64,000 bases of DNA from Desulforamulus ferrireducens (GTDB lineage: Bacteria; Bacillota; Desulfotomaculia; Desulfotomaculales; Desulfotomaculaceae), in contig NZ_CP019698.1 of the NCBI RefSeq assembly GCF_002005145.1, positions 2,294,001 through 2,358,000 on the forward strand. Reading direction: 5' to 3'. A program made the position numbers and the translations under genes. Below are positions 1 through 64,000 of this stretch, in pieces (the first letter of the stretch is position 1; the number at the start of each line of letters is the position of its first letter). Under the pieces are notes generated by a model. That model worked only from the letters and a program-made list of their open reading frames with translations. It had not been told where the DNA came from and made no database searches.

Positions 1-247
1 AAAGGGCCTGCCAGGTAGCTTTTTGAAAATCAGTTCCCTTCATCTCCAGTGGCAAATCAAAACTGGTTCGTTTACCTGCCAAATATTCCTTAATCTCAGT
101 AATTGCTTTTTTGATTAGCGGTGTTTCCTTTTCCACAAGCTCTTTAGGTGCAGCCTCTTGGCCGAAGAATACATCGGTAATAGCTGCCCCGTTATCAGCT
201 ATGCCAATTACACCTAACTCTGTTTGATAATAAAACACATTTTTCAT
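1..247 (-). CDS. ogt: Methylated-DNA--protein-cysteine methyltransferase, N-terminal part (cut by window edge)
   Basis: Reading the minus strand from the ATG at 247-245 gives about 82 residues that match the N-terminal ribonuclease-H-like domain and the linker of Ogt/MGMT proteins. It begins MKNVFYYQTELGVIGIA and reaches the typical ending F-D-L-P-L-E-x-K-G-T-D-F-Q-K-A-T-W-Q-A-L. That motif precedes the DNA-binding helix and the PCHR active-site cysteine, which lie outside the window. The family removes alkyl groups from O6-alkylguanine in DNA by suicide transfer to the cysteine. A GGAGGGTTG ribosome site sits just before the ATG. It appears as a single gene at the edge; its downstream neighbours are not visible. 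Confidence 0.85.
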   Translation of the reverse strand, partial: MKNVFYYQTELGVIGIADNGAAITDVFFGQEAAPKELVEKETPLIKKAITEIKEYLAGKRTSFDLPLEMKGTDFQKATWQAL

Positions 248-473
248 TACAACCCTCCAACCTGCCAGTGACAGCCGTAATTTATCAGTGAGCAAAGAAA
301 CCCGCTTTAACCCCGCCCACCACATGCTCCAGGTATAATGCCTGTGGTGCTGGCTGGCTATATCTCACAAAATTTTTTATTCGCTAAAACCTTAACGAAA
401 CCTCTTATTAAATTCAAAAAGCACCATAGACTTGGAAATACCTTCGGCAATCACTTCCTCGTCCAACATAAAC

Positions 474-505
474 AAAAAGACACCCGGCACTTGCACAGGT
501 GTCTT
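474..505 (-). terminator. Rho-independent terminator of the TraB-family gene
   Basis: On the minus strand AGACACC pairs with GGTGTCT around a short loop and is followed by a run of Ts. It lies 16 bases after the stop of the gene that ends at 521. The rest of 248-473 holds only a short open frame of about 40 codons running through this hairpin, which I do not call as a gene. Confidence 0.7.
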
Positions 506-520
506 GGTCAGCAGCATATG

Positions 521-1693
521 TTAGAGATTTTCTATAAACATGCGGATAACATCCGCTCCGCCGATAAAGGTTCCTATGGAGCCTCCTATGTTAGCTAAAG
601 ACACGATAAGCAGAATCCTGGTTACTTTATTATTCCAGAAACCCTTGAGGCTAAAAATATCCTCAGCTAAATTCTCGAAGTCCCGAACGCTGGGTCGGCG
701 AATATAGGCCTGGGTTATTCCCGCAAACCAACCTGCAGCTAGTAAAGGGTGCAAGGCGGTGATGGGAGCTACCAAAAAGGCTGTTAAAATAGATAGAGGA
801 TGTCCAAAGGCCAGTGCCGTTCCTAAAGCCGCAAAGGAGCCTGTCCATAATACCCAACTTAATGATTGTTGTAATCCTACTTCCGGATTATGGAATGCTG
901 TAAAGGCAATAAGGGCAATAAAGATAATGGGAATAGCCCAGACTATGGTTTTTGCAAACTTGGATTTAGACGGTAATTGTACTAACTTAGCTAAATCATG
1001 CTCCTTTTTGATTTCCTCGGTAATGCCAGGCACGTGGGCTGCTCCGAGAACTGCTACAACCTTGTTGCCGGGAGCTTCCTTAATCTTTTGGGCCAGGTAT
1101 TGATCCCGTTCATCCACCAGGGGAGTCTTTAATTTGGGGAAAGTTTTGGTGAACTCACTGAGCATGGAGTTAAGCATATCCTGGGATTTCATTTTTTCCA
1201 AATCCTCTTCGGTTATGTTTTCATCATCAAAAATGCTCAGAATCAACTCCATAGCCAATCGAAGTTTGCCAAAGAACCCCACACTGTGCCAGATACGGGC
1301 AAAGGTAATTTGAATGTTCCTATCGGCCAGTACTAACTCTGCGCCAACCTCCTTGGCCGATTGAATGCCTTGAATCATTTCCTGGCCGGGATTAATGCCA
1401 AATTGCTTGGCCATACGCTTTTGAAAGGAGGAAGCCACCAGATTAATTAACAGCAAAGTGGCTTTGTTCTCTTTGATAATCTTAAAAATATCCGTCTCCT
1501 GCCACTTATTACCCTCTGTGACGGTTTGGTATCTTTGCTCATCCAACTCTACACACACAGAGTCTGGTTTTTCCCTTTCAATAACTTCCTTGACCAGTTC
1601 TACGCTGCGCTTGGAGATATGGGCAGTAGCAATTAGTATAAACTCCCTGCCATCCATATTTATCCTTGTAATGTTTTCATGTTCTATGGACAT
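521..1693 (-). CDS. TraB/PrgY/GumN-family membrane protein
   Basis: This 390-residue protein has the TraB fold in its N-terminal two thirds. Hallmarks include an early L-I-A-T-A-H-I-S segment, a V-C-V-E-L-D-E-Q-R-Y motif and a later V-A-V-L-G-A-A-H-V-P-G-I motif with conserved acidic and histidine residues. The last about 130 residues form several hydrophobic helices (from about residue 250), so the protein should be membrane anchored. The family includes PrgY/TraB pheromone-shutdown proteins and is related to Tiki-type metalloproteases. In bacteria without conjugative pheromones the role is unknown. The ATG at 1693 follows AAAGGAAGT. It appears monocistronic, with its own terminator. Confidence 0.85.
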   Translation of the reverse strand: MSIEHENITRINMDGREFILIATAHISKRSVELVKEVIEREKPDSVCVELDEQRYQTVTEGNKWQETDIFKIIKENKATLLLINLVASSFQKRMAKQFGINPGQEMIQGIQSAKEVGAELVLADRNIQITFARIWHSVGFFGKLRLAMELILSIFDDENITEEDLEKMKSQDMLNSMLSEFTKTFPKLKTPLVDERDQYLAQKIKEAPGNKVVAVLGAAHVPGITEEIKKEHDLAKLVQLPSKSKFAKTIVWAIPIIFIALIAFTAFHNPEVGLQQSLSWVLWTGSFAALGTALAFGHPLSILTAFLVAPITALHPLLAAGWFAGITQAYIRRPSVRDFENLAEDIFSLKGFWNNKVTRILLIVSLANIGGSIGTFIGGADVIRMFIENL

Positions 1694-1850
1694 TATATAC
1701 TTCCTTTACATAATTCCTAGGTTTTATTAGACTAACTATATGTCTTCTTAATATAGAACAGCTTGCCTTTATAGCTTATCACCTTTTATGGTGCAATGGC
1801 AATTGTTAATAAAAAATCAATAATGGTGAATATTGCCTGGTTTTCATCTA

Positions 1851-1877
1851 AAAAGAGCCATCAGCAGATGACTCTTT
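1851..1877 (-). terminator. Rho-independent terminator after the hydroxyacid dehydrogenase
   Basis: On the minus strand AGAGTCATC and GATGGCTCT form a stem with a short TGCT loop followed by Ts, seven bases after the dehydrogenase stop. Confidence 0.8.
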
Positions 1878-1883
1878 AAATAG

Positions 1884-2864
1884 CTACCTATCCAGCACAT
1901 CCCTATTCACGAGGTTAGGTGGTGTTTTACCCTCCAGGGCTGTCAGCAAGTTTTCCGCTGCCAGGTTGGCCATGGTCTTTCTGGTTTTCTCACTGGCACT
2001 GCCAATGTGAGGCAAGGCAACCACATTGGGCAGGCTAAGTAAAGGATGGTCTAAGGCCACAGGCTCCTGTTCAAAAACATCTAACCCTGCTGCCCAAATT
2101 TCACCCTTTTGTAAAGCCTGATAAAGGGCCGCCTCGTTAACTATACCACCCCTGGCGGTATTGATTAGCACAGCAGTTTTCTTCATGAGGGACAACTCCC
2201 TGGCTCCGATTAAATTATGTGTTTCGGGAGTGTAGGGGGTCATAATACAGACAAAATCGGATTCTTTCAGGAGGGTATCCATATCTACATATGTTACACC
2301 CAGTTCCTTTTCAACTTCTGGTTTTCTCCTTCTGTTATAATATAAAACCCGCATGTCAAATCCTTTGGCCCTTTTGGCCACACCCTCGCCAATTCTACCC
2401 ATACCGATAATGCCCAGGGTTGCCCCATAAACATCTTGACCTGTTAAAAGCATGGGTGACCAAGTCTTCCACTTTCCCTGTCGCAAAAAATCCACTGATT
2501 CAACTAGCCGCCGTGCCGTGGCCAGGAGCAGGGCAAAGGTAAGATCCGCGGTGGTTTCTGTTAACACTCCCGGTGTGTTGGTAACCATGATACCTCTTTG
2601 AGTTGCTGCAGCTAAATCAATATTATTAAAGCCAACAGCCATGTTGCTGACAACCTTTAACTTTTGAGCCTTTGCCAGCAGAGCCGCATCGATCCTGTCT
2701 GTAAGTAAACTATAAAGGCCGTCCACCTCTGTAATCTCCTGTTCCAGCACTTCGTAGGGTACCGGAACATCTTCTTCATCCCATACCTTAACCTCACAAA
2801 CTTCTTTAATTCTGGCGAGGGCTTCCGGGGGAATTGTTCTTGTGATATAAACTCTGGGTCTCAT
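1884..2864 (-). CDS. gyaR: D-isomer-specific 2-hydroxyacid dehydrogenase (glyoxylate/hydroxypyruvate reductase type)
   Basis: This 326-residue protein is of usual family length. It shows the NAD(P)-binding G-I-I-G-M-G-R-I-G motif near residue 155, the catalytic arginine in N-T-A-R-G-G-I-V, the glutamate in F-E-Q-E-P-V and the histidine in L-P-H-I-G-S-A. Members reduce glyoxylate, hydroxypyruvate or related 2-oxoacids with NAD(P)H in the cytosol. The exact substrate cannot be read from sequence. The ATG at 2864 follows a strong AGGAGGGGAG site. The NUDIX gene lies 47 bases upstream on the same strand, so the two may be co-transcribed. Confidence 0.9.
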   Translation of the reverse strand: MRPRVYITRTIPPEALARIKEVCEVKVWDEEDVPVPYEVLEQEITEVDGLYSLLTDRIDAALLAKAQKLKVVSNMAVGFNNIDLAAATQRGIMVTNTPGVLTETTADLTFALLLATARRLVESVDFLRQGKWKTWSPMLLTGQDVYGATLGIIGMGRIGEGVAKRAKGFDMRVLYYNRRRKPEVEKELGVTYVDMDTLLKESDFVCIMTPYTPETHNLIGARELSLMKKTAVLINTARGGIVNEAALYQALQKGEIWAAGLDVFEQEPVALDHPLLSLPNVVALPHIGSASEKTRKTMANLAAENLLTALEGKTPPNLVNRDVLDR

Positions 2865-2911
2865 TGATAATCTCCCCTCCTAATACGAATTGATTTTTCT
2901 CTAGCAACAGG

Positions 2912-3301
2912 CTAGTTACTTTCTCTTATGAGTCTTTCCACTATCTCCACATCCGCTGGACAAAACTCATAATTTGTTAATTCCTCTGGCTTAACCCATT
3001 TGATTTGCTTATGTACCCCCAGGTGCGGTGTGCCTGAGACCAACCTGGCTTTAAAAAAAGTAAAGGCTAGCTCTTGTTCCGGGTATTGATGAACGGTTTC
3101 AGCATAAACACCCTGTACAGTAATCTTAATCTTTAATTCTTCCTGACATTCGCGGACAATGCATTGCTCCGGCGTTTCCCCCGGTTCCACTTTGCCACCC
3201 GGAAACTCCCATAAATATTCGCAACTGCCGCCCGCTCCCCGCTGACAAATAAGAATATCATTATCTTGGTTAGTGATGATTGCTGCTGTTACATGTGTCA
3301 T
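2912..3301 (-). CDS. mutT: MutT-like NUDIX hydrolase (8-oxo-dGTP diphosphatase type)
   Basis: A complete Nudix box is present: G-G-K-V-E-P-G-E-T, seven residues, R-E-C-Q-E-E-L. The start T-H-V-T-A-A-I-I and the later E-Y-L-W-E-F-P match small MutT proteins that clean the nucleotide pool of oxidised dGTP. I chose the ATG at 3301, giving 129 residues, because GGGGTG lies just before it. A longer frame would start from a TTG at 3358 without a good ribosome site. Confidence 0.85.
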   Translation of the reverse strand: MTHVTAAIITNQDNDILICQRGAGGSCEYLWEFPGGKVEPGETPEQCIVRECQEELKIKITVQGVYAETVHQYPEQELAFTFFKARLVSGTPHLGVHKQIKWVKPEELTNYEFCPADVEIVERLIRESN

Positions 3302-3372
3302 TTTACACCCCGTATGATTTTGGCCTAATAAAGATACTGTTGAGACTTCAATTACCAATATATTACCATATT

Positions 3373-3413
3373 AAAAGACCATCTCCCATTATATTAATGG
3401 TGAAGATGGCCTT
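3373..3413 (-). terminator. Rho-independent terminator of the YhcN/YlaJ gene
   Basis: On the minus strand AAGGCCATCTTCACCATTA pairs imperfectly with TAATGGGAGATGGTCTT and is followed by TTTT. It lies 18 bases after the lipoprotein gene. Confidence 0.8.
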
Positions 3414-3431
3414 AATCATTCCTTACTATTG

Positions 3432-3923
3432 TTATTGGGTGCGGGGAGATAATCTGTTGGCAATTTCCTCAATCTCTTCGGCAAAGCTAGAAAGAGGTTT
3501 GCCTTGTTCAATTCCCTGCCCAACCCGTTTAATCCTCGTTACAGTATCAATGTCCGAGGTTACCATGACAGTATAATTGGGGAAAATACTTTTCACCCGA
3601 CTCTTAACATTTTCTTCCACCTGGGCAGACCTATTGTTTTCCAGGTTGGCATTTAAATCTAAACCCAGGTAAAGATTTCTACCAGCAATAACAGCTGTGG
3701 AACCCTTTACTCCTTCCACCTTGTTAGCCTCTTTCACTGCCTTGTCCACTACATCCATGGGATAATTTTTGTTGGCATTGTCATTGGTAACCATATTATT
3801 GGGTGTAGCAGGTGTCTGCTGGTCAGGCATTGGTTTCTTGGCGGCAGCACATCCACCAAAGACCAATGCTGTACCTAACAATATTGTTACGGGCCAGAGC
3901 AAAAGTTTTTTTGTTCTGAGCAC
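3432..3923 (-). CDS. YhcN/YlaJ-family sporulation lipoprotein
   Basis: The 163-residue product starts with a lipoprotein signal peptide: basic M-L-R-T-K-K, then a hydrophobic stretch ending in the lipobox V-F-G-G-C, with the lipidated Cys near residue 25. A Pro/Asn-rich linker follows. The C-terminal domain contains the A-V-I-A-G-R-N-L-Y-L-G-L-D and V-M-V-T-S-D-I-D segments of the YhcN/YlaJ family. Members are spore inner-membrane or germination-related lipoproteins in Bacillus and are broadly conserved in spore-forming Clostridia. It is a standalone gene with its own terminator. Confidence 0.85.
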   Translation of the reverse strand: MLRTKKLLLWPVTILLGTALVFGGCAAAKKPMPDQQTPATPNNMVTNDNANKNYPMDVVDKAVKEANKVEGVKGSTAVIAGRNLYLGLDLNANLENNRSAQVEENVKSRVKSIFPNYTVMVTSDIDTVTRIKRVGQGIEQGKPLSSFAEEIEEIANRLSPRTQ

Positions 3924-4088
3924 AAAATCACCTCTCTTTCTCCTGTTTAACCTTAGTATTTCAAACCGAAAATAGGTTATGCGTTTTACAAGAGGTATTA
4001 TTTGTCTGTGCTATAGAACTACCATTGACAATTGTCACCAAGGAGAGTAGCATTATTTTTTGTTAAATAAATATTTCCGAGGGAAATT

Positions 4089-5315
4089 ATGTTTGAAGCA
4101 AACATGGCAACAGCAGGCGCTACATTAGTAGGTACTTTATTAATTTTTGCCTTGGGGAAAAGCCCGTTATTTAGAATAGATCGTGCAGGGGCGGCCATTA
4201 TTGCAGCCTCATTGACTATGGCCACCGGGGTACTAACCTTTGAGCAAGCAACCAAGACCATTGATTTTCGCACAATCGTTTTATTATTCTCGATGATGAT
4301 TGTCGCAGCCAGCCTGAGGGTGTCTGGCTTCTTCCAAGTACTGGGCAATTTCTTTCTTAAAACTATTAATAACCAGAGGATGCTGTTATTTGCCGTTGTC
4401 TTTACCAGTGGTTTGTTATCTGCCTTTTTTATTAATGATATAATTTGCCTCCTCTTTACCCCGGTGGTTTTAATGATCTGCCAAAGGGTAAAAGTAAACC
4501 CCATTCCTTATTTAATTGGTATTGCCACGGCATCTAATGTGGGAAGTGCCGGTACCCTGCTCGGTAATCCACAAAATATTCTTATTGGCAGCCTTTCGGG
4601 GATACCCTTCCTTTCTTATATGCTGGTTGCTTTTCCCATTTCCTGCCTGGGTTTATTATTAAACTATTTGTTAATCATGGTTGTCTACAAAAAAAAATTA
4701 GCCAGTAAATTAACTAATAGTCAACCAATGCACGGTGTTTATCACAAGTACCTCATAGCTAAAAGCTTAATAGTAACTGCCTGCATTCTAATTGGTTTTT
4801 TAGCTGGCTTTGATGCCGTGATCATCGCCAGTTTAGGAGCGGCTTATTTATTGATTACCAGACGTTTAAAACCTGATAAAATTTACTGCCATATAGATTT
4901 TAACCTATTGGTAATCTTTGCGGGGTTATTTGTGGTTATTGGCGGTGTTGAACAAAGCGGTTTAATGGATTGGTTTATCAACCACCTTTCCTTTGTGGAT
5001 TTTGCTAATTTTAATGTTTTTGCCATCATCACTGTTATTCTCTCGAACATTTTCAGTAATGTGCCGGCGGTTATCCTATTACAATACTTTATGCCCTCTC
5101 CCATCGATTCTTGGTGGATTGGTTTAGGGATTTTTAGTACCCTAGCCGGGAATCTTACTCTTACCGGGTCCATTGCTAATCTAATAGTGGTAGAAACAGC
5201 CCGCCGGGAGGGTATTCGTGTAGGTTTCCTGGAATATTTAAAGGTTGGGTTGCCTTTAACATTTTTACTATGCGCAATTTCCTTGCTATATTTTAATGTT
5301 ATCTACAATTTATAA
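4089..5315 (+). CDS. ArsB/NhaD-superfamily anion permease (SLC13/CitM-like)
   Basis: This 408-residue integral membrane protein has about 10-11 hydrophobic segments. Family-typical stretches include A-F-F-I-N-D-I-I-C-L-L-F-T-P-V, N-V-G-S-A-G-T-L-L-G-N-P-Q-N-I-L-I-G and the second-repeat L-S-N-I-F-S-N-V-P-A-V-I-L-L. These belong to ion-transporter superfamily permeases that move anions such as arsenite, dicarboxylates or sulfate, or exchange Na+/H+. The substrate cannot be assigned, and the window's arsenic genes are 30 kb away. The ATG follows CCGAGGGAAATT. The SDR gene starts 37 bases downstream. Confidence 0.8.
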   Translation: MFEANMATAGATLVGTLLIFALGKSPLFRIDRAGAAIIAASLTMATGVLTFEQATKTIDFRTIVLLFSMMIVAASLRVSGFFQVLGNFFLKTINNQRMLLFAVVFTSGLLSAFFINDIICLLFTPVVLMICQRVKVNPIPYLIGIATASNVGSAGTLLGNPQNILIGSLSGIPFLSYMLVAFPISCLGLLLNYLLIMVVYKKKLASKLTNSQPMHGVYHKYLIAKSLIVTACILIGFLAGFDAVIIASLGAAYLLITRRLKPDKIYCHIDFNLLVIFAGLFVVIGGVEQSGLMDWFINHLSFVDFANFNVFAIITVILSNIFSNVPAVILLQYFMPSPIDSWWIGLGIFSTLAGNLTLTGSIANLIVVETARREGIRVGFLEYLKVGLPLTFLLCAISLLYFNVIYNL

Positions 5316-5352
5316 TCACGCAGGGAGAATACTTGTATAACCGGAGGTTGCT

Positions 5353-6057
5353 ATGGATTTCCAAGGTAAAGTTGTGGTAGTTACAGGTGGGGCAGCAGGA
5401 ATCGGCAAGACAATTTGTGAGGAATTCAAGAAAGCAGGAGCCAAGGTCTGTGTCATTGACAAGGCAGAAAACGATTATTTTGTTGGGGACATCGCAGACG
5501 AAGCTACCCTAACAGCCTTTGCCAACAAGGTGCTTGCAGAAAACGGTAAAGTGGACTGTCTAATCAATAACGCCATGCTCAGCAGAGGCGGTCTAGAGGA
5601 TTGCTCCTATGATGACTTTAATTATGTACTCCGCGTGGGGATCAGCGCACCCTTTATGTTAACCAAGCTCTTTATGAATCATTTTGCCGAAGGGGCCAGT
5701 GTGGTCAACATATCCTCCTCCCGGGACAGAATGAGCCAACCCAATACCGAAAGTTACACAGCGGCCAAGGGTGGAATTGCGGCACTTACCCACGCCATGG
5801 CCATGACTCTTGTCGGCAAGGCGCGGGTAAACTCCATCTCACCCGGCTGGATAGACACTGATTTTACTGTTTACCAAGGACCAGATGCCTATCAGCATCC
5901 AGTGGGACGAGTAGGCCATCCCCTGGACATCGCCAATATGGTGCTTTATCTGTGCAGTGATAAAGCAGGATTTATTACCGGGGAAAACATCTGTATTGAT
6001 GGTGGTATGACCAAGCAGATGATCTATCATAATGACTTCGGCTGGCGTCTTAGCTAA
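5353..6057 (+). CDS. Short-chain dehydrogenase/reductase
   Basis: The 234-residue protein is a classical SDR. It has the cofactor loop T-G-G-A-A-G-I-G near residue 13, N-N-A near residue 72 and the catalytic Ser with Y-T-A-A-K. The C-terminal C-I-D-G-G-M motif is also present. The D in V-C-V-I-D-K at the end of beta-2 suggests NAD rather than NADP preference, which is an inference. Substrate unknown. A GGAGG site precedes the ATG. The stop overlaps the convergent ATPase stop by three bases, so the two genes meet tail to tail without a terminator between them. Confidence 0.88.
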   Translation: MDFQGKVVVVTGGAAGIGKTICEEFKKAGAKVCVIDKAENDYFVGDIADEATLTAFANKVLAENGKVDCLINNAMLSRGGLEDCSYDDFNYVLRVGISAPFMLTKLFMNHFAEGASVVNISSSRDRMSQPNTESYTAAKGGIAALTHAMAMTLVGKARVNSISPGWIDTDFTVYQGPDAYQHPVGRVGHPLDIANMVLYLCSDKAGFITGENICIDGGMTKQMIYHNDFGWRLS

Positions 6058-8720
6058 TTCTGGCTGCCCTTTTCTTGGCTTCTGCCTGTTGATTTAACTA
6101 TTTCATTGATAACCAGCGGTAACAAAGCAAACATGACAGCAAGTCCCCAGTCTCTGGCTGAAAGCATTTGCAAACTGAAGGCATTGGCCAAAAAAGGTAA
6201 CGAAGTAACGGCAAGCTGGAGGATAAATCCTATGATGATGGCGCCAACCAAATACTTATTGGAGAACAAGCCAATCTGAGCTATTGACTTTGTAGAATGT
6301 CTCATTGACAGTGAATAGAATAGTTGGGACACTGCCAGAACTACAAAAGCCATGGTTCTGCCATGGGTCAGCACATCTTCAGGTATGTCCTTTGACCCTA
6401 ATTGGTAGCCAAACTCCTGCAAGCCATAGTAGAAGGCAGCCAGGGTAACCACCCCGATCAACATACCCCCAAGTACCGCTCTCCAGGCAGTTCCCCCGGC
6501 AAAGAAGCTTTCTTTGGGGTTTCTCGGCTTCTTCTTCATCACATCCTTATCCCCGGGATCCACGCCAAGGGCTATAGCCGGCAGTGTATCTGTAATGAGG
6601 TTTATCCATAGAATCTGTGTGGGCAATAATGGAACAGGCCAGAAAAACAACACGGAAGCAAATACCGCCACCACTTCTCCCAGGTTACAGGAAAGAAGAA
6701 AAACCACAGATTTCTTAATGTTGTTGTAGATGTTTCTGCCTTCCTCTATGGCGTGCACAATGGTTGTAAAATTATCATCAGTGAGAATCATATCACTGGC
6801 ACCCTTGGCAACGTCAGTGCCTGTAATGCCCATAGCTACGCCAATATCTGCATTTTTCAGTGAAGGTGCATCGTTAACTCCGTCTCCTGTCATGGACACT
6901 ATGTTTCCCTGTGCTTGATAGGCCTTGACGATCTTAACCTTGTGTTCTGGGGATACCCTGGCAAATACCCTATAGTTATTTATTCTTTTGGTGAGTTCCT
7001 CTTCCGCTAGCTCATCTATTTCAGCACCGGTAATACTTTGCTCCATTGAGGAGGCAATACCCAGTTCCTTTGCTATGGCAACCGCGGTATTTTTATGATC
7101 CCCTGTAATCATGACAGGTGTAATACCAGCCCTTTTAGCTGTGGCTATGGAATCCTTTACCTCCAGTCTGGGCGGGTCAATCATGCCCACAAGGCCAATA
7201 ACAGTTAGATCCTGTTCCATTTCATCAGGACCGATCAAATTATCCACGTCTTTATAGGCTACCCCTAGGATGCGCAAGGCATTGTCGGACATTTCTTCAG
7301 CAATCCTGAGGTAGTTTGCTTTCAATTCTTCTGTTAAAGGCACCACAGCGCCATTAACCAGAGCATATTTTGATATCTTTAGGATATTGTCTATGGCGCC
7401 TTTGGTATGGACTCTATAGCCCTTTTCAACCTGATTCAGGGTAGACATTAACTTACGGTCGGAATCAAAGGGCTTTTCGCCAACTCTCTGATAGGTCGCA
7501 TGTAGTTTTTTTCTGGACAGATTATATTTTTCCCCCAGTGCTACCAGGGCAACTTCTGTAGGGTCCCCCGTACCTTCCCCATTCTCATAGGTAGCATCAG
7601 AGCATAAAACAAAGGATTTGATCAACTCCCTTTCGTCTGGCTCCGGGGTAAAGCCTGTTCCCTCGGTGGGAACACTCTTCAGATTATTCATAGTGTAAAA
7701 CTTTATTACTGTCATCTTATTTTGAGTCAGGGTCCCAGTCTTGTCTGAGCAAATAATATTAACAGAACCTAAAGTTTCAACCGCCGGCAGCTTCTTCACG
7801 ATGGCATTGCTCTTCGACATTCTGGTTACGCCAAGGGCAAGCACAATGGCAACAATGGCGGGAAGTCCTTCCGGGATAGCCGCTACGGCTAAACTTATGG
7901 CAGTCAGGAATATTTCAAACAAATCCCTCTTTTGAAAGAAAGCGATTATAAATATTAGGGCACATATGCCAATGGCTATAAAGCCAAGGGTCTTGCCAAG
8001 CTCTTCCAGTCTTTTTTGCAGAGGAGTCATTTCTTCAATATCCTCATCAAGCACCTGGGCAATTTTACCAATTTCCGTTTCCATTGCCGTTGCCACAACT
8101 ATACCTTCACCCCTGCCATAGGTAGCCAGTGTAGACATGAAGGCCATGTTTGATTGATCCCCTATGGGCGTATGGGAATCCTCATGTACGTCATCGGCAT
8201 TCTTTTCTGTGGGGACGGATTCACCTGTTAAAGCTGATTCTTCTATTTGCAGGTTAGCAGTTACCAGCAATCTTAGATCAGCAGGTATATACCTTCCTGC
8301 ATCCACAATTACTATGTCACCCGGTACAATTTCTTCGGAACTTATTTCTCTTACTTCACCGTCACGTCTAACCAAAGTTTTGGGTGCCGTCATCTTTTGC
8401 AAAGCCTCAATGGCTTTTTCAGCTTTGGACTCTTGAAATACACCAATCACTGCATTAAGCAACACAACCAATAGGATAATAATGGCATCTACATACTCAC
8501 CAATTAAAACAGTAATTACTGCTGCAGCGAGCAAAACATATATCAGCATATCCTGCAGTTGGGCAAAAAATAATGAAATTAGACTTTTCTTGGGCTTTCC
8601 CTTAAGCTTGTTGGCCCCATGCTTCTCAAGCCTTGCCTTTGCTTCCTCTGCAGACAGACCTGTGGCCGGGTTTACATTAAGTTCTTGGAGAACTTCCTCC
8701 CGTGATTTGGCAAACCACAT
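6054..8720 (-). CDS. Calcium-translocating P-type ATPase (P2A/SERCA-like)
   Basis: The 888-residue product carries the P-type ATPase signatures. These are the actuator T-G-E-S-V-P motif, the phosphorylation loop C-S-D-K-T-G-T-L-T-Q, K-G-A in the nucleotide domain and M-T-G-D-G-V-N-D-A-P in the hinge. The membrane helix 4 motif P-E-G-L-P-A, N-terminal cation_ATPase_N domain and four C-terminal helices are typical of Ca2+ pumps (PMCA/SERCA type). It would export Ca2+, or possibly Mn2+, across the cell membrane. I place the start at the ATG at 8720, preceded by GGGGA. An in-frame extension to 8807 adds 29 residues without family character. Confidence 0.92.
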   Translation of the reverse strand: MWFAKSREEVLQELNVNPATGLSAEEAKARLEKHGANKLKGKPKKSLISLFFAQLQDMLIYVLLAAAVITVLIGEYVDAIIILLVVLLNAVIGVFQESKAEKAIEALQKMTAPKTLVRRDGEVREISSEEIVPGDIVIVDAGRYIPADLRLLVTANLQIEESALTGESVPTEKNADDVHEDSHTPIGDQSNMAFMSTLATYGRGEGIVVATAMETEIGKIAQVLDEDIEEMTPLQKRLEELGKTLGFIAIGICALIFIIAFFQKRDLFEIFLTAISLAVAAIPEGLPAIVAIVLALGVTRMSKSNAIVKKLPAVETLGSVNIICSDKTGTLTQNKMTVIKFYTMNNLKSVPTEGTGFTPEPDERELIKSFVLCSDATYENGEGTGDPTEVALVALGEKYNLSRKKLHATYQRVGEKPFDSDRKLMSTLNQVEKGYRVHTKGAIDNILKISKYALVNGAVVPLTEELKANYLRIAEEMSDNALRILGVAYKDVDNLIGPDEMEQDLTVIGLVGMIDPPRLEVKDSIATAKRAGITPVMITGDHKNTAVAIAKELGIASSMEQSITGAEIDELAEEELTKRINNYRVFARVSPEHKVKIVKAYQAQGNIVSMTGDGVNDAPSLKNADIGVAMGITGTDVAKGASDMILTDDNFTTIVHAIEEGRNIYNNIKKSVVFLLSCNLGEVVAVFASVLFFWPVPLLPTQILWINLITDTLPAIALGVDPGDKDVMKKKPRNPKESFFAGGTAWRAVLGGMLIGVVTLAAFYYGLQEFGYQLGSKDIPEDVLTHGRTMAFVVLAVSQLFYSLSMRHSTKSIAQIGLFSNKYLVGAIIIGFILQLAVTSLPFLANAFSLQMLSARDWGLAVMFALLPLVINEIVKSTGRSQEKGSQN

Positions 8721-8830
8721 ATCCAGTCCCCTTTCTTTTTCTTGTAAGTTCACTTCTAATTGAATATATGAGGATAAAAAAAGACCATAGCATAATTTTA
8801 CACACATTAAATAAAATCATACCATGATCT

Positions 8831-10340
8831 TATATGAGCATTTTGCAAAATAAGTTTTTTTGAAAGATCAACAGATTACTCAAAGCATCCAATTGGTAAA
8901 TTTTAAAAAAACCACACTTTTGACAGCTTAATTACTAAAAAAGAAGACAAGGGCAGAATTTTTAGCGTTGCCTAAAAAATACGATAGTGCTTAAAAGCAA
9001 GAGACCTTATGCTGCTTTTTGTAGTGATTGCTTACAAGCCAAAGCGCCGACCAATAAAACAATCATGTTTAGCAACAGATGAGTTTTAACTTTTTTGATT
9101 CCCCAAACATGCAACCGATTGGCTGTAAGATGAACTTTTAGTCTTGAATTTACTCTCTCGACGGCTGTTCTCTGGTCATACAACTCTTCCCATTTTCTGG
9201 TGTTTCGATGAGGACTGGAGTAACGACGCAGATCTTCTTTAATATTGACTTTTTTGACCAGCCCGTAATTTGAAGCGGAACACCAGGCAGAACCAAATGG
9301 ACAGTCTACCTTGCCGAGAATGTGGGGGCAACGAAATTTTAAAATGTTCTTATCTGCTCCCCAGTAGACCATCTCATAACCCATGGAGCAAACCGGAGTG
9401 CCATTGGATGTCATTCCAGCAGGGGGTTCTTTCTCGTTACGAAGGTTTAAGGGAATAATGGCCTGGGCTGAATTTTTGTGAGCTGCTTCATAGTTCTTTA
9501 GTTGGTCATAGCCTGCGTCCATAACATAAAACTTGGGTTTTTCATTCTCAGGAACAGATGAACTAACTTTTTCTATTAATACCGGGCCAAGATCACCATC
9601 ATTCACATTAGCAGGAGTAACTTCAAATGCTATAGGCAATTCGCTTTCGGTATCCACAGCCAGATGAAGTTTGTAGCCAAACCAGGTTACGGTATTGCCA
9701 AAGGAGTCTTTTTTAGCTCCCCAATCGCCATTGCCTGTATTCTTGCTTTTATGGCGTGCTTGTTTTTGTTCGTAAGCGTTAATAGCCGTACTATCTATAG
9801 CAATCACTTCGCCGCTGATAACGCCTTTTTCGCGGCACTCTTTCACCAAGGCCAGGAAAAGTTCTTCTGCCAAATTTAAGGTTGTTATCTTCTGAAATAC
9901 CCGGCTGAATGTGGCTATGGAAGGTACACTGCCTACGCCAAATCCGCATTGATAACGAAACCGTATATCAGATTTCAAACGGTCTACCAAGCCGGTAAAT
10001 GTGCTAATACCAACAAGGGGAGCTGCCAGCAATGCCCTCAAGATGGCATCTCTTCTAAAACCTTTAGCTCCTTGGGGTAATCGACTTCTTAGTTTGACAG
10101 TATATGGTTCCAGGGATAAGTTTGAAAAAAATAGATGCAATCGTTCTTTTAATTCAAGTTCCATCAATTCTTCGAAGGAAAATAGGGTTTGTTGGAGAAT
10201 ATACAAAGTGACTTCACTCCTTTGGGAAATTCTTGTTTAGTCACTTGAATTTTTCTCCAATGTTGGGGTGAAGTCCTTTTTTATCCTAAAATAAACCCTT
10301 GAGAATTCTGGATGTGTTCATTATGCAAAATGCTCATATA
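8831..10340 (-). mobile_element. IS1182-like insertion sequence, apparently complete
   Basis: The 1.5 kb element is bounded by near-perfect 20-base terminal inverted repeats. The left end reads TATATGAGCATTTTGCAAAA and the right end is its reverse complement with one mismatch. A single transposase gene fills the interior. The outermost TATA is self-complementary, so I cannot separate a short target duplication from the repeat end. It sits in the intergenic space between the Ca2+ ATPase promoter region and pdxT. Confidence 0.8.
9007..10206 (-). CDS. IS1182-family DDE transposase
   Basis: The 399-residue protein has the N-terminal helical region of these transposases: F-R-R-D-A-I-L-R-A-L-L-A and later F-R-Y-Q-C-G-F-G. 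The DDE catalytic core has the acidic residues in V-I-A-I-D-S-T-A and F-Y-V-M-D-A-G-Y-D, and the C-terminal E in R-T-A-V-E-R-V-N-S-R-L. It catalyses cut-and-paste movement of the surrounding element. Start is a TTG preceded by GGAGTG. No frameshift or internal stop is seen, so the element may be active. Confidence 0.88.
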   Translation of the reverse strand: MYILQQTLFSFEELMELELKERLHLFFSNLSLEPYTVKLRSRLPQGAKGFRRDAILRALLAAPLVGISTFTGLVDRLKSDIRFRYQCGFGVGSVPSIATFSRVFQKITTLNLAEELFLALVKECREKGVISGEVIAIDSTAINAYEQKQARHKSKNTGNGDWGAKKDSFGNTVTWFGYKLHLAVDTESELPIAFEVTPANVNDGDLGPVLIEKVSSSVPENEKPKFYVMDAGYDQLKNYEAAHKNSAQAIIPLNLRNEKEPPAGMTSNGTPVCSMGYEMVYWGADKNILKFRCPHILGKVDCPFGSAWCSASNYGLVKKVNIKEDLRRYSSPHRNTRKWEELYDQRTAVERVNSRLKVHLTANRLHVWGIKKVKTHLLLNMIVLLVGALACKQSLQKAA

Positions 10341-10370
10341 CATAAATAATTATTAACCTGTTAGGTTTAT

Positions 10371-10940
10371 TTATATTAAGGCAATGCTAGCGAGAAACAT
10401 TTGATGTATTTTCCTGTTATCATTTAATTCGGGGTGAAAGGATAGTCCAATTTGATTTTTATATCTAACCCCGACAATTTTTTGCTCTACCCTGGCAAGG
10501 ATCTCTACACCCGCACGGACTGATTCTACATAGGGTGCGCGGATAAAGGTCATGGGTACCTTACCTAGATCGCCAAATTGTTCCTCTGTGTAAAAGCTGC
10601 CCAGCTGTCTGCCATAGGCATTGCGCTTGACTGTTACCGGTAAAGTGCCAAAATAGCGGGCAGTATCGTTGGAAATCTCCTCCGCCAGCAGAATGAGCCC
10701 GGCACAGGTTGCCAAAACAGGTAATCCCCTGACTAACTTTTCCTTCAGCGGCTCAAACATGTCCAGTTCTCGGAGCAGTTTGCCTTGGGTGGTACTTTCA
10801 CCGCCGGGCAGAATTAGTCCGTCGAAATCTTGGCGGGCATCCTTTCCATTGCGAAGTTCAATATAATCCACGCCAAGCTGTGAAAGAATTTCCTCGTGCT
10901 CGGCAAAGGCCCCTTGTACGGCCAGTACTCCTACCTTCAT
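10371..10940 (-). CDS. pdxT: Pyridoxal 5'-phosphate synthase glutaminase subunit PdxT
   Basis: The 189-residue class I glutamine amidotransferase hydrolyses glutamine and passes ammonia to PdxS for de novo PLP synthesis. It shows K-V-G-V-L-A-V-Q-G-A-F-A-E-H at the start, the substrate loop L-P-G-G-E-S-T-T-Q, the nucleophile cysteine in A-T-C-A-G-L-I-L-L-A and the histidine of the triad in S-F-H-P-E-L. I chose the ATG at 10940. It lies one base after the pdxS stop, indicating translational coupling. An 11-codon upstream extension overlaps pdxS and lacks family similarity. Confidence 0.95.
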   Translation of the reverse strand: MKVGVLAVQGAFAEHEEILSQLGVDYIELRNGKDARQDFDGLILPGGESTTQGKLLRELDMFEPLKEKLVRGLPVLATCAGLILLAEEISNDTARYFGTLPVTVKRNAYGRQLGSFYTEEQFGDLGKVPMTFIRAPYVESVRAGVEILARVEQKIVGVRYKNQIGLSFHPELNDNRKIHQMFLASIALI

Positions 10941-10941
10941 A

Positions 10942-11817
10942 TTACTTGCCTCGCTCGGACATAAGCAGTTCAATTTCCTGCTCGTTAATACCCACCATAG
11001 CTTCGCCCAAATCCTCAGACAGCTCTGCTAATACCTTGGGATCTTGGTAATTGGTAACCGCCTTGACAATAGCCTGAGCTCTTTTTTCCGGATTTCCTGA
11101 CTTAAAAATACCAGAGCCGACAAAAACACCTTCCGCACCCAGCTGCATCATCAGGGCAGCGTCGGCAGGGGTGGCTATACCACCTGCGGCGAAATTGACC
11201 ACCGGCAGACGCTTATGCTTATGTACATAAAGCACCAATTCATAGGGCACCTGCAGTTCCTTAGCCTCTTGGTAAAGCTCATCTTCCCGCAGGCCAGCCA
11301 AGCGGCTAATTTGCCTATTGATCATTCTCATATGGCGTACCGCCTGCACAATATCACCGGTACCCGGTTCCCCCTTGGTGCGAATCATGGCGGCACCTTC
11401 ATTAATTCTACGTAAGGCTTCTCCCAAGTCCCTGGCACCACAGACAAAGGGCACCTTAAATTTGGTTTTGTCTATATGATGAACATCATCGGCAGGAGAA
11501 AGCACTTCGCTCTCATCTATAAAATCTATTTCAATGGCCTCCAGTATCTGAGCCTCCACAAAATGACCAATGCGACACTTGGCCATGACCGGAATGGAAA
11601 CTGCCTCCATAATGCCTTTAATCATTTTTGGGTCACTCATCCGGGAAACGCCACCGGCGGCACGAATATCTGCGGGAATACGTTCCAAAGCCATGACAGC
11701 ACAGGCTCCGGCAGCCTCCGCAATCTTAGCTTGTTCCGGCGTGGTTACATCCATAATCACGCCTCCCTTCAGCATCTGAGCCAGTTCCTTATTTAATTCA
11801 TATCTTTTACTATCCAA
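10942..11817 (-). CDS. pdxS: Pyridoxal 5'-phosphate synthase subunit PdxS
   Basis: The 291-residue TIM-barrel enzyme makes PLP from ribose 5-phosphate, glyceraldehyde 3-phosphate and ammonia supplied by PdxT. The sequence is highly conserved: [13 protein letters not shown], the catalytic lysine region M-A-K-C-R-I-G-H, and [14 protein letters not shown] near the end. It is the first gene of a pdxST operon and diverges from pdxR, which probably regulates it. Confidence 0.96.
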
Positions 11818-11868
11818 AGATATATCCCCCTTACGCTTTACATATTCTATGATATTGAGTATACTCTT

Positions 11869-11919
11869 AACTGGCCATATTAAAATATCCAGTTTAAAAT
11901 AATTCTACATAGCCAGTTT
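11869..11919. promoter_or_regulatory. Putative PdxR operator region between pdxS and pdxR
   Basis: Three copies of a CCAGTT half site lie in the 120-base divergent gap: AACTGG (inverted) at 11869-11874, CCAGTTT at 11889-11895 and CCAGTTT at 11913-11919. The two direct copies are 24 bases apart. MocR/PdxR regulators commonly bind a set of direct and inverted repeats in the space between their own gene and pdxST, so this is a reasonable operator candidate. Binding is inferred. Confidence 0.5.
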
Positions 11920-11937
11920 GGCGAAGGGGTTATCTAT

Positions 11938-13353
11938 ATGTTGACATATTCATTCGAGAATATAGGGTCAGAAAGTATGTATGAGTATCTCTACCAATGC
12001 ATTAAAAGGGATATTTTGCAAAAGAAATTAAAACCTGATGAAAAACTCCCCTCCAAGCGTATTTTTGCCAAGAACCTGGGGGTAAGTATTATTACCATTG
12101 AAAATGCCTATGCTCAGCTTGCGGCAGAGGGCTATATTTATTCGCTGCCCAAAAGGGGGTATTTTGTCTCGGATCTCAAAAAACAAACCATACATCCTAC
12201 CATAGAAAACCCCTTAGCAGAGCAAAGGCCAAAAAATGAGCCAGCCTATTATGCTGACTTTGTTAGGAATTCCGTAGCCCCGGATACCTTTCCCTTCTCT
12301 GTTTGGACCAGGCTGCTCAGGGAGGTAACCGCCACCGAAAATGAGCTGGCCTTACTGTCAGATACATCGGTGGGCGGCGTGATGAAATTAAGACAGGCCA
12401 TGGCTGAGCACCTCTACCAATTCCGTGGCATGTCAGTGGAACCTGAACAGATTATCGTAGGTGCCGGGACGCAGTACCTCTACAGCGTGATTATCCAACT
12501 GCTGGGTAGAAACCACCTATATGCCGTAGAAGATCCCGGCTATACCAAACTTACTAAAATATATGAGAGCAACGATGTTAAGTGCTGTCATATTCCTATG
12601 GATCATTTAGGCGTCATGCCAGATATTTTGAAAAGCAGTGGGGCAGACATTCTCCACATTACCCCCTCCCATCATTTTCCCACTGGTATTGTCATGCCAG
12701 TTAGTCGACGTTATGAACTGTTAAGTTGGGCCGCCAATGATTATCATCGCTATATTATTGAGGACGACTATGACTGTGAGTTTCGTCTGTCCGGCAAACC
12801 CATTCCTACCCTCCAGAGTATCGATGTCATGGAAAAGGTCATCTACATCAATACCTTTTCCAAAAGCCTGGCACCAACCTTTCGTATCAGCTATATGGTT
12901 CTGCCTAAACATCTGGTGGGTCGCTTTTATCAAAAGCTAGGCTTCTACTCCTGTACAGTGTCCAACTTTGAGCAGTTTACCCTGGCACGCTTTATCTCGG
13001 AGGGTTATTTTGAAAAACACATTAACCGCATGCGAACCTATTACCGCAAGCAACGGGATACCATTCTTAAGGCCATCCGCGAAAGCCCCTTAAACCCTTA
13101 TGTGACCATTCACGAAGAGGATTCCGGGCTGCACTTTTTGATGAAAGTTAACACCGATGTGCCAGATGCCAAATTGATTGCCGCAGCCAAAAAGGCCGGT
13201 ATTCGCATTGCCTGTGTCTCTACATATTATCACAAGGAGCAGGCTAATGATTCCCATACCATTATCATCAACTATTCCGGACTGGAACCAGCAAAAATTG
13301 AAACAGCTATCCAGCGCCTAAGTGAAAGCATTGTGGAGGTAATTCAAAGGTAA
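11938..13353 (+). CDS. pdxR: MocR/PdxR-type transcriptional regulator (GntR HTH fused to aminotransferase-like domain)
   Basis: The 471-residue protein has an N-terminal GntR winged helix. K-L-P-S-K-R-I-F-A-K-N-L-G-V-S and A-Y-A-Q-L-A-A-E-G-Y lie near residues 40-70. A fold type I aminotransferase-like domain from about residue 110 carries the PLP-binding lysine in N-T-F-S-K-S-L-A-P. MocR regulators sense PLP with this domain. The position immediately divergent from pdxST identifies it as PdxR by context. The ATG at 11938 follows GAAGGGG. Its 3' end overlaps the convergent jetD gene by 47 bases. Confidence 0.9.
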   Translation: MLTYSFENIGSESMYEYLYQCIKRDILQKKLKPDEKLPSKRIFAKNLGVSIITIENAYAQLAAEGYIYSLPKRGYFVSDLKKQTIHPTIENPLAEQRPKNEPAYYADFVRNSVAPDTFPFSVWTRLLREVTATENELALLSDTSVGGVMKLRQAMAEHLYQFRGMSVEPEQIIVGAGTQYLYSVIIQLLGRNHLYAVEDPGYTKLTKIYESNDVKCCHIPMDHLGVMPDILKSSGADILHITPSHHFPTGIVMPVSRRYELLSWAANDYHRYIIEDDYDCEFRLSGKPIPTLQSIDVMEKVIYINTFSKSLAPTFRISYMVLPKHLVGRFYQKLGFYSCTVSNFEQFTLARFISEGYFEKHINRMRTYYRKQRDTILKAIRESPLNPYVTIHEEDSGLHFLMKVNTDVPDAKLIAAAKKAGIRIACVSTYYHKEQANDSHTIIINYSGLEPAKIETAIQRLSESIVEVIQR

Positions 13354-14584
13354 AATTATCCACCACTAATAGGGCTTCTTGTTCCAAACGAATTTTCTCA
13401 TTTAACATCACTTTGATAACAGGCCAAAAGGATTCATATTCTTCTTGCTCTAACAGTTTTGCCAGCTGTCCGGCGTAATTTGCTTCCAGTTCATCACAAA
13501 AGGGCTTATGCCTGAGCAGGGTACTCTCGTCCATAAAAAGGGGTTTTATTGTGGGTATAACTTTTCTCAGGGCCACAAAGATCCTGAAACCTCCTAAGTC
13601 GATATCCCCCCAATGATAAAATGATATCCGGGTGTTAAATTGATAAAGGCTGGTTAAGAAGGTTCTCTTTTGGGGACCGGGAAAACCGCCCAGATAGATT
13701 AAAAGGGTGTCTTCAGCCATACCCCTGTTGACGAGATCATGGAAATTGGCCTTGTTTTCAATGGTCATAACCTTTGCCGCTTTCAGGGAGCCTATTTCCA
13801 TTTGGGCAAAGTATTTGGTGTCCACTACGCCGCCAAAGGGGGAATTGCTATAATCTATGACCTTATCCTGATGAAGCAGGGTTATGGCACCCCAGACCAA
13901 TATCTCCTCGGAGTTTTTTTCGATGCCCAGTTCCTGCATGACCTCGTCCTCCAGTAACTGGGCGTTTGGCAGCAGGTATTGTACCGCGATACGGGTCAAA
14001 CGGCCCTTGACCTTTTTTTGAAAGACCTTGCTCTGTCCTAGGTATTTTAAACTAAAGACCCGCTCCAGTAGCACAGCATCCTTTTTATCTTCCAGCCCCA
14101 GGAAGGTTTTTAATAATAATGCCCTTTCCTCTGGTTCCTCCGGCAGTAGTGGCGGAAAGTCTTTTTTCTCTTGCAATTCCCTCAGGCAATCCTGCAGGAA
14201 AGCCTTGATCCAGTCTTGCGTTATTTGGGGCAAGAGGCTTGCTATTTCCGCTGCCACTGCCTTTACTTTGTCTATTCTGGGTTGCCGCCCAATGGCAGCA
14301 TAGGCTTGGTCTAGCTGCTCCAGGTTTAGCCAAACCGCAGCAAGTAAATTGCCCTTTTCAAAGGGCAACCATTGATAGGCAACAATCCCCTGCCGCGACA
14401 AATCCTCCACCACCTGATGAATGGCCTGTTTGAGGTGAGGTTCCTCACCTTTCCAATACCAGGGAAAGTTCTTGGCGTTAAAGGATAGGGATATTCTGCG
14501 GTTGACTTTGGCTGTGCCCTGATAATGGAGACTTTTTTCATATTTATCCAACAGTTTGTTTAAGATATATTCCTTAAAATCCAT
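13307..14584 (-). CDS. jetD: Wadjet defence nuclease subunit JetD (Toprim-like, DUF2220)
   Basis: The 425-residue protein has the C-terminal Toprim-like domain of JetD nucleases. T-I-E-N-K-A-N-F near residue 260 carries the likely catalytic glutamate, and Y-H-W-G-D-I-D-L-G-G-F-R-I carries the DxD pair. JetD cleaves closed circular DNA that the JetABC SMC complex has extruded, which protects cells from plasmids. I chose the ATG at 14584 because it lies five bases after the jetC stop. The 37-codon extension upstream lies inside jetC and is not family-like. It is the last gene of the operon and runs 47 bases into pdxR on the opposite strand. Confidence 0.88.
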   Translation of the reverse strand: MDFKEYILNKLLDKYEKSLHYQGTAKVNRRISLSFNAKNFPWYWKGEEPHLKQAIHQVVEDLSRQGIVAYQWLPFEKGNLLAAVWLNLEQLDQAYAAIGRQPRIDKVKAVAAEIASLLPQITQDWIKAFLQDCLRELQEKKDFPPLLPEEPEERALLLKTFLGLEDKKDAVLLERVFSLKYLGQSKVFQKKVKGRLTRIAVQYLLPNAQLLEDEVMQELGIEKNSEEILVWGAITLLHQDKVIDYSNSPFGGVVDTKYFAQMEIGSLKAAKVMTIENKANFHDLVNRGMAEDTLLIYLGGFPGPQKRTFLTSLYQFNTRISFYHWGDIDLGGFRIFVALRKVIPTIKPLFMDESTLLRHKPFCDELEANYAGQLAKLLEQEEYESFWPVIKVMLNEKIRLEQEALLVVDNFTFELPPQCFHLGAG

Positions 14585-14588
14585 GGCG

Positions 14589-17500
14589 CTAGACTCCTTC
14601 AACCTCCGCCTCCCTGGGATCAAAGGTTTTGATAATGGTCTCATTCTTAATCCTGGTGACACAGAGGTTCCTGTCCACCAAGGGGGCGATGTCACCGATT
14701 TTTTCTGTGGGAGCAGAGAGAATCACCTGCAAGCCTAACTTACGGATGAGGTTAATGCTTTCTTTGATTCGCTGATGATCCATCTTGCTGTAGGCTTCGT
14801 CAAAGACCAGAAGCCGCACCGTGTTGTCCTGGTTCCTGCTCTTGATCCTGTAGAGCTGCGCAAAGGAGGCCAATACCGAAATATAAAAGGGCGTCTGTGT
14901 TTCTCCCCCAGACTTTTTGGCAATAACCCTGGATAACCTTGATTCCATGCCCCGGTCGTCGGTGACAGTCAGGTCAAAATCCAGGTAGGTACGGTAGTCA
15001 GTAAACTTATCCAGGTTTCTGCTTAGTTCTTCCCGCCGATCTGCATTGACCAGGCCTTCATCCACATCAATAATCTGCCGGAAAAGTTCCTCCACCGTAT
15101 CCTGATATTTACTCTGAAAGGAGGCAGAGAAAAGGGTTAACCCTTCCAACAACAGATCGTCGGTAATCATGTCGTAGTACTTTTTATAGTGGGGGTTAGG
15201 GGTGACGGTAAATCTATACTTGTCCCGGCCAAAGGGTATATCTTTTAGGGCTTTGTTTAAATCATCAATTTGCTCCCGGGCATCCTCAATGTTTTTCTTC
15301 AGCTTACTGATAAAATCTTCCTTAAACTGCTCCTGGGCTTTGGCCTGGGCCTCCTTAATTTTGGCTTCATACTGAACCAGCAGGGTATCCTCCAGACTCT
15401 TTAATTCCTGAGCATAGGCAGCATTGCCCTGGTCATGCACATCTAAGGCTCCGTTATAATCTCGGTTGTAAATAATTCTGGTCTGCAATAAAGCATTCCA
15501 TTTATTTTCCTTGCGGCTTTCGGTGCCTTTCACCGTGGTGGTAAAAATATTTACGATATTATCGGGTTCTTTACGCTGGGCCAGTTCCTGCCGGAACCTG
15601 GGTTCCCCCACCGCTGCCACCCAGGCATCCTCATATTTACTGCCAATCTCTGCTATTTTATTGTTCAAATCCCTCTTCAGGAGGGGTAGTGCATCTTCCT
15701 TTTCTTCCTTCTCACTTTGGCACTTGCCCTGATACTTGGCCAAATCCTTTATTTGTTTGTTGACCACAGTAATATCTGCTTCTACTTCCTTTAATAATTC
15801 TTCCACCCTGGTCAGGTAACTCAAATCCAGGGCACCCAACTGCTTCGTAGCCTCAGCCAGGTCAGCCTTAACCCGGGGCAACCTGTCTACGGCTTGTTTA
15901 TGCTGCAGCATACTGTGGATGTTCTCATCATTAATATAACTGGTGTTCCTAAATTGGGCCAGTTTAGTGACCTTTGGCCCAAGGGCAGCCATCCTCTCCG
16001 ACACTTCTTTGTATTTGGTTTCCTTCAGACTTAGCTGATTGAGTACAGCCTGGCGCCCGATGTAAGGGGTTTCATATCTTTGGGGATTTAACTGCCTGGC
16101 CACATAATTGTGGTAAAGCATACAACTGGGGGTAATGGCAGTGGGGAAATTCCTAAGTTTCTCCACCTGTTCACACTTAATCACCTGTCCCAGCAGGTAG
16201 TTGGCGTAAGCCCTGGCATAGGGGTTGCTGCTTTCCACCTCTTCAGCCAGGCTGCCGGCTTTCGGCCGGGGGTTGCGGGCCATAATTTTCTCCAGATCCA
16301 CAATACCCACGTCATAAATTTTATGGGTAAATTTAAATTCATCATAAATCTTTAAGGCCGCCACAAAATACCTGGGTTCCACAATTAAATAAAACTTCTG
16401 TGTATGCAGATAGCCTTCAATGGCGTTACGCCATTTATCACTCCTTATCTCCAGCAGATCAGCAAAAATCTGTGGTGTAATTTCCCTTTGGTATCGGCTG
16501 GAAAGTTTTTCGGCAATTAATTTTTTTAATTCCATTACCGCCGGGGGAAAGGCCTTAATTCCCTGGCGCAGGTTATTAATCTCCTCTTCCAGTTTACCTA
16601 ACTCCTGCTCGAGGCCAGCTAACTCTGTCCTGTGGGCGGCATAGGCATCATTGATTTGGTTGACGTAGGCCTGCAGGGCCTGCTGAACAGCAGCTAATTT
16701 TTCCTTAGTTATTAAGGAATAGTTGCCGGTAGCAACCTCGGCCAAAAAGCCCAGTTGTTCTGCCAGCGGAGGAAATTGGTTTAAATTTTCCTGGCACCAC
16801 TGATAGACTTCCCGCCAGGTATACAAGACACCTTTGATAAGACCAAGGAGAATCTCTTGACTGTGTTCAATGGCTGTCTCTTCCCTTTGCAGGTCTTTAA
16901 TTTGACGCCCCAGTTCTTCCCTTTTCCTGAACACATCGGAATTTATCTTTTCGGTAAACAGGCGATCCCTCTCTTGCTGGAGGGCGGTTAGTTCCCTTTC
17001 TTTTTCTTGCAGGTTTATTTCATTGGCCTTAATCTTATCCTGTAATTCACTAATATCCCGGGATATTTTAGCAACTTTGTTTTGCAGTTGTTCCTGAGTA
17101 GCCCGGTCAATTAAATACCTTTGTATTTCTAATCTGTGTAACTCTTCGCTAAAGCTTTTGTGTTGACTTTCAATTTCCCGTAAAATACCGATTCTTTTTT
17201 TGACTATCTCCAGTTCTTGTTCCAGTTGTTTATAATAGCGAATGTTCTCCTGCATGTCCGTGATGTCGATTTTGTTTTCCACATCGCAGACAAACTCACT
17301 GATAAACCCTTTAATGTCCATAATAGGCGAAAAGGGCACAGCCTTTTTTAACAAACGGAAAAATTTTTTATTGATCTGGCCCAGTTTGCCCAGCAGTACT
17401 TCCTGATACTTACTGTTGGTTTCAAAAAAGTCATACTTGCCCCTGGGGTAATGATTATGAAAATAGGCTTTAAGACCCTTGCGGTTTAACTCGGTGCCTT

Positions 17501-17927
17501 CCACAACAAAGTGGTTCACCGGTAATTGACTATTTAAATAAAAGAACTGATGGTCATGGGTGCCATCACTATAACAGTCAAAAACAACCCCCAGGCAAAA
17601 ATACCGGTTATTTTTTTGGTCATGAAACTCTAAGACCACATAGCTGGCAAAATCATCATTCCTCAGATAAACAGTATTGGTTTGTTCATCCTCGGCCACT
17701 TCTCCCCGCAAATAGCCCTTCAGGGAGCGCTGGGACTTGTCGTTGGCCGCTTTATTAAAGTAAAAACCACTGGTATCACCCAGCAGCACTAATTGTAAGG
17801 CATCAATAATGGTGGACTTACCCGAGCCGTTCTTGCCGGTTAAAAAATTAATCTGAGTGGAAAAATCGATGCACTGGTATTTGATATAATGCCAGTTAAT
17901 CAATAACATCCTGGTCAGCAGTATCAT
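14589..17927 (-). CDS. jetC: Wadjet SMC-like ATPase JetC
   Basis: The 1112-residue protein is an SMC/MukB-type ATPase. The Walker A motif G-K-N-G-S-G-K-S-T lies near residue 32. A long coiled-coil region of alternating charged and Leu residues runs from about 210 to 920 with a hinge-like interruption. The ABC signature S-G-G-E-T-Q and Walker B L-L-V-F-D-E-A-Y-S-K-M-D are close to the C-terminus. It would hydrolyse ATP to extrude DNA loops. Its first 32 bases overlap the end of jetB, so translation is probably coupled. Confidence 0.9.
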   Translation of the reverse strand: MILLTRMLLINWHYIKYQCIDFSTQINFLTGKNGSGKSTIIDALQLVLLGDTSGFYFNKAANDKSQRSLKGYLRGEVAEDEQTNTVYLRNDDFASYVVLEFHDQKNNRYFCLGVVFDCYSDGTHDHQFFYLNSQLPVNHFVVEGTELNRKGLKAYFHNHYPRGKYDFFETNSKYQEVLLGKLGQINKKFFRLLKKAVPFSPIMDIKGFISEFVCDVENKIDITDMQENIRYYKQLEQELEIVKKRIGILREIESQHKSFSEELHRLEIQRYLIDRATQEQLQNKVAKISRDISELQDKIKANEINLQEKERELTALQQERDRLFTEKINSDVFRKREELGRQIKDLQREETAIEHSQEILLGLIKGVLYTWREVYQWCQENLNQFPPLAEQLGFLAEVATGNYSLITKEKLAAVQQALQAYVNQINDAYAAHRTELAGLEQELGKLEEEINNLRQGIKAFPPAVMELKKLIAEKLSSRYQREITPQIFADLLEIRSDKWRNAIEGYLHTQKFYLIVEPRYFVAALKIYDEFKFTHKIYDVGIVDLEKIMARNPRPKAGSLAEEVESSNPYARAYANYLLGQVIKCEQVEKLRNFPTAITPSCMLYHNYVARQLNPQRYETPYIGRQAVLNQLSLKETKYKEVSERMAALGPKVTKLAQFRNTSYINDENIHSMLQHKQAVDRLPRVKADLAEATKQLGALDLSYLTRVEELLKEVEADITVVNKQIKDLAKYQGKCQSEKEEKEDALPLLKRDLNNKIAEIGSKYEDAWVAAVGEPRFRQELAQRKEPDNIVNIFTTTVKGTESRKENKWNALLQTRIIYNRDYNGALDVHDQGNAAYAQELKSLEDTLLVQYEAKIKEAQAKAQEQFKEDFISKLKKNIEDAREQIDDLNKALKDIPFGRDKYRFTVTPNPHYKKYYDMITDDLLLEGLTLFSASFQSKYQDTVEELFRQIIDVDEGLVNADRREELSRNLDKFTDYRTYLDFDLTVTDDRGMESRLSRVIAKKSGGETQTPFYISVLASFAQLYRIKSRNQDNTVRLLVFDEAYSKMDHQRIKESINLIRKLGLQVILSAPTEKIGDIAPLVDRNLCVTRIKNETIIKTFDPREAEVEGV

Positions 17928-18528
17928 CTTTCTCCCCCTCTTCCTTCAATTGTTCATATAGCTTGCTGATTTTTTCGTTGGAAACTAACATTTCAATGGA
18001 TGGATAGATAACCAGCCGGGTATCGGCCTTGGTCCAATCGCCTTCAATTTTTTCAATTAGATTGAAACGCTTGAGGGTATTTAAACCCTCCCTTAAATTT
18101 ACGTCCGGCGGCTTTTTGTCCAACAGGCCCAGGTAAAACATTTTTTCCACCATGTCTCCCACAGTGGTGGTGCACTGCTTGGCCAGGGACACCTTTTCCC
18201 TACTCTCCTCATAAATCAGCCTGAGGGTATATAAAAAATAAGTAGTATGCTTGTCTAAACGGTAGCGGTTGCTGCCAAACCTGTTATAAGCGGCTATAAC
18301 CCCCCGGTAAGAGTCATTTTGCAAGCACCAGCCAGCCACCCCCAGATATGCTTCCATTAGGGAGTGGTGCCGCTCCACAAAGCGGAAGTCTTTGTTAATC
18401 AGCAGGCTTTTGGTTTTAGGGTCATATTCATCCCGGAGGATAAAGGTCTTGCTTAATAAAAGGTTAACCACCCGCATAAACTCTTCTTTATCCCTGTCCG
18501 TTAACTTTTCCCAGTCTTCTGCCCACAT
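17896..18528 (-). CDS. jetB: Wadjet subunit JetB (DUF4194, MukE/kite-like)
   Basis: The 210-residue protein matches the DUF4194 subunit that acts as the kite-type partner of the SMC-like JetC. Its predicted winged-helix content fits: a helical start E-D-W-E-K-L-T-D-R-D-K-E, F-R-F-V-E-R-H-H-S-L-M-E-A-Y-L-G, and a C-terminal segment L-N-T-L-K-R-F-N-L-I-E-K. The gene starts inside the jetA stop (TGATG overlap) and its end overlaps jetC. Identification rests on family pattern and operon position. Confidence 0.82.
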   Translation of the reverse strand: MWAEDWEKLTDRDKEEFMRVVNLLLSKTFILRDEYDPKTKSLLINKDFRFVERHHSLMEAYLGVAGWCLQNDSYRGVIAAYNRFGSNRYRLDKHTTYFLYTLRLIYEESREKVSLAKQCTTTVGDMVEKMFYLGLLDKKPPDVNLREGLNTLKRFNLIEKIEGDWTKADTRLVIYPSIEMLVSNEKISKLYEQLKEEGEKDDTADQDVID

Positions 18529-19934
18529 CAGGAAATCTTCTCCTTTTTCTTGGTAATTAACAAATCCGGTATGCGATAGCCGTTGACCAGGAGGTAATCG
18601 TCCTTGAAATCAATGCTAAAGGGAATATCGGCTTCGTCGTTTTTAATACAGGCCAGAATGAGTTTGATAAAATCATCATCCCCATTAAGGCGCAAATCCT
18701 TAGCCCTTAAGATACCCTGCTGAGCCAGTTGCTCCATGATATATGCCAGTACCTGTTGATGGGAATAGACCTTGGCCAGACGCTTTTTGAATTCCTGCAT
18801 TTCCGCATCAAACTCTGCCTGGTTAATTATGCTTTTTAGATTGGTGGTGCGCGGTTGGTGCTCCCGGCGCTTGCGCGGTTCGGTATATAATGATTCTTCG
18901 TCTACAAAACCCTGCTGGAACAGGGGTAAGTCCTCACTTAAGAGACTAATCTCTGCCTCCCTTCGCTTGTCGTTAAGACTGGGCAGGCGCTTCATAATCT
19001 CAACCAGCTTACCTTTAATATTCCGTTCGGTGTTGATGTAGTACTGCAGCCGCTCCACCGAAGCCCTGGTGTAGGCAGTATTTTTCTTATCTATGGATTT
19101 TAGCAACTGGTCGATACCTTCGTAGGTATCAATGATCTCACCAATCATGACAATTACTTTTTGACGGCAGATTTCTATGTCCAACTCAAAGCCCCTTTTT
19201 TGTCCTACTTCAGCCATTTCTTCAATTAACCGGGGCTCCGTCAGCCAATTCTTGAGGATTCTTAAGATACGGTTTTTAAAACGGGGCACACTGTCAAAGG
19301 TCTTGAGGGGATGATATATTTTGTCGGAGATTTTTTGACGGAAAACATCAAAATGTTCCGCCAGAATCTCTTTAACCTCAACCTGTTCCTGCAGTCTCTG
19401 ATGATAAAACCTTAAATTAGCCAACAGTTCCCGCAAAGCATTGGCTAAGTTCTCCGTTAGTTGATGGGCCTGACGCAGTCCGTCAAACATATAATCATCC
19501 CGCTCTGCATCGGCGGTCTTCAGGATAGAATAAGTGGAATAGACAAAACCATTATATTCAGTGGTTTTACCGCTAACCAAATCGTGGAACAGATTAAGCA
19601 GCTTACTGGCGTACATGGGCACCACATACTGTTCGGTAAAATTCTGACTGTCTGTCTCCCTTTCCAGCCAACCCGTTTCCAGAAACTTTCTAATTAAAAA
19701 ATGAGCCCTGCCCGAGAGGTTGTCCTCAAATGTCAGAACCCCCTCCTCTTCCTGCAGGTCCATCATTTGATTTTCCAGGTTGGCAATCAAACTGCCCACT
19801 AAATCTTCCTTGGCAATGATGGCCGAGTGCTGGTGGGCCTGTCTAATGACAAATAAGGCCTCTATGTAAATTTTTTTATTGGGAGAAGTTAACACCGAGA
19901 AAAAGTTCTCCGGGTAGATGTCATAAAATCTCAT
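18528..19934 (-). CDS. jetA: Wadjet subunit JetA (MukF/kleisin-like; type II-like)
   Basis: The 468-residue protein begins M-R-F-Y-D-I-Y-P-E-N-F-F-S-V-L-T-S, a start I associate with JetA of type II Wadjet systems. It is largely helical with an acidic, kleisin-like organisation. It would bridge the JetC heads. The ATG at 19934 follows a GGAG site. An upstream in-frame extension to 20060 runs into the hairpin and the IS256 end and is unlikely to be coding. It heads a tightly overlapping jetA-B-C-D operon. The subtype call should be checked against models, since types I-III differ mainly in this subunit. Confidence 0.82.
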   Translation of the reverse strand: MRFYDIYPENFFSVLTSPNKKIYIEALFVIRQAHQHSAIIAKEDLVGSLIANLENQMMDLQEEEGVLTFEDNLSGRAHFLIRKFLETGWLERETDSQNFTEQYVVPMYASKLLNLFHDLVSGKTTEYNGFVYSTYSILKTADAERDDYMFDGLRQAHQLTENLANALRELLANLRFYHQRLQEQVEVKEILAEHFDVFRQKISDKIYHPLKTFDSVPRFKNRILRILKNWLTEPRLIEEMAEVGQKRGFELDIEICRQKVIVMIGEIIDTYEGIDQLLKSIDKKNTAYTRASVERLQYYINTERNIKGKLVEIMKRLPSLNDKRREAEISLLSEDLPLFQQGFVDEESLYTEPRKRREHQPRTTNLKSIINQAEFDAEMQEFKKRLAKVYSHQQVLAYIMEQLAQQGILRAKDLRLNGDDDFIKLILACIKNDEADIPFSIDFKDDYLLVNGYRIPDLLITKKKEKIS

Positions 19935-20002
19935 AATTACTCCAAAATCCTTTTTTATTACTATTTTGGACAAAAAAAGAGAAAAACCTGCACAATATCG
20001 AG

Positions 20003-21520
20003 TTAAGTCCTTATAATTGTGTAAAAAGGTTTTCTGAAAAATAAAGGGAGCCATTACCAAATTCCTCAGTTAGAATAAAGGTGTGAACAATACCTAAAGA
20101 GAGGAGATTTGAAATGGCTCAATATCAGATTACCGTAAATCAGGAACTTTTGCACCGTTTATTTTTAAGCGATAACAAAGATTCCGGTGTAGCAGCTCTG
20201 CTGGAATCCGTATTGAACCAAATTTTGCAGGCTCAGGCTACCGAGCAACTAGAAGCCGAACCATATGAGCGCACTGAAGAAAGGAAGGGGTATCGCAATG
20301 GGACTTATCCACATAAGCTAACCACTCGCGTCGGCACCCTTACCCTGAGAATTCCTCGGTTTCGCAATGGCAAATTCTCCACAGAACTGTTTGCCAGATA
20401 CCAGCGCAGTGAACAAGCTCTGGTACTGGCTCTAATGGAGATGGTAATCAATGGGGTCTCAACCCGTAAGGTGAGCCAAATCACCGAAGAACTTTGTGGA
20501 ACCGAGTTTTCCAAATCTACCGTTTCCGAACTGTGCAAGAAGCTAGACCCGGTAGTACATGGCTGGAACAATCGGAATCTGCATGATATGCGCTACCCTT
20601 TTATCCTTGTGGATGCCCTTGTTCTCAAGGTTCGTGAAGAAGGGCGTGTTCGCGCACGTAGTGTGATGATTGCCATTGGTGTTAACACTGATGGTTACAG
20701 AGAAATTCTCGGATTGATACTGGGTGATAGTGAATCTGAGTCCAGTTGGGGCGAATTCTTTACCTGGTTAAAATCCCGTGGCTTACGGGGTGTTGATATC
20801 ATTGTTTCAGATAATCACGGTGGGTTGGTGAAGGCCGTACGCAGCCATTTTCAGGGTGTTACCTGGCAACGTTGTCAAACCCACTTCATGCGCAACATCC
20901 TAGATGTTACCCCAAAGTCAATACAGGATGAACTCTATCCACATCTAAGAGCTATTCTAGATGCACCGGACGTAGATACCGCCCGTGTGTTATTAAATCA
21001 AACCCTAGAGGCTTATGAGAACAGGGCTCCAAAGGCCATGAAGGTGTTGGAAGATGGCTTTGATGATGCTACAGCTATTCTTATTTTGCCAGAACGTTAT
21101 CGCCGTCGGTTGCGTACCACAAACGGTGTAGAACGCCTTAACGAAGAAATTAGGCGCAGGGAACGAGTTATTCGCATTTTCCCCAACCGCGAGTCCGTGA
21201 TCCGTCTAGTAGGTGCCCTCCTTATGGAGTTTGATGACAAATGGGCCAGTGGTAGAAAGTATCTGGATATGAGTGAATACCTGCAATGGCAGGAATCTCA
21301 GAGACAAGCCCGTGCTTTTTCTAAAGTAACGCCAATTCGGTAAATTAACCTGAACACCACCTAAATAACCAAACCATCGGAGCCAGGCGGCTGTCAAGGG
21401 GCCGCGAAGCGGCGGCGAAGCCTTTACCCTTGACGGGCGACTGGGGAGATGGATAATTACAATGGTGGTGTTCAAGGTTACCTAGCTGAGGAATTTTACA
21501 CATAAATTAGGACTTGATCC
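20003..21520 (+). mobile_element. IS256-family insertion sequence with 9-base target duplication
   Basis: The element is flanked by a perfect 9-base direct repeat AATATCGAG at 19994-20002 and 21521-21529, the size expected for IS256 elements. The inverted ends share AAGTCCT near the tips and TGTGTAAAA further in. After the transposase stop about 175 bases remain, including a GC-rich inverted repeat built on CAAGGG and CCCTTG around 21395-21435. The target is the loop of the hairpin upstream of jetA. Confidence 0.85.
20114..21343 (+). CDS. IS256-family (Mutator-type) transposase
   Basis: The 409-residue protein shows the family start N-Q-E-L-L-H-R-L-F, R-K-G-Y-R-N-G-T-Y, V-G-T-L-T-L-R-I-P-R-F-R-N-G-K-F and V-S-T-R-K-V-S-Q-I. 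The catalytic acidic residues sit in L-V-D-A-L-V, I-V-S-D-N-H-G-G-L and the R-L-N-E-E-I-R-R-R-E-R-V region near the C-terminus. The frame is intact with a GAGGAG site upstream, so it may be functional. Confidence 0.93.
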   Translation: MAQYQITVNQELLHRLFLSDNKDSGVAALLESVLNQILQAQATEQLEAEPYERTEERKGYRNGTYPHKLTTRVGTLTLRIPRFRNGKFSTELFARYQRSEQALVLALMEMVINGVSTRKVSQITEELCGTEFSKSTVSELCKKLDPVVHGWNNRNLHDMRYPFILVDALVLKVREEGRVRARSVMIAIGVNTDGYREILGLILGDSESESSWGEFFTWLKSRGLRGVDIIVSDNHGGLVKAVRSHFQGVTWQRCQTHFMRNILDVTPKSIQDELYPHLRAILDAPDVDTARVLLNQTLEAYENRAPKAMKVLEDGFDDATAILILPERYRRRLRTTNGVERLNEEIRRRERVIRIFPNRESVIRLVGALLMEFDDKWASGRKYLDMSEYLQWQESQRQARAFSKVTPIR

Positions 21521-21594
21521 AATATCGAGAAATGAGCCGGTTTTTCTCTTTTTGTTTAGTTCTCCCCAAATATAAATCTATTTTCTAATACTTA

Positions 21595-22626
21595 TTAATT
21601 ATATATAAAATAATCTGGCAAGCTGTCATTTTCCTGTATATACTTATAGGTCCTCTGCAATACATCCCTTGGCTTTACCCCTCTTTGCACCGCCTCGTCA
21701 TATTCCCTTAACCAGTATTCTTTCAGTTCGTAGCCAAGCAGCATTCTTAGCAGCACATACAAAGATATCTCACTTTCCCGCTCCTCATAATTTTCATGAT
21801 AATATTTAATGGCCTTTTCATATTCACCCAATGCCATATATAACCTGAAAACCATTTCCACCAAATTATTATTTTTTTCTCTACGCTCGTAAATGGAGGA
21901 GACCGATAACCATGATTTCTTGTCTGTCTTTGTTTTTGAGCTTGCCAATTCTGCTTTTAGTGCCACACATTGTTCAATGGCAATCTCTTTAGCATCTGGT
22001 GATTTGAGATTCTTCACCAGTATAATAATCAATTCTGAGTGTAATGTTTCCCTGTCTACTATGCTATCAATAACCAGTGCAACGGCAGGTTTTACCACTT
22101 CCGGGCTGATACCGCTGCTAAGTTTTCTTTTGAGCACCATGTCAAGCAACATAGTTTGCTCTATACCAACGGACCTGAAAGGGTTATCAGTATTGAAAAT
22201 ATAATAACCACAGGCATAGCTCAACATCTTATACAGTTGTTCCAGTAAAATAGTTGCGGTTCTGCCCCCTTCACCTTCCACTGAAACACTCTGTAAACTC
22301 TTGATATAAGCTTTTACTTTAAACCTCCATTTTGGTCTCTCTGATTTACGTATTACATTATTTGGTACCATATAATACTGATTAAATGCATGCTCAATAA
22401 ACTGGTGGATCTCTAACTTTAATTCTTGTATATCAATTTGCTTAGCCTGTTTTTTCTCATTCTTTTTCTTGCCTAAATATGCCTGAACATCCTGCAGCAA
22501 AGCATCGATATCATTGTCTTCACGCAGTTTCTTGGGCATGGCTTTATACATTTCCAGTATAAGTAATCTCAATTCTTCTTCATTATACTTTTTCAGTAAT
22601 TCTTTAAGCTCTGACACCAACATCAC
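21595..22626 (-). CDS. Unrecognised helical protein upstream of the Wadjet operon
   Basis: I do not recognise this 343-residue protein. It is rich in Leu, Glu and Lys and predicted to be almost entirely helical. A short N-terminal helical unit (S-E-L-K-E-L-L-K-K-Y-N-E-E-E-L) is followed by a Lys/Gln-rich linker near residues 50-65. The remaining 270 residues alternate amphipathic helices in a TPR-like rhythm (E-Y-E-K-A-I-K-Y-Y-H-E-N-Y near residue 275). No signal peptide, membrane segment or catalytic motif is seen. It reads toward the jet operon on the same strand, with the IS256 copy between them. The start may be the GTG at 22626 or the ATG three bases later. Confidence 0.6.
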   Translation of the reverse strand: MMLVSELKELLKKYNEEELRLLILEMYKAMPKKLREDNDIDALLQDVQAYLGKKKNEKKQAKQIDIQELKLEIHQFIEHAFNQYYMVPNNVIRKSERPKWRFKVKAYIKSLQSVSVEGEGGRTATILLEQLYKMLSYACGYYIFNTDNPFRSVGIEQTMLLDMVLKRKLSSGISPEVVKPAVALVIDSIVDRETLHSELIIILVKNLKSPDAKEIAIEQCVALKAELASSKTKTDKKSWLSVSSIYERREKNNNLVEMVFRLYMALGEYEKAIKYYHENYEERESEISLYVLLRMLLGYELKEYWLREYDEAVQRGVKPRDVLQRTYKYIQENDSLPDYFIYN

Positions 22627-22820
22627 TCATACACTCCAATATATCAAATAAAATCTAAATTCCTCAATTATCAGTGAAACTCCTTTTAGATACTCTTTTT
22701 GTTTTAAAGATAATTCCTGTGTTTTACAAAATGAGTCCAAGCTCCAATGAAGGTGAAAATCACACTTTTTAATCTAAAACATAGAATAATATTGTAATAT
22801 TTAGGAAAGGGGTTTTCAAT

Positions 22821-23330
22821 TTGGCTATTTTTCGTAAAATGCATCTCTGCCCTTACTATCCAAATATGCCTATGTTCAACCCGGGCAATCAGCTCCCTAA
22901 TCACCAAAGCTATGCTCCCGTTTATTTAATGGATTATGGGCCATATCCCTTTGTCGTTAATATTGAAGCAGCTACCAAACAAAACAATAATTTTCGTCTG
23001 GCTTTATGGACCGGAAAACATCTGCAACTTACCTTAATGAGTATTAAGGTGGGAGAGGACATAGGTTTAGAAATGCACCCAAACCTCGATCAATTCATAC
23101 GTATTGAAGAAGGGCAAGGACTTGTTCTCATGGGAGATACAAAGGATAGGTTGGATTTTCAAGCCTGTGTCCAAGATGATTATATCTTTATTATTCCTGC
23201 CGGTAAATGGCACAATTTAATTAACACAGGAAATAAGCCAATTAAACTATATTCTATTTATGCTCCACCTGAGCACCCCCACGGCACTGTGCATAAAACA
23301 AAAGCAGATGCCGCCGAACACCATTATTAA
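22821..23330 (+). CDS. Cupin-domain protein
   Basis: The 169-residue protein contains a single cupin barrel. Motif 1 is G-L-E-M-H-P-N-L-D-Q-F-I-R-I-E-E-G-Q-G and motif 2 is P-A-G-K-W-H-N-L-I-N-T-G. The His and Glu residues fit a metal-binding site. The N-terminal 40 residues are Pro/Asn/Tyr-rich. Related proteins in Clostridia and Bacilli are small cupins of unknown substrate. The start is a TTG after AGGAAAGGGG, and a downstream ATG at codon 7 is possible. A strong terminator follows. Confidence 0.8.
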   Translation: MAIFRKMHLCPYYPNMPMFNPGNQLPNHQSYAPVYLMDYGPYPFVVNIEAATKQNNNFRLALWTGKHLQLTLMSIKVGEDIGLEMHPNLDQFIRIEEGQGLVLMGDTKDRLDFQACVQDDYIFIIPAGKWHNLINTGNKPIKLYSIYAPPEHPHGTVHKTKADAAEHHY

Positions 23331-23335
23331 AATGC

Positions 23336-23375
23336 CAAACCCCGCCCTGTCTGCAGCTGCCAGTGGCGGGGTTTG
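23336..23375 (+). terminator. Rho-independent-type hairpin after the cupin gene
   Basis: CAAACCCCGCC pairs with GGCGGGGTTTG around a 15-20 base loop, six bases after the cupin stop. The following T-run is weak. Confidence 0.6.
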
Positions 23376-23389
23376 CCTGTTCTAATAAC

Positions 23390-23563
23390 CTATAAATATT
23401 TACTACCTTCCCTTACGCTAAGGGGATGGAGTGTATTATGATCGATAAAATTCCTCACCCATTCTTGATTGGTTTTGGAATACTCTCTTAACGCCCAACC
23501 GATGGCCTTGTTGATGAAGAACTCTTTTGTTCCACTGTTTCTTTTAATAATGTAATATATCAT
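23390..23563 (-). pseudogene. 3' remnant of a DNA alkylation repair (AlkD-like) gene
   Basis: The minus strand from 23563 encodes about 57 residues ending at a TAG at 23390. They include K-E-F-F-I-N-K-A-I-G-W-A-L-R-E-Y-S-K-T and the terminal L-S-V-R-E-G-S-K-Y-L, the well-conserved C-terminus of AlkC/AlkD HEAT-repeat DNA glycosylases. The remaining about 170 residues of such an enzyme are missing. A strong palindrome lies at the break point. It is probably a non-functional leftover. Confidence 0.75.
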
Positions 23564-23574
23564 TCCTTTTTTGC

Positions 23575-23628
23575 AAAACTAGGCTTGCGCCAAGTCCTTT
23601 CGGACGCAGGCGAAAGCCATAGTTTTTT
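23575..23628. repeat. Long palindrome at the AlkD break point
   Basis: AAAACTAGGCTT and its near-complement AAAGCCATAGTTT enclose a second pairing of CCAAGTCC-like and GGAC-type bases around TTTC. The whole forms a stem-loop of over 50 bases with a T-run on both strands. It may be a small palindromic repeat that inserted into, or promoted loss of, the AlkD gene, and it may also terminate transcription. Confidence 0.5.
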
Positions 23629-23646
23629 TATACTTTCATCGTTCTT

Positions 23647-24156
23647 CTACCAGCGATCATAATGTATTTTAGACTCATCATAGCGGTTAGCTGGTTCCTT
23701 ATGTTCGGCTGGATGCCCAACAGCTATTATGCCCAGTGGAATCACCGACTGAGGCAACCCTAAAATGTTTTTCACACCAACTACTCTCTCATCCACCGGA
23801 TAGATGCCGCACCACACAGCCCCCAGTCCCAAATGCGCTGCCATGATTAAAATGTTCTCTGTGGCCGCCGAGCAATCTTGTACCCAGTAGCCTTTATGCT
23901 TTTCCTTCGCTTCATCCCCACAAACAACAATGGCCAGGTCAGCCTCCTTGAGCATTTTAGTATAGGGGCTAACCTCGGTCAATTTTTGTAGTACTTCCTT
24001 ATCCCTGACAACTACAAACTCCCACGGTTGCTGATTTCCCGCAGAAGGAGCGGCCATGGCCGCTTCCAACAACTGTTTTACCATTTCCCGGGATACATGC
24101 TCGCCGGTATATTTCCTTATGCTTCTTCTTTGAAAAATTGCATTCACAATATTCAC
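23647..24156 (-). CDS. Nitroreductase-family FMN oxidoreductase
   Basis: The 169-residue protein begins with the FMN-binding pattern of the family: A-I-F-Q-R-R-S-I-R-K-Y-T-G near residue 12 and A-A-M-A-A-P-S-A-G-N-Q-Q-P-W-E-F near residue 45. The later segment A-H-L-G-L-G-A-V-W-C-G-I-Y-P is also typical. Such small proteins reduce nitro compounds, quinones or flavins with NAD(P)H. The physiological substrate is not known. It follows the flavodoxin-like gene 52 bases upstream on the same strand, so they may form a redox pair. Confidence 0.88.
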   Translation of the reverse strand: MNIVNAIFQRRSIRKYTGEHVSREMVKQLLEAAMAAPSAGNQQPWEFVVVRDKEVLQKLTEVSPYTKMLKEADLAIVVCGDEAKEKHKGYWVQDCSAATENILIMAAHLGLGAVWCGIYPVDERVVGVKNILGLPQSVIPLGIIAVGHPAEHKEPANRYDESKIHYDRW

Positions 24157-24208
24157 CCCTCTAGCTTAACTATTTTATTAGACTTTCTTAAAGTTCCTTT
24201 AATTATGT

Positions 24209-24859
24209 TTACCGGGCTGTAACTAAACCGGCTCCCATCTCAAAGGCTTTCTTGCAATCGATGGGAAATTGTCTTTCCCGGTGTTGGGCCTTTTGAGCCG
24301 CATCAAAAAGATCTGCCACTACCTTGGAATAATCCTTAAACTGATAGGTATCATAGCTGTACAGATGCTCTACCTTGCCTCCAAAAAGCATTTTCAGCGA
24401 CACCTCATGTTGACTAATCTTTTGCTCGTAGGCCATTTCCTTGGCCATTTTTTCTGTAACATTCATGGTGTAAATAAAACCAATGTTCATCTGTTTGGGG
24501 GCCAATGATTTCACAGGTTTGGAATAAACTAGATATTGAAACATGAGACGCTCCAAAAAGGACCTCATCTCTCCTGTAACACACCCAAAGTAGATAGGGG
24601 AGCCTAAAACTATAGCATCTGCTTCTTCAATTTTTCTTAGATAAGGCTCTAAATCATCCTGCAAGGCACACTTACCATAACTGGTACCATTGATTGTTTT
24701 ACAAGCAAAACAACTGATACATCCCTTAAAATTTAGGTCATATAGATGAACTATTTCTGTTGTGGCCCCTTTGCTGGCTGCCCCTTCCAGGGCTTTGTTT
24801 AACAAAGTCGCTGTATTCCATTGCTTTCTTGGACTACCGTTGAATCCGAGTACTTTCAT
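24209..24859 (-). CDS. Flavodoxin-family/iron-sulfur flavoprotein (NADPH-dependent FMN reductase type)
   Basis: The 216-residue protein begins M-K-V-L-G-F-N-G-S-P-R-K, the FMN phosphate loop of this family. It continues with a C-I-S-C-F-A-C-K cysteine cluster near residue 47 and a further Cys about 11 residues on. This spacing suits iron-sulfur flavoproteins, though only a partial cluster motif is visible. I-V-L-G-S-P-I-Y-F-G and M-R-S-F-L-E-R are typical. The ATG at 24859 follows GGGGGA. The annotated frame could extend 13 codons upstream but without similarity. Confidence 0.82.
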   Translation of the reverse strand: MKVLGFNGSPRKQWNTATLLNKALEGAASKGATTEIVHLYDLNFKGCISCFACKTINGTSYGKCALQDDLEPYLRKIEEADAIVLGSPIYFGCVTGEMRSFLERLMFQYLVYSKPVKSLAPKQMNIGFIYTMNVTEKMAKEMAYEQKISQHEVSLKMLFGGKVEHLYSYDTYQFKDYSKVVADLFDAAQKAQHRERQFPIDCKKAFEMGAGLVTAR

Positions 24860-25061
24860 TCTTAATCCCCCATTTATTAAGTGTAAATATTTATCCATAT
24901 TATAACATTATCGTTTATTTAACTCACATTATCCTTGGATTTGTCTACTTTATAGCCAGAGACAGTTTCACTTTTTTTATGGATCTGCACACCTGTTTTT
25001 GGCAAACATTAACAAAACACCCTTATCTGTCATATTGTGTCAGAAAAAGGAGGTTATTGCT

Positions 25062-25793
25062 ATGACTGATAGAAATGATTCTTTAAAGAGATGTGGTTGT
25101 GATGTCTGGGATGACTGCGGTTGTAAACCCAGTGACCCCTGTTCCCCACATCCTAACTACGATCCTAAACTTATTAAGGAGATTCTGGAAAGCATCTGCA
25201 ATTTAAAGCAGCAAATTGCCGACTGCGAGAACGTTTTAAATAGAATCGTCAGAGCGATTTTCAGCGACTCCTTTGGTTTACCTGAAATTAAGTCAGAAGT
25301 TTCTTTTATTGAAAGCACCGTAACCAATATTAATAATGAGATCATTAGTCCTACCTTTGGTTTGCAGGAGATTAAATCCGAGGTTTCAGCTATCCTAGGT
25401 ATCTTAGAAGAGCAAAACGGAACTGTACCTTTAGGTAGAACCACCGGACCCATTCGTATCTCAACCAGATTGGAATCGGCTCTGGAAGTAAAGGCCTATA
25501 ATGGCACTAACACACCACAAAGTGTTACCTTTGTGGTAAGAGAGTTCTCCAATTGTCCTGGTGACATTATAGACACCATTGTATTAACAAACATTCCCCC
25601 CTGTTGTGTCGACTTTGGTATCTCCTTTTTCCCTCCCGATATAGTGACCAATGTTGTCATAAATGCCTTTCCTTCCACCGACTCGGGACTTTATCTATAT
25701 GCGGCTACCATCAATAATGTAGCCCCGACCTTTCCAAAGGTTACCGAGATTTTAGCAGAGCAATGGCTACCACTGGCAACCTTCTGTGTGTAG
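25062..25793 (+). CDS. Cys-rich hypothetical protein, possibly a spore-surface protein
   Basis: The 243-residue product is not recognised with confidence. Its first 30 residues carry six cysteines in C-G-C-D-V-W-D-D-C-G-C-K-P and nearby. A helical region with two copies of the unit F-G-L-x-E-I-K-S-E-V-S follows near residues 70-115. The C-terminal 120 residues are beta-rich (V-T-F-V-V-R-E-F, L-Y-L-Y-A-A-T-I). Cys-rich starts and beta-sandwich ends recall spore-coat or exosporium proteins, which is only a guess. The ATG at 25062 follows AAAAAGGAGG, and a strong terminator follows the gene. Confidence 0.65.
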   Translation: MTDRNDSLKRCGCDVWDDCGCKPSDPCSPHPNYDPKLIKEILESICNLKQQIADCENVLNRIVRAIFSDSFGLPEIKSEVSFIESTVTNINNEIISPTFGLQEIKSEVSAILGILEEQNGTVPLGRTTGPIRISTRLESALEVKAYNGTNTPQSVTFVVREFSNCPGDIIDTIVLTNIPPCCVDFGISFFPPDIVTNVVINAFPSTDSGLYLYAATINNVAPTFPKVTEILAEQWLPLATFCV

Positions 25794-25802
25794 ACTAATG
25801 AA

Positions 25803-25844
25803 CACCCCGCAGCCATACAGGTATCTCACCTTGGCTGCGGGGTT
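25803..25844 (+). terminator. Rho-independent terminator
   Basis: ACCCCGCAGCCA pairs with TGGCTGCGGGGT and is followed by TATTTTA, ten bases after the Cys-rich gene. Confidence 0.85.
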
Positions 25845-25945
25845 ATTTTAGTTTATATGATAAATTCGATAGTTTTTGTGTAAAAAATATCGAGCAGACC
25901 TAATTGTCGCTTTGGTATGATGTAGCTAACGGAAGGGGGGAAACA

Positions 25946-26403
25946 ATGCTAAAGGAATTAAACCAGGTCATAGACTATATTGAAGAACATTTAACCGATG
26001 ATCTATCTCTGGAAGTGATTTCTCAATATGCTGGGATTTCTGATTATCACTTTAGAAAGATATTTCTTTATCTTTCAGGTATGACCCTCAGCGAATATAT
26101 AAAATACAGGAGATTATCGGAAGCAAGTATGGATTTGTTACACGGAGAAAAGGTAACAGATGTTGCTTTCAAGTATGGTTACCAATCAATAGATGGCTTT
26201 ACCAGAGCACTTGGGCAGTTTTCCCCAACGAAGGACCCTTTCCTGCCACGTTACAGCAAACAATGGCCAAAGTATATGCGGAATGGCTTCCCTCTTCCAA
26301 TTATGAAGTAATTAATGCCCCATCATTTTCTTTTACCAAAATGTCTCAAGACAAAAAGGATTATGCTTATAGCGAAATTTGGATTCCTGTGCGGAAGAGA
26401 TAG
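25946..26403 (+). pseudogene. AraC-type regulator with GyrI-like domain, internally deleted and frameshifted
   Basis: The ATG at 25946 (strong AAGGGGGG upstream) opens an AraC HTH domain of about 95 residues, with D-Y-H-F-R-K-I-F and V-A-F-K-Y-G-Y-Q-S. The frame then runs to a stop at 26311 with meaningless residues. In another frame, 26240-26403 encodes K-V-Y-A-E-W-L-P-S-S-N-Y-E-V followed by Y-A-Y-S-E-I-W-I-P-V-R-K-R. That is the exact kind of C-terminus seen in AraC-GyrI (Rob/BltR-like) effector domains. About 120-150 residues between the two parts are gone. The first part alone could still encode a DNA-binding protein. Confidence 0.8.
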
Positions 26404-26491
26404 GTGCTCTCAGTCAAAGTTTGCCTAACTTGACACTAATTTGCCTTCACCCCCGTCTATGGGGGACTTTTTTTAACGGCCTTCAAATTGG

Positions 26492-26977
26492 CTATCTTTT
26501 TACAATGGGATGCCTAATTACCGTTTTTAGTTTCTCAGGTGCCGTCTTGCGAGGGTCACTGAGATATATTTCGTGGTGTTGCCGTAAGCCGGACATCTCT
26601 GTCCGGTATCCCTGTGATGCAATGAACTCTTCCAGTGCCGCAACAGTAGGCCCCTCATCGTCATAAGGACCAATGTGCATAACCTGAGCGCACAAGCCTT
26701 CTGTGAAGTCCTCAAGGCGGGCTATGGACGTGTCCAGCCCTGGTTTTTTCTTGGCCAGGCTTGTCTTGGCTGTCTCAAAAACCTCGGGAGTGACGAATTC
26801 TGGCTGACGGATCATAATTACCCAGCTGAATTCGTCCTTCCTACCCATAACACTGCCATCAAAAGTGTTATCCTCAAACCACCACAGCCCTTCTAAGGGC
26901 GGCACATCAACGATACTGGGTTTAACCTTGGGCAAGTACAAGTCTTTATATGCTTTTTTACAATCAAAGGTTGCCAA
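26492..26977 (-). CDS. GyrI-like small-molecule-binding protein with internal deletion
   Basis: The 161-residue product has the start D-C-K-K-A-Y-K-D-L-Y-L-P-K and the C-terminal half of the GyrI-like COG4832 family: P-L-E-G-L-W-W, M-I-R-Q-P-E-F-V-T, M-H-I-G-P-Y-D-D-E and E-I-Y-L-S-D-P-R-K-T. The usual length is about 210. Roughly 45-50 residues between I-V-D-V-P and P-L-E-G, including the conserved Gly-Asn/Asp-Pro turn, are missing without breaking the frame. Start is a TTG after AAGGGGGC. It lies 14 bases downstream of the GTPase gene, so they are probably co-transcribed. Function of the shortened form is doubtful. Confidence 0.75.
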   Translation of the reverse strand: MATFDCKKAYKDLYLPKVKPSIVDVPPLEGLWWFEDNTFDGSVMGRKDEFSWVIMIRQPEFVTPEVFETAKTSLAKKKPGLDTSIARLEDFTEGLCAQVMHIGPYDDEGPTVAALEEFIASQGYRTEMSGLRQHHEIYLSDPRKTAPEKLKTVIRHPIVKR

Positions 26978-26991
26978 CTGCTAATGCCCCC

Positions 26992-29634
26992 TTAACCCTT
27001 CATTTTTCTTTTCAGTAGTCCTGCCATCTGCTGTTTTGCCTCTTGGGACAATGCATCCAGTAGATAAGGAGATTCCTTTCTCCTCTGTATTTCCTGCTGT
27101 ATTCTTTCGGTAGCCTCTTCAATCTCCACCTTCAGTTCTCTGGCGGATAACAAGTCGCAGCCTGCTCCCCGGATAATGAGCTGCTGCAAACCATCCGACG
27201 TGGCGACGATAATATGATATTTTTTCTGATTATCCCGGGCAAACCGTTCAATATACTGGTCTGCCGTCTGGGCCTCCCTGGTAAAGACCATATGGATATT
27301 GTGATAGTCAATAACCTCCTCAAGATGCCCAGGCACACGGTAAGCATCGAACACAACAATAACTTTACATTTGCGAATTCCCTGATAATTACTGAGATAA
27401 TCAAGCAACTTCATTCTGGCACTGTCCATATTCTCATCTGCCAACTCTTTCAGTTCGGGCCAGGCATGGATAATATTATAGCCGTCCACCAGGAGATACT
27501 CTTCCTTGGTTTCCCTCTCACTGCTGACAGAGTAAGTGGAGCCATAATAGCTATCCCGGGCAGTTTTACGTCTTTTCCAGGCAGACTTCTTCCCTTGATT
27601 GGCAAAGTAGGTGCTATTGATAATTTGCTCAATCTCATCTAAGCTAATCAATCTTTCTCCTGTATAGTGGGTGCGGTTGGCGGCTGCTTCTGATAAATCT
27701 TCCTTTTTATGCAGATAGCTTTCCACATGCATGTAGTCCTTCACTTGATCCCAGGGTACATAGAAACCCGCCCCCTGGGCAAAAAATACAGAACCTGTGG
27801 GGTTTTCTAAGTCTTTCTCCGCATCGTAACCAATACTTTCAATGACCTCTGCTGTGTTATGACAGGGCTGATACCCCTTTAGGCTGCAAAACAGCCTGCC
27901 ACGGCCCTGGGTGTAGGCAATAACCTCTTTCTGATAATTCCTCATGTTAACAACCGGGGCACTCCCCACCAGAACCGCCATCTCGCCATCAGTCTCTGCT
28001 AATTCACAGGTGCCATGCATTTTCTCAATGTCTGCCATGGCTCTGCCGACCATTTTCTTAGGCAATTCCAGTTGAAAATCATAGTAAGGCTCCAACAGGA
28101 TGGATTCGGCTTCCATTAATCCCTGACGTACTGCTCGGTAGGTGGCCTCTCTAAAGTCACCGCTCTCGGTATGCTTAGGGTGTGCTTTACCCGAGACTAA
28201 AGTAATTTTCATATCTGTGATTGCTGACCCTGTCAGAACTCCTTTATGGACTTTTTCTTCCAAATAGGTTAAAACAAGTCCTTGCCAGCTTTTACCCAGC
28301 ACATCCTCACTGCAGACCGTGCCAAACTGGAGACCACTGCCTGGCTCACCCGGCTCCAGTAACAAGTGCACCTCCGCATAATGTCGCAAGGGTTCAAAGT
28401 GTCCCACACCTTCTACCATATTGGCAATGGTCTCTTTATAGACAATCTTCCCGGCATCAAAGGCTACCTCAACATCAAAATAGCTTTTAATAAGGCTCTG
28501 CAGAATTTCAATCTGCACCTCGCCCATGATTTGTACCTGAATTTCCTGTAACTGCTCATCCCAGACAATCTGGAGTTCCGGCTGCTCTTCCTCAATTAGA
28601 CGAAGCTTGGGCAGCATAACCCTTGGGTCGCAGCCTTCGGGCAGTATTATCTGATAGGACAGTACCGGTTCCAATACCGGTTTATCTGAGGCTTCTTCTA
28701 TGCCTAAGCCTTCTCCCGGTCTGGTTTGGCTGAGCCCGGTGACTGCGCAGATAGACCCTGCCTCAATCTCGTTGACTGCTTCAAATTTGGGGCCGGAATA
28801 GATACGAATTTGATTTACTTTCTCTTTCCAGTTGCCATTGGTTATGACATCCTTCACTTTAAGCCTGCCGCCTGTAATCTTCATATGAGTAAGACGGGTT
28901 CCCTGCTCGTCTCTGGCTATTTTGAAAATTTTAGCCCCAAATTCAGCGGGGTAGGAAGGAATGAGGGTATACTTCTCAATACCCTGCATAAATGGCTCGA
29001 TGCCCTCTAATTTTAAAGCGGACCCAAAAAAACAGGGAAAAACTTTGCGCTCATAGATGGCTGTTTTAATCTGCTCGGGTTCAATATAACCCGTAGCCAA
29101 ATAGTCCTCCAGCATAATTTCATCACGCAGGGCCAATTGATCGTAAAAGTCCTCTGTCATAATTTGCCCAAATTCAATGCAGCCATCATCCAGCTGGCTT
29201 TTTAGCTCTTTAATTAACCTGTCCTTATCTGCCCCCATTTGATCCATTTTATTGATGAAGATAAAAACAGGTATCTGATAAAGATCCAGCAGCCGCCAGA
29301 GGGTCTTGGTATGTCCCTGCACCCCATCTGCACCACTGATAACTAAAATGGCATAATCCAGTACCTGCAGGGTTCTCTCCATTTCCGCTGAAAAATCTAT
29401 GTGTCCAGGGGTATCCAATAGGGTAATCTGAGTATCACCTATTTCAAATATGGCCTGCTTGGAGAAAATGGTGATGCCCCTTGCCCTTTCCAGCTCATAG
29501 GTATCTAAATAAGCATCCTTATTGTCTACCCTTCCTAATTTGCCAATTTTACCGCTCAGGTAAAGCATACTCTCAGATAAGGTCGTCTTCCCGGCATCCA
29601 CATGGGCTAATATGCCAATAACTAATTTTTTCAT
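26992..29634 (-). CDS. TetM/TetO-like ribosomal GTPase fused to a C-terminal NYN (YacP/Rae1-like) nuclease domain
   Basis: This 880-residue protein begins as an EF-G-like GTPase of the ribosomal protection family: A-H-V-D-A-G-K-T-T-L, R-G-I-T-I, D-T-P-G-H-I-D-F and N-K-M-D. Domains II-V of EF-G type extend to about residue 650. A linker follows, and from about residue 712 a NYN/PIN-like domain begins Y-L-L-V-D-G-Y-N-I-I-H-A-W. It continues with V-V-F-D-A-Y, T-A-D-Q-Y-I-E-R-F and I-V-A-T-S-D-G-L-Q, which matches YacP/Rae1, an mRNA endonuclease that acts in the ribosomal A site. The fusion suggests coupled ribosome rescue and mRNA cleavage. Tetracycline resistance should not be assumed. A GyrI-like gene follows in the operon. 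Confidence 0.85.
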   Translation of the reverse strand: MKKLVIGILAHVDAGKTTLSESMLYLSGKIGKLGRVDNKDAYLDTYELERARGITIFSKQAIFEIGDTQITLLDTPGHIDFSAEMERTLQVLDYAILVISGADGVQGHTKTLWRLLDLYQIPVFIFINKMDQMGADKDRLIKELKSQLDDGCIEFGQIMTEDFYDQLALRDEIMLEDYLATGYIEPEQIKTAIYERKVFPCFFGSALKLEGIEPFMQGIEKYTLIPSYPAEFGAKIFKIARDEQGTRLTHMKITGGRLKVKDVITNGNWKEKVNQIRIYSGPKFEAVNEIEAGSICAVTGLSQTRPGEGLGIEEASDKPVLEPVLSYQIILPEGCDPRVMLPKLRLIEEEQPELQIVWDEQLQEIQVQIMGEVQIEILQSLIKSYFDVEVAFDAGKIVYKETIANMVEGVGHFEPLRHYAEVHLLLEPGEPGSGLQFGTVCSEDVLGKSWQGLVLTYLEEKVHKGVLTGSAITDMKITLVSGKAHPKHTESGDFREATYRAVRQGLMEAESILLEPYYDFQLELPKKMVGRAMADIEKMHGTCELAETDGEMAVLVGSAPVVNMRNYQKEVIAYTQGRGRLFCSLKGYQPCHNTAEVIESIGYDAEKDLENPTGSVFFAQGAGFYVPWDQVKDYMHVESYLHKKEDLSEAAANRTHYTGERLISLDEIEQIINSTYFANQGKKSAWKRRKTARDSYYGSTYSVSSERETKEEYLLVDGYNIIHAWPELKELADENMDSARMKLLDYLSNYQGIRKCKVIVVFDAYRVPGHLEEVIDYHNIHMVFTREAQTADQYIERFARDNQKKYHIIVATSDGLQQLIIRGAGCDLLSARELKVEIEEATERIQQEIQRRKESPYLLDALSQEAKQQMAGLLKRKMKG

Positions 29635-29928
29635 CTATTCCAAATCCTTTGTTTTATCTTTTTCCAAAAGCAACAGCCCATAGGCCTATATGTTATTATG
29701 ATACCAGTAGGTTTCGATTTAAACAATTCCACCCTAACCAAAACCGTCTCCTGAATCATTAGGCATGAGACACTTTATCTGAACAATGGCAAAAAATTTG
29801 GCTTAGGTAAACTTTTTTGAAATACCTTCAGGTTATTTCGAGTACCTCTGCACTAACCATTGAGTAGGAGGGAGCGATTAACTCCCGTCCTCTCACACCA
29901 CCGTACGTACCGTTCGGTATACGGCGGT

Positions 29929-30623
29929 TCATGTTGTGGAACGAAGTTCGTTGTATCTTTCAACTAAACTTTTAAGCCCTTGTTCTCGCCAAAAGGCGAG
30001 GCCGAGGGCTTTGTTTACTTGTGGCGTGTTTGATAGTCTCCAGTATCCCTTACGCGACCCACTTATCAGCATTGCCCATTCTGGCGGTATCCCCAGCGCT
30101 ACTAATTTCTTTCTTTTGGTCTTTGGTTTCTTCCATTGTTTTAAGTAGCACATTCGTAGTCGCCGTCTTAGCCATTCATCAAGGGATTGAAATACGCTTC
30201 TCGTATCAGCTAACCTGTAGTAGCCAATCCACCCGACTATATAGGTGTTGATTGCCTTGATTCTTTTGTTCATTGACTGGCTTTTGCTTCGGTTGGTTAG
30301 CTCCCGTATTTTGTCCATGAATCGCTTTTTCGTCTTTGGGGCTATTCTGATTTTGGGTTCTTTGTCCCACGTAAATGAAAATCCTAGAAATTTCCTCTTC
30401 CACGGCCTGTCTACTGCACTCTTTTGCATATTGACTTTAAGTTTTAGTCTCTCTTCTACAAACTTTTTGACACTCGCCATGACTCTTTCCCCGGCTCTTC
30501 GGCTCTTTACGTAAATGTTGCAGTCATCTGCATATCTGACGAATCTGTGCCCTCTCCTGCAGAGTTCTAAATCCAGTTCATTCAGCATGATGTTGGCTAA
30601 GAGTGGACTTAACGGTCCTCCTT
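29929..30623 (-). pseudogene. ltrA: Group II intron reverse transcriptase/maturase, 3' part
   Basis: The frame resumes at the RIT boundary with P-L-S-P-L-L-A-N-I-M-L-N-E-L-D. It then carries the catalytic R-Y-A-D-D motif of the reverse transcriptase, followed by the thumb and maturase X region (W-K-R-K-F-L-G-F-S-F, I-V-G-W-I-G-Y-Y). The stop is at 29929. It directly continues the 5' part that ends in G-T-P-Q-G-G at about 34090. The two halves make one normal-sized protein of about 460-470 residues if the RIT element is removed. Confidence 0.88.
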
Positions 30624-30715
30624 ATGCAAAGTAGATGATTATGCAAAGTAAACTCGTTCAGACCATTAAATATAAGGATTTCTGTCTCATTTACTTTGCA
30701 TAATCTTTTAGACTT

Positions 30716-31735
30716 CTACAGTCGAGACAGCCATGCAAGAAGTGCCTGATCCTCGTTCCAATCCGGCAAGCTACTGTTGATTAGTTCTGGATAGGCATTC
30801 TCGATTGCCTGACGCTTCGTCTCTGTATCGGTTCTGGCGTAGACCTCAGTAATTTTTAGATCGGAATGGCCTAGGAAATCACGGATATAAATGAGGTTAA
30901 CTCCGGCCTGAAGAAGATGCATTGCCTTGCTGTGACGAAACATATGCGGTCTGACCCTAGACGGAATCAACGTTGATGATAGCCTAGCTTGTTCCACATA
31001 TTTTGAGATGATATAGGAAACCCCTTCTTTGGTTAGCTTACTATGCTGTTTATTGAAGAACAGCGGATACTCATTTTTCCAGTTTACATCAAGACGGTTT
31101 TCGTAAATATAACGTTCCAAGAGCTGGACAGTACCTTTCATGATGGGAACACGCCTAATCTTATTGCCCTTTCCAGTCAACACGATGATGGCCGGTGTGT
31201 TCAGGATTACATCACACACCTTGAGGTCAATAAGTTCCTGTACCCTTGCCCCTGTGTCATAGAGGACACTCATCAGGGTCAGGTCACGCCGCCCGCGGAT
31301 TGTCGTTTTGTCCGGTTGGGACAATAGGAACTGCATGGCCTCAGGAGTAAGGTGCTCCACAACTGCTTTGCCTGCTTTTTTGACAGGTATGGCAATGACC
31401 TTTTGAAAATGGTAAAGTCCTGATGGGTCTTCACACTGGGCATAACGGAAAAAGGAATGGATGGCAGCCAGCCGTTGATTTCGTGTCGATATACTGCATT
31501 TGCGCTCTGTTTCCAGCCATTCCAAAAACCTGGTAATCAGGCCTCCCGACAGGGTATTCATTGTAATATTTTCTGCTGCAATACCTTCTTTTTCTTGGCA
31601 GTAGCGGATCAGGAGTTTAAATGTATCGCGATAGGAACTGATGGTATTCCTGCTTACGTTTTTATGGCCTGGTAGATATTCGGAAAGGAATCTGGTAAGA
31701 TGCACTGCGAAATCAGTCGGTTTCATCTGCATCAC
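30716..31735 (-). CDS. ritC: RIT tyrosine recombinase, third gene (RitC)
   Basis: The 339-residue integrase has an N-terminal SAM-like core-binding domain (N-T-I-S-S-Y-R-D-T-F) and the tyrosine recombinase catalytic domain. The first Arg lies in D-T-G-A-R-V-Q-E-L, the H-x-x-R in H-M-F-R-H-S, the later His in L-G-H-S-D and the Tyr in E-V-Y-A-R-T. Its start overlaps the end of the second recombinase gene by 23 bases. It should act with the other two at the element ends. All catalytic residues appear intact. Confidence 0.88.
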   Translation of the reverse strand: MMQMKPTDFAVHLTRFLSEYLPGHKNVSRNTISSYRDTFKLLIRYCQEKEGIAAENITMNTLSGGLITRFLEWLETERKCSISTRNQRLAAIHSFFRYAQCEDPSGLYHFQKVIAIPVKKAGKAVVEHLTPEAMQFLLSQPDKTTIRGRRDLTLMSVLYDTGARVQELIDLKVCDVILNTPAIIVLTGKGNKIRRVPIMKGTVQLLERYIYENRLDVNWKNEYPLFFNKQHSKLTKEGVSYIISKYVEQARLSSTLIPSRVRPHMFRHSKAMHLLQAGVNLIYIRDFLGHSDLKITEVYARTDTETKRQAIENAYPELINSSLPDWNEDQALLAWLSRL

Positions 31736-32699
31736 CTTCCAACCCAGGGATCAGATCCGGGTATTTCCCTTCCAGACGAATGGTGATATCCGGGAAAACA
31801 TCTGCCGTCATCCTTAGATAATAAGCGGTCTCCTCGAAGGAATCGTGTCCCATGTAAGCTTTGAGGATTGGTAGATAAGCTGACAGTTCCTTGCCTTGTT
31901 CAACCCAGCGTTTCAGACAATGACAAGCAAAGGTATGGCGAAAATCATGGATCCGTGGGCCTTTGCCTCTGCCGCCATGAGAAATGCCGGCGCGCCAGAG
32001 AAATCTCCTGAAGTTATGGTAGACATTTTGTATTGTCATAGGTCTCCCGCCTAGTGCAGGGAAGAAGTACGCCTTTTTGTCCGTGAATGGATGGACTTTC
32101 CGGGCATAATCCCGGCATCGCTTTGTAATGGTTCCAGACATAGGAACAAGTCGGCTGTTATCTTTCTTGGAATGGTTAATGATAAGAATACCGTTATCAA
32201 GATCCACATCGCCAACCTTAAGGAGCCTGGCTTCGGACACACGCAGACCACAGGAGTATATCATCCTGAAAAACACTGGCATGATTAAGTGCCTGTCTGG
32301 ACACTCGATACAGTAATGGCATTTGTCAGTTTCTGCAAAAAAACGCTTCAGCTCATCCGGGGTATAAATATGTGGAATGTACTGCTCCTCTGTAGGGTAG
32401 TAGCCTTTCGGAATAATGTAAGCATCAAGTCCAAGGGAATCCATATATTTTCCGAACTGACGTATGATAGAAGCCCGCGAACATTGGTTGGCCTGCGCCT
32501 CATATGATCTCTTTTTGCCCCAGTCAAGGACAATTTCTTTTGAAAGTCTGTCTGCTGATGGATATTTGTCTATTGTAAACTCATCAAAGCGCTTCAGATG
32601 CCGGGCCTCGGTGTCATATTTGTATCCTATTGCTTTCTTGAGCTGTACGAAATCCTGAATGTGCTTACCAAAGGGACCCTCATAAATAAAATTACTCAT
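31713..32699 (-). CDS. ritB: RIT tyrosine recombinase, second gene (RitB)
   Basis: The 328-residue integrase starts with a core-binding region (D-F-V-Q-L-K-K-A-I-G-Y-K-Y). It shows the catalytic set C-G-L-R-V-S-E-A, H-D-F-R-H-T-F-A, M-G-H-D-S and a C-terminal A-Y-Y-L-R. Several Cys and His residues near C-H-Y-C-I-E-C-P may form a metal site. It overlaps the first gene by 8 bases and the third by 23, giving a tightly coupled trio. Confidence 0.88.
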   Translation of the reverse strand: MSNFIYEGPFGKHIQDFVQLKKAIGYKYDTEARHLKRFDEFTIDKYPSADRLSKEIVLDWGKKRSYEAQANQCSRASIIRQFGKYMDSLGLDAYIIPKGYYPTEEQYIPHIYTPDELKRFFAETDKCHYCIECPDRHLIMPVFFRMIYSCGLRVSEARLLKVGDVDLDNGILIINHSKKDNSRLVPMSGTITKRCRDYARKVHPFTDKKAYFFPALGGRPMTIQNVYHNFRRFLWRAGISHGGRGKGPRIHDFRHTFACHCLKRWVEQGKELSAYLPILKAYMGHDSFEETAYYLRMTADVFPDITIRLEGKYPDLIPGLEGDADETD

Positions 32700-33927
32700 T
32701 GCGGGTCACCTCCGGAATTTCCAGCGGGCATTCCTTCAGCTTCTTTAAGTCAACCTTGAGGTATACGGCTGTAGAATCGGTGTCGGCGTGACCAAGGATA
32801 TCGGAGATGACCGCCAATGGCGTATCATTCTCCAGCATAAGCGAGGCCGCGGTGTGCCTTAAGGAATGCATCCCCCTTCGTTTCTTTAAGGTGGGAAGGT
32901 GTGCTTCGACCATGTAATGCTTGATTATCTGGTTAAGATGGTCTCCTTCAGTAAATGGAAGGAACGGCGCTGTATGCCGGATGAAAATATATGGGCTGTC
33001 CACCTTTGGTCGGCCATACCGGAGATAATCAATGACTGCCCATCCTACTTCGGGGATAAGGGGAAGTACCAGCGGTTCCTTTGTCTTAGATTGCGTTAAT
33101 ACCAGTTTTTTTGCTTCCCAATGGAAATTTTCCGTTTTCAGTTGTTTGATATCGGTACACCTAAGACCAAGGGAGCAGGCTAGAAGGATAATGGCATAAT
33201 CACGTTTCCCCTTTGGGCTTCCACGGTCGATAGCGTTAATGAGCGCCTTAAGTTCATCCTTTGTCCATACAGATGGTATTCTTGTTTGTTTCCTTGCCTG
33301 AACCATAGGCATCTTTGATGCAAAATCCGTGCTGACGATTCCCCTTTTCTGAAGAAAACGGAAGAACGTCCGTATTGAACAGATATTCTGCTCTACCGTT
33401 TTATAGGTATAACCGGCAAGTGTCCGAATATATCTGTTGATTAGTTCCAAAGTGATATCGCTGCAGTTGCTGATTCCCTGGGAAGCAAGATAGTCCATAA
33501 AATATGCAGATTGCTTTACATAGTGGTCAATAGTGGATTTTGAATAACCTTTTTCTTTACAGTAGTTTTGAAAATCATCACTAATGTTGATGTAATACGG
33601 ATCTGTCAATATTTCCTTGTGCTTGTAATAGCGCCGCAGTACAGAGTGGTGAAGCTGAAAGTCACCTACCATCCTGATTACACGTAGCTCCTGAGTATCC
33701 TTTTGAGAAAGAGTTTTGTCAAAATCTTTTTCTAGAATATTAAAGTGCTTTTCAACAAAGTCGATACCCAATTGTTCGCTGAAGTAGTTTTCTCCCCGAG
33801 ACTTGGCAAAATCCAGAAGCATCTTCCAACGGCGACGGTAAAACTTAAGAGAACCTTCTGTATAGCCGAGTCGCATCAGTTCCTGTTCTAGTTCTTCCAG
33901 GAGTTTTGTTAATCGTTTGCTCTGCAT
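32692..33927 (-). CDS. ritA: RIT tyrosine recombinase, first gene (RitA)
   Basis: The 411-residue protein is the longest of the three, with an extra N-terminal region and a SAM-like core-binding domain (Y-S-K-S-T-I-D-H-Y-V-K-Q). The catalytic residues lie in S-L-G-L-R-C-T-D, H-S-L-R-H-T-A-A, L-G-H-A-D-T-D and V-Y-L-K. I chose the ATG at 33927 because GGGGGGA precedes it. The frame also opens from a TTG five codons earlier. It is the promoter-proximal gene of the trio. Confidence 0.87.
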   Translation of the reverse strand: MQSKRLTKLLEELEQELMRLGYTEGSLKFYRRRWKMLLDFAKSRGENYFSEQLGIDFVEKHFNILEKDFDKTLSQKDTQELRVIRMVGDFQLHHSVLRRYYKHKEILTDPYYINISDDFQNYCKEKGYSKSTIDHYVKQSAYFMDYLASQGISNCSDITLELINRYIRTLAGYTYKTVEQNICSIRTFFRFLQKRGIVSTDFASKMPMVQARKQTRIPSVWTKDELKALINAIDRGSPKGKRDYAIILLACSLGLRCTDIKQLKTENFHWEAKKLVLTQSKTKEPLVLPLIPEVGWAVIDYLRYGRPKVDSPYIFIRHTAPFLPFTEGDHLNQIIKHYMVEAHLPTLKKRRGMHSLRHTAASLMLENDTPLAVISDILGHADTDSTAVYLKVDLKKLKECPLEIPEVTRNE

Positions 33928-34062
33928 GATCGTTCCCCCCAAATGATATTTGGGCTCAAGCCCCTGATATCATCTTGGGAGATTATGCAAAGTAAATCCA
34001 TAAAAAACTACATAAACATCGGCAGTTCAAGCATTTACTTTGCATAACTACTTTCTTTGCAT

Positions 34063-34098
34063 AAGGAGGATTATGCAAAGCTTAGCATAATCCTCCTT
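34063..34098. repeat. Perfect palindrome at the right end of the RIT element
   Basis: AAGGAGGATTATGC and GCATAATCCTCCTT form 14-base perfect arms around an eight-base centre. It repeats the TCCTCCTTATGC-type end sequence once more outside the regular terminal repeat. It could be a recombination hub or the scar of a second integration. Confidence 0.7.
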
Positions 34099-34816
34099 GG
34101 GGGGTTCCTTCTCCGGTTACAATACAGCATCCGTTTACCATTACCCCGGCTTGGAGATATCTCCGAATTAGCAGTAGCACCCTTTTGTCTTGGATTCTTC
34201 TAGACACCTTCGACATAAGTATGTCGTGGTTGACTTTGTCAAAGAATTTCTCCAAGTCCATGTCCACTACCCAGCGGTATCCTTCCTTGATGTATTCTCT
34301 TGCCAGTTCTACTGCCGAATGTGCTCTTTTGTGGGGCCGAAAGCCGAAGCTAAATGGGACAAAGGTTGGTTCAAAGATGTCGTTCATTTTCTGTAGAAGG
34401 GCCTGTTGGATTAGGCGGTCTATTACCGTTGGTATTCCCAACAACCTTGTTCCTCCGTCTGGTTTCGGGATTTCGATTCGACGTACTGGTTTTGGTTGGT
34501 AGGTTCCTTTTAGGAGTTGTTCTCTAATTACGGGCCACTGGTCTTTGAGGAATGGACGAAGGGATTCTATCGTCATTCCATCTATTCCAGCTGCTCCTTT
34601 GTTAGTCTCCACCCGGTATAGCTCATATAGCATATTGTCCCTTGCTACCACCCGTTCCATCAGGTTGTTACAACTTTCTTCGCGGGTCGTTTCTTTGGTT
34701 CGTGCCGGTGATAAACTCGGCCCTCCTCCAGTCCCCTGCGTATTCACCGCTTCCTCCTGAAGGTAGTTCCCTTTTGGGATTTTCTGCTGTCTTTGCTTAT
34801 CTCTCGAATTCCCCAT
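34082..34816 (-). pseudogene. ltrA: Group II intron reverse transcriptase/maturase, 5' part
   Basis: The ATG at 34816 opens a frame of 244 residues with the RT palm and finger motifs: G-A-A-G-I-D-G-M-T, K-P-D-G-G-T-R-L-L-G-I-P-T, F-G-F-R-P-H-K-R-A-H-S-A and V-D-M-D-L-E-K-F-F-D. It reaches G-T-P-Q-G-G, where the RIT element interrupts it. The protein made from this part alone would lack the Y-A-D-D catalytic motif, so the intron cannot mobilise itself while the insert is present. Confidence 0.9.
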
Positions 34817-35224
34817 GAACTTCCCTCACAATCATGTTCAGCCCTTCCCTGCTCAGACGTCTCTTTGCAGGTACTATGGCCTCTGCTGACTCCTGCCGAT
34901 TCAGCCATGCATCTCTACATGGGTTACCAATTTAATTGGCGTTTCCGGCAGGCCTCCCCGGGTAAGAACGTTATCTTTCCCTCCATCTACCCGCTCCATT
35001 TACTCTCGACAGCCTTTGGTAGCATGGACTTTATCTTGCTTTGCAGATTCATCCAACTGTCGCTAGCCTCACCTGGAGTTCGTGGTCCTCGGGCCAGAGG
35101 TTTGCCGCCGACTTCCTTCAGATTCTACCTCGCGATAGACACCCTTGTCTTAAGCTATAGCTACTGCTACCTTCGCCATTCGGGACTTTCACCCTATAGA
35201 TAACGCCCATGCCAGGCGCACAAA

Positions 35225-35470
35225 GAAATGCCCCGGCAGGCCGGAGCACTTTGGCGTAGTGGAGTGGAGCGGCAGTGAACGGAGCGGGGCGCGGGCTGGA
35301 CCCCAAAGGGTTACCCCAGAGCAAGTCCGCTGGCCCGGCGGAGAGAACGGTAGCGGAACGGAATGCAGCCAATGGGCGGAGGCCTCAGACCCCAGAGCAC
35401 GGCATTCACCAGCAGCGGGGCGCAGTGGTCAAGCACAGCAACACCCCTGACATACCCCGCTGCTGATATC
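35225..35470 (-). repeat. Short copy of a GC-rich GGGGTC repeat family, next to the intron
   Basis: Read on the minus strand, this GC-rich stretch matches part of the 60.8-61.0 kb region. Shared pieces are GCTCTGGGGTC, AGGCCTCCGC, TTCCGTTCCGCTACCG, TCCGCCGGGCCAGCGG and the hairpin CTCCGGCCT-purine-CCGGGG. The order is conserved with scattered substitutions and indels. It has no credible gene. The group II intron lies directly after its hairpin. Confidence 0.7.
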
Positions 35471-35488
35471 CGTCCCCATAACCCCTAT

Positions 35489-35533
35489 AAAAAAACAACC
35501 AACCAACAAGGTCAAAGCCTCACTGGTTGGCAG
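35489..35533 (-). terminator. Rho-independent terminator of the arsM operon
   Basis: On the minus strand CCAACCAGTGAGGC pairs with CCTTGTTGGTTGG and is followed by TTGTTTTTTT, directly after the acetyltransferase stop. Confidence 0.85.
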
Positions 35534-35914
35534 CTATAGCACTAACTTCATACAAATACTGCAGGCAGAGCAGGCCGTGTTCAGCGCTGATTGTTGTAGT
35601 AGGTCCCCCGGTATTTGCTGTCGTTCTATCCGGGCAAAGCCCCATCTAGCCATGAACTTTTCAGCCGTGTTGGTTAATAGATAAGCCCCTTGACCTCCCC
35701 TGCTGCGGGCCAGGTCTAAGGCCTCATTGACCAGGGCCGTGGCAATGCCGCTTTTACGCAAGTCCGTGGCCACCGTTAAAGACCGCAGCAATACAGCAAC
35801 ACCGGCCTGTTCCAAGCCGATAACCCCCAGTACCCCTCTCTGGGATTCTGCAACCAGGAAGTTAGCTAAATTCTCCTGAACACCTCCGGTGGGTAATTGG
35901 TTCACCTGCAACAA
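35534..35914 (-). CDS. arsN: ArsN-like GNAT acetyltransferase, start unclear or frameshifted
   Basis: The frame encodes the GNAT core: L-R-S-L-T-V-A-T-D-L-R-K-S-G-I-A-T-A-L, then Y-L-L-T-N-T-A-E-K-F-M-A-R-W-G-F and a Cys-bearing C-terminus S-A-C-S-I-C-M-K-L. It resembles ArsN2-type proteins of arsenic operons, which acetylate organoarsenicals in characterised members. The homology continues upstream of the TTG at 35914 (I-R-T-A-T-N-T-D-Y-P-A-I-F) back to the arsM stop, with no normal start in that frame. An ATG overlapping the arsM TGA lies in a different frame, so a one-base shift near 35965-35975 is possible. Confidence 0.7.
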   Translation of the reverse strand: MLQVNQLPTGGVQENLANFLVAESQRGVLGVIGLEQAGVAVLLRSLTVATDLRKSGIATALVNEALDLARSRGGQGAYLLTNTAEKFMARWGFARIERQQIPGDLLQQSALNTACSACSICMKLVL

Positions 35915-35977
35915 ATGGAATATTGCTGGGTAGTCCGTGTTTGTGGCTGTTCGAATCCGAAAATCGATGCCCGGCAG

Positions 35978-36796
35978 TCATTTCATCGACGGCTTCTTTG
36001 CCCGGATGAAGGCACTGACCACTGCCCCCTGGATCTCCTGTCGCTCTTCCTCCGAAGAATTGGGCAAAATCTGCTTACCCTGTTCTCCGGTGAAATCGTA
36101 GACTCGGGTCACCTGTACTTCGCTATCCGCAAAGCCAGCGGCAGCTAGCTTCTCTCGGTATTCCTGTTCCTGAAGGGCACCGGCTATACAACCAGCCCAG
36201 GCCAGTAAATCCTGCTGCAGTCTTTCCGGTAAGGGCCTGGTTAAAACAATATCAGACACCGCCAAGCGTCCACCGGGCTTTAATACCCGATAGGCCTCCC
36301 GCAGGGCCTGGTCTTTATCTGCCGAAAGATTGATTACACAGTTAGAAATAATCACATCGATGCAATGATCTGGCAGAGGGATTGCCTCCAGGTGACCTTT
36401 TAAAAACTCCACATTGGTGATACCAGCCTTCGCTTGGTTCGCCCTGGCTTCGGCCAGCATTTCATCGGTCATATCTAAGCCATAGGCCTTACCCGTAGGA
36501 CCCACCCGGCGGGCCGATAGCAATACATCAAGCCCCGCCCCGCTGCCTAAATCCAGCACCACTTCGCCGGGATGGAGTTCTGCCAGGGCCGTGGGGTTGC
36601 CACAGCCAAAGGTATTGGCCACCAAATCCTCTGGCAAGCCTGCCACCTGCTCCGAGCCGTAAAGCCCGCCGGTAATGGGGTTGGACTGGTCTGTGGACCC
36701 ACAGCAGCAACTGCTACCCCCACAACAACCGCCACTCTTTTGGCTGATGGCTCTGGCATAACTTTGCCGCACCATTTCCCGGATACTTTCATTCAT
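35978..36796 (-). CDS. arsM: Arsenite S-adenosylmethionine methyltransferase
   Basis: The 272-residue protein has the SAM-binding motif [11 protein letters not shown] near residue 80 and the ArsM cysteines in [14 protein letters not shown] and W-A-G-C-I-A-G. A Cys cluster [12 protein letters not shown] is found near residue 25. It methylates As(III) to volatile or excretable methylarsenicals in the cytosol. An ArsR gene 51 bases upstream on the same strand, with an operator-like palindrome between, fits an arsR-arsM-arsN operon. Confidence 0.93.
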
Positions 36797-36813
36797 TCAA
36801 AACCCTCCTTCAT

Positions 36814-36829
36814 ATCAAGTTTTTTTGAT
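36814..36829. promoter_or_regulatory. ArsR-type operator, copy 1
   Basis: ATCAAGTTTTTTTGAT is an inverted repeat (ATCAA/TTGAT) just before arsM. It closely matches the copy at 37174-37189 in front of the arsR gene. Confidence 0.6.
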
Positions 36830-36847
36830 TGATCCACCCAAAAAAAT

Positions 36848-37162
36848 TTACCTCAGGGCAAAATCTTGGTTTAACTGCTCCATGAATTGTCGTAAGCTCT
36901 TGGTATTGATAAAATACATCTTCCACTTCCCCCTGGGTTCCTCGGTCACTAACCCTGCCTCCACCAGTTCTTTCATGTGATAGGACACCCTGGATTGGAT
37001 AAGCCCCAGTTCTGTCATGAGCTCACAATTACACAAACCAGGCCGCTGATCTTCCACACCGGGTATGGGGCAACAACCAGCCTCACTCTGGGCCAACATC
37101 AGCATAATTTTGTAGCGAATGGGGTCACTCAGTGCTTTGGCAATTTTCACATTGTTGTTCAT
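36848..37162 (-). CDS. arsR: ArsR/SmtB-family repressor (ars operon)
   Basis: The 104-residue winged-helix protein shows A-K-A-L-S-D-P-I-R-Y-K-I-M and the recognition helix L-I-Q-S-R-V-S-Y-H-M-K-E-L. Cysteines occur in G-C-C-P-I-P-G and L-C-N-C-E-L. The C-N-C-E-L placement at helix 3 corresponds to As(III) sites in ArsR-type sensors. It would repress its own operon until arsenite binds. Palindromic ATCAA...TTGAT sites lie just upstream (37174-37189) and downstream (36814-36829). Confidence 0.88.
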   Translation of the reverse strand: MNNNVKIAKALSDPIRYKIMLMLAQSEAGCCPIPGVEDQRPGLCNCELMTELGLIQSRVSYHMKELVEAGLVTEEPRGKWKMYFINTKSLRQFMEQLNQDFALR

Positions 37163-37173
37163 AACCCCATCAT

Positions 37174-37189
37174 ATCAAATATTTTTGAT
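37174..37189. promoter_or_regulatory. ArsR-type operator, copy 2
   Basis: ATCAAATATTTTTGAT is an inverted repeat 11 bases before the arsR start codon. Matching half sites and spacing at 36814 support a shared repressor. Confidence 0.65.
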
Positions 37190-37206
37190 GAAAAGCAAGG
37201 GTAGAA

Positions 37207-37236
37207 ACAAAAAACACCCCACAAATCTGTGGAGTG
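37207..37236 (-). terminator. Rho-independent terminator of the second arsR gene
   Basis: On the minus strand CACTCCACA pairs with TTGTGGGGTG and is followed by TTTTTTG, a few bases after the ArsR stop at 37245. Confidence 0.8.
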
Positions 37237-37244
37237 CTGTGACA

Positions 37245-37571
37245 CTATTTTTCCGCTACGCCTGCAAAGGCGCTCATGGCTTCGTCCGCTTCTTTTTTCA
37301 GGATTTGATTGGCCAATGCCAGCATCTCAATGACTTCCGGGTTTTTGATGCTGTAAATCACCCGCAGCCCCTCTTTTCTGCTCTGCAAAATGCCTTGCTT
37401 TTTCATCACCGACAGGTGCTGGGAGGTATTGGCCTGTTCCACGTTGAGGCCTTCATAGATATCGCACACACAATGCTCACCATCACTGAGCAAATCCAAA
37501 ATGCGGATACGGGTGGGATGAGAAATGGCTTTAAATATATCTGCTTTTCGTTGGGCTATTTTTTCTTGCAT
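37245..37571 (-). CDS. arsR: ArsR/SmtB-family metalloregulator
   Basis: The 108-residue winged-helix protein has I-S-H-P-T-R-I-R-I-L-D-L-L, the helix-3 metal motif H-C-V-C-D-I and the recognition helix A-N-T-S-Q-H-L-S-V-M-K-K. The C-V-C-D motif is the classic ArsR As(III)/Sb(III) site. I chose the ATG at 37571. A GTG directly before it is possible. An AT-rich site (CTAATATTATTATATA) just upstream resembles sites before other operons of the island. It is a single-gene unit with its own terminator. Confidence 0.88.
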   Translation of the reverse strand: MQEKIAQRKADIFKAISHPTRIRILDLLSDGEHCVCDIYEGLNVEQANTSQHLSVMKKQGILQSRKEGLRVIYSIKNPEVIEMLALANQILKKEADEAMSAFAGVAEK

Positions 37572-37592
37572 CACGTCACCGCCTAGTTCATT

Positions 37593-37609
37593 CTAATATT
37601 ATTATATAA
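37593..37609. promoter_or_regulatory. AT-rich ArsR-box candidate (arsR2)
   Basis: CTAATATTATTATATAA lies 20 bases before the arsR gene. Related CTAATAT-ATAA elements precede the permease, thioredoxin, selenoprotein and acr3 operons. Confidence 0.45.
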
Positions 37610-37675
37610 CACTTTCTGTGATAAAACCAGTTGGTGGCAGTTAGGGTGAAAATAAAAAGCCCATTACGTGAATCT

Positions 37676-38395
37676 TTAGGCCTTCCCGGTGCGAATAATC
37701 TCAGCAAATTCCTTCGGCAGGCCCACGGCCTCGATTTCCCTGGCTGTTTGTTCAAAATCATAGGATACCTGAATAAACTCCACGGTCAAATTCCCTTCCG
37801 TCACATTTACCAGAGCATAGCCCACATTGGCATTGCCGTGTTTGGGTTTCCCGGCACTGCCGACATTGATGACATGCCCACCGTTCACCTGCTTGTGATA
37901 GGGCAAGTGGGTGTGGCCGCAAACCAGCACATCACAATGATTTTCCGTTAAGAACTGCTTGAGGGTTTCTTCGGGTGTGTTTTCAAAAAGGTATTCATTC
38001 AGCTGACGGGGGCTGCCGTGTACCAACAGGAATTTCAATCCACCGGCAGTAAACGCCAAACGCTCGGGCAACTTCTGGAGCCATCCTTTATTTGCTTCGG
38101 AGGTATGCTCTTTGGTCCAGAGGATGGAGCTTTCCCCCAGTTGCCTGGCCTGTTCATTCTTATAGTCACACCCGCAGATAAACCGCATATTGCCGATGGC
38201 ATCATCGTAGTTCCCCATGATGGTGGGAATGTTCTCCTGCCGCAGCAGGTCGATTACTTCATTGGGCCGAGGGCCATAGCCCACCAAATCCCCCACACAG
38301 TAGGTGGCGTCTACATCCCTTTGCCGAATATCCGCCAGCACTGCTTGCAAGCCTAATAGGTTACTGTGTACATCTGCAAAAATGGCAATCTTCAT
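37676..38395 (-). CDS. Metallophosphoesterase (YfcE/calcineurin-like)
   Basis: The 239-residue protein carries the dinuclear metal motifs in order: F-A-D-V-H-S-N, V-G-D-L-V-G-Y-G-P, M-G-N-Y-D-D-A, V-H-G-S-P-R and C-G-H-T-H-L-P-Y. These small cytosolic enzymes hydrolyse phosphodiesters. The natural substrate is unknown. I place the start at the ATG at 38395 because the conserved first strand M-K-I-A-I-F-A-D begins there. A longer frame to 38509 has no similarity. Confidence 0.85.
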   Translation of the reverse strand: MKIAIFADVHSNLLGLQAVLADIRQRDVDATYCVGDLVGYGPRPNEVIDLLRQENIPTIMGNYDDAIGNMRFICGCDYKNEQARQLGESSILWTKEHTSEANKGWLQKLPERLAFTAGGLKFLLVHGSPRQLNEYLFENTPEETLKQFLTENHCDVLVCGHTHLPYHKQVNGGHVINVGSAGKPKHGNANVGYALVNVTEGNLTVEFIQVSYDFEQTAREIEAVGLPKEFAEIIRTGKA

Positions 38396-38535
38396 GTCTG
38401 ATGTCTTCTCTCCTCTGTTCGTTTTTATGAAACCTGGTGATCTTTTGCTATGCAATATTTTTAGTCTAACCCGCTTCAAAAAGCAATTAAGGTTCCGTGA
38501 AGTTACCATTAAAAATTTTTAACGGAGTACAAGTT

Positions 38536-38570
38536 GATTATATCATTAAATAGTAATATAATAAATAATC
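38536..38570. promoter_or_regulatory. AT-rich operator candidate before arsR-acr3
   Basis: GATTATATC and the inverted ATAATC-type half at the other end surround AGTAATATAATAAA. It lies 35 bases before the ArsR start and resembles other sites of the island. Confidence 0.45.
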
Positions 38571-38605
38571 ATATTTAAAAATTTAGATATATGAGGTGGT
38601 GAGAT

Positions 38606-38977
38606 ATGGAACGGTTAGTGAATCTTTATAAGGCCCTGGGGGATACCCATCGGCTGAACATCCTGCAAATGCTCTCGGGACAGGAACTAAGCGTCTGCGA
38701 AATCATGCAAGGCCTTAGCCTGTCCCAGCCCGCGGTATCGCACCATTTAAAAATTTTGCGCCAGGCGGACTTAATAGAAAGCGTCAAACATGGCAAACTG
38801 GTGCTTTACACCTTAAAGGCCTGTGGCTTGCAACAGATTTACCCATTGGTGGAGCAGCATTTAGGGGAGTTACTGCAGGCCACCACCGCTAATATCAAGC
38901 CCTCGGCCCTGCGAGAGACCCCCAATTATTGTGAGTTGATGGGCCTGAAAAGATCCGTCTGTGAAAAAGATGAATAA
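38606..38977 (+). CDS. arsR: ArsR-family repressor of the acr3 operon
   Basis: The 123-residue protein has A-L-G-D-T-H-R-L-N-I-L-Q-M-L, S-V-C-E-I-M and the recognition helix S-Q-P-A-V-S-H-H-L-K-I-L. One Cys is at the usual helix-3 position, with further Cys residues near the C-terminus (N-Y-C-E-L, S-V-C-E-K). This pattern matches ArsR sensors with an alternative Cys arrangement. It starts an operon with acr3, 15 bases downstream. Confidence 0.88.
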   Translation: MERLVNLYKALGDTHRLNILQMLSGQELSVCEIMQGLSLSQPAVSHHLKILRQADLIESVKHGKLVLYTLKACGLQQIYPLVEQHLGELLQATTANIKPSALRETPNYCELMGLKRSVCEKDE

Positions 38978-38992
38978 GGAGGAATTAAGAAC

Positions 38993-40045
38993 ATGGCAGA
39001 AAAAAGACTGTCTACCCTAGACCGTTTTCTAACCCTGTGGATTTTCCTGGCAATGGCCATTGGGGTAGGTCTGGGTTATGTATTTCCCGGCATTGCCGAT
39101 TGGTTAAACAGTATGTCCATCGGCACCACTTCCATCCCCATTGCCGTGGGCCTCATCGTCATGATGTACCCACCCCTGGCAAAGGTGAAATATGAAGAAA
39201 TGGGCAAAGCCTTTAAAAATGGTAAAGTCATGGGGCTTTCTCTGGTACAAAACTGGATTATCGGCCCCACCCTGATGTTTGTGCTAGCCATTGCCTTCCT
39301 GCGGGATTACCCAGATTATATGATTGGACTTATTCTAATTGGCCTGGCCCGCTGCATCGCAATGGTAATAGTCTGGAACGATCTAGCCAAAGGGGACAAT
39401 GAATACGCCGCCGCTTTGGTGGCGGTTAACTCCATTTTCCAAATGGTCTTTTATTCCATCTATGCCTACTTCTTTATTACCCTGGTACCAGGCTGGCTGG
39501 GTATGGAAGCCATTGAAGTGCATGTCTCGATGGCGGAAGTAGCTAAGAGTGTCCTCATTTACCTGGGCATTCCCTTTGCCGGTGGTATTCTAACCAGGGC
39601 TTTACTGGTACCCCGCAAGGGTAAGGAGTGGTATGAGAAAGAGTTTATTCCCCGTATCAGCCCACTGGCTCTGATTGCCCTGCTATTCACCATCGTGATT
39701 ATGTTCTCCCTGAAGGGCAAGTATATTGTGGAACTGCCGATGGATGTGGTACGGATTTCCATCCCACTCTTAATTTACTTTACCATCATGTTCTTCCTGT
39801 CTTTCTTTATGAGCAAACGCAGCGGCGTCAACTACGACCAAAGCACCACCCTGGCCTTCACCGCTGCCAGCAATAACTTTGAGCTAGCCATTGCGGTGGC
39901 CGTGGCCATCTTCGGCATCGAATCTGGTGCTGCCTTTGCGGCGGTTATTGGCCCCCTGATCGAAGTGCCCGTGATGATTGCCCTGGTCAATGTCGCTTTG
40001 GGCTTTAAGAAGAAATACTTTACTGCCAGTGGTGCGGTGAAATAA
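38993..40045 (+). CDS. acr3: ACR3-family arsenite efflux transporter
   Basis: The 350-residue protein has about ten membrane helices and the ACR3 signature [16 protein letters not shown] with the essential Cys. [14 protein letters not shown] and E-V-P-V-M-I-A-L-V are also diagnostic. It pumps As(III), probably against the proton gradient, and is the main detoxification exit next to ArsM. A strong AAGGAGG precedes the ATG, and a terminator follows. Confidence 0.95.
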
Positions 40046-40062
40046 CAGACTTTAAACAAGAT

Positions 40063-40103
40063 AATCCCGGAAAAGAACTTTACTTTGTTCTCTTCCGGGA
40101 TTT
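40063..40103 (+). terminator. Rho-independent terminator of arsR-acr3
   Basis: AATCCCGGAAAAGAAC pairs with GTTCTCTTCCGGGATT around TTTACTTT, followed by TCC. It is 18 bases after acr3. Confidence 0.8.
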
Positions 40104-40190
40104 CCTTTCACTCACAAAGCACTCATTTTTCTTCACACCACCGGACCCCTCGTTCCATTTCATGACAACTTTGTGTTCTAATATAGCTTA

Positions 40191-40218
40191 TTGTGCTAGT
40201 TAGCTTGAATGTTATAAT
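40191..40218 (+). promoter_or_regulatory. Candidate sigma-A promoter of the radical SAM gene
   Basis: TTGTGC and TATAAT are separated by 16 bases, 42 bases before the ATG at 40260. No riboswitch-like fold was obvious in this leader. Confidence 0.4.
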
Positions 40219-40259
40219 ATTCTTAAACATTTATACACATCGGTTAGGAGCGTGCATCG

Positions 40260-41444
40260 ATGAAGACAATCAATGTCCATTCCAAAGCCAACCTCACAGG
40301 AGGGATCAAAATCAGGCTTGCGGAATACCCCAACCTTTTCCCAGCAGAGCAGGCCGAGGAAGCACTGTTGCTACCCAGTGAAGAAGGCTATCAAATCCTT
40401 CCCCTACGGCGGGATCTTAAAAAGCTCTATATTGAAGTAACCACCCTTTGTAACTTTGCCTGCACCACCTGCATACGCAACTCCTGGCTGGATGAGATGG
40501 GCATGATGGAGTGGGCCACCTTTGAGCGATTGGTGGTACAGATGCGGCAGTTACCGGAGTTGGAGGCTGTTCACTTCGGCGGCTTCGGGGAACCCATGAG
40601 CCACCCTCGGTTTTTTGATATGCTACGGGCGGTAAAGTCCCTGGGGTTACGGGTAGAGATGATTACCAATGGCTCCTTTCTAACTCCAGAAAACATTGCT
40701 AAACTGGTCAGCCTACCATTGGATGCTATCTTTATCTCCCTGGACGGTCCCGATGAAGAAGAATATAATCTCATTCGCCAGACAGACATTGCTCCGGTGG
40801 TGAATAACATCAAAGCCCTCAACGCTGCCAAAGAGGCGGCCAAGAGCAAACTACCGGAGCTAGGAGTAGAGTTTGTGGCCATGAAGAAAAACTTTCATAA
40901 ACTACCGAAACTCATTCGCCTGGCAATGGAATTAAAGGCTAAACAAGTCATTGTCACCAACGTGTTGCCCTATAATGAGGAAATGAAGGACGAAATCCTC
41001 TACGATCTGGACGATACACAGCTTAACCACGGCAAAGATGATATATTGGTGAAGATGCATGCCAAGATGCCCTATATGAAAATGCGCACCGATCGGCAGT
41101 GCAAGTTTGTGGAGGACAAGGCCGCCACCATCACCTACCGAGGCGAAGTGGCCCCCTGTTACGCCCTGATGCACGCCTACCATTGCTACATCTACGGGCG
41201 CAAAAAGGAGATGTACCCCTTCTACTTGGGTAACGTCAACCAAAGCACCCTGGGTGATATCTGGACCGACCCAGCCTATGTCAACTTTCGTAGCAAGCTC
41301 AAGGATTTTAAAATCCCCTCCTGCACCGACTGTAAATATGTGGATGGCTGTTCCTACACCGACACCAACGAGGCAGACTGCTGGGGCAACAACCCCTCTT
41401 GTGCCGATTGCCTGTGGTCCCGGCGGCTTATTGCTTGTCCCTAA
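40260..41444 (+). CDS. Radical SAM/SPASM protein, tungsten cofactor oxidoreductase maturase type
   Basis: The 394-residue enzyme has the 4Fe-4S radical SAM motif C-N-F-A-C-T-T-C (Cys 64, 68, 71) followed by I-R-N-S-W. It has the SAM-binding G-G-F-G-E-P motif and a Cys-rich SPASM C-terminus (C-T-D-C-K-Y-V-D-G-C, C-W-G-N-N-P-S-C-A-D-C-L-W-S). The I-Y-L/Y-I-E-V-T-T-x-C-N start and C-I-R-N-S-W resemble maturases found near tungsten aldehyde oxidoreductases. No such oxidoreductase gene is in the window. It is flanked by arsenic and metal genes. The assignment to the maturase subfamily is moderately sure. Confidence 0.75.
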   Translation: MKTINVHSKANLTGGIKIRLAEYPNLFPAEQAEEALLLPSEEGYQILPLRRDLKKLYIEVTTLCNFACTTCIRNSWLDEMGMMEWATFERLVVQMRQLPELEAVHFGGFGEPMSHPRFFDMLRAVKSLGLRVEMITNGSFLTPENIAKLVSLPLDAIFISLDGPDEEEYNLIRQTDIAPVVNNIKALNAAKEAAKSKLPELGVEFVAMKKNFHKLPKLIRLAMELKAKQVIVTNVLPYNEEMKDEILYDLDDTQLNHGKDDILVKMHAKMPYMKMRTDRQCKFVEDKAATITYRGEVAPCYALMHAYHCYIYGRKKEMYPFYLGNVNQSTLGDIWTDPAYVNFRSKLKDFKIPSCTDCKYVDGCSYTDTNEADCWGNNPSCADCLWSRRLIACP

Positions 41445-41473
41445 GTTATAAATACCTATAGTGACCTCCGACT

Positions 41474-41515
41474 AAAAAAGGAGCACCCTTTATCTGATGA
41501 AGGTGTTCCTTTTTT
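41474..41515. terminator. Bidirectional terminator between radical SAM gene and CC miniprotein
   Basis: AAAAAAGGAGCACC pairs with GGTGTTCCTTTTTT. It can serve the plus-strand radical SAM gene and the minus-strand operon ending at 41523. Confidence 0.85.
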
Positions 41516-41522
41516 GGTTCAA

Positions 41523-41687
41523 CTATTCTTTTTTCTCCTCTTTGACTGGTACAATTTCAAAATCACAACAGCCTTTTTTCCTCGGCTGGTCCCTTGTCTC
41601 GACGATTTCCATGTCGCAGCAGCCCTTCTTCGGTTTTTTAAACAGTCCCAAGAGTCCGCCTAACCCCGATTTTTCCTGTTTACTCAT
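41523..41687 (-). CDS. 54-residue protein with two KKGCCD-E-I-V repeats
   Basis: The ATG at 41687 follows AGGGAGGGG. The product begins with a Gly/Leu-rich helix (S-G-L-G-G-L-L-G-L-F-K-K). It then has two copies of K-K-G-C-C-D-x-E-I-V about 18 residues apart. Vicinal CC pairs are good ligands for As(III), Hg(II) or other soft metals. The placement directly after a permease remnant in a metal-resistance operon fits a small metal-binding or chaperone peptide. This is inference; I do not know a characterised homologue. Confidence 0.7.
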   Translation of the reverse strand: MSKQEKSGLGGLLGLFKKPKKGCCDMEIVETRDQPRKKGCCDFEIVPVKEEKKE

Positions 41688-41701
41688 GAAAACCCCTCCC
41701 T

Positions 41702-42133
41702 TTATAGTAATAGCTCGCATAAATAACCGGCCACAATGGCCACAAAAATAATGGTGAGCACAAAGGCCACTACCAGCTTACGGCGGAAAATAGAGGATAA
41801 AATAATCACTTCCGGAATGCTAGCCCCGGCACCCCCGATAATCAGGGCTATAATTGCTCCAATGCTCATCCCTTTATCTAGTAACACCGTACTTATTGGC
41901 AGCATGGTTTCCACCCGGATATACATGGGGATACCCACAATGGCCGCCACTGGGATTGCCAGCGGGTTATCCGAACCTGCCACCTTTGCCACCCAATCCG
42001 CAGGTACAAAACCATAGACAAAAGCACCAATGCCAGCCCCCAGGATGAGGTACGGAAAAGTCTGGCGAAACAAAGACCAGGCCATCTCTCCCGCCCGCTT
42101 GAGCTTCGCATCAAAGGTTTGACTTATTTCCAC
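41702..42133 (-). pseudogene. C-terminal half of an ArsP/DUF318-type permease
   Basis: The 143 residues match the second half of the complete permease at 47578-48534: F-P-Y-L-I-L-G-A-G-I-G-A-F-V-Y-G, G-I-P-M-Y and S-I-P-E-V-I-I-L-S. The first half with its T-P-F-C-S-C-S-S-type motif is missing. Matching sequence continues upstream of the GTG at 42133 (Y-E-G-A-E-E-T-A-A-T), right back to the stop of the CDF gene and in the same frame as it. An ATG overlapping that stop gives only six codons. A deletion has probably removed the N-terminal half. It could still be made as a small four-helix protein. Confidence 0.75.
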
Positions 42134-42178
42134 AGTGGCCGCCGTTTCCTCTGCACCTTCATAAATCGCGAAAGGCCA

Positions 42179-43171
42179 TTAGGCCACCAACGTGCAGATA
42201 GGCTGTCGCCTGGAGCACCCCGTATAACCCTGCCGCTCTAGTTGAATGGTACTATGGCCAATGTGAAATTCCCGCTCCAACAACTCATTGCAACTTCGCA
42301 AAATGGCATCCCCCTCTGCCTCTGCAGCAACCTCTATATGCACCGCCAGGCAGGTTATGGCCTCTGTAATATTCCAGACATGCAGGTCATGCACCCCGCT
42401 TACGCTGGGAACTTGGGAGAGCCGCTGCAGCACCTGGGATAAATCCACTCCCACAGGAGATCCCTCCATCAAGATATGGAAGGCTTGGCGGGTAACCCGG
42501 TAGGCACTGCGCACAATCATCAAGGAAATAGCGATACTAATCAAAGGGTCAGCCAGGTACCATTGATACTTCATCATCAAGACACCAGCCACAATGACGC
42601 CCACCGAAGCCAGAGCATCTCCTAACACATGGAGAAAGGCACTTTTGACATTCATGTCATCGTGGGCATGGCCGTTTAGGAGTAAAGCGATTAGTAAATT
42701 AGCCACCAGCCCTACTGTAGCAATGATAAACATTTCTTTACCCAATACCGGTACCGGATTAAACAAACGTTGTACTGCCTCGATTAAAATCCAGCCAGAT
42801 ATCACCAGCAGGCTCAAGCCATTGATAAAACCCGCTACCACCTGGCTGCGGTGAAAGCCAAAGGTATTGGCCAGTGTGGAGGATTTTTGCGCCTGCTTAA
42901 TGGCCCACCAACTAATAATCAGGGCCAAAGCATCTGCCAGTACGTGCCAGGCATCGCTTAGGAGCGCCAAACTGTGGGTCATGTAACCACCCACCAACTC
43001 CGCTCCAAAGACCAGCAGTGTAATCCCCACTGACCAACCCAATTTTGCCCCCACCGGGACAGCATGTTGGTGACCGCAACCATGACTGTGGCTATGGTTG
43101 TGGTTGTGCTCGGGATGATGCTGGTGATCCCCCTGGCCATGACCACAGCAAGATTTTTCTTTGCTACTCAT
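42179..43171 (-). CDS. czcD: Cation diffusion facilitator (CzcD/ZitB-like Zn/Cd efflux)
   Basis: The 330-residue transporter has a His-rich N-terminus (H-N-H-N-H-S-H-S-H-G-C-G-H), six membrane helices and the metal-site motifs L-S-D-A-W-H-V-L-A-D and H-V-L-G-D-A-L-A-S-V. A cytoplasmic ferredoxin-like C-domain follows (S-G-V-H-D-L-H-V-W). It exchanges Zn2+, Cd2+ or Co2+ for H+. GGGGG precedes the ATG. It is followed in frame, directly after its stop, by the permease remnant. Confidence 0.92.
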   Translation of the reverse strand: MSSKEKSCCGHGQGDHQHHPEHNHNHSHSHGCGHQHAVPVGAKLGWSVGITLLVFGAELVGGYMTHSLALLSDAWHVLADALALIISWWAIKQAQKSSTLANTFGFHRSQVVAGFINGLSLLVISGWILIEAVQRLFNPVPVLGKEMFIIATVGLVANLLIALLLNGHAHDDMNVKSAFLHVLGDALASVGVIVAGVLMMKYQWYLADPLISIAISLMIVRSAYRVTRQAFHILMEGSPVGVDLSQVLQRLSQVPSVSGVHDLHVWNITEAITCLAVHIEVAAEAEGDAILRSCNELLEREFHIGHSTIQLERQGYTGCSRRQPICTLVA

Positions 43172-43202
43172 TTTGTAACCCCCATTTTTTATTCCTTTAA
43201 TG

Positions 43203-43225
43203 TATATTACTATACTCTTATATAT
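43203..43225. promoter_or_regulatory. AT-rich palindrome before the CDF gene
   Basis: TATATTACTATACTC and the following TTATATA form an imperfect inverted repeat about 30 bases upstream of the start codon. It is AT-rich like other sites in the island but fits their common motif less well. Confidence 0.3.
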
Positions 43226-43270
43226 TGATATTTTCTAGTCATCCAGCCGACGTTCTGTGCATTTTTTATA

Positions 43271-43298
43271 AAAAAAGAGTCAGTGCGAACCGACTCTA
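43271..43298 (-). terminator. Rho-independent terminator of the ccdA operon
   Basis: On the minus strand AGAGTC pairs with GACTCT around a short GC-containing loop, followed by TTTTTTT. It lies about 40 bases after the ccdA stop. Confidence 0.75.
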
Positions 43299-43339
43299 AG
43301 TTATTTGCGTAATTTATTCTTTTGTTGTCGGTTGACCAA

Positions 43340-44011
43340 CTAGCCTACCACACCATAAAGCAAGTAAAAACCCAGAACAATTAAAGCCAGTCCGCTTATT
43401 TTTTGTACTACCCGACTAAACCCCTCAAACTTAGCTGCATTTTTCAAGACCGAGGTAAAGGTTCCCGCTGCCAAGAGCGGGATGCTGCGGCCCATTGCGT
43501 AGGCAAAGAGCAGGGTAAAACCGTACCAGACACTGCCTTTAGTTGCTGCATAGGCCAGCACCGTGGCGGTGATGGGAGCGGTACAGGGAGAGGCAATGAT
43601 GGCAAAGGGGATGCCCAACAAAAAGGCCCCCAGCACCCCACTGCCCTGCTTGACCCCGGTGGGGTTGACGCCAAAACCGGGCAGTTTAAAGAGTCCCAGC
43701 AGATTGGCTCCCATCAGCACCGCCACCAGGGCAGCCAAATACCAGACCACTTTGCTCCCCATAAACAGCCCGCCCACGGCGGATACCACCGCTCCAGCGA
43801 TGGCCAGGGTGAGGGATAAGCCCAGCACAAAGGACAGTGAGAGGATAAAGCCCTTTAAACGGGAGCGGTTGTCATAGCCCCCCACATAGGCCACCACCAT
43901 GACGGCGGTGGGTAAGGTGCAGGGGCTAATGCCACTGAACAGTCCTGCTGTTAGGGCTGCCAGCAGGGAAAATAGTAATGAGCCTGCCAAAAGGGTTTCC
44001 AGCGAAGGCAT
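43340..44011 (-). CDS. ccdA: CcdA/DsbD-like transmembrane electron-transfer protein
   Basis: The 223-residue protein has six membrane helices. The paired cysteines are in S-P-C-T-L-P-T near residue 31 and A-S-P-C-T-A-P-I near residue 143, the thiol pair that carries reductant across the membrane in CcdA/DsbD proteins. Its ATG directly follows the stop of the selenoprotein gene, so the two are translated as a unit. It probably supplies electrons to that extracytoplasmic thioredoxin-like partner. Confidence 0.9.
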   Translation of the reverse strand: MPSLETLLAGSLLFSLLAALTAGLFSGISPCTLPTAVMVVAYVGGYDNRSRLKGFILSLSFVLGLSLTLAIAGAVVSAVGGLFMGSKVVWYLAALVAVLMGANLLGLFKLPGFGVNPTGVKQGSGVLGAFLLGIPFAIIASPCTAPITATVLAYAATKGSVWYGFTLLFAYAMGRSIPLLAAGTFTSVLKNAAKFEGFSRVVQKISGLALIVLGFYLLYGVVG

Positions 44012-44611
44012 CTACTTCACCACCTGTTCGATGGTTTTACTGACCTCATCCTGATTGAGTTCTCCCATCCAGGTCTGCACCAACTTTTGCTTACGATCAA
44101 AAAGCACCAGGGCTGGGGCGGTTTGCACCTTCATGTCTGCAGCGGTTTTGTTTAGTTGTTCCCCTTCGGACTCCTGGTAAACTGCGATATCAATCCAAGT
44201 AAAGGTTAGTTGCTCGCCATATTTCTTTTCCATTTGCTGCACCACCGACCGGTGGTTGGAAAAAAACTCCTTCGTGGTGGGTCAGCAATCGGCATTGTAG
44301 GTATAGACCACCGCCACGGGTTTGCCTTTGGCAAAGCTATCTTCTAAAAGTTTAGCCAGTTTAGGCGCCTTTGCGTTAACAGCAGCCGCTTGCTGTTGAT
44401 CTGCTTGGTTCTGGCCAGCAGCTTTTGCACTGGCCTTTGCTTGGCTTGGCTCACTATTACTCATGTCTGTTTGACTGGCTTCGGTCTGAGTGGTAACCAC
44501 CTGGGGTGTTTCTGCTTTCTCTCTTCCCCCAGACCAAAGGGGTTTGGTCCCTACCGCCACGAAGGCCAACAAAATTACACCGAGCAGTACTAACTTGCCA
44601 CGTTTCTTCAT
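44012..44611 (-). CDS. Membrane-anchored thioredoxin-like selenoprotein with Cys-Sec active site (UGA at 44284-44282)
   Basis: One continuous frame of 199 codons is interrupted only by a TGA at codon 110, directly after Cys 109 in Y-T-Y-N-A-D-C. Downstream the frame continues P-T-T-K-E-F-F and then a normal thioredoxin-like second half, with the cis-proline loop V-Q-T-A-P-A-L-V-L-F. Residues 7-25 form a membrane anchor. An Ala/Gln-rich linker follows, so the domain faces outward. A hairpin with a GGTC loop lies 25 bases after the TGA, like a bacterial SECIS. The stop abuts ccdA. A simple nonsense mutation is the alternative, but frame continuity and hairpin argue for selenocysteine. Confidence 0.78.
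44241..44256 (-). promoter_or_regulatory. Candidate bacterial SECIS hairpin
   Basis: On the minus strand ACCACC-GGTC-GGTGGT forms a perfect 6-bp stem with a four-base loop. It begins 26 bases after the UGA at 44284-44282. The loop matches the central GGUC of the well-known E. coli fdhF element, and the distance is in the usual range for SelB-dependent insertion. An outer CACCAC/GTGGTG pairing is an alternative fold. Confidence 0.65.
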
Positions 44612-44645
44612 TAACCCGCCTCCTTCAGTTTATCTAAACTTTTGC

Positions 44646-44673
44646 TTATATTATAAATTTATTATATATTAGC
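44646..44673. promoter_or_regulatory. AT-rich operator candidate before the selenoprotein-ccdA operon
   Basis: The minus strand reads GCTAATATATAATAA followed by TTATAATATA, about 35 bases upstream of the ATG. It shares CTAATAT-ATAA with other sites in the island. Confidence 0.4.
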
Positions 44674-44721
44674 ACCAATATTCCCAATAAACAAGTAAAC
44701 TGTAAAAGTTTTACATATAAT

Positions 44722-46900
44722 AGAGTAGGGAAACCAGTTTCCTGGCTTCCCCCTCATCAAACCGTACGTGCCCTACTAAGGCATACGGCTTACCAAGTGT
44801 GATTTGACATTGTCAGGTATATTTCGCCATTCTTTGAGCGTACCGCATTTTACGAATCAGGTCCGGAGTATAATACTCCCGGCCTTTTTCTTTTGCCCTC
44901 TGTATTCTGCGTTCCAGTTTTGTCTTGGCCTTTTTCGTTATACGCTGGATGTATTGTTCTAAGGTGTAGCCAAATTGCTTGCTGTAGTAGAGCCACATAG
45001 AGGGAATTAGTCCTATGCGAGCGAAGAACTCGTTATTCCATTTGGTTTTCATGATGTGCCCTTTTCTTTGTGTCGGATGGTTATGGATCATTGCCACCCT
45101 TAATCGTTGTCGGGTGTAAGCATCAATGGCTTCCAATTCTTTGCCGAAGGAATTATGAAAACAGCGGCTCTTTTGCCCGTACTTCTCATTCTCTTTAATC
45201 GCCTGATAGACAGTAAGAAAGAAATTGATTTTGCCCCGTATTACCGGGTTCACCTGCTCCAGCCATTTCTCTTTGTTTAATGTCAGGGTTTTTCTTGTCT
45301 TGGCTTTTATCTTAGCTTTAAAATCTTTAAGATTGGCATCGGTAGGCCTTACAATGAAATACGCCTGACCATCCTTTTTGCGCTCTCTCCAATGTTTAAA
45401 GCTAAATCCAACGAAATTAAAGTCATCCTTGTCAAAGTCCACGAATCGTGTCTTTTCTATGGAGACTTCTAATCCTAACTCATCTAGGGTTGTTTTGGCT
45501 ACTTCAGCTGCTCTCTCAATATCTTCTTTACTTTTGGCGAACAAGAGAAAATCATCAGCATACCTGACAAACCGTACCCCATGTTCTTCCAGCGTCCAGT
45601 CCAATTCGTTGAGATACAGATTTGCCAGCAAAGGACTGATGACGCCGCCCTGAGGAGTGCCGGAATCTGTAGGATGGAATTTGCCTTCTTCCATGTATCC
45701 GGCTTTGAGCCAAGCCCATATCATGTCTAGTACTGTTCCGTCTGCGATATATTTGGTAAGCACTTTCATCAGCTTTTTGTGCGGGATATTATCAAAGAAG
45801 CCCTTGATGTCACAGTCGTAAATATGATTGTATCCCGTTTCGATGTTCCACAAAATTATCTGCATCACTCGTTTGATACCCAGGTTAGGCCGGTAGCCAC
45901 AAGACCACTTGTGGAATATGTGCTCTTCGCATTTGGGGCTGAGTACATTGACGATGGCTTGCTGTACAATTCTATCCTCAATGTTGGGTATACCCAGCGG
46001 GCGCAGTTTGCCGTTCTTCTTGGGTATGTATTGTCGGCGCACTGCTGTCGGTTTGTATGTCTTGGTTCTGAGCCTCTGTAATAAGTCTTCTATTTTCTCT
46101 TCCTCGTGTTTCTTGAAGCTTTTGATGGTTTCACCGTCTATACCCCCGGCTCCACCGTTTTCCTCAACCTTCCGCCATGCTGCCATAAGTTTCCGGTCGA
46201 ATAGGATTTGTCCGTAAATGCTATGCCACTTGAGTTTGAGTTCCTTGTTCAACGTCTTATTCCTTACCTTTCTCGTGTCCATCCGGTTCGTTTCTACCGC
46301 AGTAACGTCCCCGTTTTCATTACACGTGAGTCCAGTTGGAGCCACACAGGTCGGCACCCCTTCCGTTCAGTTGCAGTTTGGTCTGCAGCTTACTTCCGTA
46401 CTTTGAGGCCGTCTGACTTCTCCATCCGTGGCAGCAACTTCAGCATAGCCTTATATGCTACCACCCTTTGCAGGCTTGGATGGAGATCTCACAGGGTCAT
46501 CTCACCTTCCCTCTTGGCATACCGAACACCATCACTTGACAAGCTACCTCCTACCCGGCTGGCTCATTTGAATAGGTGTCATCTTTTCCGGTGGGCTTCC
46601 CGTTTTCTTCGCACAGTCGCCAACTTGCCCAGCCGCTGTGTTTCACGCTCTCGCATTTCGGTCTGCCAAGCCGCTTGTGGGCCTCTCGGCTTCCACGTCT
46701 CCTTCAGACAGCACCTCACGATGCTGCCCTAGACTAAGCTTCCTGGTTCGCGCCAGCACTCCCAGGGGAGGACTTTCACCTCCGAGAACCCCCATGCTTC
46801 CAGACTCCCGGCCCGTTTTACTGCCGTATCGTGGCCGCTGTCTTTATAACATGAGTTTGTCCCGAACTATTAACGGGACAGGTGCGACTGCCTGTCGCAA
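44722..46900 (-). mobile_element. Group II intron with complete maturase gene
   Basis: The minus strand carries a maturase gene preceded by intron-type segments such as GGAGGTGAAAGTCCTCC (about 46770-46790). After it comes a domain V hairpin (GCCGTATGCC and GGCACGTACGGT, about 44762-44800). The 3' end is near 44722 after CCCTACTCTAT. The 5' end appears to be at TTGCGACAGGCAG near 46900, directly touching the 3' end of the next intron. End positions are approximate. Confidence 0.75.
44813..46282 (-). CDS. ltrA: Group II intron reverse transcriptase/maturase
   Basis: The 489-residue protein has all parts of an intron-encoded protein. RT motifs are G-G-A-G-G-I-D-G-E-T, K-L-R-P-L-G-I-P-N, C-D-I-K-G-F-F-D-N-I, G-T-P-Q-G-G-V-I-S-P-L-L-A-N and the catalytic R-Y-A-D-D. 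The thumb/X domain with G-K-I-N-F-F-L follows. The C-terminal extension is basic but shows no clear HNH motif. I prefer the ATG at 46282. The frame also opens from a GTG at 46357. It differs clearly from the split maturase at 30-34 kb, so the two introns belong to different lineages. Confidence 0.9.
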   Translation of the reverse strand: MDTRKVRNKTLNKELKLKWHSIYGQILFDRKLMAAWRKVEENGGAGGIDGETIKSFKKHEEEKIEDLLQRLRTKTYKPTAVRRQYIPKKNGKLRPLGIPNIEDRIVQQAIVNVLSPKCEEHIFHKWSCGYRPNLGIKRVMQIILWNIETGYNHIYDCDIKGFFDNIPHKKLMKVLTKYIADGTVLDMIWAWLKAGYMEEGKFHPTDSGTPQGGVISPLLANLYLNELDWTLEEHGVRFVRYADDFLLFAKSKEDIERAAEVAKTTLDELGLEVSIEKTRFVDFDKDDFNFVGFSFKHWRERKKDGQAYFIVRPTDANLKDFKAKIKAKTRKTLTLNKEKWLEQVNPVIRGKINFFLTVYQAIKENEKYGQKSRCFHNSFGKELEAIDAYTRQRLRVAMIHNHPTQRKGHIMKTKWNNEFFARIGLIPSMWLYYSKQFGYTLEQYIQRITKKAKTKLERRIQRAKEKGREYYTPDLIRKMRYAQRMAKYT

Positions 46901-47540
46901 TTGGGATAGGGGGCGGAGATAATCTCCGCCGACCCTCCCACACCACCGGACATGCGGGTCCGCATCCGGCGGTTGGCCAGGGTTAACTGATTACTCAGCG
47001 ATTAAGATTTTCGGGTATTGTGCCGGAGAATTCTCAGCCCTTCTATAAGCCATTGTGGCTTCACCACTCCCTCTTATAGATAGGTCTCTGTTTCAGAGAC
47101 AACTGCTATCAGCAAATTCTCTCGAACGCACCGTTCTTAGTCTGCCCTGACCTTCGGCCCTTCCTCGTTAGGAGTACTATGGCCTCTGCTGACTTCTGCC
47201 GACTCAGCCGACACCTCACGATGCGGGTTGGTATTGTTAAGGACTTCCTTACCATTACCGGATCGACAGACCTCCCCGGATAAGAGCGATAACTTTCATC
47301 CCATGTACCTGCCACATTTACTGCTATATCCCTTGGCAACATAGGGCTTTGACTTGTCTGGCAGTCTTGCCCGAATATAACAGCCTCGAATGTGATTCGT
47401 GTACCTCAGGTCGGGAATTTGCCTCCAGCTTCTTTCAGATTCCACCTCACGATGGACACCCTTGCTCTTGGCTAACAGTTGGTGTTGCCAACCCCTGTTC
47501 GGGACTTTCACCCTAAAGCTATCGCCCATGCCGGGCATAC
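46900..47540 (-). mobile_element. ORF-less group II intron (class C-like remnant)
   Basis: The minus strand from 47540 begins GTATGCCCGGCATGGGCG, one short of the GTGCG consensus at two bases. It continues with GGGTGAAAGTCCCGAA and further segments closely matching the 5' part of the 35.2 kb intron. Then it passes directly to a domain V (CCGGATGCGG / CCGCATGTCCGG) and ends CCCTATCCCAAT at 46900. No maturase gene is present. At 640 bases it is a ribozyme-only copy. It inserted right after the terminator of the permease gene, the usual class C target. Confidence 0.75.
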
Positions 47541-47541
47541 C

Positions 47542-47572
47542 AAAAAAGGCCGCTGAATAAATCAGCGGCCTT
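47542..47572 (-). terminator. Rho-independent terminator of the permease gene; intron target
   Basis: On the minus strand AAGGCCGCTGA pairs with TCAGCGGCCTT, followed by TTTTG. The intron begins immediately after the T-run. Confidence 0.9.
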
Positions 47573-47577
47573 GCAGG

Positions 47578-48534
47578 CTATACCAGGAAATTAAACAGAT
47601 AACCAATGATAATGATTCCAATGCTGGTGACCACCACAAAGCTAGCAATTAAGCGGGGTTTGATGACCTTACGCAGAATAATCATTTCCGGCAAAGACAA
47701 GGCGGTGGTGGCCATCATAAAGGCCATTGCGGTACCAAAGCCCACACCCTTATTAATCAGAGCTTCTGCAATGGGAATGGTCCCCAGAGCGTTGGAGTAC
47801 AGTGGTACTCCCAGAACAACCGCCACAATGACTGCAAAGGGATTTTGTGGCCCGGCATATTTAGCCAGCAGTTCCGCCGGTGCATAACCGTGGATAAAGG
47901 CCCCGATGCCCACACCAATGAGGATATACACCCAAACCCTTTTCACGATATCCACCACTTGCCCCTTAGCAAAGGCAATGCGGTCCTGGGTAGTTAGTTG
48001 CTGTATTTCGGTTTCACCCATTTTAATTTGCTTCACATATTCCTCAATTTGATCTTCCATTTTCATCTTACCAATGACCAGACCACCCAACACACCTAGA
48101 ATGGTACCAGCCACCACATAGATCGTAGCAATTTTGACCCCAAAGCTACCAATCAAAATGGCAAAGGCTGCCTCATTGACGATGGGTGAAGTGATCAAAA
48201 AGGAGAAGGTTACACCCAGTGGAATACCCGCTTCCACAAAGCCAATGAACAAGGGTACCGAGGAACAGGAGCAGAAGGGTGTTACAGAGCCCAGTAAGGA
48301 GGCCATGATGTTGCCGGTTACTCCACTAAACCGAGTGAGAATGCGCTTGGTCCGTTCCGGTGGGAAGTAGCTGCGAATATAGGAGATGGCAAAAATCATA
48401 ACTCCCAGCAAGATAATGATTTTAATGGTGTCGTAAAAGAAGAAGTGCACACTGGCCCCGGTGCGAGATTGCATGGATAGGCCAAAAACATTGGTTACCA
48501 AGAGCTGCATTAAATGATCCAACCAATCAAACAT
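47578..48534 (-). CDS. ArsP/DUF318-type permease
   Basis: The 318-residue protein has eight or so membrane helices in two repeats. It has the motif T-P-F-C-S-C-S-S-V-P-L-F in the first half and G-V-P-L-Y-S-N plus L-S-L-P-E-M-I-I-L in the second. Related permeases export methylarsenicals (ArsP) or act with thioredoxin-like partners, and the C-S-C motif is a likely thiol site. Its own AT-rich operator candidate and terminator show a single-gene unit. The substrate assignment to organoarsenicals is plausible given arsM in the same island but not proven. Confidence 0.85.
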   Translation of the reverse strand: MFDWLDHLMQLLVTNVFGLSMQSRTGASVHFFFYDTIKIIILLGVMIFAISYIRSYFPPERTKRILTRFSGVTGNIMASLLGSVTPFCSCSSVPLFIGFVEAGIPLGVTFSFLITSPIVNEAAFAILIGSFGVKIATIYVVAGTILGVLGGLVIGKMKMEDQIEEYVKQIKMGETEIQQLTTQDRIAFAKGQVVDIVKRVWVYILIGVGIGAFIHGYAPAELLAKYAGPQNPFAVIVAVVLGVPLYSNALGTIPIAEALINKGVGFGTAMAFMMATTALSLPEMIILRKVIKPRLIASFVVVTSIGIIIIGYLFNFLV

Positions 48535-48556
48535 GATAATTCCCCCTCAATGTCGT

Positions 48557-48581
48557 ACTATATAATTATATTCTAATATTA
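48557..48581. promoter_or_regulatory. AT-rich operator candidate before the permease gene
   Basis: CTATATAATTATATT is followed by CTAATATTAT, about 25-45 bases before the start codon. The CTAATATTAT element recurs before the arsR2 gene. Confidence 0.45.
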
Positions 48582-48648
48582 TGCCTATGGTATTCATTCG
48601 TCAATAAAAAATTTCTATGTCCCCATCGGCATTAATTTGCCACAGCAC

Positions 48649-48686
48649 AAAAAAGTCACTCCCCTTCATTAAAGGAAGTGACTCTT
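48649..48686 (-). terminator. Rho-independent terminator of the thioredoxin/CMD operon
   Basis: On the minus strand AGTCACTTCC pairs with GGGGAGTGACT, followed by TTTTTTG. Confidence 0.85.
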
Positions 48687-48722
48687 ATTACCAAACGGTC
48701 ACGCCGTTTGTTCCTATGCTTT

Positions 48723-48983
48723 TCAGCCACAGCCACCGGCGGAACCTCTGTTTAGCAAAGACTGCGCGTTTTGTAAAAGCATATCCGCCAGGGCCTTGAT
48801 CCCCTGGTTAGGTTGTATTTTCGCTTCTTCCCCCAGTTGCACTGCTTGGGCAATTTCCTCCACCGAAGCTCCAGCCTTTAAGGCATCGGTTACCTTTTGC
48901 TCCAGGCAAGGAAAGCAATTGGCCCCTACACTGGCCCCCACACCGATGAGGGCAAGGGTTTTGACATCTAAATTGGCACCCAC
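48723..48983 (-). CDS. Small CMD/AhpD-like protein with CxxC motif
   Basis: The 86-residue protein has the helical carboxymuconolactone-decarboxylase/AhpD pattern: A-L-I-G-V-G-A-S-V-G-A-N-C-F-P-C-L-E near residue 20 and L-K-A-G-A-S-V-E-E-I-A-Q-A-V. The C-F-P-C pair suits a peroxidase-type redox centre. A Cys near the C-terminus lies in G-S-A-G-G-C-G. It follows the mini-thioredoxin by 23 bases, so they probably work as a redox pair next to the permease. Confidence 0.8.
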   Translation of the reverse strand: MGANLDVKTLALIGVGASVGANCFPCLEQKVTDALKAGASVEEIAQAVQLGEEAKIQPNQGIKALADMLLQNAQSLLNRGSAGGCG

Positions 48984-49006
48984 GTTCTCTCTTCCCCCTC
49001 TACTAA

Positions 49007-49246
49007 CTACTTTTCTTCCTCAATCAGCTTTTTGATATCCGCCTTGTTGGGCACCCGACCAGATACCTTGACTTTCCCGTTAATCACCAGCCCTGGTGTA
49101 AGCATGACACCATACTGCACGATCTGGGCAATGTCCTCCACCTTTTCCACATTGGCGGGTACGTTGATTTCAGCCAAGACCTCACGCACCAGTTTTTCCA
49201 CTTCGGTGCATTTTTTACAACCAGTTCCCAATACTTTAATTTCCAT
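49007..49246 (-). CDS. Mini-thioredoxin/glutaredoxin-like protein (TM0996/MTH895 type)
   Basis: The 79-residue protein begins M-E-I-K-V-L-G-T-G-C-K-K-C, with the redox motif C-K-K-C, and has the cis-proline loop V-M-L-T-P-G-L-V-I-N-G-K. Such small thioredoxins often accompany DUF318 permeases and arsenic genes and may reduce the permease or arsenicals. A strong GGAGGGG lies before the ATG, and an AT-rich operator candidate is upstream. Confidence 0.9.
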   Translation of the reverse strand: MEIKVLGTGCKKCTEVEKLVREVLAEINVPANVEKVEDIAQIVQYGVMLTPGLVINGKVKVSGRVPNKADIKKLIEEEK

Positions 49247-49290
49247 GATCTAAAACCCCTCCTTTAGTTAAGCTATCTTAACATCAATTG

Positions 49291-49319
49291 ATTATATAAT
49301 CACTTGCTAATATAATAAC
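49291..49319. promoter_or_regulatory. AT-rich operator candidate before the mini-thioredoxin operon
   Basis: GATTATATAATC is a perfect 12-base palindrome, followed by GCTAATATAATAA. Both parts recur before other operons of the metal island. Confidence 0.5.
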
Positions 49320-49420
49320 ATTGTATTATTTAAATTAGCAACGATTATTCTTTCCTTTCCCAAATTTAAATAACCGAGCGGAGGTAATAACCACTCTCCA
49401 TGCCCAACAACCCTGGAATA

Positions 49421-49447
49421 TCACAAAAATGTTACATTGCTGTAACA
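49421..49447 (-). promoter_or_regulatory. TTAACATTTTTGTGA-type box before the chemoreceptor
   Basis: The minus strand reads TGTTACAGCAATG then TAACATTTTTGTGA. It is the same bipartite box found before the secreted-protein genes at 54-58.8 kb. It ends 62 bases before the chemoreceptor start codon. Confidence 0.6.
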
Positions 49448-49509
49448 TGGTTGTGAAATTGTGGTGTTAGTATTAAAATATTGGTATTGATTAAGAGTGG
49501 AGGGGTTCT

Positions 49510-51066
49510 ATGGGGATTCGCTTCAAACTATTATCCGGCTTTGGTGTGGTGCTGTTACTTTTACTGCTGGTGAGTGGCATTTCCTACAGGCAGCTAGAAA
49601 ATGTGGAGCAAACCTTTACGAACTTTATTGACAGGGAGTTGCAGCTAACGGAAGAAGCAAAGAATGTTCAGGTTTCCTTTGCAGTTACCGAAGCCGCTCT
49701 CAAAACCTATGTAATTTTTGGCAACCAAGAGCATCTGGAAAAATTCACAGCCCTGGACGGTCAAACCGACCGTGCGATTAAAGAAGTTAAAAGGTTAGCC
49801 CTGCATGACCAAACCCGGCAACTGGCCAGGCAAATTGAGCAATCGATGGCAGCTTATGACAAATACTCGGAGGAGATTGTTTCCCTGGTTCAGTCCGGTA
49901 AGTTAGAAGAAGCTCGGATGTATATCCACAACAACCAGCAGATAGCCGATAATTTCCACCGGGCGGTGGAACAGTTGGTCCAGTTTGAAGATAAGGAGGC
50001 CCAAGAGGTCCAACGCAGTGTCCAGCAGAAAGTGGATAGCGTAAATCGCTTTGTAATTCTGCTAACCCTCGTCACCCTGCTGCTCGGTGTCCTGCTGGCC
50101 CTGTTCATGGGAAGGCTGATTGCCCATCCTCTGCGGCAAATGGCCCAGGAAGCGGCCAAGATCGCCTCTGGTGATTTAAGCGGCAGAGACTTACCGGTGA
50201 AAAACCGGGATGAACTAAGCACACTGGCCCGTTCCTTTAACCAAATGCGAGCAAATCTCCGGGCCTTAGCGGGGCACCTGATCCATACGGCGGACAGCCT
50301 AACCACCGCTGCGGCTGGTTTATCCCAGCAAACCCAGCACACGGCTACCGCTGCCAGCCGCAATGCTGCCACCATTTCCGAAATTTCTGCTTCCGCAGAT
50401 CAGATAGCCCACAACACCCACCAGGTGGCGACAGTGGCCCAGGAGACAGCCAGCACCGCCGAGGCATGTCAGCAAGGTATGGCGGGGATCACCCAACAAA
50501 TTGAGGTCATTGCTACTTCTAGCCAACACGCCTCCCAAATGTTGCAAAAACTGGTGCAAGAACTAAGCCAAGTCAATCAGATTGTAGAGTTAATTACCCA
50601 CATCGCCGACCAGACCAATATGCTGGCTTTAAACGCCGCCATCGAATCCGCCCGAGCCGGAGACCAGGGCAGAGGCTTTGCCGTGGTGGCGGAGGAAGTA
50701 CGCAAACTGGCAGAGCAGTCGGCCGCTGCCGCCGGAGAAATTCGTACACACATTGAGCAAATCCACACCGACTCCGGAACGGCTGTGGCTTCAATGGACA
50801 CAGGTACTGCCAATATCAAAAACGGTGCCGAAGTCATTCATGAAGCGAGCGGTCGCTTTAGCTCACTACTGCATACCATCGGAGGCTTGTCGGGCCAGGT
50901 GCAGCAACTATCCGCCGCCGTGCAGCAGATTTCCGCTGGCGTACAAAATGTGGCTGCCACCACCGAAGAACAAACAGCGGCCCTGCAGGAGGTTTCCTCC
51001 GCCACCGAAGAATTAACCAAACTGGCCGATGCCTTAAAGGCCGCTGCCAATGGTTTTAAAATATAG
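49510..51066 (+). CDS. Methyl-accepting chemotaxis protein
   Basis: The 518-residue receptor has a first membrane helix at residues 7-27 and a helical extracytoplasmic sensor of the four-helix-bundle type (about 28-178). A second membrane helix at about 180-202, a HAMP domain and a long signalling domain follow. The hairpin tip motif is [20 protein letters not shown] with E-E-V-R-K-L-A. It would signal to CheA/CheW. The ligand is unknown. An upstream TTAACATTTTTGTGA-type box suggests control with the neighbouring secreted-protein genes. Confidence 0.93.
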
Positions 51067-51075
51067 CTCAAATAA

Positions 51076-51121
51076 AAAAGCAACCTGTGCCACCTCCCAG
51101 TGCTACACAGGTTGCTTTTTC
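51076..51121. terminator. Terminator after the chemoreceptor gene
   Basis: AAAAAGCAACCTGTG pairs with CACAGGTTGCTTTTT around a 15-base loop. It can work in both directions. Confidence 0.9.
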
Positions 51122-51171
51122 ATTGACCTCTATTCCTCTCATTATAAAGCAACAAGGCTATGCACAAAAAA

Positions 51172-51192
51172 TTTCCCGGTGATTAGCCGGGA
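51172..51192 (-). terminator. Terminator of the heavy-metal ATPase gene
   Basis: TTCCCGG pairs with CCGGGAA around TGATTAG. On the minus strand it is followed by TTTTTTGTG. It lies a few bases after the ATPase stop. Confidence 0.75.
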
Positions 51193-51198
51193 AGTTTC

Positions 51199-53556
51199 TT
51201 ATGTCGCTTGATACCGCATTACCCGCATGGCGTTAAGAATAGCCACCAAAGCTACGCCCACATCGGCAAAAACTGCCTCCCACATGGTGGCCACGCCACC
51301 GGCACCCAGGGCGATGAAGATGCCCTTCACTAGCATAGCCATGATGATGTTCTGCCAGACAATGCTGCGGGTTCGTTGGGCCACTTTAATGGCAGCTGCC
51401 AACTTGGTGGGTTCGTCCGTCATCAACACCACATCGGCGGCTTCGATGGCAGCGTCCGAACCCAAGCCCCCCATCGCCACACCAATGTCTGCCCTGGCCA
51501 GCACCGGTGCATCATTGATGCCGTCTCCCACAAAAAGCAGTTTATCTTTTGGGCCCTTCTCCCGGCTCAGGCGTTCCACCTGCTCCACCTTTTGATGGGG
51601 CAGCAGCTCCGCATGGACTTCATCCAAGCCCAGGGAGTTTCCTACCGCTTGACCAACCTCCCGGCTATCGCCGGTGAGCATGACCAGCTTTTCTACACCC
51701 AGTTCCTTCAACTGCCGCATGGCCCCGGCGGAATCCTCTTTCACTTCATCGGAAATGACGATGTGCCCGGCATATTGTCCATCCACCGCCAGGTGCACCA
51801 CTGTACCCAGTACCTTTTCCTTGCCGTGTTCAATACCTTCCTTATCCATTAGTTTGACATTACCGGCTAATATTTCTTGGCCAGCCACCCGCACCTTAAT
51901 CCCGTGGCCGGAAATCTCTTCGTAGGTTTCTATTTTCTGCTCATCAACCTTCCCCTGATGGGCCTCCTGAATGGAGCGGGCAATGGGGTGGTTGGAGTGA
52001 ATTTCTGCATAGGCTGCGTACTCCAGCAAGGCTTCCCTGGTCAACCCCTCTCTGGGTACCACCGAAGTCACCTTAAAGACCCCTTTAGTTAGGGTACCGG
52101 TCTTATCAAACACCGCAATTTTTACGTTGTTTAATGCCTCCAGATAGTTACCGCCCTTGACCAGTACTCCGTTACGGGAAGCCCCGCCAATACCCCCGAA
52201 AAAGCCCAGGGGAATGGAAACCACCAGGGCACAGGGGCAGGAGATAACCAATATCACCAGTGCCCGGTACAGCCATTCACTAAAGGTGGCACCGGGAATC
52301 AAAAGGGGTGGGAGTAGTGCCACGGCTAGGGCCCCAAAGACCACCACCGGGGTGTAGTAACGGGCAAACTTGGTGATGAAGTTCTCCGTCGGGGCCTTTT
52401 GGCCAGCTGCATTTTCCACCAGGTCTAGTATTTTCGCCACGGTGGATTGGCCAAATTCTTTGGTAACCTCTACGGTAAGCAGACCACTCTTATTTATAAA
52501 GCCCGACAATACCTCGGCTCCGGGTACCACCTCTCGGGGCACCGACTCGCCGGTCATGGCCGAGGTGTCCACCAGGGACTGGCCTTCGATAACCTTGCCA
52601 TCCAGGGGCACCTTTTCACCGGGTTTAACCACAATGATATCCCCCACCGCCACTTCTTCGGGGCTAACCTGCCGAATATTGCCATCTTCCTTGACATTGG
52701 CGTAATCGGGCCGAATATCCATCAGAGCTGCAATGGATTTGCGGGAGCGGTTGACCGCCATATCCTGGAATAATTCTCCCACCTGGTAAAAGAGCATCAC
52801 GGCCACCGCTTCGGGAAACTCTCGGATAGCAAAGGCCCCCAGGGTGGCCACACTCATCAGAAAGTTTTCATCAAAGACCTGCCCCCGGCTGATGTTGCGG
52901 GCACTCTTTAACAGCACTTCACCGCCCACCAGCACATAGCTGATGGCATACAGGATGGCCTCGGTAGTAAAGGAAAATTGGAAAATCAGGGCCACCGCAA
53001 AAAGCACCGCACTGGCCGCCAGCCGCAGCAGTTCCATTTTTTCGCCCAGCTTTTCCTCCTGGGGTGAGGGGGCCTTTGTCTCGGCGGTAATTTCCTTCAC
53101 CTCTACGCCCGGTTCGATACTATCAACCATATGCTTAATATGGCGTAGAATCTCGGCATTACTGCCTTCCGATGCCAGTTCCACCACCAGTTTCTTGGCC
53201 GGAAAATTCACCACCGCCCCCTGAATACCAGGGATTTTTTGCACCTGGGTTTCAATTTTGGCAGCACAGTTGGCACAGCTTAACCCCACCAACAGAAACG
53301 CTTTCCGGTGGGTAAAGTCCACCTTCTTTTCCGTAACCAGTACATCCGGCTCTAACCGCTTAACGATTTGCCGAATTTCTGCCAGTATTCGTTCCAATTC
53401 TTCCAGCCGCTCGGTTTCCAATGTAAGCTTTTTGGTGGCAAAATTTAGGCTGACCTGGCTAACTCCATCAATTTTACTGATCTGATCTTCTATCTTTGCT
53501 GCACAGGAAGCACAATTTAATCGTTCTAGGACCAATTCCTTTTTGGCTGTGGCCAC
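51199..53556 (-). CDS. cadA: Heavy-metal P1B-type ATPase with two HMA domains (CadA/ZntA-like)
   Basis: The 785-residue pump has two N-terminal metal-binding domains with L-N-C-A-S-C-A-A-K and L-S-C-A-N-C-A-A-K (near residues 12 and 92). The membrane metal site I-S-C-P-C-A-L-V, T-G-E-S-V-P, D-K-T-G-T-L-T-K and G-D-G-I-N-D-A-P motifs follow. The CPC motif and C-terminal helices with D-V-G-V-A-L point to Zn/Cd/Pb export rather than Cu. It lies at the edge of the metal island. The upstream region has no clear arsR, so its regulator is not identified. Confidence 0.93.
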   Translation of the reverse strand: MATAKKELVLERLNCASCAAKIEDQISKIDGVSQVSLNFATKKLTLETERLEELERILAEIRQIVKRLEPDVLVTEKKVDFTHRKAFLLVGLSCANCAAKIETQVQKIPGIQGAVVNFPAKKLVVELASEGSNAEILRHIKHMVDSIEPGVEVKEITAETKAPSPQEEKLGEKMELLRLAASAVLFAVALIFQFSFTTEAILYAISYVLVGGEVLLKSARNISRGQVFDENFLMSVATLGAFAIREFPEAVAVMLFYQVGELFQDMAVNRSRKSIAALMDIRPDYANVKEDGNIRQVSPEEVAVGDIIVVKPGEKVPLDGKVIEGQSLVDTSAMTGESVPREVVPGAEVLSGFINKSGLLTVEVTKEFGQSTVAKILDLVENAAGQKAPTENFITKFARYYTPVVVFGALAVALLPPLLIPGATFSEWLYRALVILVISCPCALVVSIPLGFFGGIGGASRNGVLVKGGNYLEALNNVKIAVFDKTGTLTKGVFKVTSVVPREGLTREALLEYAAYAEIHSNHPIARSIQEAHQGKVDEQKIETYEEISGHGIKVRVAGQEILAGNVKLMDKEGIEHGKEKVLGTVVHLAVDGQYAGHIVISDEVKEDSAGAMRQLKELGVEKLVMLTGDSREVGQAVGNSLGLDEVHAELLPHQKVEQVERLSREKGPKDKLLFVGDGINDAPVLARADIGVAMGGLGSDAAIEAADVVLMTDEPTKLAAAIKVAQRTRSIVWQNIIMAMLVKGIFIALGAGGVATMWEAVFADVGVALVAILNAMRVMRYQAT

Positions 53557-53631
53557 AGGATATTCCCTCCATTCTTGGATTTATTATGAACATAGGACAG
53601 TGTTGTTATGTGGCTAAATTGGGCTAGCCCA

Positions 53632-54111
53632 TTAGGGGTACTGTCTATTGCCCATCTCCTCGGATTCTCGGTGATATTGATACCACTCATAATCTGTCTT
53701 GTATGGTGAACCCATTTGTCGATATCCCGAATAATAGGAACCACCATGCCCACTGGCTGCCTGGTCCATCTGCCACTCCATGTGATGCTGCACCTGGGGA
53801 GGCTTGGCTGCTGGCTGACTCACCTGGGCAGGGGCAACGGGAGCCACGGTTTTAGGTGAAGTAGCCCCCTGGGACGGGTTTGCTTCCTTTTGCTGCTGGC
53901 TGGTTGGGGCTGGCTGGCTAGTTATTTTTTCTGTCACCAAACCTGCTTTGGTAGCTGGTTGCTCCCCAGTCTGGGTTACTGTATAATCAGGCTCTGGCAT
54001 TTTGGCAGCGGTGGTTTTCTCGTAGGAATAGAAATTTGCCAACACATTAGAAATGGGCTGGGCCGCCAAAAATAGCAAAGCCATAAAAATTAAGATATGT
54101 TTTTTAGACAT
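53632..54111 (-). CDS. Secreted Pro/Gln/Tyr-rich protein
   Basis: The 159-residue product has a signal peptide (H-I-L-I-F-M-A-L-L-F-L-A-A-Q-P-I-S-N-V-L-A, cut near residue 26). A low-complexity Pro/Thr/Gln-rich middle follows, with a C-terminal aromatic segment (S-Y-Y-S-G-Y-R-Q, D-Y-E-W-Y-Q-Y). No known domain. The signal peptide and aromatic tail resemble the secreted proteins at 56.9-58.7 kb. Two bipartite TTAAC...TTTGTGA boxes lie upstream (54172 and 54252). Confidence 0.7.
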   Translation of the reverse strand: MSKKHILIFMALLFLAAQPISNVLANFYSYEKTTAAKMPEPDYTVTQTGEQPATKAGLVTEKITSQPAPTSQQQKEANPSQGATSPKTVAPVAPAQVSQPAAKPPQVQHHMEWQMDQAASGHGGSYYSGYRQMGSPYKTDYEWYQYHRESEEMGNRQYP

Positions 54112-54171
54112 ACTCTCCCACCTTTCTATTCATTGCATAATCTATTCTAACGCCCCAACATCACAGCATTA

Positions 54172-54196
54172 TCACAGCCATTTAACATTTTTGTGA
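54172..54196 (+). promoter_or_regulatory. Bipartite box, copy at 54172
   Basis: TCACAG, four bases, then TTAACATTTTTGTGA. It is upstream of the secreted-protein gene that starts at 54111 on the minus strand. Confidence 0.6.
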
Positions 54197-54251
54197 CCTG
54201 CCGTTCCCTCCAGAACCGAACAGTCAGTAGCATTTTTTTATCACCACTCTG

Positions 54252-54320
54252 TCACAGGAATTTAACTTTTTTGTGATATAGAGCGGGTTTATGTCACAAA
54301 AAAGTTGGGATGTTGTAACA
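54252..54320. promoter_or_regulatory. Two inverted bipartite boxes, 54252-54276 and 54294-54320
   Basis: TCACAGGAATTTAAC...TTTTTTGTGA on the plus strand is followed 17 bases later by an inverted copy: TCACAAAAAAGTTGG then TGTTGTAACA. The same tail-to-tail arrangement occurs at 57279-57341 and points to divergent promoters. Confidence 0.6.
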
Positions 54321-54408
54321 GTGAGGATAACTTCCTAAGCTAACCTAAATAGCAAGGGCAGATTACCAAGAGATTTGCCCGGTAACTATCACTTAAGGAG
54401 GCCAGCCC

Positions 54409-54483
54409 GTGTTATTTAGAAAAAAGGAACTAACCTTGCAAGTTTACGAAAAAACCCTCACCCTCCAATGCCATAAAAAGTAA
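54409..54483 (+). CDS. Possible 24-residue peptide gene
   Basis: A GTG after TTAAGGAGGCC opens a 24-codon frame (V-L-F-R-K-K-E-L-T-L-Q-V-Y-E-K-T). The strong ribosome site and the inverted boxes upstream favour it. The coding length is very short and it overlaps a minus-strand miniprotein. It could also be the start of a gene that has been truncated. Confidence 0.35.
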   Translation: MLFRKKELTLQVYEKTLTLQCHKK

Positions 54484-54540
54484 CGGCAGCAACATACCAA
54501 ACCAGCCTCCCATCATGCCATAGCCCCAACCCCAGCCCAT
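54430..54540 (-). CDS. 36-residue Gly/Met/Trp-rich membrane peptide
   Basis: The ATG at 54540 follows an excellent AAGGAGGAG site. The product starts M-G-W-G-W-G-Y-G-M-M-G-G-W-F-G-M and continues into a short hydrophobic segment. It resembles the N-terminus of the small SHOCT-type or Met/Gly-rich membrane proteins of metal and envelope-stress loci but lacks their C-terminal part. It precedes nothing on the same strand except the secreted-protein gene at 54111. Confidence 0.5.
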   Translation of the reverse strand: MGWGWGYGMMGGWFGMLLPLLFMALEGEGFFVNLQG

Positions 54541-54648
54541 AATATTGATCTCCTCCTTCTTTACCTTTCTCTGTCCGATGTTTCAGATTCCGCTTAACCC
54601 CTAGTTTTTCCCGGAACACCATCATATTACAACAACATCCAAATTTCC

Positions 54649-56064
54649 CTACGGGCTATCTGCCCCTTCCTCTGGTGGCTGATTCAGAGGCAAAAAAACC
54701 GTAAATACCGCTCCCTTGCCCACCTCGCTGGCCACAGTAACCTTGCCGCTGTGTACTTCCACAATTTTTTTCACGATGGCCAACCCCAGGCCACACCCAG
54801 CACCCCGCCGGGAGCGGGACTTATCCAGCTTATAAAACCGCTCCCAAATATTCTCCAATTCCTCCGGGGGTATGCCGGGTCCGCTGTCTTTTACCGCAAA
54901 AAAGGCCCATTTATCCTGCACACCCAATTCCACCATAACCTTTCCCCTAGAAGGAGTATGGCTGATGGCATTATCCAATAAGTTGGTGAGTACCTGTTTT
55001 AACCGGTCGATATTGCCAAAGACCGTAATGGGTTCCCCCGGCAGTTTGGTGAGAATGGTTACCTCTTTGGCGGTGGCAATTTGCCTCATGCGTTCAGCAG
55101 TGATGTTCAGCAGCTTGTTTAACACCACATATTCCATATCCTCCACATGGCCTGCTTCCATTGACTTTAGTCTTAAAATATCATTGACCAAATCCTTCAG
55201 CCTGCCGGATTCATCAATGATATTTCTCAGGTAGAACTTCTCTTGGGTGGGGGATTTCACCATCTCGTCATGCAGGGCCTCGGCAAAGCCCTGAATCACC
55301 GTTAGTGGGGTACGAAGCTCGTGGGAAACATCGGAGACCAGTTCCTGTCTCAAACGGTCCAACCGTTCAATGGCCTCAATCTTTTCCTTTAATTGGGCAG
55401 ACATACGGTTTAAAGAAAGGGCCAGCCGCCCCACTTCGTCATCGGAGTTGACCTGAAGTTGTTTACCAAAATCCCCTTCGGCAATGGCTTTGGCCGCCTT
55501 GTCCATTTCCACCAAAGGTTTAATAAAACGAAGAAAGATCACCATGCTTAATACCGTAGACAACACAATGCCCAACAATGCCCCCAGCACAGCAAAGCTC
55601 AACATACGGTTGATTTGTTCTCGAATGGTGGCTAGGGGGCTATTGATAACCACCGCACCAATCACTTGATTATCCTTGCGGAGCGGCACTGAAGCCAAGA
55701 AAATATCCTGCTCACTACCGGATAATTTACCGGCAAAAACTGTGTTGCGGCCCGACAATACCTTTTCTAACAAACCAGGGTCCACCCCAATATCCGTGGC
55801 TTGCTGACCACTGGCCGGTTGGTCATACACCATCTTTCCCTGTTTATCCATAATAGAAATGCTGGCACCCAGAAACTGGCTCAAAATCTGCAGCCGTTCT
55901 TGAATAACCTCGGGACGTTCTTCTTTTCGGAAAAAGGTGGCCACTTCCTCCGCTTCATAGATGTAGAAGCGGGCCTGCTGGTCATAAAAGAAGGATTTAA
56001 TTTGGTGGGCCTGAATGGCCACGGAAAAGGCGAAGACAGCCAGCACCAGCAGTACAATGGCCAA
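54649..56064 (-). CDS. Sensor histidine kinase (partner of the OmpR-type regulator)
   Basis: The protein (about 471 residues from 56064) has an N-terminal membrane helix, an extracytoplasmic PAS-like sensor region with Q-S-x-G and F-L-A-S-V-P-L, and a second helix near residue 165. HAMP, the HisKA box V-S-D-V-S-H-E-L-R-T-P-L and HATPase motifs N-L-L-D-N-A, D-S-G-P-G-I-P and G-L-G-L-A-I-V follow. The start is uncertain. A TTG lies at 56064, but the frame continues upstream with K-R-S-L-V-T-K-L-W, running over the end of the regulator gene without an ATG. Confidence 0.92.
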   Translation of the reverse strand: MAIVLLVLAVFAFSVAIQAHQIKSFFYDQQARFYIYEAEEVATFFRKEERPEVIQERLQILSQFLGASISIMDKQGKMVYDQPASGQQATDIGVDPGLLEKVLSGRNTVFAGKLSGSEQDIFLASVPLRKDNQVIGAVVINSPLATIREQINRMLSFAVLGALLGIVLSTVLSMVIFLRFIKPLVEMDKAAKAIAEGDFGKQLQVNSDDEVGRLALSLNRMSAQLKEKIEAIERLDRLRQELVSDVSHELRTPLTVIQGFAEALHDEMVKSPTQEKFYLRNIIDESGRLKDLVNDILRLKSMEAGHVEDMEYVVLNKLLNITAERMRQIATAKEVTILTKLPGEPITVFGNIDRLKQVLTNLLDNAISHTPSRGKVMVELGVQDKWAFFAVKDSGPGIPPEELENIWERFYKLDKSRSRRGAGCGLGLAIVKKIVEVHSGKVTVASEVGKGAVFTVFLPLNQPPEEGADSP

Positions 56065-56090
56065 CCATAGCTTGGTGACCAGACTTCTTT

Positions 56091-56783
56091 TTAATGACCA
56101 TTTTCGAATTTGTAACCAACTCCCCGTATGGTTTTAATAAATACGCTGTGCCCAGCCTCACTCTCCAGCTTATTCCGCAGCCGGTTGATATGGGTGTCCA
56201 CCGTCCGGGAATCACCGCAGTAGTCGTAACCCCAGACCAGCTCCAAGAGTTGATCTCGATTGTAAATCCTGCCGGGGTTTTTGGCCAGGGTGAGCAAGAG
56301 TTCAAACTCTTTGGTGGTGAGATTAACGTTGTTGCCCCCTAGCTCCAACTCCCTGGTCAATTGGTTTAGCTTAAAGCCAGGGTAGGAGATCATGTGTGCC
56401 TCCCCCTTGCCCCCTTCGGCCCGCCGCAGCACCGCCTTCACCCTGGCCACCAATTCCCTGGTACTAAAGGGCTTGGTAATATAATCGTCCGCCCCCAGGT
56501 CAAGCCCCAGCACCCGGTCATTTTCCTCCCCTTTGGCCGTAAGCATTACGATGGGGATTTTTCTTTCCCGTCTTAGCATTTTGCAGACCATCCATCCGTC
56601 CAGTACAGGCATCATCAAGTCCAACAGCACCAGGTCGATGGTCTGCTTTTTCACTATGTCTAACACCTGTTGGCCATCCTCGGCTTCCACCACCGCAAAC
56701 CCTTCGGCCTCCAAGTAAAGTTTCACCAGTTCCCGAATGCGCTCATCATCGTCAGCAATTAAAATATTCTTCACCCTAACCAC
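56091..56783 (-). CDS. OmpR/PhoB-family response regulator
   Basis: The 230-residue regulator has a receiver domain with acidic D-D-D-E near residue 12, the phospho-acceptor Asp in L-V-L-L-D-L-M-M-P and Lys in I-T-K-P-F-S. A C-terminal winged helix contains L-T-T-K-E-F-E-L-L, R-D-Q-L-L-E-L-V-W-G-Y and R-T-V-D-T-H-I-N-R-L-R. OmpR-type proteins bind direct repeats spaced by about 11 bases. The TCACAG/TTAACATTTTTGTGA boxes in this region fit such a site. It is the probable controller of the neighbouring secreted-protein genes, by position only. Confidence 0.93.
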   Translation of the reverse strand: MVRVKNILIADDDERIRELVKLYLEAEGFAVVEAEDGQQVLDIVKKQTIDLVLLDLMMPVLDGWMVCKMLRRERKIPIVMLTAKGEENDRVLGLDLGADDYITKPFSTRELVARVKAVLRRAEGGKGEAHMISYPGFKLNQLTRELELGGNNVNLTTKEFELLLTLAKNPGRIYNRDQLLELVWGYDYCGDSRTVDTHINRLRNKLESEAGHSVFIKTIRGVGYKFENGH

Positions 56784-56876
56784 CTCTTTCGTGTCCTTAC
56801 TGCGTCCGTTTTCTTTAGCGGGTTGATAAGAAAACCAAACTTATTATACCCTCCCTGGTATTTTTTTGCGAAAAAA

Positions 56877-56898
56877 GAATAGACCCAATGGGCCTATT
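56877..56898 (-). terminator. Terminator of the secreted-protein gene at 56.9 kb
   Basis: On the minus strand GAATAGGCCCATTGGGTCTATTC forms a stem followed by TTTTTT. Confidence 0.8.
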
Positions 56899-56908
56899 CC
56901 TAAAAAAC

Positions 56909-57214
56909 CTACCAGGATGAACCTCTGTAGTTAGAGGGACTGTTCCAGTTGCCAGAGCCATACCAGGGGCAGCAAGAGTAGTAGTAGCCCTGGGGTGCCT
57001 GGGGTTGTGTGATTTGTGGTTGGGTTGATGGGGCATTGGGCTGGGTTGTTGGCTGTTGGGTGTTGGGCGCAGACTGTTGGGTGGTTGCAGCGGTTTGTAC
57101 CACGGCCTGGTCGTTAGTAACCACCGGTTCGGCAAAGACATTGGAAAGGGGCAGAGCCACCGTCAGTAGTGCTAAAACCCCCAGCAAACCCAATACCTTC
57201 TTGGTCCAATTCAT
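56909..57214 (-). CDS. Small secreted Gln/Pro/Thr-rich protein
   Basis: The product of about 101 residues has a signal peptide (K-K-V-L-G-L-L-G-V-L-A-L-L-T-V-A-L-P-L) ending near A-E-P. A Gln/Pro/Thr repeat region follows, with a tail Y-Y-Y-S-C-C-P-W-Y-G-S-G-N-W-N-S. The Y-Y-x-S-G/C-x-W-C-P-W segment is shared with the protein at 58445-58732. I chose the ATG at 57214. A GTG four codons earlier touches the AAGGAG site. A TTAACATTTTTGTGA box lies upstream (57279). Confidence 0.75.
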   Translation of the reverse strand: MNWTKKVLGLLGVLALLTVALPLSNVFAEPVVTNDQAVVQTAATTQQSAPNTQQPTTQPNAPSTQPQITQPQAPQGYYYSCCPWYGSGNWNSPSNYRGSSW

Positions 57215-57278
57215 GTTGGAACTCACTCCTTCTTTTTAGTATTTGCATTCATTTTATCCAAGTAATGTCACAGCTCTG

Positions 57279-57341
57279 TTACAGGTTTTTAACATTTTTG
57301 TGATATTCGCTAAATCACAAAAAGTTTACACAGTTGTAACA
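57279..57341. promoter_or_regulatory. Two bipartite boxes between divergent genes
   Basis: TTACAGGTTTTTAAC then ATTTTTGTGA (57279-57303) is followed by the inverted copy TCACAAAAAGTTTACACAG then TTGTAACA (57315-57341). One faces the minus-strand secreted gene and one the plus-strand miniprotein gene. Confidence 0.65.
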
Positions 57342-57414
57342 CTGCTGAGAAAAACCTTCGCTATTCTATACCTATGATATTTTGAACCCTACAACACGAA
57401 GGAGGTATACTTTC

Positions 57415-57603
57415 ATGACCCATGCACAAATGAATTTGAAAAAAATACAGTCCCAGATGACACTGGCCGCTCTCGTACATGAATTTGGCCCAGAGCATCC
57501 AAAGGTAACCAATTACCGAAAGAAACTGCACCAATTGACCCACGAAATGAAGCACCTAAAGGCCTGCCACTTTGGTAAGCCTGATCGCCAAATACCCAGC
57601 TAG
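57415..57603 (+). CDS. 62-residue helical protein, possibly Spo0E-like
   Basis: The ATG at 57415 follows GGAGGT. The product is two helices: L-K-K-I-Q-S-Q-M-T-L-A-A-L-V-H-E-F, a G-P-E-H-P-K-V turn, then T-N-Y-R-K-K-L-H-Q-L-T-H-E-M. This is the hairpin shape of Spo0E-type aspartyl-phosphate phosphatases, but the signature S-Q-E-L-D is replaced by Y-R-K-K-L-H. The call is therefore tentative. A bipartite box lies upstream and a good terminator follows. Confidence 0.5.
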   Translation: MTHAQMNLKKIQSQMTLAALVHEFGPEHPKVTNYRKKLHQLTHEMKHLKACHFGKPDRQIPS

Positions 57604-57613
57604 CCTCCCGCAC

Positions 57614-57637
57614 CCAAGCCGGTTCACACCGGCTTTT
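57614..57637 (+). terminator. Rho-independent terminator
   Basis: AAGCCGGTTCACACCGGCTT followed by TTTTC, right after the miniprotein gene. Confidence 0.9.
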
Positions 57638-57672
57638 TCTTATTTCAATTTAGTTCCTTACCACATAAACAA

Positions 57673-57702
57673 AACAGGCTGCCCCCTGCAGGGGCAACCC
57701 AT
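57673..57702 (-). terminator. Rho-independent terminator of the Asn/Gln-rich secreted gene
   Basis: On the minus strand GGTTGCCCC pairs with GGGGCAGCC around TGCAG, followed by TGTTTTGTTT. Confidence 0.8.
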
Positions 57703-57719
57703 CGTGTGTTCATATTTAC

Positions 57720-58406
57720 TTACCAGCCGCAGTTCCCCCAGTTGTTATAGCCTCTCTGGGACCACTGGCCATTGTTTTGCATATGATTGGACCAGTTTTG
57801 GTTCATATTGTTGTTCCAGTTATTGTTGTACCGTTGTGTGCTCTGGGTGCTAGCGGCGTTTGCAGCGCTCTTTTGGTTTTGAGGGTAGTACTTACTATAC
57901 CATTGCTGGCACATTTGCTGCATAGCCTGCCAGTTTTGTTGGCTAATTTGGCTATTTGGCTGCTGCTGTCTGTATTGGTTATACATACCCAGGCAATATT
58001 TAATCATTTGCTCACGGGTCATCTGGCTACCGTTTAACATGGGGCAGTTGGGCATACCAGTCTGTAGGCAAAGCTGGTACATTTGGTTATATAGATCATT
58101 CTGGGTGGTGGGAACTTTTTGGGTATTGCTGTTATTCTGAGTAGTAGTCTGGCTGTTGTTTGTGGAAACCTGAGCTACCTGTACGGCGGCTGCTTGGGTA
58201 GTCTTAGCCGCTGTGCTGGTAGTTTGCTTGCTGCTCTGGGTTGTATTGGTATTGGTGTTCATATTCATGGGATTGGGATCATTTTTCATCATCTCCACCC
58301 AGGATTGAGCCGGAGCTGCATAGGCGGCCCCCACTAGGCCTACGGCCATAATAAGTACCAGGAAGCTCATAAACCAACGCTTTTTCGGTAATTTCAAATG
58401 TAACAT
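57720..58406 (-). CDS. Secreted Asn/Gln-rich protein with Cys motifs
   Basis: The product of about 228 residues has a signal peptide (F-L-V-L-I-M-A-V-G-L-V-G-A-A-Y-A-A-P-A). A long Asn/Thr/Gln-rich linker and a helical core follow, with four Cys residues in Q-L-C-L-Q-T-G-M-P-N-C-P, I-K-Y-C-L-G and Q-Q-M-C-Q-Q-W-Y. The tail is Asn/Trp-rich (N-N-W-N-N-N-M-N-Q-N-W-S). The start may instead be the TTG at 58397, which is better spaced from AGAGAGG. It lies 38 bases downstream of the next secreted gene, so the two are probably one operon. No known domain. Confidence 0.75.
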   Translation of the reverse strand: MLHLKLPKKRWFMSFLVLIMAVGLVGAAYAAPAQSWVEMMKNDPNPMNMNTNTNTTQSSKQTTSTAAKTTQAAAVQVAQVSTNNSQTTTQNNSNTQKVPTTQNDLYNQMYQLCLQTGMPNCPMLNGSQMTREQMIKYCLGMYNQYRQQQPNSQISQQNWQAMQQMCQQWYSKYYPQNQKSAANAASTQSTQRYNNNWNNNMNQNWSNHMQNNGQWSQRGYNNWGNCGW

Positions 58407-58444
58407 CCTCTCTCTGCAAACATTTTTTGTTGTAGGTAGGCACC

Positions 58445-58732
58445 TTACCAGCACCATCCTCCCATCCGCCAACCATTATTATTGTAATTGGGGTTGTAGT
58501 TATTGCTGTTATTTTGGTACCAATCATAGTTTGTCTGATAGTTGGGATTGTGGTTAAACCAGGGGCACCAGTAACCGGAATAGTTGTAGTAGCCCTGTTG
58601 TACCGGAACGGATTGCTGCACAGCTGGCTTTGCTACAGTATTTTGGGCAGCCAGGGCGCTATTTAAGGGTAGAGCCACCGCCAATAACCCCAGAACTGCC
58701 AGCACCGCAAAACTCTTTTTCGCTAACTTCAT
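58445..58732 (-). CDS. Small secreted Asn/Tyr/Trp-rich protein
   Basis: The 95-residue product has a signal peptide (K-K-S-F-A-V-L-A-V-L-G-L-L-A-V-A-L-P-L-N-S-A-L-A-A) and a mature part of Asn/Tyr/Trp repeats. These include Q-G-Y-Y-N-Y-S-G-Y-W-C-P-W-F and D-W-Y-Q-N-N-S-N-N-Y, ending G-G-W-C-W. It shares the leader style and W-C-P-W-type core with the 56.9 kb protein. A TTAACATTTTTGTGA box (58796) lies about 60-90 bases before the start. First gene of a two-gene unit. Confidence 0.75.
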   Translation of the reverse strand: MKLAKKSFAVLAVLGLLAVALPLNSALAAQNTVAKPAVQQSVPVQQGYYNYSGYWCPWFNHNPNYQTNYDWYQNNSNNYNPNYNNNGWRMGGWCW

Positions 58733-58795
58733 TTTTTGTTTCCCCCCTTTCCTGTTGCTTTGAGCTTATCTTAACGAACCAACATCACAGGAATG

Positions 58796-58820
58796 TCACA
58801 GGTAGTTAACATTTTTGTGA
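58796..58820 (+). promoter_or_regulatory. Bipartite box, copy at 58796
   Basis: TCACAG, four bases, then TTAACATTTTTGTGA, a perfect consensus copy. A further TCACAG lies ten bases upstream, which could extend the direct-repeat array. Confidence 0.65.
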
Positions 58821-58923
58821 TAATTCCTATGGCTGTGATTTATGTCATTGACCACGTTCAAAGACCAAAGGGGCCCCCAATAAGGAGGCCCGTGGTTTAT
58901 AATATCTTGAATTTTGTATTGGC

Positions 58924-59310
58924 TTAAAATGATTCCTGCCACCTGGCCCGGTTCCCCCTAACGTCCACATGAAGAAAACTCTGCTTTGGGTAGGTACCAA
59001 TGCCATTAAAGCCCGCCTGCTCCGCTAGGCGGCTTAATTCTACCACAGCCAACCCCGGCACATGAATATCTGCGGCCATGCCCTTTAGGTGATAGGAATT
59101 CACTGCCCCACCCACAGCTCTATTGTGAGCGGGGCAGCGGTAGCCGCTATTCACCAGCACTGGTTTTTTCACTAGCTGGCGAAGGGTTTCTAGTTTATGG
59201 ACTAACTCGGATTGAACAAGCAATCTACCACAGCACCGACAGGCAAGCTCACCTTCTGTAAAGTGGGGCGTGATACGCTGCTCTGGTTTAGCTTTCTTCG
59301 CCTGCTCCAT
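58924..59310 (-). CDS. Peptidase M15-family (D-Ala-D-Ala carboxypeptidase-like) hydrolase
   Basis: The 128-residue protein has the M15 zinc motif: V-N-S-G-Y-R-C-P-A-H-N, S-Y-H-L-K-G-M-A-A-D-I and F-L-H-V-D-V-R. It is a small cell-wall hydrolase without a signal peptide, as in phage-type endolysins. Before the core it has a Cys set F-T-E-G-E-L-A-C-R-C-C-G. It is the last gene of a run with YvrJ, DUF2922 and DUF1659 proteins, a set conserved in spore-forming Clostridia. Possible secretion through a holin-like partner (YvrJ) is inference. Confidence 0.87.
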   Translation of the reverse strand: MEQAKKAKPEQRITPHFTEGELACRCCGRLLVQSELVHKLETLRQLVKKPVLVNSGYRCPAHNRAVGGAVNSYHLKGMAADIHVPGLAVVELSRLAEQAGFNGIGTYPKQSFLHVDVRGNRARWQESF

Positions 59311-59321
59311 TGTTACACCCC

Positions 59322-59507
59322 CTAGAGGTTATTGATCAGTTCATTAATCTCTTTCATATCCATATTGCTCTGCCGGGCGATGATGATGCTTAAGAGGTTA
59401 ATGCTTTTTTGCAAATCCCGAATGGTGGGTTCCAGGCGGAACAGCAGGTAACCCGCCACCACCATTGGGAAACCGTAATTCGAGGCTAGTTTAAAAAGTT
59501 CCTCCAT
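59322..59507 (-). CDS. yvrJ: YvrJ-family small membrane protein
   Basis: The 61-residue protein has Y-G-F-P-M-V-V-A-G-Y-L-L-F-R-L-E-P-T-I-R-D-L-Q-K, one membrane helix and an amphipathic tail. The sequence is typical for the YvrJ family. The size and the adjacent M15 hydrolase suggest a holin-like role, not proven. The AGGAGG-like site lies just upstream. Confidence 0.88.
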   Translation of the reverse strand: MEELFKLASNYGFPMVVAGYLLFRLEPTIRDLQKSINLLSIIIARQSNMDMKEINELINNL

Positions 59508-59570
59508 TGCTTTTCCTCCTTCGATATAGGCCCAAAAAAGGGAGGCAGCCGCCTCCCTCCCTGGTTACGT

Positions 59571-59789
59571 CTAAAGAATGTTCAGTTCTGCCACATCTCG
59601 GGTCACAAGCCTGGCACCGGCCACGCCGGTCAGGCTACCGCCGGAACTGGTGAAGACGTCGCTTGCCACAATCTCGTCCATGACGGTTCTAACCTCGGAC
59701 TCTTGGATGTCCTCTCTGTGGTCAGTAACACGCATGGTTACCTTATCACCAGCCATGTTGACAAAGATTAGTTCTAAAGTCTTGGCCAT
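59571..59789 (-). CDS. DUF2922-family protein
   Basis: The 72-residue protein begins A-K-T-L-E-L-I-F-V-N and contains V-T-M-R-V-T-D-H-R and A-R-L-V-T-R-D-V-A-E-L-N-I, matching DUF2922. Function unknown. It lies 49 bases downstream of the DUF1659 gene and 63 bases upstream of yvrJ. Confidence 0.85.
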   Translation of the reverse strand: MAKTLELIFVNMAGDKVTMRVTDHREDIQESEVRTVMDEIVASDVFTSSGGSLTGVAGARLVTRDVAELNIL

Positions 59790-59838
59790 GATTTATCCCT
59801 CCTATTCTTTATGTTATCCTTTTACCCCGCTTTTACCG

Positions 59839-60063
59839 TTACTGATTGATTAACTCGCTGTCATCGGCGCGAAATACACCCAGCAAGGCATTGTTTTGCA
59901 AAGTATTGATAGCCGTTGCCACATCATAGAGAGCCTGGTCGGTGGCTGTAACCTTTGCTTTGGAATAGGTAGTGTTAACAAAAATAGGATCACCGCTGGC
60001 GTTAACACCCTTTTGGTATCTCAGCTTAATGCTGCAGGCATAGGGTTGTTTTACCACTGCCAT
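59839..60063 (-). CDS. DUF1659-family protein
   Basis: The 74-residue protein has I-K-L-R-Y-Q-K-G-V-N-A-S-G-D-P, T-Y-S-K-A-K-V-T-A-T-D-Q-A-L-Y-D-V-A and A-I-N-T-L-Q. It is the first gene of the DUF1659-DUF2922-yvrJ-M15 cluster, with AGGAGG at the start. Function unknown. Confidence 0.85.
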   Translation of the reverse strand: MAVVKQPYACSIKLRYQKGVNASGDPIFVNTTYSKAKVTATDQALYDVATAINTLQNNALLGVFRADDSELINQ

Positions 60064-60240
60064 TGTCCATTCCTCCTTTTAATTTTATCGGTAGCAGGCC
60101 CGCTCCGTACAAATGAAAAAAGCCGACAGGAACAAATGTCCGGTCGACTTGGTATTATTTTACTGCTGGATAGGCTTGGTGTCAAGGGTTCGGGGGCATC
60201 TAGGGTACTATTGATTTCTATTACTGATGATGTGATTAGG

Positions 60241-61510
60241 CCTGGACGTTGCCACGATGAACAAGGGGCAGCTGCCCCTTTGGGCCACCCTCGGTAGCGT
60301 GCCTTTTCTTTCGGGTCAAGCCTTAGAGGTCCGGCACCCTGCCTCTCCTCTGGGGTCTTATAGCCGCACACTGGCGGCAGCCGCTCACGGGCGAATCGCT
60401 GGGGTCACGGCTCCCCCCAGAGTGCTCGCCGGGCTTACGGGTCCCGGTCACCTGCGGCAGCGTGCCTTCTGCTATTGGGTCAGGCCTCTGGGGTCTGGCA
60501 CCCTGCCTTTCCTCTGGGTCCTAGCCTTCGTGCCAGCCTCCGCTGGCTAAAACTATCGGGTCGGCACAAAGGCCCTCACAGGTCCGCAGACACCGAGAAC
60601 GGGGTATGAAAGGTTTATTTAAACCCTCTACTTACCCCCTCCCCCGCTCCCGGTGACTGCCTTCTTACGGGTCCTGTGCGGGCCATTTTCTGGGGTCCGT
60701 GCAGGTCAGCCCGCCACCAGGCCCTCTATTCATGCGTTCACCCTATCCACGAAAACCATCAGATCCCCCCAACGTTCATGTGTCCTTCTGTAGCCCTGCC
60801 TCGTGGCAGTCCAGCTCTGGGGTCAGGCCTCCGCTCGTTGCCTCCGTTCCGTTCCGCTACCGCTCATTCCGCCGGGCCAGCGGCCCAATCTAGGGCATTC
60901 CTCTTATGCCGGGCCGCAAGCCCCGCTCCACTCCCTCACGCTGCACTGCACTCCACCAACCAGCTCCGGCCTACCGGGGTATTCCTCTTGGGTCTAAGGC
61001 CGCACCTTGCCGCAGACCGACTTTGGGGTAGCCTCCGAGGTCATCGGTCTGCGGCAAAGTGCTCGCATTGCTCTGGGGTCCTGCTGCAGCTGCAGCGGCT
61101 TTACGGTTGCACCGAGAAGCGGGCTGCCCACCCAAGCGGCAGCTGCCGCGGTCAACCCCAACCCTCCAAACCTCCCGCCCCAAGCTTGGGGCCGGGAGGC
61201 TTCCGCCTTTGGTGCACAACTGAAGGTGACTCTCCCATGTCTCTCCATTGTACTGCGCCTTTGCCGCTGCTCCCCGCTGCTACGGCTTCCTGCTGGTGCA
61301 ACGGCACCTGCCTCCGTCGGGATTTTCCAGCACCCCTGTTGCAGGTCATCCTCTTATGGTGCCGAAAAATCCAGCATTGTCCTAGTCCAAACTGCAGCGT
61401 CAATGCCGGTGCCATCAAGGACCGCTGCGAAAATTTTTATGCTCCTCTCGGGAGCTGGCAACTGGGGTCAGGATCATAAAATTTTTCTCCGCTTTCCGGG
61501 CACAGCCCTC
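60241..61510 (+). repeat. GC-rich, gene-free region with strand-biased GGGTC/GGGGTC repeats
   Basis: About 1.27 kb of far higher GC than its surroundings, with stop-poor frames that give only low-complexity, family-less translations. On the plus strand GGGTC occurs about 14 times, usually as CTGGGGTC, at irregular distances. It is almost absent on the other strand. Longer diverged duplications occur: the block at 60301-60367 recurs at 60463-60526 (162 bases apart), with weaker echoes near 60656 and 60800. Many short hairpins are present (for example CCGGCCTACCGGGG). A related copy is at 35225-35470. It could be a structured RNA, a repeat expansion or a decayed mobile unit. Confidence 0.6.
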
Positions 61511-61571
61511 CACCCTTGACAGCCCCGGCACCGGCTCCGTGGTGCTCGAAGAAAATGGGGGGTTGTTAGGT

Positions 61572-61892
61572 ATGCTGAGAAAGTTACTGGGTAAAGTGGA
61601 TGAAGGTCGGTTTAATCGGGCATTGGCGGGGCTTGCTGCCGGCTGGCAGTTTGAAGTGGGTTATCGGGTCTTTGGTCAGCGGGGCGTGGAGGTACGGGGC
61701 TTTGTGAAGTATGGCCGCAAGCAGTACACCGTGGCCATCTCCCCCAAAGGGGCCTGGTGCAGCTGCTCCGATGTGGTCTACCGGGGTACCCTCTGCAAGC
61801 ACATTGCCTTCGTGGCGATGGCCGAGCTGGCCTACTACGCTGCGGAGCGTAGTGCTCATCGGGAACCCCAGGAGGTACGCCCCGGCACCTAG
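61572..61892 (+). CDS. Small SWIM zinc-finger protein
   Basis: The 106-residue protein carries a SWIM motif near its end: W-C-S-C-S-D-V, then G-T-L-C-K-H-I. This is C-x-C-x(n)-C-x-H, a zinc-binding nucleic-acid or protein interaction module. The N-terminal half is basic (F-V-K-Y-G-R-K-Q-Y-T-V). I chose the ATG at 61572 after GGGGGG. It follows the GC-rich repeat region without another gene between, so the two may be linked. An extra GTG start lies at 61539. Confidence 0.78.
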   Translation: MLRKLLGKVDEGRFNRALAGLAAGWQFEVGYRVFGQRGVEVRGFVKYGRKQYTVAISPKGAWCSCSDVVYRGTLCKHIAFVAMAELAYYAAERSAHREPQEVRPGT

Positions 61893-62192
61893 CCGGGGTA
61901 GCCCGGCGGGGCCGGGCTTTGGCTATGGCTGCAGTTTTGCCCATGCTGCAGTGCAGTTATGGGAAGCGGGCCGGGCAGTGGCCCGGTTTTGCTCCAGCGA
62001 GGATAAATGTCAAAAATTTATTAATTTAATTTTAACTTTTGAATTCTTCTAAATAAGCATGTGCTAAATCTGATATATTCCTGAATCCGTAAAGTATTTT
62101 TTTGTCTCACCCCTTAATTTGTAGGTAGATGAAGGAATATGTAGAAATATACATTAAATCAATATTCCTACTCTTCACCTCAGGGGTGCAAC
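61893..62192. other. Gap with a GC-rich hairpin and the left part of an IS1380 remnant
   Basis: Just after the SWIM stop GCCGGGGTAGCCCGG and GGGGCCGGGCTTT can form a terminator-like hairpin. The rest turns abruptly AT-rich and probably belongs to the IS1380 fragment. I see no gene. Confidence 0.4.
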
Positions 62193-62504
62193 ATGAAAAA
62201 GATAAAAACCAAGAAAATTAAAACAAAAAATGTAGATGATGATAGGCTCACTATCTTTGAAATTGAACAAGGTGACGAAGAATTATCGACTCATTCTGGT
62301 TTAGCTCTTATAGGAGCATTACTAGCTAATACCAAGATAAAAACTCGGCTAAACAAGACAATGTCTGCTGAACAAAAGAAACCCCATATTTCTAATGGAA
62401 GTGTTGGTATTGCCTACATTGGCCTACTATGCCAAGGAAAGAGTGATTTTCGGTTTAACCCCCTATTATTAGAGTCTATATCCCAAAATCAACTTATATC
62501 ATAG
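62193..62504 (+). pseudogene. Truncated IS1380-family transposase
   Basis: The first about 90 residues have the family pattern L-A-L-I-G-A-L-L-A-N-T-K and Y-I-G-L-L-C-Q-G-K-S-D-F. The usual protein is about 430 residues. After G-K-S-D-F-R the sequence is unlike the family and stops soon, so the catalytic DDE core is missing. It is a decayed remnant. Confidence 0.75.
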
Positions 62505-62541
62505 AATTGCATGTTATGAACTTAACGACGATAGACCGGCG

Positions 62542-62666
62542 GCCTTGACAGCACTAAGGGCTGTAATACTGGATTGATTACCGACGGGCGGCTCCGAAAA
62601 CATGCAGGGTTATCCCTCCCGTCGGCAGAATATTTTATCACAGCCCTTTTAACGTGCTGTCAAGGC
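62542..62666. repeat. Nested palindromic element
   Basis: Three stems are nested. The outer GCCTTGACAGCAC (62542) pairs with GTGCTGTCAAGGC (62654). The middle AAGGGCTGT (62556) pairs with ACAGCCCTT (62640). The inner CCGACGGG (62581) pairs with CCCGTCGG (62618). All arms are perfect. The whole 125 bases can fold into one long hairpin with bulges. It could be a miniature mobile element or a structured recombination site. Confidence 0.65.
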
Positions 62667-62730
62667 TACCCTTCGGCGCCTAGTGCCAATCCAGGAGTTC
62701 CCCTCCGGGACTCACCAAAAACATGCTTTT

Positions 62731-63612
62731 TTAAACCTTTACAATAAATGGTTTCACTCTGCCTGCTGCTAATTCGTTGATAAATTCCAGTGGCGACAAG
62801 TCATATAAACTACCATGCATGCGGCGCTGGTTGTAAAACTGAATATACTCGCTAACAATCCGGTAGGCATCTTGGTAACTGGTAAACTCGTATCTGCTCA
62901 AGCAATCCCTCTCCAAAATAGCATGAAATGATTCAATATGTGCGTTTTTATTCGGTGTCTTAGGTGGAATTCGTTCATGTTCCGTACCGTATTCCAAACA
63001 AATATTTTCAAAAATATGACTTATAAACTGTGGGCCGTTATCAGTTCTAATAGTTGGTCGGGTTGTTCCAGAAAATAGTTGACGTTTCCACAAAGCTCTC
63101 TGTATAAGCTGGGCGGCATGTTTTCCTTCGCAGGAAAGTCCAATGTGATAATCTATAATCATTCGATCATAGACATCTATGATGCTCATTAAGTAAAAAA
63201 ATCTGTCTTCACCTACAATATAGCCGTATTTAACGTCGATTTCCCATAACTGGTTAGAGCTTGTTATTTCACGGTTTATAGCAATTTTGCGTGGATGCTT
63301 TAGGTGTACCCGGCGCTGGGGCTCTAATATATCCAATTCCTTACACAGGCGATAAACTTTCTTTTTATTAATCACGAGTTTGTATTGGCGCTGCAAACAA
63401 CGCGTAAGTTTACGGTATCCATATATGTTTTCTTCACCGGCAATTAGCTCTAATAGCCATTCTTTAATTTGTTCATCGCTAACTAGCTGGCTATTTAAGG
63501 TAAACGAATATCCCGGGATTTTCCTTCCGCCACGGTATTCCCGCTGTTTCTTTGGAGGATTTTTTTTGCGGTAATAGTAGGTAGCTTCGTTTACGCCGAC
63601 AATCCGCAACAC
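62731..63612 (-). CDS. IS3-family transposase OrfB (integrase core)
   Basis: The 293-residue product has the IS3 HTH_21 region Y-G-Y-R-K-L-T-R-C-L and the rve integrase core. The acidic triad lies in W-E-I-D-V-K-Y, R-T-D-N-G-P-Q-F and H-I-E-S-F-H-A-I-L-E. The frame remains open upstream to a slippery A-AAA-AAG (AAAAAAG at 63690-63684) inside orfA. As in other IS3 elements, the real transposase is probably an OrfAB fusion made by -1 frameshifting. Confidence 0.92.
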   Translation of the reverse strand: MLRIVGVNEATYYYRKKNPPKKQREYRGGRKIPGYSFTLNSQLVSDEQIKEWLLELIAGEENIYGYRKLTRCLQRQYKLVINKKKVYRLCKELDILEPQRRVHLKHPRKIAINREITSSNQLWEIDVKYGYIVGEDRFFYLMSIIDVYDRMIIDYHIGLSCEGKHAAQLIQRALWKRQLFSGTTRPTIRTDNGPQFISHIFENICLEYGTEHERIPPKTPNKNAHIESFHAILERDCLSRYEFTSYQDAYRIVSEYIQFYNQRRMHGSLYDLSPLEFINELAAGRVKPFIVKV

Positions 63613-63656
63613 GATGGCGGCTGGGTATCCCCGGGCTATCCATTTGTCGGCTATTT

Positions 63657-63983
63657 CTATTCGGTCTGAAAGCCCGGGTTTTTCTTTTTTATGAGATCCC
63701 TCAATATGGCGATTTCAAGATCCTTTTCGCCCAGGATTTTTTTGAGCTGGTTGTTTTCTTTTTCCAATTGCTTAAACTCTTGAGGTGAGGGTACGTAAAC
63801 TGCTGTTTTCTTTGCACCGCTGCTTGTATACTCCCACGCTTTGTGTTTTGAATCACTAATCCAGCGGTAAAGGGTTTTGGGGCTTATTTCATGGCGTTTA
63901 GCTACTTGTCCAACATTGCCGGTTTCCGCTGCTTCCTGAATTAATTGTTCTTTAAATTCTTTAGGGTATCTTTTGCGCTGCAT
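63657..63983 (-). CDS. IS3-family transposase OrfA (HTH)
   Basis: The 108-residue protein has an HTH_Tnp_1 domain (F-K-E-Q-L-I-Q-E-A-A, V-G-Q-V-A-K-R-H-E-I-S-P-K-T-L-Y-R-W) and a leucine-zipper-like coiled coil (L-E-K-E-N-N-Q-L-K-K-I-L-G). The slippery A-AAA-AAG near its 3' end allows the switch to the OrfB frame. The element's right end lies beyond the window; its left end was not located with confidence. Confidence 0.92.
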   Translation of the reverse strand: MQRKRYPKEFKEQLIQEAAETGNVGQVAKRHEISPKTLYRWISDSKHKAWEYTSSGAKKTAVYVPSPQEFKQLEKENNQLKKILGEKDLEIAILRDLIKKKNPGFQTE

Positions 63984-64000
63984 TCTTATCCCCCTTCTGT

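Follow-up and report, generated by a model that had tools for sequence, protein, structure and literature searches.

The window analysed here is a stretch of 64,000 nucleotides from Desulforamulus ferrireducens (contig NZ_CP019698.1). On its minus strand it encodes a thioredoxin-like protein with a UGA codon in its frame, adjoined by a ccdA gene and set among genes of ars type:

38606-38977, plus strand: ArsR-family regulator (context)
38993-40045, plus strand: ACR3 arsenite efflux pump (context)
43340..44011, minus strand: CcdA, of the DsbD transmembrane family; its start codon adjoins the stop of the thioredoxin gene, and its two SPC cysteines do not vary across 14 loci
44012..44611, minus strand: predicted selenoprotein gene for a membrane-anchored thioredoxin fold with a DCUPTT motif (199 aa; ATG at 44611, TAG at 44014..44012)
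44241..44256, minus strand: bacterial-SECIS-like hairpin ACCACC-GGUC-GGUGGU; the loop and the five inner base pairs are the same in each of the six distinct UGA genes
44282..44284, minus strand: internal UGA, codon 110, predicted to be read as selenocysteine (Sec); aligns with a Cys of the CC (Cys-Cys) homologues
44720..47456, minus strand: group II intron sequence with reverse transcriptase ORF, between arsP and the thioredoxin gene (context, outside the system)
47578..48534, minus strand: ArsP-type permease; in genome G006 its relative immediately precedes the thioredoxin gene
48723..48983, minus strand: small CMD/AhpD-like protein with a CxxC motif, between the ArsE-type gene and arsP
49007..49246, minus strand: small thioredoxin of the TIGR00412 family (MTH895/ArsE, redox-active disulfide protein 2), possible cytosolic electron donor

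When its TGA is read as a residue, the thioredoxin gene forms one frame of 199 amino acids, in which the sole internal TGA lies directly 3' of the Cys109 codon; the plus-strand frame at 44012-44611 is closed, and the gene is that of the minus strand, with an (A)AGGAGG Shine-Dalgarno site upstream of its ATG. An earlier note on this DNA had described a 199-codon frame with one UGA directly after the active-site Cys and a thioredoxin second half in the same frame, and had expected ordinary annotation to split the gene in two. All of this is borne out: the UGA is codon 110, homologues keep the frame beyond it, and a mechanical ORF finder cuts the gene into ORFs of 109 and 77 amino acids. The ratio dN/dS downstream of the UGA is 0.11-0.23 (0.12, 0.12 and 0.22 for the window gene against its counterparts in genomes G001, G006 and G051), and on these ratios the codons 3' of the UGA are evidently under purifying selection. 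A readthrough scan of the window gave no further convincing UGA gene, and the thioredoxin gene has no plasmid match, by DNA or by protein.

The C-terminal domain, modelled by AlphaFold2 with a pLDDT of about 85-97, is confidently predicted to adopt a thioredoxin fold. A structure search returned only ordinary thioredoxins (best Z 13.5, rmsd 1.8 over 99 residues), matches that are uninformative on function, and the protein matches no NCBIfam model. Profile alignment to E. coli Trx places C32 at Cys109, G33 at Sec110 and C35 at Thr112, so the CxxC active site of a classical thioredoxin is lacking; because Thr112 occupies the Cys35 position and Sec that of Gly33, the active site would be a vicinal Cys-Sec pair. 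Both positions of the active site are invariant, and among the other invariant residues are Thr113, His120, Trp139, Asp141 and, at the cis-Pro position, Pro166. The window protein has a basic, hydrophobic N-terminal anchor, in place of which several CC homologues carry a lipobox-like sequence (LSAC-S type); this suggests an extracytoplasmic site for the protein. Both elements of the membrane-anchored thioredoxin proposed in the earlier note, the fold and a membrane or lipoprotein anchor, thus hold.

Homologues of the thioredoxin gene occur in 17 of 113 genomes of the class, most genomes being without it. Six further copies of the gene, spread over four other genomes, retain the UGA: two each in G001 and G002 and one each in G006 (which we take to be Desulfotomaculum reducens MI-1) and G051. 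The full-length copies are 53-87% identical to the window gene. In eleven more distant homologues, ten from the class and one from outside it (G481), an alignment of the kind the earlier note had proposed places Cys at the UGA position, within a DCC, NCC or GCC motif; homologues thus carry Cys or a UGA there and conserve the downstream frame. The UGA (CU, Cys-Sec) forms constitute one clade nested within the CC forms and sister to the CC form of G024, a tree that fits a single Cys-to-Sec change, although the support of 90/92 is not overwhelming. Some individual copies are irregular. Contig C49 of G001 carries two inverted CU copies encoding an identical protein, at 11791 and 97385 (L021, L024). 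The second CU copy of G002 (L025, L057) is decayed, having lost its N-terminus and kept the UGA and hairpin, and in the CC homologue of G024 (L058, L028) a TAA interrupts the frame within the linker that follows the anchor, reflecting either decay or a sequencing error. A different thioredoxin-like gene, L039 in G050, has a UGA in a UxxC motif (PGURSC) and is probably another selenoprotein.

The earlier note had proposed a search for selA, selB, selC and selD, making its reading depend on the presence of SelB and tRNA-Sec. The 3.24 Mb genome, assembled as one contig, encodes SelB (378 bits), an adjoining SelA (624 bits), SelD (403 bits), whose own frame carries a UGA, and a tRNA-Sec with a UCA anticodon. 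It also has another UGA-containing gene, which is DsbA-like. Among the genomes tested, SelB is found in 23 of 23 and tRNA-Sec in all but one, which makes the machinery useless for discriminating genomes with CU forms from those with CC forms.

The hairpin downstream of the UGA was likewise found as the earlier note had described it, with a 6-bp stem (44256..44241) and a GGTC loop, at the usual bacterial SECIS distance: the stem begins at base 26 after the UGA and the loop lies 31 nt after it. A bacterial SECIS model calls for a G in the first two loop positions, a loop 16-37 nt after the UGA and an MFE of -7.5 kcal/mol or lower (PMC13188914), and the window hairpin, scored against this model as the earlier note had suggested, has all three properties. 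Such loose published rules are also satisfied by 40 of 300 synonymous recodings (13%) and, taken alone, are too permissive, giving weak evidence for the hairpin; the strict form, a 6-bp stem with a GG/GU tetraloop at the proper spacing, appears in 188 of 20,000 recodings (0.9%). The 15 bases CCACCGGTCGGTGGT are common to all six distinct UGA genes, among which the decayed L025 is counted, and are missing from the CC genes; the single variable base of the region lies just outside the stem. At the codon level, CAC CGG TCG GTG are identical in the same six genes, and invariant codons make up 4 of 5 conserved codons in the hairpin (the fifth, variable one being counted) versus 11 of 47 elsewhere, a difference whose significance is modest (Fisher p=0.02) and which comes from related sequences. 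A search of the 113 genomes for the UGA-plus-hairpin pattern found seven places, all of them in this thioredoxin gene, and the reversed-pattern control found none. Being nearly invariant among the aligned UGA genes, the hairpin shows no covariation, and the case for the structure therefore rests on its conservation and uniqueness.

Two readings would dispense with selenocysteine. The UGA breaks the frame and might represent a nonsense mutation or sequencing error in a decaying pseudogene, a fate with parallels in the clearly decayed L025 and in the TAA-bearing CC gene of G024. This is extremely unlikely, given that six further copies, from four other genomes, share the UGA, that selection continues past it, that the conserved hairpin is found only where the UGA is present, and that the genome has the full Sec machinery. 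Alternatively, the 109-aa and 77-aa ORFs of the mechanical ORF finder might be two proteins, with translation stopping at the UGA and restarting at GTG 44245. Such a restart would divide a single thioredoxin fold, its GTG lies inside the hairpin, and the CC homologues are single and uninterrupted, all of which makes this account very improbable. Of the two observations that would have refuted the earlier note's reading, neither was made, and the sequence evidence indicates that the gene almost certainly encodes a selenoprotein.

The ATG of ccdA, at 44011, follows immediately on the thioredoxin TAG, and its product has a DsbD_TM domain (82 bits versus a cut-off of 27) with the two conserved cysteines. 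In each of 14 loci compared, the thioredoxin and ccdA genes abut, overlap or lie a few bases apart, in keeping with the coupling to ccdA that had been claimed from the window sequence. The arsenic setting, also proposed at that stage, holds beyond the window: of 16 related loci, about 13 have genes for ArsR, Acr3, ArsP, an ArsE-type thioredoxin, ArsM, ArsD or ArsA in the vicinity, a count made by hand from ORF lists and partly via BLAST to the window's genes, and three show no ars gene in the stretch read. The gene order is arsD-arsA-arsA-acr3-arsR-trx-ccdA in G481, arsR-trx-ccdA-arsE in G044 and G048, and arsE-trx-ccdA in G051. Within the window, the group II intron region at 44720-47456 contains two domain 5/6 matches, D1-D4 matches and the reverse transcriptase ORF, and is possibly two introns or a nested pair. 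At 41702-42133 (minus strand), beside a CDF transporter, lies the C-terminal half only of an ArsP-type permease, which looks truncated because its relative in G001 (L053, 6546-7478) reaches the full length of 310 aa; at 40260-41444 (plus strand), inside the arsenic island, a radical SAM protein scores above the cut-off of TIGR04317 (tungsten-cofactor oxidoreductase maturase).

Several known systems share parts of this arrangement. CcdA, thioredoxin and redox-active disulfide protein 2 (ArsE-type) were reported together in ars operons in 2010 (PMC2963123), the same three kinds of protein in arsenic loci as here, so this set is already known and is not itself new. In the portion of that paper considered here, the authors connect the set to cytosolic ArsC, and selenocysteine is unmentioned; its thioredoxin has CxxC, whereas the present one is membrane-anchored with a vicinal CC or CU. 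The ArsEFG system of roxarsone/nitarsone resistance likewise combines an ArsE-type thioredoxin (TIGR00412) and a DsbD-like membrane protein with a third protein, and the G051 order of ArsE-type protein, thioredoxin and CcdA resembles it. We rejected the thioredoxin as ArsF, the ArsF model NF040494 matching only weakly and elsewhere in the genome (E 0.245), and with the ArsG model NF040495, whose cut-off is 200 bits, CcdA reaches 46 bits. SAO (SaoT, SaoE and others) and Tso systems are selenoproteins with thioredoxin-like or DsbD-like parts in metal(loid) settings; every match of the window neighbours lies far short of the curated cut-offs (SaoT 20.7 versus 65, SaoE 117 versus 325).

Among known selenoproteins, a thiol:disulfide interchange protein (PF13098; PMC13188914) belongs to the same broad Pfam group of thioredoxin-like folds and likewise has Sec in its active site, but as UxxC, in contrast to the adjacent Cys-Sec found here, which lacks a resolving Cys in the customary position. 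A DsbA-like selenoprotein of the closely related D. reducens (PMC1794560) also belongs to the thioredoxin superfamily; it is a different gene, the PF01323 match with a UGA lying at 2876621 in G006 and the thioredoxin gene at 594534. The 2006 list of eight D. reducens selenoproteins does not name the CU thioredoxin (PMC1794560), and a CcdA-linked CU thioredoxin is not among the 119 prokaryotic selenoprotein families of the 2026 catalogue (PMC13188914), from which the family appears to be missing and to which it would be new.

We propose that SelB and tRNA-Sec, guided by the downstream hairpin, decode the UGA as selenocysteine, giving an N-terminally membrane-anchored, extracytoplasmic thioredoxin fold with Cys109-Sec110 at the start of its active-site helix. 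CcdA would move electrons across the membrane and re-reduce the Cys-Sec pair, a relay that is very likely, with electron flow and its direction inferred. The electrons would most likely reach CcdA from a cytosolic thioredoxin; gene neighbourhood suggests that this is perhaps the ArsE-type protein at 49007-49246. For the joint claim of a selenoprotein thioredoxin fed by CcdA, leaving its substrate aside, we estimate a probability of about 0.85. The reduced pair may then act on or bind arsenic compounds outside the membrane, or keep a partner such as ArsP reduced. A role of some kind in handling arsenic or organoarsenic compounds is likely; any particular substrate, and with it the selenium-dependent redox step in metal or methylarsenical handling that the earlier note suggested, is speculative and at best doubtful.

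In ArsD a vicinal Cys pair binds As(III), and in MerA one binds Hg(II). A true selenoprotein might similarly use Cys-Sec as an As(III)/methyl-As(III) binding site and not for catalysis, with CcdA only keeping the pair reduced; the ars setting and the vicinal CC/CU without a resolving Cys at Trx position 35 are consistent with this. Since a thioredoxin fold with a conserved cis-Pro, P166, and constant pairing with CcdA point to electron transfer, we consider pure metalloid binding possible though unlikely. CcdA-thioredoxin pairs elsewhere serve cytochrome c maturation, and the protein could be a general extracytoplasmic thiol reductant (for example, in cytochrome c maturation or disulfide repair) that lies among ars genes by chance of place, as the three loci showing no ars gene might imply. 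This is the less probable of the two: ars neighbours recur, including the G481 run from arsD to ccdA, and a gene confined to 17 of 113 genomes of the class is unlike one with a housekeeping function.

Read as a CcdA-fed selenoprotein thioredoxin, the gene offers a vicinal Cys-Sec pair, unusual chemistry for the active site of a thioredoxin, together with a switch from Cys to Sec that can be compared with surviving CC relatives. Tentatively, it may represent an uncatalogued selenoprotein family, an extracytoplasmic vicinal Cys-Sec thioredoxin that receives electrons from CcdA and either reduces arsenicals or captures them on the outer side of the membrane. Through the connection with CcdA and ars genes, the part that selenium may play in arsenic handling is directly testable, and, if arsenicals are indeed reduced or captured in this way, selenium would be used directly in arsenic detoxification.
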